Positions 1 to 36,552 of a DNA stretch of 36,552 nt are shown here, one piece after another. The translations under genes and the position numbers were made by a program. Where the stretch lies: positions 1 through 36,552 of the forward strand of contig JAAZXC010000012.1 in NCBI GenBank assembly GCA_014240365.1, read 5' to 3'. A model generated the notes under the pieces. That model did no database searches. It was not told the origin of the DNA and was given only the letters and a program-made list of their open reading frames with translations. This DNA is from Acidimicrobiales bacterium. Its GTDB lineage: Bacteria; Actinomycetota; Acidimicrobiia; Acidimicrobiales; MedAcidi-G1. Within the stretch, counting starts at the first letter, position 1; every line of letters begins with the position of its first letter.

Positions 1-189
1 GCGGGCGGCCTGGGTCCATTCGGCTGGGTCCTGGTCGGCGACTGCGGTCGAGACCAGGGCGACGGTCGCCTCGCGAGCGCACACGTCGGGCGGGCGCCCG
101 AAGAGCACTTCGTGGCCGGCGCACTCCAGCTCCTGGCGCAGCGGGCCCCCGGCGAGCTCGGGCTCGGCAGACAGCGCGATGCGGGCCAT
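1..189 (-). CDS. Unidentified ORF, N-terminal part, cut by window edge
   Basis: Sixty-three codons are visible from an ATG that overlaps the stop of the upstream methyltransferase fragment in a TGATG arrangement, so translation is probably coupled. The protein begins MARIALSAEPELAGGPLRQE and continues through a hydrophobic strand (VALVSTAVAD) to the window edge. A beta-alpha-beta start with a short strand followed by an acidic/Trp segment is compatible with a Rossmann-like fold, such as a short-chain dehydrogenase without the classical TGxxxGIG motif. That is only a guess, because too little of the protein is present. It appears to be the third gene of a minus-strand unit starting with the CoA-transferase fusion. 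Confidence 0.5.
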   Translation of the reverse strand, partial: MARIALSAEPELAGGPLRQELECAGHEVLFGRPPDVCAREATVALVSTAVADQDPAEWTQAAR

Positions 190-506
190 CAGCGAGCCTC
201 CCAGGCGGCCAGGGCGGCTCGCATGAGAATGGTTGCACCTCCGCGCCACACTCCGGTCTCGACCAGGTCGCCGGGGATGTCATCGTCGAGCACGACTGTC
301 AGGCAGTCGATGAGGTTGTCCAGCCTCCGGCGCCCGATCATCGTCTCAGCTCCTTTGGGCCAGTCCCGGCCTTCGTTTCGATCCGCGGGATCCACCCACG
401 GTTCGTCGAGGTTCAGGAAGAGATCCCGGGACAGGCAGCCCGCCAGAAGGTCCAGGTAGCGGCGACGGAGGTCGGTGGTCACCGGTTCAGGCCGGGAGTT
501 CATCAA
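189..506 (-). CDS. Truncated TylF/MycF-type O-methyltransferase (N-terminal fragment)
   Basis: The 105-residue product matches the N-terminal part of the TylF (macrocin-O-methyltransferase) family: the RYLDLL...CLSRDLF opening, the DWPKGAETMIGRRRLDNL segment, and the SAM-binding motif I as GDLVETGVWRGGATILMRA. Family members are about 230-260 residues long. This one stops right after motif I, losing the rest of the SAM site and the metal and catalytic residues. I found no continuation of the family in the other two frames downstream, so a simple frameshift does not explain it. The start (ATG at 506, second ATG at 503) overlaps the end of the upstream CoA-transferase by about 20 bases, and the stop overlaps the next ORF's start. 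It is probably non-functional as a methyltransferase, either a gene remnant or a small protein of unknown role. Confidence 0.7.
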   Translation of the reverse strand: MMNSRPEPVTTDLRRRYLDLLAGCLSRDLFLNLDEPWVDPADRNEGRDWPKGAETMIGRRRLDNLIDCLTVVLDDDIPGDLVETGVWRGGATILMRAALAAWEAR

Positions 507-2910
507 CGGCTTCCAGTGCGCCGGCGCTGATGAGTTCCTCGACGCGGGTCGCCGTCATGCCCAGGTCGTCGATGCAGAACCGGCGTGTGTGCTGTCCGAT
601 GAACGGGGCTGGCCCGATGACCGGGGCCGCCATGGCGCTACCGGTTATGCATGCACCCTCAAGGACGACGCGGCCGAGGCCGGGCTGGTCCATCCCGACA
701 AGGAAGCCACGCTGCTCCAGGTGCGGGTCCTCCAGCTGCTCCACCGGATGCACGAGTCGCCCGGCGGGCACACCGGCGGCCTGGCAGAGGTCCTGCACGT
801 CTCGAGCGGACAGCTCGGCGGTCCATGCCGAAACGCCGGCGTTGACCAGGTCCCGGGCGAGGTGGCGGCCCGCTGTGGTTTCCAGGGCCTGGTCCTGTGC
901 CCATCCGGGGTTTCCCATGGCACTACGGAGGTTTGCCCAGTCATCGTCGTCCCTGACACACACGACGCACCACGTCTCGTCCCCGTTGCAGGCAAAGACT
1001 CCCCACGGGGCACCGGCGGAGGAGTCATTGCCTTCCGGTCGGGCCGAACCGCCGGTGACGGACTCCTGGAGGAACAGGTCGCCCAGGGTCCCCATGAGTG
1101 CCTCCACCTGGGCCACCTCGACGTGGGCACCGTGGCATCCCCTCTCCCTGGCAATGACGGCGGCGAGGGCTCCAAGTGCGCAGACCCGACCGGCCAGGTG
1201 GTCAGGGTGGATTGCGTTGCTGCCGGGCGGGCCCTCGCCGTCGTCGAAGGCCCAGAGCCAGCTCAGACCACCGACTGTCTGGATGGTCGGCCCGTAGCCG
1301 GTCCAGCCAGCCAGGGGTCCACGCGAGCCCATCAACTGGCTACTCACCATGACCAGGCGGGGGTTCAGTGCATGCAGGGCCTCCCAGCCGAGGCCCAGGT
1401 CCTCCATCGTGCCGGTGGAATTGTTCTCGATTACCACGTCGGCCCAGCCCACAAGGTGCTCGAGCACCTCGGCGGCCCCGTCGTGCTTCAGGTCCAGCCC
1501 GAGGCAACGCTTGGTGCGGCTGGATGATGCGAACGAGGGCGTCATCTCACCGCCCAGGAAGATCCTGATGAAGTCCGGATAGGAGCGGCTCTCCACCTTC
1601 ACCACATCGGCCCCGTACTCGGCCAGCATCCGCCCGCATTCAACGCCGACGCCGCCATGTCCGAAGTCCGCGACGCGAAGGCCACGCAACGGCAGGTTCC
1701 GGGCATCACTCGTGTCGTTGGGGAGAGCCCCGTCGTCCCGTGCTGCATGATCGCAGGAGTCCAGGAAGCGGTTGCCGGTGAAGGCTGCCTCATGTTCTCC
1801 GAGCGAAGCGGATCGGAATCTGTAGCCGACGCGTTCGCCATCGACCTCCCACATTCCGGCCATCACCGACGCCCGAAGCCCGGGGGCCACCTCCGCCTGT
1901 CTGAACGAACCACGGGCAGCGAAATGCCCGTCGGCGAGGATGTCAGCAGGGGAGAGCATCGGGGTGGCCACGATTCCCCTTGACTGGGCCTCGCGACAGC
2001 CATCCAACATCCCCAGACTCGACCAGTGCGCCCTGAACAGCTCGTTGAGGACATCCAGATTGGAAAGCCGGTTGAAGAAACTCTCCCAGTACTCGTCGCC
2101 GAACGCCTCGGGCGAACCCATCCTCTCCCATAGGGCGCGCCACTGTCCGGGGGCCATCACGACCTGGCGGACGTATCCGTCGGCGCATGCAATGGTCGGG
2201 TACATGGGGCTGTCACCGGAGCGAAGCATCTGTGGCGCCGAGCCCCGGGCGAGGGAGTGGCTGGAGTTGGGCAGGCCCCAGGTGTTCATCTGCGCCAGCG
2301 CCTCGAGAGCCGAGACGTCCAGGTGCTGTCCGCCTCCTCCATGCATGACCTGGAGCAGGCCGAGCGTCACCGCGTAGGCACCGAGCACGCCGAGGGCGTC
2401 GGAAGCGAGGCTTCCCGGTGGCAGGAGCGGAGGCTTGTCGGGAACGCCCGAGAGGGCGAGCCAACCTGACAGCGCCACCACCACGTCGTCGGTGGCCTCC
2501 AGGTCCCGATCGGGCCCTGTCTGGCCGAAGTTCGTAAGCGATGCGATCACAATGTCGGGATTGCGTTGCGCAAGGACATCTGCTCCGAGTCCGAGTGAAG
2601 CGAGCATCCCCGGCTGGAACGATTCGACCAGCACGTCGGCTTCGGAGACCAACTCCAGGAGCTTCAATCGGCCCTCCGGGGTGGTGAGGTCCAGAACGGT
2701 GCTGCGCTTGTTGGTGTTGCGATAGGCGAAGTGGAGCGAGGTGCCATCCGGCCCGAATGGTGGGAGCCGCCTGCTCGCAACCCCGCCGGGAGGTTCGATC
2801 CGAAGTACGTCGGCTCCGAGGTCACCGAGCAGGCGCCCGCAGAGGTCGCCGCGTGCATCGGTCAGGTCCAGGACCCGGAGGTCCTCCAAGGGCAGGTAGG
2901 TGGTCGGCAT
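487..2910 (-). CDS. Fused double CaiB/BaiF family (class III) CoA-transferase
   Basis: The product is about 807 residues, twice the usual 390-400, and contains two tandem CaiB/BaiF domains. The first runs from LRVLDLTD with GADVLRIEPPGG, a TNKRSTVLDL motif and ESFQPGM. The second starts near LRGLRVADFG with GADVVKVES and TKRCLGLDLK. These enzymes move CoA between acyl-CoA and a carboxylic acid through an aspartyl-CoA intermediate. The first half keeps an Asp at the expected place (ATDD, residues 141-142). The second half has GYGPTIQ with Gly at about residue 540 where the catalytic Asp normally sits. This resembles a fused version of heteromeric enzymes in which one subunit is inactive. The start was set at ATG 2910 because homology begins there; the open frame extends upstream to 3066. 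The substrate is unknown. Confidence 0.85.
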   Translation of the reverse strand: MPTTYLPLEDLRVLDLTDARGDLCGRLLGDLGADVLRIEPPGGVASRRLPPFGPDGTSLHFAYRNTNKRSTVLDLTTPEGRLKLLELVSEADVLVESFQPGMLASLGLGADVLAQRNPDIVIASLTNFGQTGPDRDLEATDDVVVALSGWLALSGVPDKPPLLPPGSLASDALGVLGAYAVTLGLLQVMHGGGGQHLDVSALEALAQMNTWGLPNSSHSLARGSAPQMLRSGDSPMYPTIACADGYVRQVVMAPGQWRALWERMGSPEAFGDEYWESFFNRLSNLDVLNELFRAHWSSLGMLDGCREAQSRGIVATPMLSPADILADGHFAARGSFRQAEVAPGLRASVMAGMWEVDGERVGYRFRSASLGEHEAAFTGNRFLDSCDHAARDDGALPNDTSDARNLPLRGLRVADFGHGGVGVECGRMLAEYGADVVKVESRSYPDFIRIFLGGEMTPSFASSSRTKRCLGLDLKHDGAAEVLEHLVGWADVVIENNSTGTMEDLGLGWEALHALNPRLVMVSSQLMGSRGPLAGWTGYGPTIQTVGGLSWLWAFDDGEGPPGSNAIHPDHLAGRVCALGALAAVIARERGCHGAHVEVAQVEALMGTLGDLFLQESVTGGSARPEGNDSSAGAPWGVFACNGDETWCVVCVRDDDDWANLRSAMGNPGWAQDQALETTAGRHLARDLVNAGVSAWTAELSARDVQDLCQAAGVPAGRLVHPVEQLEDPHLEQRGFLVGMDQPGLGRVVLEGACITGSAMAAPVIGPAPFIGQHTRRFCIDDLGMTATRVEELISAGALEAVDELPA

Positions 2911-3042
2911 CGGTCCCGGATGGTCGTTGTCGGCTTCTGCCGAGGGTCTATCACCCGATCCACGGTGCGGGTGCAGCAGCGGGTACGGCAACCAGGAGTG
3001 GGTCACGGTTACCCTGCGCGCACCCCTACCGGCCAGACCCGC

Positions 3043-4212
3043 ATGACCAACCGACCAGCCACCCACCTCCGCCGAACCACGGCACTGGCCTGTCTCCTGT
3101 GGGCGGCCATGGCCTTGCCGGCCGGGGCGGTAAAGGAGACCGAGTCGATACGCGATGCCCGCGATCGTCGCGAGTCAGCAAGGAACGAGGCCGCCTCAGC
3201 CGCCGAGGCCCTCGAACTGGTGGCCGCCGAGGATGACCAGGTCTCCGATGCCCTGCATGCCCTGGACGATGCCGTATCGCTGCAGGAGGCCCGGATCACC
3301 GCAGCACGACAGGCCATCGAGGCCGCCGAGTCCGAGGCCACCCTGCGCTGGGTCCAGGCCGACCAGGTGGCCGCCGAGGTAGTTCAACTGCGGCGGAGGA
3401 TCCAGGAGCTGGCCGTGGACGTGTACATATCGCGAATGAGGCCGGGAATCCTGCTTGAGTCCGAAGACCTGACTCTCGGCATCCGCCGTGCTGCGATTCT
3501 CAATGCGGTGACAGGCGACCGGGGCGACCTCGTGGATCGGCTCCGTGCCCTGGAGTCCGACCTGGAGGACATTGCACTCTCGGCGGATGATGCGATCACC
3601 GATGCGCAGATACGACAGCGGGAACTGGAGTCCTCGATCCTCGTACTGGATCGGAGGATCGCTGCGAAGGAGGACGTGAAGTCCGAACTGGATGATCGGA
3701 TACGGACCTACGAGGCCGAGATCAAGCAGTTCGAACGCGACCAGTACGTCATGGCGATCCTCATCGAGAACCTGATCGCCGAGGAGCTCCGCAACTCAGC
3801 GCCGGACCTGACCAAGGAATCCGGCCAGGGCTTCATCATGCCCATGGAAGGCAGGTTGGGGTCCAGGTTCGGCCCTCGGAAGCACCCGATCTTCGGGACC
3901 ATGCGTCAGCACAATGGCGTGGACATCAGTTGCGTCAGGGGGCAGCCGATCTGGGCGGCGAAAGCCGGCAAGGTCCTGTTCGCCGGCTGGCAGAACGGCT
4001 ACGGAAACGTCGTGCTGATCGAGCACGAGGGACCGGTGGTAACCGTGTACGCCCACCAGCAGGAGGTCAACGTGTCGAGCGGCTACAACATCGACAAGGG
4101 GGAGGTGCTGGGCAGGTGTGGCTCCACCGGTTGGTCAACCGGCCCCCACCTGCACTTCGAACTCCGCTCAGGTGGCGAGGCCAAGGACCCGATGATCGTC
4201 CTTCCGGGCTGA
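3043..4212 (+). CDS. Secreted coiled-coil M23 family peptidase (EnvC/LytM-like)
   Basis: The predicted product is 389 residues. A basic N-terminus and hydrophobic stretch (ALACLLWAAMALPAGA) form a signal peptide. A long Ala/Glu/Arg-rich heptad-type region (about residues 35-255) is a coiled coil. The C-terminus is an M23 (LytM) domain: GSRFGPRKHP, then HNGVD (His290, Asp294) and HLHFE (His369/His371), the zinc ligands and active site of glycyl-glycine-type endopeptidases. Two cysteines inside the M23 domain (DISCVRG, GRCGSTG) could form a disulfide. The layout matches EnvC/RipA-like murein hydrolases or activators that act in cell separation outside the membrane. ATG 3043 was chosen because the signal peptide follows directly; the open frame itself begins at 2731. 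It is divergent from the CoA-transferase and convergent with hppA. Confidence 0.9.
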   Translation: MTNRPATHLRRTTALACLLWAAMALPAGAVKETESIRDARDRRESARNEAASAAEALELVAAEDDQVSDALHALDDAVSLQEARITAARQAIEAAESEATLRWVQADQVAAEVVQLRRRIQELAVDVYISRMRPGILLESEDLTLGIRRAAILNAVTGDRGDLVDRLRALESDLEDIALSADDAITDAQIRQRELESSILVLDRRIAAKEDVKSELDDRIRTYEAEIKQFERDQYVMAILIENLIAEELRNSAPDLTKESGQGFIMPMEGRLGSRFGPRKHPIFGTMRQHNGVDISCVRGQPIWAAKAGKVLFAGWQNGYGNVVLIEHEGPVVTVYAHQQEVNVSSGYNIDKGEVLGRCGSTGWSTGPHLHFELRSGGEAKDPMIVLPG

Positions 4213-4230
4213 GCAGCACCCCAGAACGGC

Positions 4231-4256
4231 CGAAGGGACCCCGGAGGGCCCCTTCG
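4231..4256. terminator. Hairpin between convergent M23 peptidase and hppA genes
   Basis: CGAAGGG at 4231-4237 pairs with CCCTTCG at 4250-4256 around a 12-base G+C-rich loop. It lies in the 67-base gap between two converging stop codons (4212 and 4280), where it could stop transcription from both sides. There is no clear T-tract, so it is a stem-loop with only a plausible terminator role. Confidence 0.45.
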
Positions 4257-4279
4257 GGAATCAATCTGTAAGGTGCTGG

Positions 4280-6376
4280 TCAGCCGACGAAAGCCGAGGC
4301 GAACACCAGTGAGACGATGGTCATCACCTTGATGAGGATGTTCATGGCCGGACCGGAGGTGTCCTTGAAGGGGTCGCCCACGGTGTCTCCGACAACGGCA
4401 GCCTTGTGGCATTCCGAGCCCTTACCGCCATGGTGTCCACTCTCTATGTACTTCTTGGCGTTGTCCCATGCGCCACCTGCATTGGCCATGAAGATTGCAA
4501 GGCAGAATCCGGTGACTAGGGCTCCGGCCAGGAAGCCGCCGAGTACGTCCACGCTGATGAAACCGAGGACGAGCGGAATGACCACGGCCAGTGAACCCGG
4601 GATGATCATCTCCTTGAGCGAGGCGGTGGTCGAAATGGCCACGCAGCGGGCTGAATCAGGGTTGACACCCGGCACGCCTTCGCGCAGGCCCGGAATTTCC
4701 CGGAACTGCCTGCGTACCTCTTCGATCATCTCCTGTGCGGCCCGACCAACGGCGTCGATGGTCAGTGCTGCGAAGAGGAACGGGAGCATGGCGCCGAGGA
4801 ACAGGCCGATGAAGACGTCCACCTCGCCCACGTTCAACGACAGGCTGCCACCGGCCTTGATCACGGCAAACTCGAAGCTCTTGAAGAGTGCCAGCGCCGT
4901 GAGGGCGGCTGAACCGACGGCGAAGCCCTTGGCGACGGCGGCGGTGGTGTTGCCCAACGAGTCGAGTGCATCGGTTACCTCGCGGACGCTGGGGTCCAAC
5001 TTGGCCATCTCGGCGATGCCGCCGGCGTTGTCGGCGATCGGACCGTAGGCGTCGACGGAGACCACCATGCCGGTGGTCGCCAGCATGCCGATGGCCGCCA
5101 CGGCAATGCCGTAGATGCCACCGTCCAGCGCACCGATCTTGTCGAAGGCCATCTCACCACCCCAGTAGGCGATGCCCACACCGATGGCGAGAAGTGACAC
5201 GGAGGCCGTCACCGAGATCATCCCAGTGGAGATTCCGCCGAGGAGTGTCGTTGCAGGACCGGTCTCGGTCTGCGAGGCGATCTTCCTGACCGGCGAGTAG
5301 TGGTCGGAGGTGTAGTACTCGGCTGTCTTGCCCAGCGCCCAGCCGGCGACGAGGCCGCCGATCACCGAGACTGCAAGGCCCAGCGGGTTGTCGAAGGCGT
5401 CGTTGTTGCCGAACAGCCAGTAGACGGTTCCGATGGTTGCCGCTGCGACCAGTCCCATGGCGACGTTGGTTCCCCTGTGCAGTGCCTTGGAGAGTTCCTT
5501 CGTGTCCGTCGAAGTCGAGCCCCCGACGAAGAAGGAACCGATGGTCGAGGCCAGCATGCCTGCGAAGGCGATTGCGATGGGAAACGAGAGGAGGGAGATG
5601 TTGGTAACCGCCGAGGCCTGCTCGGCTCCGAGGCCCAGGGCGAAGGCCACCAGCGAGATGGGCGCCAGGATCGACCCGGCGTAGCTCTCAAAGAGGTCCG
5701 CTCCCATGCCGGCGACGTCGCCGACGTTGTCGCCGACATTGTCCGCAATGGTCGCGGGGTTGCGTGGGTCGTCCTCGGGGATGCCAGCCTCGACCTTGCC
5801 GACCAGATCAGCGCCGACGTCGGCTGCCTTCGTGTAGATGCCACCACCGACCCTTGAGAAGAGGGCTATGGACGATGCTCCCAGGCCGTAAGCGGTCACG
5901 ACCTCGAAGGCGTCGTCGATCTGGATGACGAGGACGAAGACGATGTAGACGGCCATGAGGCCCAGAAGGGCGAGGCCTGCGACGGAGAAGCCCATGACGG
6001 CGCCGCCACGAAACGCAATGGAGAGGGCCTTGCCGGGTCCGTCCTTGGCTGCCTCCGTGGTGCGAGCGTTGGCCATGGTCGCAACGGTCATGCCTATGTA
6101 GCCGGCCAGGGCTGAGAGGCCGGCGCCGATCACGTAGGTGGCGGCCGCAGCAGGTGCGATGAGGACGCCGATGAGGATCGCCATTGCGGCAACGAAGACC
6201 GAAACCCAGCTGTATTCCTTCTTGAGGAATGCCTTGGAACCGTTCTGGATCTCGGTCATCAGGAAGACCATGCGTTCGTCGCCGGGATCGGCGGCCTTCA
6301 CGTTCTTGAAGAAGAATCCGGCAAGCAGCAGGCCCAGAAGGGCTGACGCTCCGGCCAGGTAGGGAATGGCGTCCAA
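4280..6376 (-). CDS. hppA: Membrane-bound ion-translocating pyrophosphatase (HppA)
   Basis: The 698-residue polytopic protein carries all hallmarks of M-PPases. The Mg-PPi site is DVGADLVGKVE followed by DDPRNPATIADNVGDNVGDVAGMGADLFESY, and the C-terminal acid and Lys residues (DTVGDPFKDTSGP) are present. It hydrolyses PPi and pumps ions out of the cytosol. The GNTTAA motif has Ala at residue 479 (Ala482 three further on) rather than the Lys of K+-independent enzymes, which predicts K+ dependence. The gate-region Glu is in DLFESY (Glu230), the position used by Na+-PPases and some H+-PPases, so the pumped ion is not certain. The start is TTG at 6376, chosen because a GAGGAG ribosome-binding site lies 8 bases upstream and no ATG suits. 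Confidence 0.97.
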   Translation of the reverse strand: MDAIPYLAGASALLGLLLAGFFFKNVKAADPGDERMVFLMTEIQNGSKAFLKKEYSWVSVFVAAMAILIGVLIAPAAAATYVIGAGLSALAGYIGMTVATMANARTTEAAKDGPGKALSIAFRGGAVMGFSVAGLALLGLMAVYIVFVLVIQIDDAFEVVTAYGLGASSIALFSRVGGGIYTKAADVGADLVGKVEAGIPEDDPRNPATIADNVGDNVGDVAGMGADLFESYAGSILAPISLVAFALGLGAEQASAVTNISLLSFPIAIAFAGMLASTIGSFFVGGSTSTDTKELSKALHRGTNVAMGLVAAATIGTVYWLFGNNDAFDNPLGLAVSVIGGLVAGWALGKTAEYYTSDHYSPVRKIASQTETGPATTLLGGISTGMISVTASVSLLAIGVGIAYWGGEMAFDKIGALDGGIYGIAVAAIGMLATTGMVVSVDAYGPIADNAGGIAEMAKLDPSVREVTDALDSLGNTTAAVAKGFAVGSAALTALALFKSFEFAVIKAGGSLSLNVGEVDVFIGLFLGAMLPFLFAALTIDAVGRAAQEMIEEVRRQFREIPGLREGVPGVNPDSARCVAISTTASLKEMIIPGSLAVVIPLVLGFISVDVLGGFLAGALVTGFCLAIFMANAGGAWDNAKKYIESGHHGGKGSECHKAAVVGDTVGDPFKDTSGPAMNILIKVMTIVSLVFASAFVG

Positions 6377-6385
6377 GGAAATGGC

Positions 6386-6391
6386 TCCTCG
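6386..6391 (-). promoter_or_regulatory. Ribosome-binding site fixing the TTG start of hppA
   Basis: Read on the minus strand this is GAGGAG, 8 bases ahead of the TTG codon at 6376. It decides in favour of a TTG start. Confidence 0.7.
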
Positions 6392-6587
6392 ATCAGGTCA
6401 CGTGGGACGTTGCATCTCCGACCGGTTGTCTCTGGGCGGAGGGGTTCGACGGAACTCGCCGCATTTGGCGGGATCGCACCGGAACCGGGTGGACTCTAGT
6501 GATATTCGCGCTCCGGGCCGCACATCGCGGCGAAGGAGAATGAGCGACCTGCCGAGGTGGCGAACAGACGGCCCGTGCGCCACTATC

Positions 6588-6593
6588 AGGAGG
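6588..6593 (+). promoter_or_regulatory. Ribosome-binding site fixing the GTG start of the cyclo-ligase
   Basis: A perfect AGGAGG is followed by 8 bases and GTG at 6602. This is the strongest Shine-Dalgarno sequence in the window and overrides the upstream in-frame ATG at 6557. Confidence 0.8.
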
Positions 6594-6601
6594 TGGATTC
6601 A

Positions 6602-7168
6602 GTGCCATACGATGTCGAAGCGATCAGGACCGAGATGCTGGCCCGCCGACGGGGGCTTGCGGCCGATGAGCTGTCCAGGGCCTCGGCCATCATCCTTGAG
6701 CGTCTTCTGGGGCTGCCCGAGATGCTCCCCGCCAGGATCGTCGGTGCCTACATCGGCATTCGGGGAGAGGCAGACCCCTCGCTGCTCAGTAGCGACCGGA
6801 GTTTCGAGGTGGCGCTTCCGGTGACCACGGCCGGAGAGGTGCTCCGCTTCGTGGTCCCTGACGGGCCGCTCGTGGCGGGCCCCTATGGAATCTCGCAGCC
6901 CGAAACCGGGCGGGAGGTCGATCCATGCAACCTGGACGTCGTCCTGGTGCCCCTTGTGGCAGCCGATCCGAGGGGCAACAGGGTCGGTCACGGTGCCGGC
7001 TTCTACGACTCGACGTTCGCCGACTGTCGGGGAGTCGGGGACTCGGGACCGGTCCTGATCGGAATCTGCCACTCCTTCCAGGTGGTGGCGGCACTCGAAC
7101 CTCGTCCATGGGACGTACCGATGGACCTGCTGGTGACCGAGGCAGGCCTGATCCGGCCGGGGGCCTGA
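6602..7168 (+). CDS. 5-formyltetrahydrofolate cyclo-ligase
   Basis: The 188-residue product belongs to the MTHFS family, which converts 5-formyl-THF and ATP to 5,10-methenyl-THF in the cytoplasm. The N-terminal EMLARRRGL segment resembles the family's helix-1 substrate/ATP-binding region. The C-terminal signature GNRVGHGAGFYDSTFA is the ATP/Mg phosphate-binding loop, and the protein ends with the usual VPMDLLVTEAG. The length matches the family (about 180-200). The GTG start follows a perfect AGGAGG. It is divergent from hppA across a 225-base region in which I could not identify a convincing -35/-10 pair, and precedes trkA by 78 bases. Confidence 0.92.
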   Translation: MPYDVEAIRTEMLARRRGLAADELSRASAIILERLLGLPEMLPARIVGAYIGIRGEADPSLLSSDRSFEVALPVTTAGEVLRFVVPDGPLVAGPYGISQPETGREVDPCNLDVVLVPLVAADPRGNRVGHGAGFYDSTFADCRGVGDSGPVLIGICHSFQVVAALEPRPWDVPMDLLVTEAGLIRPGA

Positions 7169-7246
7169 ACAGGTGGAGGACGCAGCCCGGTACCGGGCTT
7201 GTGGGATTGCCACCCCTGGAGCCGTTCCGTGGGGGAAGATTGGCCG

Positions 7247-8653
7247 GTGCACATAATCGTGGTGGGTGCCGGCGAGGTCGGCTCCTACGTGGCCGAACGC
7301 CTCAGCAGCCAGGGTCACCATGTGGCCCTCATCGAGTCGGACCCCGTGCGGTTCCGTGAGATCCAGGAAGGGCTCGACGTCCTGACGATCCACGGCAGCG
7401 GTACCGACCCGGAGACGCTCATAGAGGCTGGCGTCGCACAGGCGGACCTGCTCGTCGCCGTGACGCCGTATGACGAGACCAACATCCTGAGTGCCCTGCT
7501 GGCCCGGGGGGCGGGCGTCTCCAAGACTGTCGTGCGCGTGGAGTCGCGGGGGCTCCGTCACGAAGACGTCGACGCACTCTTCGACGGAGCGGACGACCAC
7601 CTGGTCATCGACCCGGATGAGGAGGTCGCCCATGCCGTCCTCAGGATTATGGAGTATCCGGGTGCCATGGAGGTCAACCAGATGGCCGGCGGAGAGGTGG
7701 AGGTCCTGACCGCCCGCCTGCCCGGTCACGCTCCGCTGGTCGGCGTGTCGTTGAAAACGCTGGGCGCCGAGTTGGAGCCCGACTGGGACTTCATCGTGGG
7801 TTCGATCACGCGTCGCGATGGCGACGCCGACGAAGAGGTCACGATCATTCCGCGTGGTGACTGGATTCTGCGGGAGGGCGACCTCCTCACGGTCATCTGC
7901 AAGCGCCGTGCGCTGAGAGACGTGACCGCCCGGATGGGGCTGTCGCGCGACATGCCCGACCGGGCGCTGCTGCTCGGCGGCGGACGCACAGCCCAGATGC
8001 TCGCCGATTCCCTGATCCAGCGCGGCCTGGACGTTGCCATCATCGAGGAGAAGAAGGAGCGGGCCGCCGAGCTGAGCGAGCTGGCCGAGTTGGAGAAGGC
8101 TCTCGTATACGAGGGCGACATCACCGATGCGACGATGCTGGACGAGGCCGGCGTTGCCAGCCAGGACGTGGTCATCGCTCTCACCGGTGCTGACGATGCG
8201 AACGTCCTGGCCTGCCTGTACGCCAAGGCTGCCGGGAGGCGTCACAGGCGCTCCGAGGAAACCGGCGGGCCCGAGACCATCGCCGTGGTCCACCGTCTGC
8301 AGCTCCTCGACCTCCTTGAGACGCACGAGGTGGACACCACGCTGAGTCCCCGCACGGCCACCGCCAACAGTGTGTTGCGCTTCGTCAGGGGCGAAGGCGA
8401 CACGGTCGCCGCCGTGGCCACCTCCCTGCACGGTGATGCCGAGGTGCTCGAGTTCGCCGTGGCCGAGGGCTGCCGTTGCGATGGCCGCCTGATTGCCGAC
8501 CTCGGGCTTCACGAGGACGTCCTCATCGCTGCCATCGTCCGTGATGGGAAGCCCCAGATAGGCCGGGGCCGAAGCACCCTGCGGGCACGCGACCACGTGA
8601 TAGCGGTGACGCGACCCGATTCGGCTCCGCTCCTCTCGTCGCTCTTCGAATGA
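7247..8653 (+). CDS. trkA: Trk potassium-uptake regulatory subunit TrkA
   Basis: The 468-residue protein has two tandem RCK units. The first begins with the Rossmann loop VVGAGEVGSYVAERL and the strand-ending acid ALIESD. The second begins LLLGGGRTAQMLADSL with VAIIEEK. Each is followed by a TrkA_C module (AELEPDWDFIVGSI...EGDLLTVIC and CRCDGRLIADLGLHEDVLIAAIVRDG...RARDHVIAV). Such proteins form a cytoplasmic ring that binds NAD(H)/ATP and gates TrkH. The start was placed at GTG 7247, immediately ahead of the first beta strand and preceded by a purine-rich GGGGGAAGA; the longer frame from 7199 has no family similarity. Two trkH genes follow directly, consistent with an operon. Confidence 0.95.
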   Translation: MHIIVVGAGEVGSYVAERLSSQGHHVALIESDPVRFREIQEGLDVLTIHGSGTDPETLIEAGVAQADLLVAVTPYDETNILSALLARGAGVSKTVVRVESRGLRHEDVDALFDGADDHLVIDPDEEVAHAVLRIMEYPGAMEVNQMAGGEVEVLTARLPGHAPLVGVSLKTLGAELEPDWDFIVGSITRRDGDADEEVTIIPRGDWILREGDLLTVICKRRALRDVTARMGLSRDMPDRALLLGGGRTAQMLADSLIQRGLDVAIIEEKKERAAELSELAELEKALVYEGDITDATMLDEAGVASQDVVIALTGADDANVLACLYAKAAGRRHRRSEETGGPETIAVVHRLQLLDLLETHEVDTTLSPRTATANSVLRFVRGEGDTVAAVATSLHGDAEVLEFAVAEGCRCDGRLIADLGLHEDVLIAAIVRDGKPQIGRGRSTLRARDHVIAVTRPDSAPLLSSLFE

Positions 8654-8666
8654 CCCGGTCGATCAG

Positions 8667-10190
8667 TTGATCCGCACCGTCCTGGCCGGACTCCGGCCTA
8701 CGACGGGCACAGGTTCGCGATGGTCCTCCAGGGCTACCGTCGTCGCACTGGCTGCGGTTGGTGCCGCCGCGATGTTCTCCGTTCTGGTGATCGTCTCAGG
8801 ACTCGTCGACCTCCTGGGTAGCGGTGACGACACGGTCCCGATGGTGACCCTCGGGGTCCTGGCGGGACTGGTCTCCAGTATCGGTTACTCCCGGATCCGG
8901 GCAGCTGAGAGGGTCCGGGATGCCGACGTCCTGGGTGGTCTGACCCTCTGCCTGCTGCTCCTGGTGATGATGGTGTCGGCAGCACACCTCCTGATCGGAA
9001 CCACCGGTTCAGTGGTCGATGCCCTGACCGACTCCACAGCAGCGCTGACCACGACTGCTCTCGGGGTGCTGGCCCCTGACGTCGGCGATCACGCCGGCCG
9101 TTTCCTGCGTGCAGGCAGTCAGTGGCTGGGGGGTTTCGGCGGCCTCATGGTGGCAGTTGCCATCCTGCCGTTCTTCGGAGCGGAGCGGGAGTTCGCGGAT
9201 CGTTCCCGCTTGCGTGGACGGCGGCCCATGACGCCGAACCGCCTAACGGCGATGCGCAACATCGTCTACCTCCACGGTGTCGTCTCGGTGGGAACCTGGA
9301 TCGGCTACGTACTGGCCGGCCTCGGAACCTTCGACGCCCTCATGGTGGCCATGGCCACCGTTTCGACCGGGGGCATGGTCGACGGTGACCCGTTCGCGGA
9401 TCCAGCGGTGCAGTATGTGGCGATTGCCGGCATGGCCGTCACCGGTACCAGTCTGGTGGTCCTCTGGCGCCTCGTCGTGGGGCGTACCCGGGGCCTGATG
9501 CGATCGGCCGAACTGCGGGCCTATCTGGGCCTGCTCGTGCTGGGCACGGCCCTGCTCCTCTTGTGGACGGGGGGTTCCGGGCCCGATGGCATCCGTCGTG
9601 CAGCATTCACGGTGACTGCAGCGGTCACCACCACCGGTTTCCCATCTGCTCCTGCGGGCATCTGGGCGGCAGCGGCACCCGTGCTCCTCCTGGGCCTGGT
9701 CTCCATTGGACCGATGACGGGTTCGGCGGGCGGCGGCTTCCAGATCATGAGGCACCGTGCCCTCCTCAAGGTTGCACTTCGCGAGATGGTCCGCCAACTC
9801 CACCCGCGGGTCGTATCGCGGGTCAGGCTGGGCGGGCGCGTGGTGTCGGAGGCGACGCTCTCGCGGATCGTGGTCGTCCAGTTCCTCGTGGTCAGCGTGG
9901 TGTTCGCCACCGCCACCGTGGTAGCCGCCATGGGACTGGACATGGCCGCAGCCCTGGGCGTGGCGATACATGCCATCTCCACCGGCGGCCCCGTACGGGC
10001 CCTTGACGGATCCCTCCTGGACCCGACGGACTGGTCTGCGCCAGTGCGCCTGGCGATCCTGCCGGCGATGGTCATTGGTCGCCTGTCGGTCTACCCGGCC
10101 ATGGTCGCGGCCAGCAGCACCATCTCGGCCGTCCGTCATCGGGTCCGTCTTCGACGGCGGATTCTTTCCTACCGGGGACGGGCCGGATGA
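8667..10190 (+). CDS. TrkH-like K+ transporter subunit with altered selectivity filter
   Basis: The 507-residue membrane protein of the TrkH/KtrB superfamily has four M1-P-M2 repeats. The P-loops read LTTTALG, VSTGGM, VTTTGFP and AISTGGP. In the first loop the filter glycine seen in the neighbouring paralogue (SCTGST) is Ala131. Other family signatures are also degraded: GPMTGSAGGGF in place of the usual GSTAGGVK, and GRLSVYP where GRLEIFP is typical. The start is a TTG 13 bases after the trkA stop and is uncertain, since no clear ribosome-binding site is visible; a later ATG (8772) is possible. The stop overlaps the next trkH start in ATGA. It may be a regulatory or heteromeric partner rather than a channel by itself. 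Confidence 0.8.
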   Translation: MIRTVLAGLRPTTGTGSRWSSRATVVALAAVGAAAMFSVLVIVSGLVDLLGSGDDTVPMVTLGVLAGLVSSIGYSRIRAAERVRDADVLGGLTLCLLLLVMMVSAAHLLIGTTGSVVDALTDSTAALTTTALGVLAPDVGDHAGRFLRAGSQWLGGFGGLMVAVAILPFFGAEREFADRSRLRGRRPMTPNRLTAMRNIVYLHGVVSVGTWIGYVLAGLGTFDALMVAMATVSTGGMVDGDPFADPAVQYVAIAGMAVTGTSLVVLWRLVVGRTRGLMRSAELRAYLGLLVLGTALLLLWTGGSGPDGIRRAAFTVTAAVTTTGFPSAPAGIWAAAAPVLLLGLVSIGPMTGSAGGGFQIMRHRALLKVALREMVRQLHPRVVSRVRLGGRVVSEATLSRIVVVQFLVVSVVFATATVVAAMGLDMAAALGVAIHAISTGGPVRALDGSLLDPTDWSAPVRLAILPAMVIGRLSVYPAMVAASSTISAVRHRVRLRRRILSYRGRAG

Positions 10191-11767
10191 CGGATCCGAG
10201 CACCGACGTGGAGGCCGGAGGGTGGAATCGGATGGTTTCGGCCAGAGGCGGTATTCGTAGCACGACGGCGCATGTCACCGGTCTGGCGCTCCTGTTCATC
10301 TCCCTCGGAATGCTCCTGTCGGCCGTCGTCGAGTACGTGGATGGGACGAATGGCGCCGCCCTGCTCATGGCGGCGACGGCGACTGCTGTGTCGGGTGCTG
10401 CACTCTGGTGGTCGACGCGACCCGGAGCGCTCGACCACGCCACGATCTTCACGGCAGTGGGAACCACGTGGTTGGTGGCCTCGGCCTTCGGGGCCCTGCC
10501 GTACCTGTTCGCCGGCACCTTTGCCGTGGCAGGCCGACCCTGGGCCGTCGTGCTCGCCGATGCCCTGTTCGAGTCCATCTCCGGCTATTCCTGCACCGGC
10601 TCGACGGTCTTCGGTGGGCACAACCCGATCGGGTCCCAGGGCTCCGGCGTACTGCTCTACAGGCAGCTCACGCAGTGGGCGGGCGGCATGGGGATCGTCG
10701 TGCTGGTGGTGACCGTGCTCCCATCGCTTCGGGCCAGTGGTCTGGGGCTGATCGATGCCGAGGCGCCGGGCATGGGTGTTGACCGCCTGGCACCCCGTGT
10801 GAAGGACACGGCCACCCGCTTCTGGAAGCTCTACACGGGCCTGACCGCCCTCATCGCCGTCGGCCTCCTGGCAGCCGGGATGGGTCCGTTCGATGCCATC
10901 GCCCATGCCCTCACCACCGCATCTACCGGGGGCTTCTCCACACGCGACGCCTCAATAGGCCACTGGGACAGCCTCAGCGTGGAGTTGGTTCTCGTGGTCG
11001 CCATGGTGCTCGGCGCCGCCAACTTCACCCTCCACTGGCGGTCCCTGGCATCCAGGCGGATCGTGCACTTCCGTGATCACGAGTTCCGCGGCTACCTGAC
11101 CATCCTCGGCGTCGGCACGCTCCTGGTGGCAGGAATGCTGGCCATTGACGGCATGGGCGTGGGAAGGGCGCTACGCATGGGGGTGTTCAACGTGGTCACC
11201 CTCGGCACCAGCAGCGGCTTCGGAAACGCCACCGGCGCCGGAAGCGGCGGCGATTTCGTTCGCTGGACGGCGGGGCCTCAGATGATCCTGCTCTTCCTGA
11301 TGGTCTTCGGCGGTTGCGCCGGTTCAACCGCCGGCGGCGTGAAGGTCGTGCGCCTACGGGTCGGGATGTCACACGCCTACAGGACGCTGCGGGGCTTCCG
11401 ACGACCTCGGGCCCTGTTCCCGGTCCGACAGGGGGCCAGGACGGTCCCGGAGGCCATCGTGGAACGCATCGCCGGCTTCATGGTCGTCTACGGGATGCTG
11501 GTGGTGGTCGGCACCGTGGCGGTCACCGCCCTGGGAACAGACCTGGTGACGGCCGTGGGCGGCGTCATCGGCGCCTTGGGGAACATGGGCCCGGCGCTCG
11601 GCGATGTCGGACCTGCGGATTCATTCGTAGACGGTTTCAGCACTCCGGCACGCATGGTGCTGGCCGTTCTGATGCTGGTGGGTCGTCTGGAGATCTTCCC
11701 GATGCTGTTGATGCTGGTGGCGCCCTACCGCTCGCTGCGGGGAGCCGGCAGGAGCAACCGCCCCTGA
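10187..11767 (+). CDS. trkH: Trk potassium transporter membrane subunit TrkH
   Basis: The 526-residue polytopic protein has canonical TrkH features. Filter loops are FESISGYSCTGST (Gly138), TTASTGGFST, GTSSGFGNATG and GALGNMGPALG. The intramembrane-loop motif GGCAGSTAGGVKVVRLR and the C-terminal GRLEIFPMLLML are intact. It forms the K+-conducting subunit that works with TrkA. Translation is probably coupled to the preceding paralogue through the ATGA overlap at 10187-10190. It is convergent with the aminopeptidase gene with only 17 bases between stop codons. Confidence 0.95.
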   Translation: MTDPSTDVEAGGWNRMVSARGGIRSTTAHVTGLALLFISLGMLLSAVVEYVDGTNGAALLMAATATAVSGAALWWSTRPGALDHATIFTAVGTTWLVASAFGALPYLFAGTFAVAGRPWAVVLADALFESISGYSCTGSTVFGGHNPIGSQGSGVLLYRQLTQWAGGMGIVVLVVTVLPSLRASGLGLIDAEAPGMGVDRLAPRVKDTATRFWKLYTGLTALIAVGLLAAGMGPFDAIAHALTTASTGGFSTRDASIGHWDSLSVELVLVVAMVLGAANFTLHWRSLASRRIVHFRDHEFRGYLTILGVGTLLVAGMLAIDGMGVGRALRMGVFNVVTLGTSSGFGNATGAGSGGDFVRWTAGPQMILLFLMVFGGCAGSTAGGVKVVRLRVGMSHAYRTLRGFRRPRALFPVRQGARTVPEAIVERIAGFMVVYGMLVVVGTVAVTALGTDLVTAVGGVIGALGNMGPALGDVGPADSFVDGFSTPARMVLAVLMLVGRLEIFPMLLMLVAPYRSLRGAGRSNRP

Positions 11768-11784
11768 GAGCCGGCCGGTACATG

Positions 11785-13047
11785 TCAGGCCAGCAGCGCC
11801 ACGAGGAGGCCCCGGAGTCGGGTCGGGTCGGTGCTGCCACAGAGCTCGCGGGCGCTGTGCATCGCCAGTTGGGCTACCCCGAGGTCAACCGTCCGCATGC
11901 CCAGGACAGCGGCGGTAGCCGGCCCGATCGTGGATCCGCAGGACATGTCGGATCGACTCACGAACGACTGGAGCTCGACACCCGCCTGTTCAGCGGCCAA
12001 CCGGACGATCCCGGCGCCGATTGCGTCCGTGGCATACCGCTCCCGTGCGTTGAACTTCAGGACCGGACCGCCATCAAGGAGGATCCGGTGTTCGGGATCG
12101 TGACGGTCCGGATAGTTCGGATGGGTGGCGTGGGCTCCATCCACCGACAGGACGAGCGAATCCCCGACCGGACGGGCGTCAAGGCCCACGAATCGCCGGA
12201 GGGTCCGTTCCAGTAGGGGACCGGCTGCGCCCGTGGTCGAGACGCTTCCGACCTCCTCATGGTCGAACAGGGCCAGTACCGGTACTGCGCCGTGGGCCTC
12301 GGCGACGGCGATCAGCGCCTCGGTTCCGGCATGGCAGGAGAGAAGGTTGTCGATTCTGGGTGCACTGACCATGTCGTCGTGGATCCCGACGAGCCGTGAG
12401 GGCATCAGGTCGTGGAACATCACGTCGAAGGCCAGGACATCGCCGGGATCCACCCCTGCCGAGGCCGCCGCCATGGCTGCGAAGTCCCCGTCCCTGGCAT
12501 CTCCGGTCCCCAGGACGGGGGAGAGGTGCACCTGTGGGTTCAGGACCAGTCCCTTGTCGTTCACCCCACGGTCCAGGTGGACCGCCAGCTGCGGGATCCT
12601 GGCCACTGGACGGTCGTCGCGCACCAGCACCACGCGTGTGCCCGCTCCGCCTCGTACAACAAGACGACCCGAGAACCCGAGGTCACGGTCCAGCCAGGAA
12701 TTCAAGAGGGCACCGCCGTAGACCTCCACGCCGACCTGGCGGTATCCGACAGATGATCGGTCGGGGTTCGGCTTCAGGCGCAGGTTGGGGCTGTCGGTGT
12801 GCGCCCCGACGATCCTGAGGGGTGCCTCGGCGGAGCGTCCCTCGTCAGCCCACGCAACGAGGGCGCCGCCGGACCTGAGGAAGTGGCGGCCTGGCACCGG
12901 TGGGGGGTCGTCCATGCCCAACTCTGTGAATCCGGCAGCTGCGAGGCGTAACGCAGCCTCCTCAACGGCGTGGTACGGGCTCGGTGAGGAATCGATGAAA
13001 CGGCACAGATCCAGTGCCGAAGAGGTGTCGGTGACGGGCATTGCCAT
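11785..13047 (-). CDS. apeB: M18 family (aspartyl-type) aminopeptidase
   Basis: The 420-residue protein matches the M18 metallo-aminopeptidase family, which removes N-terminal residues (often acidic) from peptides in the cytoplasm. Visible motifs are SPSPYHAV at the N-terminus, VGAHTDSPNLRLKP (a zinc-ligand His at about residue 83), the catalytic and zinc acids in ALFDHEEVGS, RIDNLLSC, and the C-terminal AQLAMHSARE with the last zinc-ligand His. The length agrees with the family (about 420-430). The start was set at ATG 13047, because GGAGAG (13056-13061 on the plus strand as CTCTCC) lies 8 bases ahead of it; the frame is open to 13089. It is divergent from gltB. Confidence 0.93.
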   Translation of the reverse strand: MAMPVTDTSSALDLCRFIDSSPSPYHAVEEAALRLAAAGFTELGMDDPPPVPGRHFLRSGGALVAWADEGRSAEAPLRIVGAHTDSPNLRLKPNPDRSSVGYRQVGVEVYGGALLNSWLDRDLGFSGRLVVRGGAGTRVVLVRDDRPVARIPQLAVHLDRGVNDKGLVLNPQVHLSPVLGTGDARDGDFAAMAAASAGVDPGDVLAFDVMFHDLMPSRLVGIHDDMVSAPRIDNLLSCHAGTEALIAVAEAHGAVPVLALFDHEEVGSVSTTGAAGPLLERTLRRFVGLDARPVGDSLVLSVDGAHATHPNYPDRHDPEHRILLDGGPVLKFNARERYATDAIGAGIVRLAAEQAGVELQSFVSRSDMSCGSTIGPATAAVLGMRTVDLGVAQLAMHSARELCGSTDPTRLRGLLVALLA

Positions 13048-13191
13048 ATATTGGTCTCTCCACGGCCCACTTGAGACGCCAGCAGACACATGGCGCCCAT
13101 TCCGGGCCTTCGCTCCGACCGACGACGTTCCGGGCGATCTCCAGACTGCGGACCCCCCAGGGTCCTCGATTCCGGGAGACGACCCACCGAA

Positions 13192-16100
13192 ATGTCAGCC
13201 GAACCCGAGCAGAACCCACGGCCTTCCAGCGGAACACGTGCCGTGCGCGCCACCACCGACATGCCCCCGGCCCAGGGCCTGTACCAGCCGCGTTTCGAAC
13301 ACGACTCCTGTGGCGTGAACTTCGTCTGCCACCTGAAGGGCGAGGCCAGCCACCGGATAGTCGAGTTGGGGCTCGGAGCCCTCTGCCGTATGCAGCACAG
13401 GGGCGCCCTCGGAGCCGAGGAGGACACCGGCGACGGAGCGGGAATCCTGCTCCAGATCCCCGACGCCTTCTACCGGCAGGTCCTGGCATTCGAGCTGCCC
13501 GAGGCAGGTGCCTACGCCACGGGAATCGCCTTCCTGCCCGGCCAGCCCGAGATGGCTGATCGGGCCGCTGCGATGGTCGACGAGATCGCCCTTCAGGAGG
13601 GCATGGAGGTCCTCGGCTGGAGGGACCTACCGGTCGACGATTCGACGATCGGTAACGCTGCACGGGCAGCGGAACCGACCTTCCGCCAGGTGTTCCTCGC
13701 CGGCAGTCCCGGCCCCGATGGGCGACCCTCCGGGATCGATCTGGACCGGTTGGCCTATGTGGTTCGCAAGCGGGTCGAACACGAGCTCCGGTCGGGCGTC
13801 GAAGGTTCCGCCTCCACAGTTCCCGACGTCTACTTCCCATCGCTCTCGGCCCGGACGATCGTCTACAAGGGGATGCTCACCAACGTCCAGTTGGCTGAGT
13901 TCTTCGTCGACCTGACCGACCAGCGCCTCGAGAGCGCCCTGGTGCTGGTGCATTCCAGGTTTTCGACGAACACCTTTCCGTCCTGGCCGCTCGCCCACCC
14001 GTACCGGATGGTCGCCCACAACGGCGAGATCAACACGGTCCAGGGAAACCGGAACTGGATGCGGGCCCGCGAGGCCCTGATGGAGACGGATCTCCTCCCC
14101 GGGGACCTCCACAGGCTCTTCCCGATCTGCACGCCGGGGGCCAGCGACACGGCGAGCTTCGACGAGGCCCTCGAGCTGCTCACCCTCGGCGGTTATCCAC
14201 TCTCCGAAGCTGTTCTGATGATGATCCCCGAGCCGTGGGAGAACCACGCGGACATGTCCGACGAGCGTCGGGCCTTCTACCAGTACCACGCATCCCTCAT
14301 GGAGCCCTGGGACGGTCCGGCCTCGATTGCCTTCACCGACGGCACGGTCATCGGTGCCGTCCTGGACCGAAACGGCCTGCGGCCCAGCCGTTACTGGGTG
14401 ACCACCGACGACCTGGTCATCATGGCGAGTGAAGTCGGCGTGGTGGAGGTTCCCAGCAGCCAGGTCGTGGAAAAGGGACGCCTTCAGCCGGGCCGCATGT
14501 TCCTCATCGACACCAGCGAGGGACGGATCATCCGCGACGATGAGATCAAGGCCGGCCTCGCCTCGGCCCGCCCGTACCGACAGTGGTTGGACGACAACCT
14601 GGTGCAACTCTCGGACCTGGCGCCCGGCGAGGCTCCCGTAATCGACGCTGGCACCCTGGTCCAGCGCCAGCAGGCATTCGGCTACACCCATGAGGCGCTC
14701 AAGGTGCTATTGGCCCCCATGGCCCGCGACGCCAAGGGGGCCATCGGATCAATGGGGACCGACACCCCGGTGGCTGTCCTCTCGCGACTGACCCGCCCGG
14801 TCTACGACTACTTCCAGCAGCTCTTCGCCCAGGTCACGAACCCCCCGCTGGACGCCATGCGCGAGGAACTCATCACCGCTGTCTGCACCACCGTGGGGCC
14901 AGAGGGAAACCTTCTCGGACCCGAACCGGCCACCTGTCGCCAGATCCACCTTCCACATCCGGTCATCACCGAGGTGCAGCTCGCATCGATTGTCGCCCTG
15001 GAGGGAGCGGGCTCGCCGGGAGGGTTCACCACCCGTGTCCTGGATGCCCGCTACGAGGTAGCGCTAGGTGGTGACGGCCTGGCCGAGGCCCTAGCAAGAC
15101 TCCGTGCAGACGCTTCGGCCGCCGTGGCCGACGGGGTGGACATCCTGGTCATCAGCGACCGCAGCCCCACTCCGACCCTGGCCCACATCCCGTCGCTGCT
15201 GGCTACCGGTGCCGTCCATCACCACCTCATTCGGGAGAAGACCCGTACCCGTGTCGGGCTGCTGGTCGAGAGCGGGGATGCCCGCGAGGTGCACCACGTG
15301 GCGCTGCTACTCGGATACGGGGCGTCGGCAGTCTGCCCGTACGTTGCCTTCGCTTCGATGGACGCCATGGTGGCGGAAGGCCACCATGGACTGGCCCCGA
15401 CGATGACACCGGAGAAGGCGCGCCTGAACCTCGTGAAGGCGTTCGACCAGGGCCTCCTCAAGATCATGTCCAAGATGGGCATCTCGACGGTCGCCTCCTA
15501 CACCGGTGCCCAGATTTTCGAGGCGATCGGGCTCGGCGACGAGGTGGTGGACGCCTGCTTCGTCGGAACCGTCAGCCGGCTGGGTGGTGTGGGGCTCGAC
15601 GTGCTCGCTGCCGAGGTGGCCGCCAACCACGCTCTGGCCTTCCCGGAGAACCCTGAGGAGCGGGCACACCGCACCCTGGAGGAGGGTGGGGAATACCGGT
15701 GGCGCCGTGACGGCGAATACCACCTCTTCAACCCGGAGACCGTCTTCAAGCTGCAGCACGCCACGCGCGAAGGGCGCTACGACGTCTTCAAGGAATACAC
15801 CAGGCTCATCGACGACCAGTCCAGGAACCTGGCCACCCTGCGTGGACTCTTCGAGTTCCGCGACGACATGCGGCCACCTGTGCCGATTGAGGAGGTGGAG
15901 CCGATCGCCTCGATAATCAGCCGATTCTCCACGGGCGCCATGTCCTACGGGTCGATCAGCGCCGAGGCCCACGAGACCCTCGCCATTGCCATGAACCGGA
16001 TCGGCGGCAGGTCCAACACCGGAGAGGGAGGCGAGGACCCGGACAGGTTCACGCCTGACGAGAACGGTGACCTCCGTCGGTCCGCAATCAAACAGGTGGC

Positions 16101-17838
16101 CTCAGGACGGTTTGGCGTGACCAGCGAGTACCTGGTGAACAGCGACGACCTCCAGATCAAGATGGCCCAGGGGGCCAAACCCGGCGAGGGTGGACAGCTG
16201 CCCGGCCACAAGGTGTACCCGTGGATTGCCAGGACCCGCCATTCCACGCCGGGCGTCGGCCTGATATCGCCACCGCCACACCACGACATCTACTCCATCG
16301 AGGATCTGGCCCAGCTCATCTACGACCTCAAGAACTCCAATCCGGTCAGCCGGATCCACGTGAAGCTGGTTTCTGAGATGGGGGTGGGAACCGTCGCAGC
16401 GGGAGTCTCGAAGGCACATGCCGACGTCGTCCTTATCTCCGGTCACGACGGCGGCACCGGCGCCTCGCCGCTCACATCGATCAAGCACGCCGGAACCCCA
16501 TGGGAGCTCGGCCTGGCCGAGACACAGCAGACCCTGCTCCTCAACGACCTACGGGATCGGATCGTGGTACAGGTGGACGGCCAGCTAAAGACCGGCCGTG
16601 ACGTGGTCGTGGCCGCCCTCCTGGGTGGCGACGAGTTCGGCTTCGCCACGGCTCCGCTGGTGGTCTCAGGCTGCGTGATGATGCGGGTCTGCCATCTGGA
16701 CACCTGTCCGGTCGGGGTTGCGACACAGAACCCGGAACTCCGCAAGAAGTTCACGGGCCGGCCTGAGTTCGTCGTCAACTTCTTCGAGTACATCGCCGAG
16801 GAGGTACGCGAACTACTCGCAGTCCTCGGCTTCCGGAGCATCGCTGAGGCCATTGGCCAGACCGAGGTTCTCAACGTGCGGGACGCGGTGGACCACTGGA
16901 AGGCCAGCGGACTGGACCTGTCGCCGATCCTGCACGTTCCTGACATCGGCGATGCCGACCGGAGGAACACGAAAGGCCAGGACCATGGCCTGGACGACAT
17001 CCTGGATCGGCACCTGATCGAGGTGTGCGAACCCGCTCTGGAGCATGCCGAACCGGTCAGGTTCGCCACCCCGGTCACGAACGTGGACCGCTCCGTGGGA
17101 ACCATGCTCGGCTACGAGCTGACCCGCAGGTACGGCGGGGTCGGGCTCCCCGACGACACCATCGAGGTGGACATGGTGGGTTCAGCCGGCAACAGCTTTG
17201 GTGCCTTCATGCCCAGGGGAATCACGCTCAGGCTCTCCGGCGACGCCAACGACTACGTCGGAAAGGGGCTTTCCGGCGGTCGGATAGCGATCTGGCCACC
17301 TGTTGATTCACCGTTCGTATCCGAGGAGCAGATCATCGCCGGCAACGTCCTGCTGTACGGGGCGACCTCGGGCGAGGCGTTCTTCCGTGGTCGGGTGGGT
17401 GAACGCTTCTGCGTTCGCAATTCTGGAGCGACCGCTGTGGTCGAGGGGATCGGAGACCACGGATGCGAATACATGACGGGTGGCAGGGCCGTGATTCTGG
17501 GCCCGACCGGTCGAAACTTTGCAGCCGGCATGTCCGGCGGTATCGCCTTCGTCCACGACCCGGACGGCTCCTTCGCCACCCGGGTGAACCCGGAGATGGT
17601 CCTGGTCGAGATTCTTGACGACGACGACCGCGAATGGCTGCGAGACGTCGTGGAGCTTCACCGTGTCGAGACCGGTTCAGCGGTCGCCGAGAGGTTGCTG
17701 GCCGACTGGTCGATCGAATCGGAGCGGTTCGCCAAGGTGATGCCGACCGACTACAAGCGGGTGATGGAGGCGGCAGCGGCGGCGCGGGACTCCGGCCGTG
17801 ACGAGGTGGAGGCGGTCATGGCCTCCTCCCGGACCTAG
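13192..17838 (+). CDS. gltB: Glutamate synthase (NADPH/ferredoxin-type) large subunit GltB
   Basis: The product of about 1548 residues has the full GOGAT large-subunit architecture. The N-terminal class II glutamine amidotransferase has its nucleophile in HDSCGVNF; with this start the Cys is residue 40, which agrees with the 36-42-residue propeptides known for the family. Next come the central and FMN-binding synthase domains ([27 protein letters not shown]). The 3Fe-4S cluster is at Cys1161, Cys1167 and Cys1172. The C-terminal beta-helix has GxxxG repeats. It makes two glutamates from glutamine and 2-oxoglutarate. The frame opens at 13090 and an ATG at 13261 is also possible; ATG 13192 has a weak GGAG 13 bases upstream. 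The gene ends with TAG, and gltD starts 9 bases later. Confidence 0.96.
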
Positions 17839-17847
17839 GAAGTCAAC

Positions 17848-18960
17848 ATGGGTGATGCACGGGGATTTCTGAAGCACGACCGGCAACTGCCGGACCGGCG
17901 TTCGGTACCGGTCCGTCTGCGCGACTGGCGGGAGGTCTACGAGCCGTTTCCGGAAGAGACCCTCCGGCACCAGGCCGGCCGGTGCATGGACTGCGGCATA
18001 CCTTTCTGCAACGAGGGCTGCCCCCTGGGGAACCTCATACCCGACTGGAACGACCTGATCTACCGTGATCACTGGCGCGAGGCCAGCGATCGACTCCACG
18101 CCACGAACAACTTCCCGGAGTTCACCGGCCGGCTCTGTCCGGCACCGTGTGAGGGGTCCTGTGTGCTCGGTATCAACGAGCCCCCGGTGACCATCAAGCA
18201 GGTCGAGGTGAGCATCGTCGACAGGGCATGGGCCGAGGGCTGGATCACCCCTCTGGTACCGACCGAGAACACGGGCCGGCGTGTAGCCGTGGTGGGCTCC
18301 GGGCCGGCAGGCCTGGCAGCGGCACAGCAGCTCACCCGTGCTGGACACGGCGTGGTGGTATTCGAGCGCACCGACCGGATCGGGGGCCTGCTGCGGTACG
18401 GGATTCCCGAGTTCAAGATGGAAAAGCGCCACCTGGACCGGCGGTTGGCTCAGATGGAGGCCGAGGGCACGGAGTTTCGAACCAACACGACAGTGGGGGT
18501 GGACCTTTCGGTGGAGCAGCTGCAGGCCGATTACGACGCCGTCGTCCTGGCCTGCGGAGCCACCCAGTCACGTGACCTTCCCATTCCAGGACGCGAACTT
18601 GCCGGTGTGCACCAGGCAATGGACTACCTGCCGGGCTCGAACCGGGTCCAGGAGGGCGATGACCTCAAGGCTCCCATCGATGCAGAAGGCTGCGACGTCA
18701 TCATCATCGGTGGTGGTGACACCGGTGCCGACTGTCTCGGAACCGCACTCAGGCAGGGTGCGCTCTCTGTGCACCAGTTCGAGATCATGCCCCGGCCTCC
18801 GGAGGATCGCGGATCAGGTAATCCCTGGCCCACCTGGCCGTTGGTGTACAGGGTCTCGTCGGCGCATGAGGAGGGTGGCGAGCGGGTCTTCGCCATCGAG
18901 ACCTCTGAGTTCACAGGTGAAGGTGGGAAGGTCACGGCGCTTCGGACCCACAGGGTGTAG
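17848..18960 (+). CDS. gltD: Glutamate synthase small subunit GltD, N-terminal three quarters, ended by in-frame TAG
   Basis: The 370 residues cover most of GltD. N-terminal cysteine clusters that bind 4Fe-4S centres are [13 protein letters not shown] (Cys46, 49, 54, 58) and [10 protein letters not shown] (Cys97, 101, 105). The FAD-binding [13 protein letters not shown] with an [16 protein letters not shown] segment follows, and then the NADPH-binding [16 protein letters not shown]. The ATG at 17848 follows AGGAAG at a proper distance. The frame is interrupted by TAG at 18958-18960, after ...TALRTHRV. Family members continue here, and the continuation is present in the same frame immediately downstream, so TAG has probably replaced a GAG codon. 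A product ending here would lack the last FAD-contacting segment. Confidence 0.9.
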
Positions 18961-18963
18961 CAG

Positions 18964-19308
18964 GTGTTCGTGGACGGACGCATGTCGTTCGACCCGGTTG
19001 AAGACTCGGTCGAGGACTTCCCCGCAGATCTCGTATTCCTCGCCATGGGTTTCACCGGTCCGGAGCGAAACGAGCTGATCGACGGCCTCGGCGTGGAGTT
19101 GGACCAGCGCGGCAACGTGAAGCGCAACGAGGAGTTCCGCACGACGGTTGAGGACGTATTCGTCTGTGGCGACATGGGTCGGGGCCAGTCCCTCATTGTC
19201 TGGGCGATTGCGGAGGGCCGGTCGTGTGCCGCTGCTGTGGACCGACTGTTCAGCGGTAGCACGCAGCTTCACTCTCCGGTCACACCGACCTCGGTTCCGC
19301 TGCGCTGA
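18964..19308 (+). pseudogene. gltD: GltD C-terminal segment, same frame, beyond the amber codon
   Basis: This 114-codon stretch continues gltD without a frameshift after the TAG at 18958 (codon 18961 is CAG). It contains DGRMSFDPVE, ADLVFLAMGFTGPE, NVKRNEEF and VFVCGDMGRGQSLIVWAIAEG, the C-terminal FAD-binding part that closes the GltD fold. A GTG at 18964 could be a formal start, but no ribosome-binding site is visible and this part would not function alone. The two pieces together give a normal GltD length of about 485 residues. Explanations are a nonsense mutation, a base-call error in the assembly, or readthrough. Codon quality downstream shows no decay, so any disruption is recent. Confidence 0.85.
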
Positions 19309-19316
19309 GTCCGGCG

Positions 19317-20156
19317 GTGGCACCGGTCGCCCACCTCGTGATCGTCCACCGCAATCGTGGAGCTCTCTGTCGACGGACCGTGGAGTGCTTCGTGGCCCAG
19401 GCGGAGCTCACGGTCACCGTTGTGGACAACGGTTCGGAGCCCGACCAACTGGCAGAACTGAGAGATGGACTCTCTGCGGACGTGGAGGTCGTGGAGACCG
19501 GCTCGAACCTCGGTTTCGGGCCGGGAGCCAACGTCGGCCTGGAACGCTGGTTGGCCGGGCTGCACGATCTGTGTCTTCTGGCGCCCCACGATGCACGCCC
19601 ACTTGATGGAACGGTCCTGAAACTCCTGGAGGAGATGCGGGACCATCCGGCGGCTGGCCTGGCAAGTGCGGACGTCGGCGACGGCGAGGTGCCGAGGATC
19701 CAACCGTTCCTGGGACCCATTGGCGAGCCGGCGGGTCGAGACGTTGGCTGGGAGGACTCCGACTACCCCCACGGGACCCTCATGGCGCTGCGACGCGGCT
19801 GCGTGCTCGACGTCGGCCTGTTCGATGAGCGGTACTTCGCATACTGCGAGGAGGCGGACCTCGGTATCCGTGCCACGCGTTCCGGTTGGCAGGTCGGCCT
19901 CGTGCGTGGCGCCATGGTCGAGAATCCTGAGAGTGGCTCTGAGGCAGCAACCATTGACTACCTCATGCTTCGCAACACGCTGCTGTTGCTGCGAACACAT
20001 TTCGGTATCAGGAACGCCGCCTTCCGGGCTGGAGTGGTCCTCGTGGAGTCGGTGGTCGGCTGGTGGCGACCTGAGGTTCGAAGCCCGTACCACACCGGCA
20101 GGTCCCGGTTCCGGGCAGTGCTACACGCCATAACCGGTCGATTCGGGCCTCCATGA
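19317..20156 (+). CDS. Family 2 glycosyltransferase (rhamnosyltransferase-like)
   Basis: The 279-residue GT-A-fold enzyme begins with VAHLVIVHRN, then VTVVDNGSEPDQ and the ETGSNLGFGPGANVGLE motif typical of WbbL/RfbN-type GT2 transferases. APHDARP stands where the DXD/nucleotide-diphosphate site is expected. LFDERYFAYCEEADLGIRATRSGW carries the Glu/Asp pair used as catalytic base. It probably transfers a sugar from a nucleotide donor to a lipid-linked or surface glycan at the inner face of the membrane. The GTG start lies 8 bases after the gltD stop. No nucleotide-sugar synthesis genes are adjacent, so donor and acceptor are unknown. It is convergent with the hydrolase; the 76-base gap shows no clear hairpin. 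Confidence 0.88.
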   Translation: MAPVAHLVIVHRNRGALCRRTVECFVAQAELTVTVVDNGSEPDQLAELRDGLSADVEVVETGSNLGFGPGANVGLERWLAGLHDLCLLAPHDARPLDGTVLKLLEEMRDHPAAGLASADVGDGEVPRIQPFLGPIGEPAGRDVGWEDSDYPHGTLMALRRGCVLDVGLFDERYFAYCEEADLGIRATRSGWQVGLVRGAMVENPESGSEAATIDYLMLRNTLLLLRTHFGIRNAAFRAGVVLVESVVGWWRPEVRSPYHTGRSRFRAVLHAITGRFGPP

Positions 20157-20232
20157 CCGCAGTAGTCGGGATCCGACGTCAGGGCGCTGCAGGGTTCACG
20201 CCGCTGGAAGAGGTCGGCTGGCTTGGACCGGT

Positions 20233-20919
20233 TCAGAAGGGCTGCGCATCGATGAAGCCCAAGGCGGCATCGATGAAGCCGAAGTCCCGAGGCGTGGCGA
20301 AGTGATCGACGCCGCGCAGCGTCACATGGGTGGCATCGGGTAGAGCCTCGACGAGCCGGTCAGCCGGAGCGGCAAAGTCCCTGTCGCCCAGGACCACCTG
20401 CACCGGAACCGTCACGCCGGCCAGCAGGTCCTCCGAGAAGACCCGACGGTCCGGGCGCGACATGAAGGCCGTGAGTGCCTGGCGATCAGCGCCGGCGGCA
20501 TCCGGTAGGTCTGCGAAGTAGCGGAGTTCAGGGTTGGACGCCTCTCCGCTGCGTACCGCCTCGACAACAGCGGCAGAGCGCTCCGGATCCGACTCGAAGA
20601 GGTTCCTGCCCACGCCGGCGACCACGATGCGCCGGAACCTTCCGGGATGGTGTGCTGCCAGCCAGAGGATGGCCATGGCCCCGGCGGAAAAGCCAATGGC
20701 GTCGACCGGTTCGTCCGGAAGCCTGTCCAGGATGTGGTCCTCGAGGTCGCGGTAGGCCTCCGGGTCCGACGGCCTGGGAGCCTCGCCGTGGCCGAGGAGG
20801 TCCACCCCGATGACAGTCCTGCCCGCATCGGCGAGGAGGTCCACCCAGCCGTTGCCCAGCCAGGTGGCAGCGTGCGAGGTCCCGAAACCGTGGACCATCA
20901 GGACGTCGGGACCAGTCAT
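20233..20919 (-). CDS. Alpha/beta hydrolase
   Basis: The 228-residue alpha/beta-hydrolase-fold protein has the oxyanion region VHGFGTSHAATW, nucleophile Ser78 in GFSAG, the acid in LGDRDFAAPA (probably Asp181) and His206 in GVDHFATP. It is a soluble cytoplasmic enzyme without signal peptide, probably an esterase or C-C hydrolase; the substrate cannot be read from the sequence. The frame is open to 21246, but homology begins at the ATG at 20919. That ATG has no Shine-Dalgarno sequence and instead sits 6 bases after a TATGTT box, which suggests a leaderless mRNA. Confidence 0.88.
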   Translation of the reverse strand: MTGPDVLMVHGFGTSHAATWLGNGWVDLLADAGRTVIGVDLLGHGEAPRPSDPEAYRDLEDHILDRLPDEPVDAIGFSAGAMAILWLAAHHPGRFRRIVVAGVGRNLFESDPERSAAVVEAVRSGEASNPELRYFADLPDAAGADRQALTAFMSRPDRRVFSEDLLAGVTVPVQVVLGDRDFAAPADRLVEALPDATHVTLRGVDHFATPRDFGFIDAALGFIDAQPF

Positions 20920-20925
20920 CCGGGG

Positions 20926-20931
20926 AACATA
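20926..20931 (-). promoter_or_regulatory. Putative -10 box of a leaderless transcript (hydrolase)
   Basis: On the minus strand TATGTT is followed by CCCCGG and the ATG at 20919. The pattern TANNNT, six bases, start codon is that of leaderless promoters in actinobacteria. No Shine-Dalgarno sequence competes. Confidence 0.5.
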
Positions 20932-21015
20932 ACCCGACGCCGGTTCCCGTACCGGCTCCGGCCGCAGGACTGGTAGGTGCCCCGTCGGACGCGGCGACTC
21001 AGGCGAAGCCCTCGC

Positions 21016-21021
21016 TAATCT
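21016..21021 (+). promoter_or_regulatory. Putative -10 box of a leaderless transcript (DUF2142 gene)
   Basis: TAATCT is followed by TGACCG and GTG at 21028, the same spacing as for the divergent hydrolase. No ribosome-binding site precedes the GTG. The two divergent -10 boxes are about 85 bases apart. Confidence 0.55.
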
Positions 21022-21027
21022 TGACCG

Positions 21028-22398
21028 GTGACGCCACAGCGCCTTCTCATCATGGTCGGGTTGCCCCTGGGGCTTCTGATAGCCCTGCTGTCGCCGGCGT
21101 GGACGGCCTACGACGAGTTCACCCACTTCGCCCGTGTGGTCGACATGGCGCAGGGAAACCTCGAACCGGCCCGGACGCCGGAAGGAGTCGGATCGGTGAT
21201 CCCGTCGGCCTACCGGGAGGCCACCGACGAGATCATCCTCGACCATCAGGCAGGGCGCCCGCCCTGGACGCCAACCTCCGTCAGGGCCCTGCTCGGTTAC
21301 CGACCCGATGGCAGCACCGTGTTCGTGGATACCCGCCCGACCACAGCGTCAAGCCCACTCGGCTACCTGCCTGCAACGCTGGGGGCACTGGTGCCGGTGG
21401 CGGTCGGCGCACCCGGTGTCGTAGTGCTCTGGGCCGGCCGTCTGGCGTCCCTGGCCGCCTACCTGCTCCTGGCCGCATGGGCCGTGCGCACAGCGGCCGC
21501 CTTTCGCTGGTCGATTGCCATTGCGGCGACCATCCCGCTGAACCTGGCGCTTGCGGCATCGGTCTCCCCGGATGGGTTGACCATCGCCGCCGTGCTGTTG
21601 GCGGTGGCCATGTGGACCCGGGTGGAGGGGGGAGGCGACGTTGCACTCCCGGCACTGATCGCGTCCAGCGGGTTGCTGGCGTTGGCCAAGCCGCCCTATT
21701 TCCTTGTACTCGGCCTGTTCGTGGCCTCTGCTCTCATCGAGCGCACGGCCGGTCGCATCCGAGCCGCCTGCGTTGCCGGCGCAGGCCTCGTGGTCGGCCT
21801 GGCGACGACCCTGATCAACTCAGGCGACAACTACCAGCCCGTCACCACCACGATGCTCCGAAGGATCGACTACAACCCTGACCTCCAGATGGACCATCTC
21901 AGGGGTGACGTTCCGGGCTTCCTGTGGGCCACCGCGGACACCTGGATCACGGAGTACCGGGTCTACGTGCAGGGATGGTTTAGGCAGCTGGGATTCTGGG
22001 AGGCTGACATGGCATCGGTTATGCCATGGGCCTTCGTGGTCATTCTGGCCGTGTCGCTCCTGATCCTGGACGGCGACGACATGGACCGCCTCTCGGGAGT
22101 GCGCCGCACCATCGTCGCCATGGGAGTGGCCGGTCTGGTGATCGCCATGTACGCAGCCAGTTTCGTCTACTTCACGGACCAGCCGGACTACGACCACATC
22201 GGCTTCCAGATGGCCCGGTACTCGGTGCCCCTCGCAGTGCTGGCCTTCATCGCATGGTCACCACGTGCCCTGATCTGGCCGGCACGACGTCTTGGCCGCC
22301 GTTTCGCCCTCGTTGGGGTGGTCGGGGTCCCGCTGGTGGCCGTGGGCGCCTCGCTGGTGACCTGGTTGTGGACAGGAGCCAACACGGAGTTGGGCTGA
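21028..22398 (+). CDS. DUF2142 polytopic membrane protein (GT-C-like)
   Basis: The 456-residue protein has about ten hydrophobic segments. The first helix is followed by AWTAYDEFTHFARVVDMAQG, the acidic first-loop motif (P/A-x-D-E-x-x-H) of DUF2142 and related GT-C transferases, which use polyprenyl-phosphate sugars. A TTASSPLGYLPATLGA segment and a central AKPPYFLVLG are also typical. The family is often encoded among polysaccharide genes and is presumed to be a glycosyltransferase or glycan-related membrane protein; this is inference. The start is GTG at 21028, apparently leaderless. It is convergent with the AftD-like gene, with 9 bases between the stop codons. Confidence 0.85.
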   Translation: MTPQRLLIMVGLPLGLLIALLSPAWTAYDEFTHFARVVDMAQGNLEPARTPEGVGSVIPSAYREATDEIILDHQAGRPPWTPTSVRALLGYRPDGSTVFVDTRPTTASSPLGYLPATLGALVPVAVGAPGVVVLWAGRLASLAAYLLLAAWAVRTAAAFRWSIAIAATIPLNLALAASVSPDGLTIAAVLLAVAMWTRVEGGGDVALPALIASSGLLALAKPPYFLVLGLFVASALIERTAGRIRAACVAGAGLVVGLATTLINSGDNYQPVTTTMLRRIDYNPDLQMDHLRGDVPGFLWATADTWITEYRVYVQGWFRQLGFWEADMASVMPWAFVVILAVSLLILDGDDMDRLSGVRRTIVAMGVAGLVIAMYAASFVYFTDQPDYDHIGFQMARYSVPLAVLAFIAWSPRALIWPARRLGRRFALVGVVGVPLVAVGASLVTWLWTGANTELG

Positions 22399-22407
22399 CC
22401 GGGGCCC

Positions 22408-25400
22408 TCAGGCGGAACGGTGTTCGACCAGGGCCTGGAGTGCGCCGGCGGCGAGGCACACGATGGCCACGACGCCCAGTACGTGGTAGCCCTCGAAGAA
22501 GAGCGGCCAGACGAAGTCCCGGGGATGGCGGAAGCGGATCTGCTCGATGGCGATAAGCACAGCGGCGGACCCCATTGCCACGGCGGCCAGGAGCGGCATG
22601 GTCCGACGGTAGATCGAACCGCGGAGGGCCAGCGTCGTGGCGAGCCCGACCACTACGGCAGCGAGGTGCCACGACGGAAGGTTCACCGCCGAGAAGACTG
22701 CGGCCAGTGCGCCCACGGCAACGGCCCGGCCGTCGGATACAACGCGTCCCCTCCTGCGGGGATCTTCGAACACGGGTGACTCCGGTGCCGGTGGTCCGGT
22801 GTCGCTGCGACCTCTGGCCGCAACCAGAAGGCATGTCAGGGCCGCCACGAACGAAGCCCACAGGCCGAGCCAGACCGTTGACTGTGGTGCCCAGACGAGA
22901 CGCAGGGAGGTCCGTCCGGCGTCAGGCGGTGTCACCATCCAACCGTTGGCGAAGCCGTCCACGAGCCTTGGCGGACCATGATCCAGGCCGTTGTCATTCT
23001 GGAGGTGCCAGCCGGCGCTGAGGCTCTGGCCCAGCACCAGCCAGTAGGGGCCCGTGGCGCCCTCGACGGTGAGGAGGATCTCGGTCCGGTCCATCTTCTC
23101 GACGCTCAGGACCGGGGTGTCGGTGCTGGTGCCCGCGACCTCGAGGAAAGCCGATGTGAGGACCAGACGATCCAGGTCGAGCAACGTGTCAGCACCTGCA
23201 GCGGCCACGATCCTGTGCTCGCCTTCGGCCAACTCCAGGGCGGGACCACACGGTGCCAGGGTCAGGGACCTCCTTGAGAATCCATCGGCGGTCGACCCGG
23301 AGATGCGAACGGAGACAGGTCGGCCGTCCACCCGGACGAGGTCCTCACGACAACCGGTATCGATCCACCGGGGTCGCTCCGGGAAGTCGAATCCGTCGGA
23401 TACCTCCACGATGGCCACGGGCAGGACGTCGGGGAGGCCGGAGTACCAGTTCATGGTTCGACGCTCGACAACCTCGTCGATGCGCAGCGTCAGGGAACGT
23501 CCGGTTGTGTCGGCGATGTCGAGATCGATATCCACGAGGTCCCCGGGCACCCGAAGCACTCCCGGGAGGGTGGATCGGCCGACTGCCACCCCGTCTACAA
23601 GGACCGTGATCACACTCGGCGCCGAGTGCAGTCCATCGGCGCGGTAGGTGAACGCCAGGTTCGAGAATGTGCGTGGCTCCGTGTGCGTGATCGTGACCGC
23701 CTGTCCGTTCTGTGGCCCGATGGGCGGCTGCCAGGCGGTGGTGGGGTCATCATCGAAAGCGGCCCGGCCGCGCGAGACCAGGTCGCCTGCGAGGAAGGCC
23801 GTGGCCCGGACCGTCGGCGTGTCGGCGATATCCAGGAGGGAGTCGTCTGCGTGGGCGGACCAGCGGGCTTCTCCCCGGACTTGGAAGGTACGGGCCCATG
23901 GCAGGTGAAGCGTCCGGTCGATGGATCGTTCGGATTCTGGGCGAATGGGATCCCGTGGATCCGAGCGTTGCCTGGTGAGGACCACCACCAGGTCGGCACC
24001 GGTGTCGCTACCGAGGACCTTCGTGAGGTCGTCGGGAAGCAGGATCGTCTCATCGGCGACCACGCCGTCAACGACCACCTCGGCGAACCCGACGCCTGTC
24101 ACCCCGGCGTAGTGGTCCAGCCGACCGACGTCGGTGCCTCGGATCTCCAGGACCAGGACCCGCACGTCGGTTCCGGGAAGGTCGACTACCTGTCCGGGTG
24201 CGGCTCGGGATGTGGCATCCAGAACCACGTCCATGACGCGGTCGTCGAGGTGGATCCGAAGGTCGGTGATCCACCTGTTCTGTCCCTGCGACCTGGCCTG
24301 CACGAAGGTCAGGTTCTGGACCGGCGAGGGTTCGTCGAGCGTCAGGGTGAGGTGTTCGCCGACGACGTCGTTGAAGGCTCCGACGCTCCATGCCGTGTCC
24401 AGGTGGCCGTCGACGGCGTGGAACGGCTTGTCTCCGGGGGTGAAGGTCACCGGGTTGCCGTAGCCCGAGGCGTCGACGCGTATGCCTGTCTGGCTTGCCA
24501 CGCTGAGCGTCCCCGGTCGTACAGGCAGCACGTCGAGGCGCTGGTCCGAGAGGTCGACGCCGTGGGCCTCCTCGTCCTGGCGCTCGGTGTAGCCGGTGGT
24601 CTCCCTGATGGTTCCCCAACGCCGTCCCTGCAGCCGGTTCGTATCCGTGATGATCAGCAGGGAACCGTTACCCGACGACGACGCCACGAGGCCCGGATCG
24701 TGCGAGATCGATGCGCTGAAGAGGACGGGTCTACCAGGCTCGAGAAGCCCCTCGCCGGCTGCGGCCACGATGCCGTCGGCATCTCCGGAGATGACAATGC
24801 TCCGGGCTGGGTCGGCAAGGCGCAGGATCGGCTGGGCTTCGAGTACCGGCAGAACAATGGCGGGTGCCGGATGCTGAGAACCGACCGGCCGCGACAGGGT
24901 GTGCTGGTCCAGTAGCGGCCTTTCCGGGCCCGCCACGTTGGGTGAAGGGGTTCCGAACGGGACTGCCGGCCCGAAGCCGGAGGCGTCACGCAGTTCAGCC
25001 CAGAGGTCGTCAGGGCGGGGCGTGCGGAAACGCTCAAACTGCAGGTCCGACCTCAGGACGACATCGCCCACACCCATCAGGCGGGCCAGTGGGGCCAGGC
25101 CATCCGAATCCAGCCTGCCTTCCTGGAGCTCTGTGTCCAGAGCCACCAGCAGGGCTGCCGAGGCTGGCGAACCCTGTGGGATGAGCTCCCGTGCCGCGTA
25201 GGGGCGGTCCATGAGTCCAGGCAGTACCGGGTCGCCCGAGTTTCCCCACCGGTAGGCGGCGAAGTCGGACCCGGGCAACTCAAGGACACGTGTGTCCGGT
25301 CCGCTGGCTTCCAGATGTGCGGCGGCCTCGTGCCAGTAGCCGGGGATCTCCTCGGGTCGCTGGACGAGGCTGCCAAGCATCTCCCCCTGCCATAGAGGCG

Positions 25401-26628
25401 AGAGGTTCGCCACCACCAGGACGCACAGCAACGCTGCTACCGCCTGTTCCCAGCGGGGACGCCAGCGAGCGAGAGCGGCAACACCTGCTCCGAGGAGCAT
25501 CGAGGTGCCGAGGATGGAGAGCGGGAGCGCCCTGGGGGTACTTCGCAGAGCCAGGCCCGCATCCGTCAGGGTGAGTTCACGGAAGATCCGACCCAGGGGT
25601 GACGGGCTGTCGTAGGGGTGGGCTCCTATGCCGACCAGCAGGCCGAGCACGATCAGCATCAGGGCATGCCCGCGATGGCGGAAGCGGACCACTGCGGCGA
25701 TCAGCAACGCCAGGAGGGGCAGGGCGAAGGAGAGTGGCAGGGCCCAACGCGTGTAGGAGGTGGCTGGTTCGATCCATGCTCCGAGGCGGCCCTGTCCGTA
25801 GAAGTACCAGTAGCCGAGCCCCCGGAAGAGCTCCGGCGCCGTGGCGGCGTCGGACACCACCTTGTAATTCTCGGTGAGGTGCAGGGTCGGAAGGCCGTGC
25901 CGGGCCTGAATGGCCAGTCCGACGATCCACCATGTGGCGGTGGCCGTGAACGCCACCCCGATGCGTGCAGCGGTACTGATGACGCGCCGCCAGGGGGCGG
26001 ACCCCTCCAGGGCGCACCACGCCAGCCACGCCACGGGCCCGATGCCGACGAGTAGCAGCGAGCTGGCGTTCACGCCTCCGACCGTCAGGGTGACCAGTCC
26101 GAAGATCGCAGCATGGCGCCAACCCTGCGTCCGAAGGGCCCTCACGGTGAGTCCCATGAGCCACGGCAGACCGGCCCATGGAAGCAGGATCACCGAATGG
26201 CGGTCCATGTAGTTGAGGAGATACGGGCTGAGCATGTACGCCAACGAGGAGACGAGCATGGCGGCGCCCCGCCAGCCGAGGGTCCGCAGGAACCAACGCA
26301 TACCCAGGCCGGCAACCAGGAGCACCGACCCCATCCAGAGTCGCTGCGTGATCCAGTCGGGCAGGCCAACGGTCTCTCCCAGCCAGAAGAACGGGCCTAT
26401 CGGCCACAGGTAGCCGATGTTCTGATGGGTGACGGTTCCCATCGCCACCTCCGGCTGCCACATGTATGGGGCACGTGCAAGGAGACGCCCCGGATCCAGG
26501 TACAGGTAGGCCTTCGTGTCGGCGGCCACCCGGCCCACGTCGTTTGCCAGCAGGGGCAGGTACGCCACCGCCGCCAGTATGAATGTCTGAACCCGGTTGC
26601 GCCCGAGCAGCCCGCTCCGTGTGCTCAT
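22408..26628 (-). CDS. aftD: AftD-like alpha-(1->3)-arabinofuranosyltransferase (DUF3367 family)
   Basis: The 1406-residue protein has the size and layout of the AftD family. An N-terminal GT-C membrane domain (about residues 10-430) has an acidic first loop, AADTKAYLYLDPGRLL, and the TVTHQNIGYLWPIGPFFWL segment. A large extracytoplasmic portion follows. It includes two segments resembling F5/8-type carbohydrate-binding modules, recognisable from HAVDGHLDTAWSVG and AAFDDDPTTAWQPP. A C-terminal group of about four transmembrane helices ends the protein. Mycobacterial AftD adds arabinofuranose to arabinogalactan and lipoarabinomannan from decaprenyl-phospho-arabinose. Here the acceptor is unknown. 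Its ATG overlaps the stop of the upstream GT4 gene (ATGA at 26625-26628), so the two are translationally coupled. Confidence 0.9.
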   Translation of the reverse strand: MSTRSGLLGRNRVQTFILAAVAYLPLLANDVGRVAADTKAYLYLDPGRLLARAPYMWQPEVAMGTVTHQNIGYLWPIGPFFWLGETVGLPDWITQRLWMGSVLLVAGLGMRWFLRTLGWRGAAMLVSSLAYMLSPYLLNYMDRHSVILLPWAGLPWLMGLTVRALRTQGWRHAAIFGLVTLTVGGVNASSLLLVGIGPVAWLAWCALEGSAPWRRVISTAARIGVAFTATATWWIVGLAIQARHGLPTLHLTENYKVVSDAATAPELFRGLGYWYFYGQGRLGAWIEPATSYTRWALPLSFALPLLALLIAAVVRFRHRGHALMLIVLGLLVGIGAHPYDSPSPLGRIFRELTLTDAGLALRSTPRALPLSILGTSMLLGAGVAALARWRPRWEQAVAALLCVLVVANLSPLWQGEMLGSLVQRPEEIPGYWHEAAAHLEASGPDTRVLELPGSDFAAYRWGNSGDPVLPGLMDRPYAARELIPQGSPASAALLVALDTELQEGRLDSDGLAPLARLMGVGDVVLRSDLQFERFRTPRPDDLWAELRDASGFGPAVPFGTPSPNVAGPERPLLDQHTLSRPVGSQHPAPAIVLPVLEAQPILRLADPARSIVISGDADGIVAAAGEGLLEPGRPVLFSASISHDPGLVASSSGNGSLLIITDTNRLQGRRWGTIRETTGYTERQDEEAHGVDLSDQRLDVLPVRPGTLSVASQTGIRVDASGYGNPVTFTPGDKPFHAVDGHLDTAWSVGAFNDVVGEHLTLTLDEPSPVQNLTFVQARSQGQNRWITDLRIHLDDRVMDVVLDATSRAAPGQVVDLPGTDVRVLVLEIRGTDVGRLDHYAGVTGVGFAEVVVDGVVADETILLPDDLTKVLGSDTGADLVVVLTRQRSDPRDPIRPESERSIDRTLHLPWARTFQVRGEARWSAHADDSLLDIADTPTVRATAFLAGDLVSRGRAAFDDDPTTAWQPPIGPQNGQAVTITHTEPRTFSNLAFTYRADGLHSAPSVITVLVDGVAVGRSTLPGVLRVPGDLVDIDLDIADTTGRSLTLRIDEVVERRTMNWYSGLPDVLPVAIVEVSDGFDFPERPRWIDTGCREDLVRVDGRPVSVRISGSTADGFSRRSLTLAPCGPALELAEGEHRIVAAAGADTLLDLDRLVLTSAFLEVAGTSTDTPVLSVEKMDRTEILLTVEGATGPYWLVLGQSLSAGWHLQNDNGLDHGPPRLVDGFANGWMVTPPDAGRTSLRLVWAPQSTVWLGLWASFVAALTCLLVAARGRSDTGPPAPESPVFEDPRRRGRVVSDGRAVAVGALAAVFSAVNLPSWHLAAVVVGLATTLALRGSIYRRTMPLLAAVAMGSAAVLIAIEQIRFRHPRDFVWPLFFEGYHVLGVVAIVCLAAGALQALVEHRSA

Positions 26629-27809
26629 CGGTGCTTCACCGTGGAGGCCAGCACCCGGAAGGCCTCCGTGGCGGTTCGGTCCCAGTCGAAGCGTTCAGCG
26701 AATGATCTGGCGCCGGCGGAGAGTTCAGCCCGGCGGTCCCCGTTGCCGGCAACCTCCACCAGGCCGGCCGCCAGGTCCGACTGTCCGGATGTCAGCAGGC
26801 CAGATTGACCGTGGACAACGGCGTCCCTGTGTCCGGCGATGTCGCTGACCACCGATGGTGTTGCGCATGCAGCAGCCTCGGTGATGGTCATGCCCCAGCC
26901 CTCGCTGATAGAGGCGCTGGCAATGACCGTCGCCCGGCGGTACGCGTCCAGGAGGGCCTCGTCGGTTATCCGACCACGAAACGACACAGCCGGGGCGATG
27001 TCCAACTCGGTAGTGAGATTTCGTAGCGAGTCCTCCTCCGGGCCCTCGCCAATGACCTCGAGGCGGAGCCCGTGGACGGACCGGAGCGCTTCTGCGAATG
27101 CCCTGATGAGCACGTCGACACGTTTTGAGGGCATGAGACGTCCGACGCTGAGCACCAGCGGGGGCTGCTCAGGGGTGCCCAGTGGTTCGTAGCGACGGTC
27201 GATTCCAGGCTCCACGACGTGGACCTGACTGCGCCTATGGCCCAGCCCAGATACCAGGCCATCGGCCGATGAGGACGAGAGCGTCACGATCGGTGTCGAG
27301 CGGTAGAACGGCGGGGCCAGGCGTCGCTCCAGCAGGGATCCCAGCCGGGCCGGGGCAGGCGAGAGGACCAGAGGCCACATGACACTGTGGTCGTGATGCT
27401 GGATCACCATGCGCGGACCCCGTCCCCAGATCGGGGTGAGGAAGGGGACTCCGTTCCAGATCTCGACGAGGGCATCTCGCCGGCCGTGCCGGTGGAACAA
27501 CTCATCGATCACGCTGACGGGAAAGACGTTGTACCTACCGGAGTTCCTGACGACCTGGTAACCGTCGCGGACCACCCGTGCAGGTCGGCCCGGCACCGCA
27601 GAGGTGCGCAACATGACGTCCAGGCCGGCTGCGGACCACCGCTTCAGTACCTCGTGGGCGTGGAGTTCGGAACCGCCGGACTCCGTGTCGTCGAGGTCCC
27701 TCCATGCCAGGACGTGGACCCGCCCGATGCCCGAGGTGGAGATCAGCTCCTTCAGGTCCCCTGGGGGTAGAACGGGTTGGTTCGCCGGGCGGCGCCGGTC
27801 ATCGGACAT
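26625..27809 (-). CDS. Family 4 (GT-B) glycosyltransferase
   Basis: The product is about 394 residues with a GT-B fold. The N-terminal acceptor domain has VHVLAWRDLDDTESGGSELHAHE. The C-terminal domain starts at PPLVLSVGRLMPSKRVDVLIRAF, and the E-x7-E nucleotide-sugar motif is within SEGWGMTITEA. Such enzymes transfer hexoses from NDP- or GDP-sugars to lipid-linked glycans at the cytoplasmic side of the membrane. ATG 27809 was preferred over the ATG at 27875: the extra 22 residues look non-conserved, and a TACGAT box lies 9 bases before 27809. The gene overlaps the AftD-like gene downstream by four bases and is divergent from the MBOAT gene. Confidence 0.9.
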   Translation of the reverse strand: MSDDRRRPANQPVLPPGDLKELISTSGIGRVHVLAWRDLDDTESGGSELHAHEVLKRWSAAGLDVMLRTSAVPGRPARVVRDGYQVVRNSGRYNVFPVSVIDELFHRHGRRDALVEIWNGVPFLTPIWGRGPRMVIQHHDHSVMWPLVLSPAPARLGSLLERRLAPPFYRSTPIVTLSSSSADGLVSGLGHRRSQVHVVEPGIDRRYEPLGTPEQPPLVLSVGRLMPSKRVDVLIRAFAEALRSVHGLRLEVIGEGPEEDSLRNLTTELDIAPAVSFRGRITDEALLDAYRRATVIASASISEGWGMTITEAAACATPSVVSDIAGHRDAVVHGQSGLLTSGQSDLAAGLVEVAGNGDRRAELSAGARSFAERFDWDRTATEAFRVLASTVKHR

Positions 27810-27883
27810 GGCGGCCAAATCGTATCGGCCGACCCGCTGCAGCCCGGGCCGGGGGGCCGCCGGTGGCAGACTCATCGGCGCCC

Positions 27884-29293
27884 ATGTTGTTTCCCACCAT
27901 CACCTTCGCTGTCTTCATGACCCTCGTGCTAGCGGTGCACACGGTGCTACTGCACCGGCCGACTGCATGGAAGGCGACGATGCTGGTGGCCAGCTACGCC
28001 TTCTACGGGTGGTGGGACTGGCGCTTCCTGTCACTGATCTGGATCTCGACGATTGTGGACTTCCTCGCGGGTCGCGCCATCCACTCCTCCTCGGATCCCG
28101 GGCGCCGCCGCCTCTACCTGTGGATCAGCCTCGGCACGAACCTCTCGATGCTGGGGTTCTTCAAGTACGCGGGCTTCTTCGTTGATTCATTCGTCGGAAT
28201 GCTCGGCGACCTCGGTCTCGAGGTGTCCGCGGGGCCGCTGGGGATAATCCTCCCGGTCGGAATCAGCTTCTACACGTTCCAGACGATGTCCTACTCAATC
28301 GACGTGCACAGGCGCGTCCTGGAGCCGACGGACAGCCTCCTGGACTTCGCCCTGTTCGTGGGCTTCTTCCCGCAGTTGGTGGCCGGTCCGATCGTGAGGG
28401 CCAGGGACTTCCTCTTTCAGCTGTCATCCAACGACCGCTCACCGATCGACACAACCCGCGCCATACGACTCATCCTGGGTGGCCTCTTCAAGAAGATGGT
28501 CCTCGCCGACATCCTGGCGACCAGCCTCGTGGACGGTGTCTTCGCAGATCCCGGTGGGTCCACCGGCCTCGAGACGCTTCTGGCCGTCTATGGCTACGCA
28601 CTCCAGATCTACGCTGACTTCAGCGGCTACAGCGACATCGCCATCGGGATCGCCCTGCTCCTGGGATTCCGATTCCCGGTGAACTTCGACCAGCCCTACC
28701 GGGCTCTCAGCCTCAGCGACTTCTGGCGGCGCTGGCACATCAGCCTCTCCTCCTGGTTGCGCGACTACCTGTACATCGGGCTCGGTGGCAACCGGCGGGG
28801 GAGGGCCCGTACGGCACGCAACCTGCTGGCCACCATGCTCCTTGGCGGGCTCTGGCACGGCGCCGGTTGGACGTTCATCCTCTGGGGAGCGATCCACGGT
28901 GTCGGGCTGGTAATCGAACGCTGGATCACTCAGCGGTGGCTCTCAGCTGCACCGGGAAGGGTGGCTCGCCTGTTTCGTTCTCTGGTGACGTTCCACCTTG
29001 TATGTGCCGCCTGGGTCTTCTTCCGTTCGGTGGACGTGGAACGCGCCATAGAGGTGTTCGCAGCACTGGGGGGATCGTGGACATCGGCTCCCGGAATGTC
29101 CGCCGCGGTCGTCCTGCTACTGCTCGTGGGTCTCGTGACCCAGGTGGTCACCCCCGGCCGCCTCGACAGCCTCTGGGACCGGGCCGCACACCTACCGGTG
29201 GTGGTACAGGCTGCAGCCATCACCCTGGCGATCCTGTTGTTCGATGCACTGGGGCCCGACGGTGTGGCCCCGTTCATCTACTTCGCCTTCTAG
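27884..29293 (+). CDS. AlgI-like membrane-bound O-acyltransferase (MBOAT)
   Basis: The 469-residue polytopic protein is an MBOAT acyltransferase close to AlgI/DltB-type enzymes. Visible signatures are FYGWWDWRFL, ILPVGISFYTFQTMSYSIDVHR, FPQLVAGPIVRA, YADFSGYSDIAIGIALLLGFRFPVNF, the DFWRRWHISLSSWLRDYLYIGLGG block, and the catalytic His in GGLWHGAGWTFILWGAIHG. These enzymes move acyl (usually acetyl) groups across the membrane to extracytoplasmic polysaccharides. No AlgJ/AlgX-type SGNH partner is next to it. ATG 27884 begins just before the first helix; an in-frame GTG at 27863 is the alternative. The gene ends with TAG. Confidence 0.92.
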   Translation: MLFPTITFAVFMTLVLAVHTVLLHRPTAWKATMLVASYAFYGWWDWRFLSLIWISTIVDFLAGRAIHSSSDPGRRRLYLWISLGTNLSMLGFFKYAGFFVDSFVGMLGDLGLEVSAGPLGIILPVGISFYTFQTMSYSIDVHRRVLEPTDSLLDFALFVGFFPQLVAGPIVRARDFLFQLSSNDRSPIDTTRAIRLILGGLFKKMVLADILATSLVDGVFADPGGSTGLETLLAVYGYALQIYADFSGYSDIAIGIALLLGFRFPVNFDQPYRALSLSDFWRRWHISLSSWLRDYLYIGLGGNRRGRARTARNLLATMLLGGLWHGAGWTFILWGAIHGVGLVIERWITQRWLSAAPGRVARLFRSLVTFHLVCAAWVFFRSVDVERAIEVFAALGGSWTSAPGMSAAVVLLLLVGLVTQVVTPGRLDSLWDRAAHLPVVVQAAAITLAILLFDALGPDGVAPFIYFAF

Positions 29294-29309
29294 ACAGAGG
29301 GCCTTCTAG

Positions 29310-29331
29310 GCCGAGACGGCGGGGGCTCGGC
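29310..29331 (+). terminator. Stem-loop after the MBOAT gene
   Basis: GCCGAG at 29310-29315 pairs with CTCGGC at 29326-29331 around a ten-base G-rich loop, 17 bases after the MBOAT stop. No T-tract follows. It lies between converging genes. The rest of the 128-base gap to 29421 holds nothing I can identify. Confidence 0.35.
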
Positions 29332-29421
29332 GCCGAAGCGGTTCTCGCCCGAACTGCCGGTTTCGATCAGCGGTAGGCGTACACGAGGAATCCGAGTAGT
29401 GGGCCAGTGGACTCACTCTCT

Positions 29422-29823
29422 TCACCCCATTGTCGTGCAGTGCAACGGTTGGACCACGACGCTGATCCGCTTGTCCAGCGGTTCGGCATCGTCGCGGGGG
29501 AAGGACTCCTCGCCCCGGTACTTGCGGGCCTGCGCGTCCAGCACCTCAAGTGCCCCGTCGTGTTCGAATGCGACGACGCGACCCCGTACCTCGAGGTAAC
29601 GCTCGTTGTCGGACGGGTCGGTGGCCGACATGGCGACACGGCCGTCTGCACACAGGTTGCGCCACTTCTGTCTGCCCTCCAGGTGGGGGAACCGGATGTG
29701 GGTGCCGTCGAAGTCGGCCCACACGGGGGAGACCTGGGGCTCACCCGAGGGTCCGATGGTGGCCACGTGCCAGATGGCGGGCAGGTCGAAAAGGTCCAGG
29801 TGGGTCTCGGGAATCAGGGTCAT
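29422..29823 (-). CDS. PPOX-fold (FDOR/pyridoxamine-5'-phosphate oxidase-like) oxidoreductase
   Basis: The 133-residue protein has the split-barrel flavin/F420-binding fold. Visible segments are WHVATIGPSGEPQVSPVWADFDGTHIRF, then GRQKWRNLCADGRVAMSATDP and YLEVRGRVVAFE. This is the organisation of small TIGR03618-like F420-dependent oxidoreductases common in actinobacteria. It is probably a cytosolic reductase using F420 or FMN, but the cofactor cannot be decided. The ATG has no Shine-Dalgarno sequence and lies 6 bases after TAGCGT. It lies 21 bases downstream of the CoA-transferase gene on the same strand. Confidence 0.85.
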   Translation of the reverse strand: MTLIPETHLDLFDLPAIWHVATIGPSGEPQVSPVWADFDGTHIRFPHLEGRQKWRNLCADGRVAMSATDPSDNERYLEVRGRVVAFEHDGALEVLDAQARKYRGEESFPRDDAEPLDKRISVVVQPLHCTTMG

Positions 29824-29829
29824 GGAGTG

Positions 29830-29835
29830 ACGCTA
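29830..29835 (-). promoter_or_regulatory. Putative -10 box of a leaderless transcript (PPOX gene)
   Basis: On the minus strand TAGCGT is followed by CACTCC and the ATG at 29823. The box lies within the 21-base gap after the CoA-transferase stop and gives this gene a possible promoter of its own. Confidence 0.45.
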
Positions 29836-29844
29836 ATCAACGGA

Positions 29845-31035
29845 TCAGGCCACGGTGCCGTCGGCACGCAGCGCCCGGATCTCCTCGGCGTTGCGGCCTA
29901 TGCCGGCGAGGATCTCGTCGGTGTCGAAACCCTTGGCTGACGCATGCAGGCGCATCTCGGCCGGTGTCCCGGAGAACCTCGCTCCCGGTCGGGCCTGGCG
30001 GATCATGCCGGCTTCCGGGTGCTCCCAGGTGACGATGGATTCGTTGTGCCTGACCTGAGGGTCGTCGAGGACCTCCGCCTTTTCGAGGATCGGCCCGCTG
30101 GGCACGTCGCCATCAGCCAGCCCGGCCAGGGCGTCCGCCACGGACATCGAGGCGAATGCGTCAGCCGTCATCTGTCCATAGTCCAGAAGGTTCTGGGGAT
30201 CCTCGGCGAAGCCCTCCAGGCACCAGCGGGGGTCCTCGCACCACTCCGGATGGCCCACGGCGGTGCTCACGCCGTGGATGTGCGCCGTTGATGCGGCGAA
30301 GTACACGAGCTTGCCGTCGAGGCACTCCGTGAGTCGGTACACCTCGCCCAGCGTCAATCCGGGGGTGACACCATCGCCGACCATCGTCAGGTCGACCATG
30401 GCATCGGACCAGAAGAAGAAGAGGGTGGCGTCGATCATCGGAACCTCCACGTGCTGACCGCCTGCACCACGTTCGCGCGCCAGCAGGGCAGCGGTAACCG
30501 CCTGGGCAACGGTGAGTGCCGTGCTCTTGTCCGAGACGATGTTTCGTACGAGGTCGGGGAACGGGATCTCGGGGTTCACCTGATAGGCGACCATCCCGGT
30601 GAGGCCCTGGATGACCGGGTCCAGGATCGGCCTGTCGGCATACGGGCCGGTCGGGCCGAAGCCACTGATCGACACGTAGACCAGGTCCGGGTTGACCGCC
30701 CGCAGGTCCTCGTAGCCGATCCCCATCCTGTCGCAGACGCCGGGACGGAAGTTCTGGACGAAGACGTCGGCGGTAGCTGCGAGATCGAGGATGACCTGTC
30801 GCCCCTCCGGCCGGTGCAGATCCACGGCGAGGGAACGCTTACCACGGTTGTTGTTGAGGAAGAAGGCCGAGAATCCTCCCCTGGCGAAGGTCGGCCGCCG
30901 CAGGACGTCCTGGCCGTCCACCGGTTCGACCTTCACGACCTCGGCGCCCTGGTCGGAGAGCAGCATGGTGGCCATGGGCCCGCTGACGATCTGGGAAAGG
31001 TCGACTATCCGGTATCCGTGGAGCGGTCCCGGCAT
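29845..31035 (-). CDS. CaiB/BaiF family (class III) CoA-transferase
   Basis: The 396-residue protein is a single-domain formyl-CoA transferase-type enzyme. It has YRIVDLSQIVSGPMATMLLSDQGAEVVKVEP, NNNRGKRSLAVDL, FVQNFRPGV, YVSISGFGPTGPYADRP and ILDPVIQGLTGM. The Asp in LDPVIQ is in the position of the catalytic aspartate that forms the acyl anhydride, so it should be active, unlike the second half of the fused homologue at the window start. It transfers CoA between an acyl-CoA and an unidentified carboxylic acid in the cytoplasm. The ATG at 31035 is preceded by GAGGGGGAA. The MFS gene lies 68 bases upstream on the same strand and the PPOX gene downstream, perhaps as one catabolic unit. Confidence 0.92.
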   Translation of the reverse strand: MPGPLHGYRIVDLSQIVSGPMATMLLSDQGAEVVKVEPVDGQDVLRRPTFARGGFSAFFLNNNRGKRSLAVDLHRPEGRQVILDLAATADVFVQNFRPGVCDRMGIGYEDLRAVNPDLVYVSISGFGPTGPYADRPILDPVIQGLTGMVAYQVNPEIPFPDLVRNIVSDKSTALTVAQAVTAALLARERGAGGQHVEVPMIDATLFFFWSDAMVDLTMVGDGVTPGLTLGEVYRLTECLDGKLVYFAASTAHIHGVSTAVGHPEWCEDPRWCLEGFAEDPQNLLDYGQMTADAFASMSVADALAGLADGDVPSGPILEKAEVLDDPQVRHNESIVTWEHPEAGMIRQARPGARFSGTPAEMRLHASAKGFDTDEILAGIGRNAEEIRALRADGTVA

Positions 31036-31103
31036 GGTTCCCCCTCGAGTCCGAGACGGCGATCGTAGTCCCGGTGGGCCTGTGGGCGAAGGTGCAGGTG
31101 CCC

Positions 31104-32348
31104 TCAGGCGGGCTGGGACCGGCCCTCACGGCGATCGGTTACCAGCATGATGGCGACCACAACCGTCGGGACCAGGCCCACCACCACGCCGATTCGGGCG
31201 AGGTTCTGGAAGCCGGCCACGGCGACCATGAAGCCCGATCCCACGCCAGCCAGGCCCCCGGAGGCGGTCATGCAGAGGTCGGCCAGGCCCTGGATCCCGA
31301 CACGGTTGGGGCCATCGAAGGTTCGGACCAGCAGGGCCGAACCGGCTACGAGGCCGCAGCTCCAGCCCAGGCCGATGAGGAAGAGGCCCAGGTAGACGCC
31401 CCGGGAGTCGCTGGCCTCAGCGCCCGACGCAAAAGCAGCCCCCAATGCCAGGAGGACTCCTCCGGCGGCGATGACGGTGCGGGCGCCGAATCGGTCCGCA
31501 GCCCCGCCCACCAGCGGTGAGAGGGCGTACATACCGATGATGTGCAGTGAGATGACGAAGCCGACGACCTCCAGGGCGTGGCCTCCGCTCCGGAGGTGCA
31601 GTGGGGTCATCGTCATGATGCCGACCATGACGACATGCCCGGCCACCATGGACCCCACGGCAAGTGGTCCGCCGGGCGTCGTTGCCAGCGGGCGGATGAA
31701 TGACCGCAGGAGCGGACGCTCGGCGGCACTGCCGACACCACCTGACATCACCAGCGGATCGGGTCGCAGGTACCTCATTACCACGAAGGCAGCCACGCCG
31801 AACAGGAGGACCGAGAGGAGGTAGGGCCCAGCCAGTTCCTGGAGACCGATGAAACGGGCCGCTGACTTGGCCGGTCCGAAGCCGAGCATCGGCCCGAGAA
31901 CGGCACCGACGGTGGAGGCCCATACGAGTGTTCCTATGGCGCGGCCGGCCTCCGGAGCCATGTCGGCTGCGGCGAACCGGGCCGCCAGGTTGGTCGCCTG
32001 TCCGATTCCGATGCCGGCCATCCCAGGCACCAGGAGCAGGTACCAGCCGCCGATGGCGGCCACTACGCAGGCCGTCGCACCAGCCATGCCCAGCAGGTAT
32101 CCGACGACCAATCCAGGGCGGCGTCCCCTGGCGGCCATCAGCCTGGCCAGTGGAATGGCGGCAAGCGCTGAGCCGATGGTCATCCCGGCCGCCGCCAGGC
32201 CTCCCAGGGTCTCGCTGCCGGAGAGCTCCTCGCCGAGGATGGCCGAAGCGCTGTAGGCGCCGCTCATGCCTGCTCCCGCTGGGATGAGGCCCCCCATGAG
32301 GGTTCGTAGTGTCCGCCGCTGGAGCTCCTCGCGCTCCCCGGCATCCAT
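31104..32348 (-). CDS. Major facilitator superfamily permease
   Basis: The 414-residue protein has about twelve hydrophobic helices in two halves. The loop between helices 2 and 3 is RLMAARGRRPGLVVGY, and the equivalent in the second half is GGAADRFGARTVIAAGG, both variants of the MFS G-x-x-x-D/A-R-x-G-R-R signature. It is a secondary transporter of unknown substrate in the cytoplasmic membrane. ATG 32348 was chosen because the first helix follows shortly after; the frame is open to 32777, over the divergent exonuclease gene. The downstream CoA-transferase suggests a carboxylic-acid substrate, but that is guesswork. Confidence 0.88.
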   Translation of the reverse strand: MDAGEREELQRRTLRTLMGGLIPAGAGMSGAYSASAILGEELSGSETLGGLAAAGMTIGSALAAIPLARLMAARGRRPGLVVGYLLGMAGATACVVAAIGGWYLLLVPGMAGIGIGQATNLAARFAAADMAPEAGRAIGTLVWASTVGAVLGPMLGFGPAKSAARFIGLQELAGPYLLSVLLFGVAAFVVMRYLRPDPLVMSGGVGSAAERPLLRSFIRPLATTPGGPLAVGSMVAGHVVMVGIMTMTPLHLRSGGHALEVVGFVISLHIIGMYALSPLVGGAADRFGARTVIAAGGVLLALGAAFASGAEASDSRGVYLGLFLIGLGWSCGLVAGSALLVRTFDGPNRVGIQGLADLCMTASGGLAGVGSGFMVAVAGFQNLARIGVVVGLVPTVVVAIMLVTDRREGRSQPA

Positions 32349-32418
32349 GGCCGTTAGCGGCGTGTGTTGCACCGCCGGAGCGTACGGCCGGGGGATCCCG
32401 ACGGACGCACCCGGCGAG

Positions 32419-32424
32419 TACCGT
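32419..32424 (+). promoter_or_regulatory. Putative -10 box of a leaderless transcript (exonuclease gene)
   Basis: TACCGT is followed by CGGCAT and GTG at 32431. No Shine-Dalgarno sequence is present. It lies in the 82-base divergent gap with the MFS gene. Confidence 0.5.
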
Positions 32425-32430
32425 CGGCAT

Positions 32431-33018
32431 GTGCCCATATTCGCCTGCTTCGACGTCGAGACGACCGCTCTGGATCCGAAGGGCGGTCGGGTCATAGAGG
32501 TCGCCGTCGTCCGGATCCACGACGACGGAACCGTGGTGGGGGAGTGGAGCACGCTGGTCAATGCCGGGGTGGCCGACCTGGGCAGAACGGACATACATGG
32601 CATCCGGCGAACCTGGCTGGAGACCTCTCCGGCGTTCGCCACCATTGCCGGCGACCTGGCCCATGAACTCTCCGGTTGCGTGCCGGTGGCCCACAACGCC
32701 GGATTCGACGTCGGGTTCCTTCGTGCTGAATGGGACCGTGCCGGTCTGGGGGTTCTGGACCTCGTTGCCGTCGACACCCTCCGTATGGCCCGCCAACTCG
32801 GTTACCCGGGAAAACTCGGTCGCCTGGCCGAGGCGTTGGGGGTTCCACTGGTCGATGCACATCAGGCACTCGACGACACCAGGGCACTGGCCAGCGTCCT
32901 GGTCGCCCTGCTTGAGCGCGGGGGAGAACTCCCGTCCCCTCTGCCCGCCTTCTGGCCACCGCTGTTGACACCGACGCCTTCGGGCCAGGTGGCGTTGCGG
33001 CCCGCGCAGGTGGCCTGA
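32431..33018 (+). CDS. DnaQ-like DEDDh 3'-5' exonuclease
   Basis: The 195-residue protein begins with VPIFACFDVETTALDPKGG, the ExoI motif (Asp and Glu metal ligands). It continues with ExoII in VAHNAGFDVGFLRAEW and ends with HQALDDTRA, the ExoIII His and Asp. Together these give the DEDDh set of the DNA polymerase III epsilon/exonuclease family. Length and absence of extra domains fit a stand-alone proofreading-type or repair exonuclease rather than a fused helicase or polymerase subunit. The GTG start sits 6 bases after TACCGT; the frame is open upstream to 32266. The stop codon directly abuts the ATG of the L,D-transpeptidase gene. Confidence 0.9.
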   Translation: MPIFACFDVETTALDPKGGRVIEVAVVRIHDDGTVVGEWSTLVNAGVADLGRTDIHGIRRTWLETSPAFATIAGDLAHELSGCVPVAHNAGFDVGFLRAEWDRAGLGVLDLVAVDTLRMARQLGYPGKLGRLAEALGVPLVDAHQALDDTRALASVLVALLERGGELPSPLPAFWPPLLTPTPSGQVALRPAQVA

Positions 33019-33921
33019 ATGGTTCGCACGGCGTGCACCCGGCCAGCAGCGACGCTGCTGTTGCTCCTCCTGCTGGCCGGTTCCGCCTGCACCCCGCCCG
33101 AGCCCGCAGAACCCAAGGACCAGGTCGGCATGGTTCGCATCGGTACGGCTGCGGCCGCCACCACCACCGCTGCCACCACCACCGCTGCACCATCCACCAC
33201 CAGCACAGACGAACCGACCGGAGGGGACGGCGCTGCCACGACCGTCCCGGTGGCTGATCCTTCAACGACGGCCCCTGCCGGGACGGATGATTCAACGGTG
33301 GCGTCCACGGCAGCGCCACCGGAGCATGCCTTCACGGTCGCCAGGGCGGTCGGCGGGTGGTTGGACACTTACCGATCTCCGGTGGACACCGAGGTCTGGT
33401 GGTCGCTGTCAAATCCGGGCCCCTACGAAGGCGACAGGGTGGTTCTGGTGCTGGACCAGCAGGACGACTGGCTCCTTGTGGACATACCGGTGCGACCCAA
33501 TGGCACCACGGCATGGGTGCATCGCTCCTACGTGACGCTCTCAACCCATGATGCGCACATCCTTGTCGACCTCTCGGAGATGAGGCTCTGGGCATGGGAG
33601 GACGGGGTGCTGGTAGCCGAAGGTGCAATCGCCCTGGGAACCGACGAGACGCCGACTCCGCCCGGGCGCTACTTCCTGAACGAGATCCAGGCCCAGGCTG
33701 ATCCCGACACCCTCTTCGGATCCTGGATCCTCGGTACCTCCGGCTTCTCGGAGGTACTCGAAGAGGTGGAAGGCGGCGATCCAGCCGTGGCGATCCATGG
33801 CACCAACGATCCTTCAGTCCTGGGTACCCGGGTATCGCTCGGGTGCATACGGGTACACGAGGACGTCGTGGCGCGACTCGCTCTCCTGCCGCTGGGCACT
33901 CCGGTGGAGGTCCGTGCCTGA
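33019..33921 (+). CDS. L,D-transpeptidase (YkuD) lipoprotein
   Basis: The 300-residue protein has a lipoprotein signal: an Arg-containing N-terminus, seven leucines, and the lipobox LAGSAC with Cys24. A Thr/Ala/Pro-rich linker follows (about residues 42-105), then an SH3-like region (WLDTYRSPVDTEVWWSL...DDWLLVDIPVR...AWVHRSYV). The C-terminal YkuD domain has IHGTND and SLGCIRVHED, with Cys276 as nucleophile. It makes 3->3 cross-links in peptidoglycan, or attaches proteins to it, on the outer face of the membrane. Its ATG follows the exonuclease stop without a gap, and AGGTGG lies 5 bases before it, so the two genes are probably co-transcribed. It converges with the algH gene with 9 bases between stops. 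Confidence 0.92.
   Translation: MVRTACTRPAATLLLLLLLAGSACTPPEPAEPKDQVGMVRIGTAAAATTTAATTTAAPSTTSTDEPTGGDGAATTVPVADPSTTAPAGTDDSTVASTAAPPEHAFTVARAVGGWLDTYRSPVDTEVWWSLSNPGPYEGDRVVLVLDQQDDWLLVDIPVRPNGTTAWVHRSYVTLSTHDAHILVDLSEMRLWAWEDGVLVAEGAIALGTDETPTPPGRYFLNEIQAQADPDTLFGSWILGTSGFSEVLEEVEGGDPAVAIHGTNDPSVLGTRVSLGCIRVHEDVVARLALLPLGTPVEVRA
33157..33186 (+). repeat. Perfect tandem 15-bp repeat, two copies, in the transpeptidase linker
   Basis: GCCACCACCACCGCT occurs at 33157-33171 and again at 33172-33186 without a mismatch, each copy encoding Ala-Thr-Thr-Thr-Ala. It lies in the flexible linker between lipid anchor and enzyme, where copy-number change by slippage would keep the frame. Confidence 0.85.
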
Positions 33922-33930
33922 TTGGCCCTG

Positions 33931-34476
33931 TCAGTTCACCGAGGGGTCGGCCGGGTAGACCGCAAGGTGGCCGAGCAAGCCCGGCTGACGGGCGAGGACG
34001 ACCTGCCAGAGTTCCTCGGGGGAGGTCGTCAGGGCATCCTCCGGTAGCGCATCGACCACAATCCAGCCCCCTGCCGCCAGCTCGGCGTCGAGCTGGCCGG
34101 CTGACCAGCCCGAGTAGCCGGCGAACAGCCTGACCGGATCGACTCCCGGAAGTTCCTCGGGGCTGCGATGCAGGTCGACGACGCCGAGCTGGCCCAGGAG
34201 GGGGCTGAGGCCGTCGATTCCACCAGCCGGTCCGAGCGCCAGCCCTATGACCGAGTCCTCCGATACCGGACCGCCGTTGTGAAGCATCGACGGATAGGCC
34301 AGACGATCCGCCCACTGAGGGACGGCTTCGGCACCACCGACAAGGCGTGGCCGGTTCAGGACCACGCCAAGGGCACCGTCGTCGTTGTGCTCCAGGACCA
34401 GCACGACGGACCGGTGGAAGTTGGGATCCAGCAGTTCGGGAGTGGCCACGAGCAGCCGTGCCCTGGTGGATGTCAT
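33931..34476 (-). CDS. algH: AlgH/YqgE (UPF0301) family protein
   Basis: The 181-residue protein shows the UPF0301 pattern: LLVATPELLDPNFHRSVVLVLEHNDDGALGVVLNRP at the start, a central MLHNGGPVSEDSVIGLAL, and RLFAGYSGWSAGQLDAELAAGGWIVVDA near the C-terminus. Length is typical (about 185). The family is cytoplasmic; its biochemical function is unsettled, and the AlgH name comes from an alginate-regulation phenotype in Pseudomonas. Its ATG overlaps the stop of the upstream tyrosine recombinase gene (ATGA at 34473-34476), so translation of the two is coupled. Confidence 0.93.
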   Translation of the reverse strand: MTSTRARLLVATPELLDPNFHRSVVLVLEHNDDGALGVVLNRPRLVGGAEAVPQWADRLAYPSMLHNGGPVSEDSVIGLALGPAGGIDGLSPLLGQLGVVDLHRSPEELPGVDPVRLFAGYSGWSAGQLDAELAAGGWIVVDALPEDALTTSPEELWQVVLARQPGLLGHLAVYPADPSVN

Positions 34477-35486
34477 CCTTCGGCCCCCTCGAGGGCCTCG
34501 CCCAGCAGCGTGTTGGCTCCCGACCGGTTCAGCACTCCCACGAGCTCTCCGCCGGCCAGCTCCGTGTAGATGCCGGTGGTCTTGATCGTGGCATGGCCCA
34601 GGAGGCTCTGGATCACGTTCATCGGAACGGCGTCGGCGGCCAACTGCACGCCTGCCGTGTGGCGGAGGGAATGCAGTGACCGGTCGCGCAGGCCCGCCTC
34701 CCGGTTCAGTAGGCGTAGCCAGTAACGGAGACGTCCGTAGTTGAACCGGTCTCCGTCATTGGTGACGAACATGGGGTCCCCGGCGTCACTTGGGCCGAAC
34801 CTGTCGGTTCGTTCCTCCTGCCAGCGCTGTGTGGCCTCCACCAGCTCGTCGGAGAGGGGAAGGCGACGGATTCGACGGCCCTTGCCGACCACGTGGAGCA
34901 TCCAGTTGGCCCTGTCGTCTGCGTGTAGCAGGCGTTCCCTGGTCAACCAGCCCCGGTCGACTGTTGCCAACTCTGCGGCCCTCAGGCCCAGGACGGCAAG
35001 GTACGAACACATGGCCAGATCCCTGCTGGCCCAACGCACCCGTCCCTGGCCGTTATCTCGACTGGATGCCTCTGCGTAGAGATCCCGGATCTCGTCGGGC
35101 CGGTAGTACTCGGGATCGACCTGTGGGACGTCCAGGCGTGCCACCTTCCGGATCCTGGCGATGTCCGGTACCTGCTTCACGAGCCGGTCCGCTATGCAGA
35201 AGTCGAAGAATGACTTGAGCGCCGCAAGGGTCTGGTTCAACGTGGCCCGGGAGACCTCCGGATCGGATCGCATGGACCTGACTGTGTCCGTGAGTCCCGC
35301 CTGGTCGAGGCTGTCAGGTCCGAAGCCTCCCGGTCCGACGTCCATGTAGGACACCACCCGTCGGACTCCCTGGCCGTAGGCACGCACGGTGTGTATCGGC
35401 TTGTCCTCGTAGAGCGGTAGCCAGTGCAGCCACTCGTGGAAGACGGGCGGCATCTCGTCAGGTGTCGGTAGTGCTCTGTAGGCCAT
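34473..35486 (-). CDS. Tyrosine recombinase (Xer/phage-integrase family)
   Basis: The 337-residue protein has a SAM-like N-terminal core-binding domain (about residues 15-110) and a catalytic domain with the full set of active residues: Arg169 in LGLRAAEL, Lys202 in GKGRRIR, His272 and Arg275 in HSLRHTAG, His298 in LLGHATIKTT and the nucleophile Tyr307 in GIYTEL. It cuts and rejoins DNA through a 3'-phosphotyrosine. No other phage or mobile-element gene is nearby. Length is slightly above that of XerC/XerD (about 300). A dif-like palindrome lies 22 bases upstream of its start, and a TATTAT sequence inside it could be its -10 box. The downstream algH gene overlaps by four bases. Confidence 0.92.
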   Translation of the reverse strand: MAYRALPTPDEMPPVFHEWLHWLPLYEDKPIHTVRAYGQGVRRVVSYMDVGPGGFGPDSLDQAGLTDTVRSMRSDPEVSRATLNQTLAALKSFFDFCIADRLVKQVPDIARIRKVARLDVPQVDPEYYRPDEIRDLYAEASSRDNGQGRVRWASRDLAMCSYLAVLGLRAAELATVDRGWLTRERLLHADDRANWMLHVVGKGRRIRRLPLSDELVEATQRWQEERTDRFGPSDAGDPMFVTNDGDRFNYGRLRYWLRLLNREAGLRDRSLHSLRHTAGVQLAADAVPMNVIQSLLGHATIKTTGIYTELAGGELVGVLNRSGANTLLGEALEGAEG

Positions 35487-35500
35487 GGTCCCCGAGATCG

Positions 35501-35513
35501 TGCATTCAATGCA
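35501..35513. repeat. Perfect palindrome next to the dif-like site
   Basis: TGCATT, one C, AATGCA form a perfect 6-bp inverted repeat, 14 bases from the recombinase start codon. It overlaps the left arm of the dif-like site by five bases. It may be an accessory protein-binding site or operator. Confidence 0.6.
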
Positions 35514-35536
35514 TGATAATATCCATTATCTTGACA
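35509..35536. other. dif-like recombination site upstream of the recombinase gene
   Basis: The core GATAATATCCATTATC (35515-35530) is an inverted repeat, GATAAT-N4-ATTATC, an A+T-rich island in G+C-rich DNA. Laid on the E. coli dif layout (11-base arm, 6-base spacer, 11-base arm) it gives arms 35509-35519 and 35526-35536 around TATCCA. The ATAA and TTAT ends next to the spacer agree with dif, while the outer arms diverge. On the minus strand it also contains TATTAT (35516-35521), usable as a -10 box for the recombinase gene, so binding by the recombinase could repress its own gene. Site identity is inference. Confidence 0.5.
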
Positions 35537-35657
35537 GAATGGCCGTCCTGTGGTGTGGATACCACCCGGGCACGTTCTGCCACCCGCCCAGCAACGGTCC
35601 CTCCCCTAGGCCTGAACCAGCCGGCGGCGGGAAGGTAACTGCTCCAAACGCGACGGA

Positions 35658-35694
35658 CCCCCGGCTGATCCAGCATGAAGCCGGAGGCCGGGGG
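35658..35694. terminator. Stem-loop upstream of the recombinase/transporter junction
   Basis: CCCCCGGC at 35658-35665 pairs with GCCGGGGG at 35687-35694. An inner GGCT/AGCC pairing can extend or compete with it. It lies 25 bases downstream of the binding-protein gene end (minus strand) and is probably its terminator. The remaining part of the 233-base gap (35537-35657) shows no gene that I can support. Confidence 0.5.
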
Positions 35695-35719
35695 CCAACG
35701 TCACACGCTCAGATGGTCC

Positions 35720-36552
35720 CTAGGGAGTGCCGTCCATGATCTCCGTCATCGGCACGATTAGCCCATTGTCTGAACCGTCGTCCTCGAAAGTCGACAGACG
35801 GAAGGCGTCGCAGAAGTCCACCTTGCCCGGAATCAGCGAACCGTACGGACACACCGGCAGGGAAACCTGTGGGAACAAGTCCATGGCTGCTCGGAAGGTG
35901 TCGTGGGTGAGCACCGGTCCAGCCGCCGACGCGACCATCTCGAACAACAGCAGTTGCGAGCAGTGGGTCATGATCGACCGCCACCACTGCTCGATGCCGT
36001 CCTCGTGCGTGTCCGGCGTACCGACCACGATCTCCGGATGCGCCGCCTTGAAAGGCTCGATGCACAACGTCTGGGAGCCCGAGGTTTCGAGCTGCTCCTG
36101 TTCGGTCAGGCCGGTCAGCGTGATTGCCCCTACAGCCATCTCCGGCGTCACGCTGCTACTCATCGACGACAATGACTCGGAGTTCATGATGAAGGTGTCC
36201 AACTCGACTCCCGCCCAGAACAGGTTGCGGAGGGCCGCACGGTCTCCGCCGGCCATGAGGATGGAGTCAGCACCAGCGGAACGCACCCTCTCCACCATCA
36301 CGTCCCACCAGGCGTCCTCGCCCTCGGTGTCACCACCGGTCTGATCGCTGAGCAGTTCCAGGACCACGTCGGCCCCCAGGGCGGCCATCGATTCCCGGGC
36401 CACGTTGTATGTCTCCTCGGTGTCCGAGCGACCGATGATGACGAACTTCCGTCCTTCGATCAGGCCGTTCTGGTCGAGCAGCGAGGCGAAGACGGACATC
36501 CGCCGACTGACCATAGTGCCGCTCTCGATCCAGGGAGCCTGGAACTGCTCAG
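35720..36552 (-). CDS. ABC-transporter substrate-binding protein (type 1 periplasmic fold), C-terminal part
   Basis: The frame stays open to the window edge: codons 36515-36550 read EQFQAPWIESGT directly before the internal Met at 36514. The gene therefore begins outside the window and the visible 277 residues are its C-terminal part. The pattern (EGRKFVIIGRSDTEETYNVARESMAALGADVV, then ERVRSAGADSILMAGGDRAALRNLFWAGVE, then an EDGIEQWWRSIMTHCSQLLLFEMVASAAG helix region) is that of Leu/Ile/Val-type binding proteins. They capture a solute outside the membrane for an ABC importer. Cys residues at LCIEPF, THCSQ, PVCPYG and DFCDAF may form disulfides. The substrate is not determinable here. Confidence 0.8.
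   Translation of the reverse strand, partial: EQFQAPWIESGTMVSRRMSVFASLLDQNGLIEGRKFVIIGRSDTEETYNVARESMAALGADVVLELLSDQTGGDTEGEDAWWDVMVERVRSAGADSILMAGGDRAALRNLFWAGVELDTFIMNSESLSSMSSSVTPEMAVGAITLTGLTEQEQLETSGSQTLCIEPFKAAHPEIVVGTPDTHEDGIEQWWRSIMTHCSQLLLFEMVASAAGPVLTHDTFRAAMDLFPQVSLPVCPYGSLIPGKVDFCDAFRLSTFEDDGSDNGLIVPMTEIMDGTP

Follow-up and report, generated by a model that had tools for sequence, protein, structure and literature searches.

A predicted single-recombinase Xer system with a dif-like site in marine Acidimicrobiales

Why should a tyrosine recombinase gene in an actinobacterium be preceded by a palindrome laid out like dif? The question arises from the window, a stretch of 36,552 nucleotides of an Acidimicrobiales genome (contig JAAZXC010000012.1) that was analysed as a whole. 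In Xer systems, recombinase protomers occupy the two arms of dif, the two dif sites of a chromosome dimer synapse, and strands are exchanged across the centre; FtsK controls the reaction, reaching dif along a polar motif. Systems with a single recombinase have been described as XerS/difSL, XerH/difH, archaeal XerA and XerL of the Legionellales (PMC5357621, PMC9765430), and dif has been predicted across 66 actinobacteria, in genomes with XerC/XerD (PMC3025954). No earlier report of a single-recombinase system in actinobacteria or Acidimicrobiia was found in the literature searched, which covers few subscription journals. The preliminary description of the window proposed such a system. None of the refuting tests that it listed went against it, and sequence comparisons support it: no second Xer was found in near-complete genomes of the family, the site is conserved, and in relatives a polar motif reverses there. 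The gene (xer) and its 28-bp site thus very probably constitute a one-recombinase system for chromosome dimer resolution.

The recombinase and its genomic setting

The xer gene (34473..35486, minus strand) is an intact open reading frame with an ATG start and encodes 337 amino acids. Its product is the complete tyrosine recombinase that had been claimed: profile searches match both PF00589 (Phage_integrase) and PF02899, and the catalytic set R169, K202, H272, R275, H298 and Y307 is present in full. In an alignment of 22 orthologues, K202, H272, R275, H298 and Y307 are invariant and R169 is at least 90% conserved. The AlphaFold model (pLDDT 76, pTM 0.50) agrees with the Xer/Cre fold, its domain arrangement being too uncertain for reading the C-terminal contacts that control cleavage. 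The protein (P0001) scores below the cut-offs of the XerS equivalog model (44.4 bits, cut-off 267), the XerA equivalog model (86.5 bits, cut-off 220) and the XerC model (119.7 bits, cut-off 335), and among the profile matches XerH ranks below both XerA and XerD. The window comes from an uncultured marine family, f1, whose relatives include MedAcidi-G1 and further marine assemblies of the Acidimicrobiales. A tree built without XerH sequences joins the f1 proteins, with moderate support (~0.87), to Xer-like proteins from f16, f19, f21, f36 and part of f42; they stand apart from the XerC and XerD groups as well as from the integrases.

All f1 genomes are fragmented, which leaves a small chance that a second recombinase was missed. 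The window genome is 95% complete and holds one Xer-like gene only; its one other PF00589 protein is a phage-type integrase (contig C175, 1003-2133) that falls far from Xer in the tree. Orthologues of xer occur in about 30 of the 48 f1 genomes, and several f1 metagenome-assembled genomes have no xer gene altogether. In the seven f1 genomes that are at least 90% complete, the xer product is the sole PF00589 match, and no canonical XerC/XerD pair was found in the near-complete, fragmented assemblies of the family. When scored with the XerD model, sister genomes in the order and class each yield two matches, the first at 277-345 bits (XerD) and the second at 171-286 bits (XerC); the best score in f1 genomes is 129 bits (cut-off 329.6). 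XerC/XerD and a canonical dif are both present in the sister genomes. A search for the dif that is canonical in actinobacteria, GATAATNNACATTATGTCAAG, with as many as 3 mismatches allowed, found none in 12 of the 14 f1 genomes tested; the two 3-mismatch matches, in genus g4, are weak, with a broken palindrome. FtsK with a gamma domain is encoded in 43 of the 48 f1 genomes and in 23/23 of the good ones. One relative (G013) carries a second recombinase copy, 36% identical (C32:154-1182), perhaps on a mobile element.

Downstream, the end of xer is overlapped by algH (DUF179, PF02622; 33931..34476, minus strand), which adjoins xer in most f1 loci and lies within ~1 kb of it in the remaining ones. 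Since algH is conserved beside xer in relatives, xer looks like a stable chromosomal gene rather than a mobile element. This bears on the possibility, raised in the preliminary description, that recombinase and site together are an element integrated at dif, in a cell relying on another Xer system. Other bacteria are known to harbour elements that exploit dif (PMC5357621), and phages carry a copy of the present site (see below). However, the vertical conservation of xer beside algH, the lack of another Xer in seven near-complete genomes and the lack of a flanking second site copy in the window genome make an integrated element highly improbable.

Sequence and conservation of the dif-like site

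The site spans 28 bp (35509..35536, minus strand) and ends 22 bp before the xer ATG. In gene sense it reads TGTCAAGATAA-TGGATA-TTATCATGCAT, which on the plus strand is ATGCATGATAA-TATCCA-TTATCTTGACA, with the core GATAATATCCATTATC at 35515-35530. The gene-distal arm, TGTCAAGATAA (35526..35536, minus strand), follows the consensus T[GT]TVWAGATAA; the central spacer, TGGATA (35520..35525, minus strand), is 6 bp long at all loci; and the gene-proximal arm, TTATCATGCAT (35509..35519, minus strand), contains an invariant TTATC, its outer part being unlike the other arm. Written in dif layout, the palindrome first noticed before the recombinase is GATAA-N6-TTATC. Within the window, GATAAYNNNNRTTATC occurs once, and it occurs in none of 100 dinucleotide shuffles. 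When the 2.2-Mb genome was scanned with GATAATNNNCATTAT, allowing up to 2 mismatches, the window site was the only perfect match, so that the core is unique in the genome.

Among relatives, 31/31 complete orthologues examined have the site directly in front of the gene, always as GATAA-N6-TTATC. A search of 1 kb upstream at 26 loci found the two half-sites separated by 6 bases in 26/26, and none of the other spacings between 2 and 11 bases occurred. Immediately inside GATAA and TTATC, the paired bases are T..A at 16 loci, C..G at 13 and C..A at 2; changes at the inner edges of the two arms are thus mostly correlated. Further out, the arms are consistently unequal, the gene-distal T[GT]TVWA facing a different gene-proximal consensus. 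In many relatives (loci L011-L039) the gene-distal arm is preceded, ~10-30 bp upstream, by a GGATCCACC-like box, which may belong to the promoter of the divergent gene or serve as an accessory sequence. A second perfect palindrome, GATAAC-N4-GTTATC, is found in the relative G029 (C22:314294), 152 kb from its dif site.

The unequal arms might also be taken to mean that only one arm is bound by the window Xer and the other by a second protein, either unrecognised or integrase-like, as in a two-recombinase system, and some f1 genomes do carry further integrase-like proteins. Yet the seven near-complete genomes contain no other PF00589 protein, and the arms of difSL and difH are also unequal though one protein binds both (PMC5357621). 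A second partner is accordingly highly improbable, and because no other recombinase was found, a single protein presumably serves both arms.

Position at the predicted terminus

If the site functions as dif, it should lie where strand composition and polar motifs switch. Polarity was examined on seven contigs of relatives, 116-352 kb long. The cumulative GC-skew maximum is 9-30 kb from the site in 7/7 of them. The GC-skew switch sought at this locus is clear in the longest contig (352 kb), in which the best two-segment break (162 kb) nearly coincides with the site (162.25 kb); as a sole locator over the seven contigs, GC skew is suggestive but not significant against random site positions (combined p 0.11).

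Polar motifs place the site more closely. The E. coli KOPS, GGGNAGGG, is weakly polar here (166:102). When octamers were tallied by direction on the two arms, CGGGGGAG (106:5) and TGGGGGAG (87:2) proved strongly skewed towards the site, and together (C/T)GGGGGAG points towards the site 193 times and away from it 7 times in the seven contigs. The interval in which the motif reverses holds the site in 7/7 contigs, at a resolution of 1.5-4.9 kb, which is not base-level. Because the motif was first discovered with the site as reference, discovery was repeated leaving out one contig at a time: GGGGGAG came top in every round, and in the left-out contigs the reversal holds the site in five and lies within 1.8 kb of it in two. 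In contigs unused in discovery, motifs face the site in 8/9 cases (the window), 13/13 (G018), 7/7 (G016), 20/22 (G037) and 12/14 (G039); the last two weigh less, as their best reversal is ~0.5 kb off the site, which itself has a contig end nearby. Leave-one-out and held-out contigs thus agree on a KOPS-like reversal within ~2 kb of the site.

The window covers one side of the site, its own contig ending 1 kb past it. The preliminary description saw no terminus marker there, but 8 of 9 GGGGGAG motifs point at the site: those at 4098..4104, 12517..12523, 21628..21634, 28797..28803, 29725..29731, 32538..32544, 32920..32926 and 34018..34024 (all plus strand), the one at 25381..25387 (minus strand) alone facing away. 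We infer that the window genome behaves as its relatives do.

The positive control is G140, a complete genome from the same order that encodes XerC/XerD. It has a canonical dif core, GATAATGCACGTTCTGTCAAG, at 2,320,404, and the GGGGGAG motif reverses between 2,318.6 and 2,321.4 kb (178/207). Its Xer genes lie at 2,205 and 2,773 kb, so that dif there is far from both. From its polarity and from this control, (C/T)GGGGGAG is probably an FtsK loading sequence; nothing relevant that links GGGGGAG with FtsK was found in the literature searched, again with few subscription journals covered. Among other lineages with a related single recombinase, G297 (f16, C89) and G080 (f42, C15) have GATAA-N6-TTATC immediately before the gene and within the reversal interval. 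In G312 (f16, C30) the same palindrome is ~2.2 kb from the gene, and in G206 (f21, C15) CATAA-N6-TTATG is 4.5 kb from it, both within the reversal interval, which implies that the palindrome follows the terminus and not the promoter. The related recombinase of G268 (f19, C23) is away from the motif reversal, so linkage of gene and site is no rule for the whole clade; dif of that genome should lie elsewhere.

These positions weigh on the alternative that the palindrome only resembles dif and serves the recombinase gene as an autoregulatory operator or a promoter element, with the real dif elsewhere. In favour of this alternative, every f1 locus has the site ahead of xer (in the window, 22 bp from the ATG), and GATAAT is similar to a -10 hexamer. 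However, in G312 and G206 the site stands at the reversal even outside the promoter region of the recombinase, a symmetric operator has no need of consistently unequal arms, and a canonical dif was not found in most f1 genomes tested (12/14). Autoregulation by bound Xer could moreover coexist with dif function. An operator that only resembles dif, which the preliminary description had also considered, is therefore very unlikely.

Phage copies, proposed mechanism and relation to known systems

Viral contigs scanned with the f1 site consensus gave eight matches, six of them in one type of deep-ocean tailed phage, whose large terminase was confirmed with PHROGs. GATAA[CT]-N4-[AG]TTATC lies ~1.2-1.6 kb upstream of the terminase in 13/13 related phage contigs (terminase identity at least 88%, enough upstream sequence, some near-identical); palindromes with a rearranged core are rare in the phage contigs. 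One phage contig ends and another begins exactly at the dif-like site. The phage group comprises contigs L284, L285, L286, L288, L290, L289, L292, L295-L299, L301, L303, L306, L307 and L352. The phage copy suggests integration, or resolution of the phage genome, via the recombinase of putative hosts. The terminase was sought in 48 f1 genomes and no integrated copy was found, the one match being 27% identical; a search of the viral contigs for the Xer recombinase itself returned distant integrases only.

Binding, cleavage, FtsK loading and activation, and the resolution of dimers in the cell can be pictured for the single-recombinase system as follows. Each 11-bp arm of the 28-bp dif site would be bound by one of two protomers of the 337-residue Xer. 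On a dimeric chromosome, two such sites would synapse and the four protomers would swap strands across the 6-bp spacer, giving two monomers. FtsK, led by (C/T)GGGGGAG converging from both chromosome arms, would join the sites at the septum, and would probably activate cleavage through its gamma domain. Which strand is cut first is probably decided by the unequal arms.

Each known system shares part of this arrangement. XerS/difSL of streptococci and lactococci likewise combines one tyrosine recombinase, a site adjoining the gene, unequal arms and a link to FtsK (PMC5357621). However, difSL is 31 bp long with an 11-bp centre, as against 28 bp and 6 bp in f1, and the AIMS of Lactococcus are A-rich heptamers, whereas the f1 motif is G-rich (PMC5357621). 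XerH/difH of Helicobacter and Campylobacter is similar in its single recombinase, the nearness of site and gene, its dependence on FtsK and its fold, but XerH and the window Xer are only ~16-17% identical in structure alignments, and the arms and centre of difH are unlike those of the f1 site (PMC5357621). The dif sites of other Acidimicrobiia and actinobacteria with XerC/XerD are 28 bp long with the same GATAA-N6-TTAT core (Frankia alni, CACGCCGATAATGCACATTATGTCAAGT; PMC3025954), and the sister lineages share FtsK gamma and, in G140, the same polar motif. They differ from f1 in having two recombinases and a dif far from their genes, and the outer half of the right arm of their dif is different. 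XerL/dif of the Legionellales also pairs a single recombinase with a site exploited by a mobile element, yet in L. pneumophila dif and xerL are more than 400 kb apart (PMC9765430), compared with 22 bp in the window. Archaeal XerA/dif has a single recombinase too, and 5hxy is the best PDB match by both sequence and fold; XerA is nevertheless independent of FtsK (PMC5357621), whereas FtsK gamma is present throughout the good f1 genomes.

A wider reading, to which we give somewhat less than an even chance, is that within the Acidimicrobiia an undescribed single-Xer clade has replaced XerC/XerD in f1, f16, f21, part of f42 and perhaps f19, with the ancestral FtsK-orienting motif kept and, in f1, the gene next to dif; tailed marine phages would exploit the system through a copy of the site instead of an integrase. 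Apart from this wider reading, one bacterial order contains lineages with a two-protein system and lineages with a predicted one-protein system, seemingly using the same FtsK-orienting motif, so that the loss of a recombinase and the rewiring of dif are open to direct study. For these uncultured marine bacteria, the analysis predicts a dif and an FtsK-orienting motif and points to possible sites of phage attachment.
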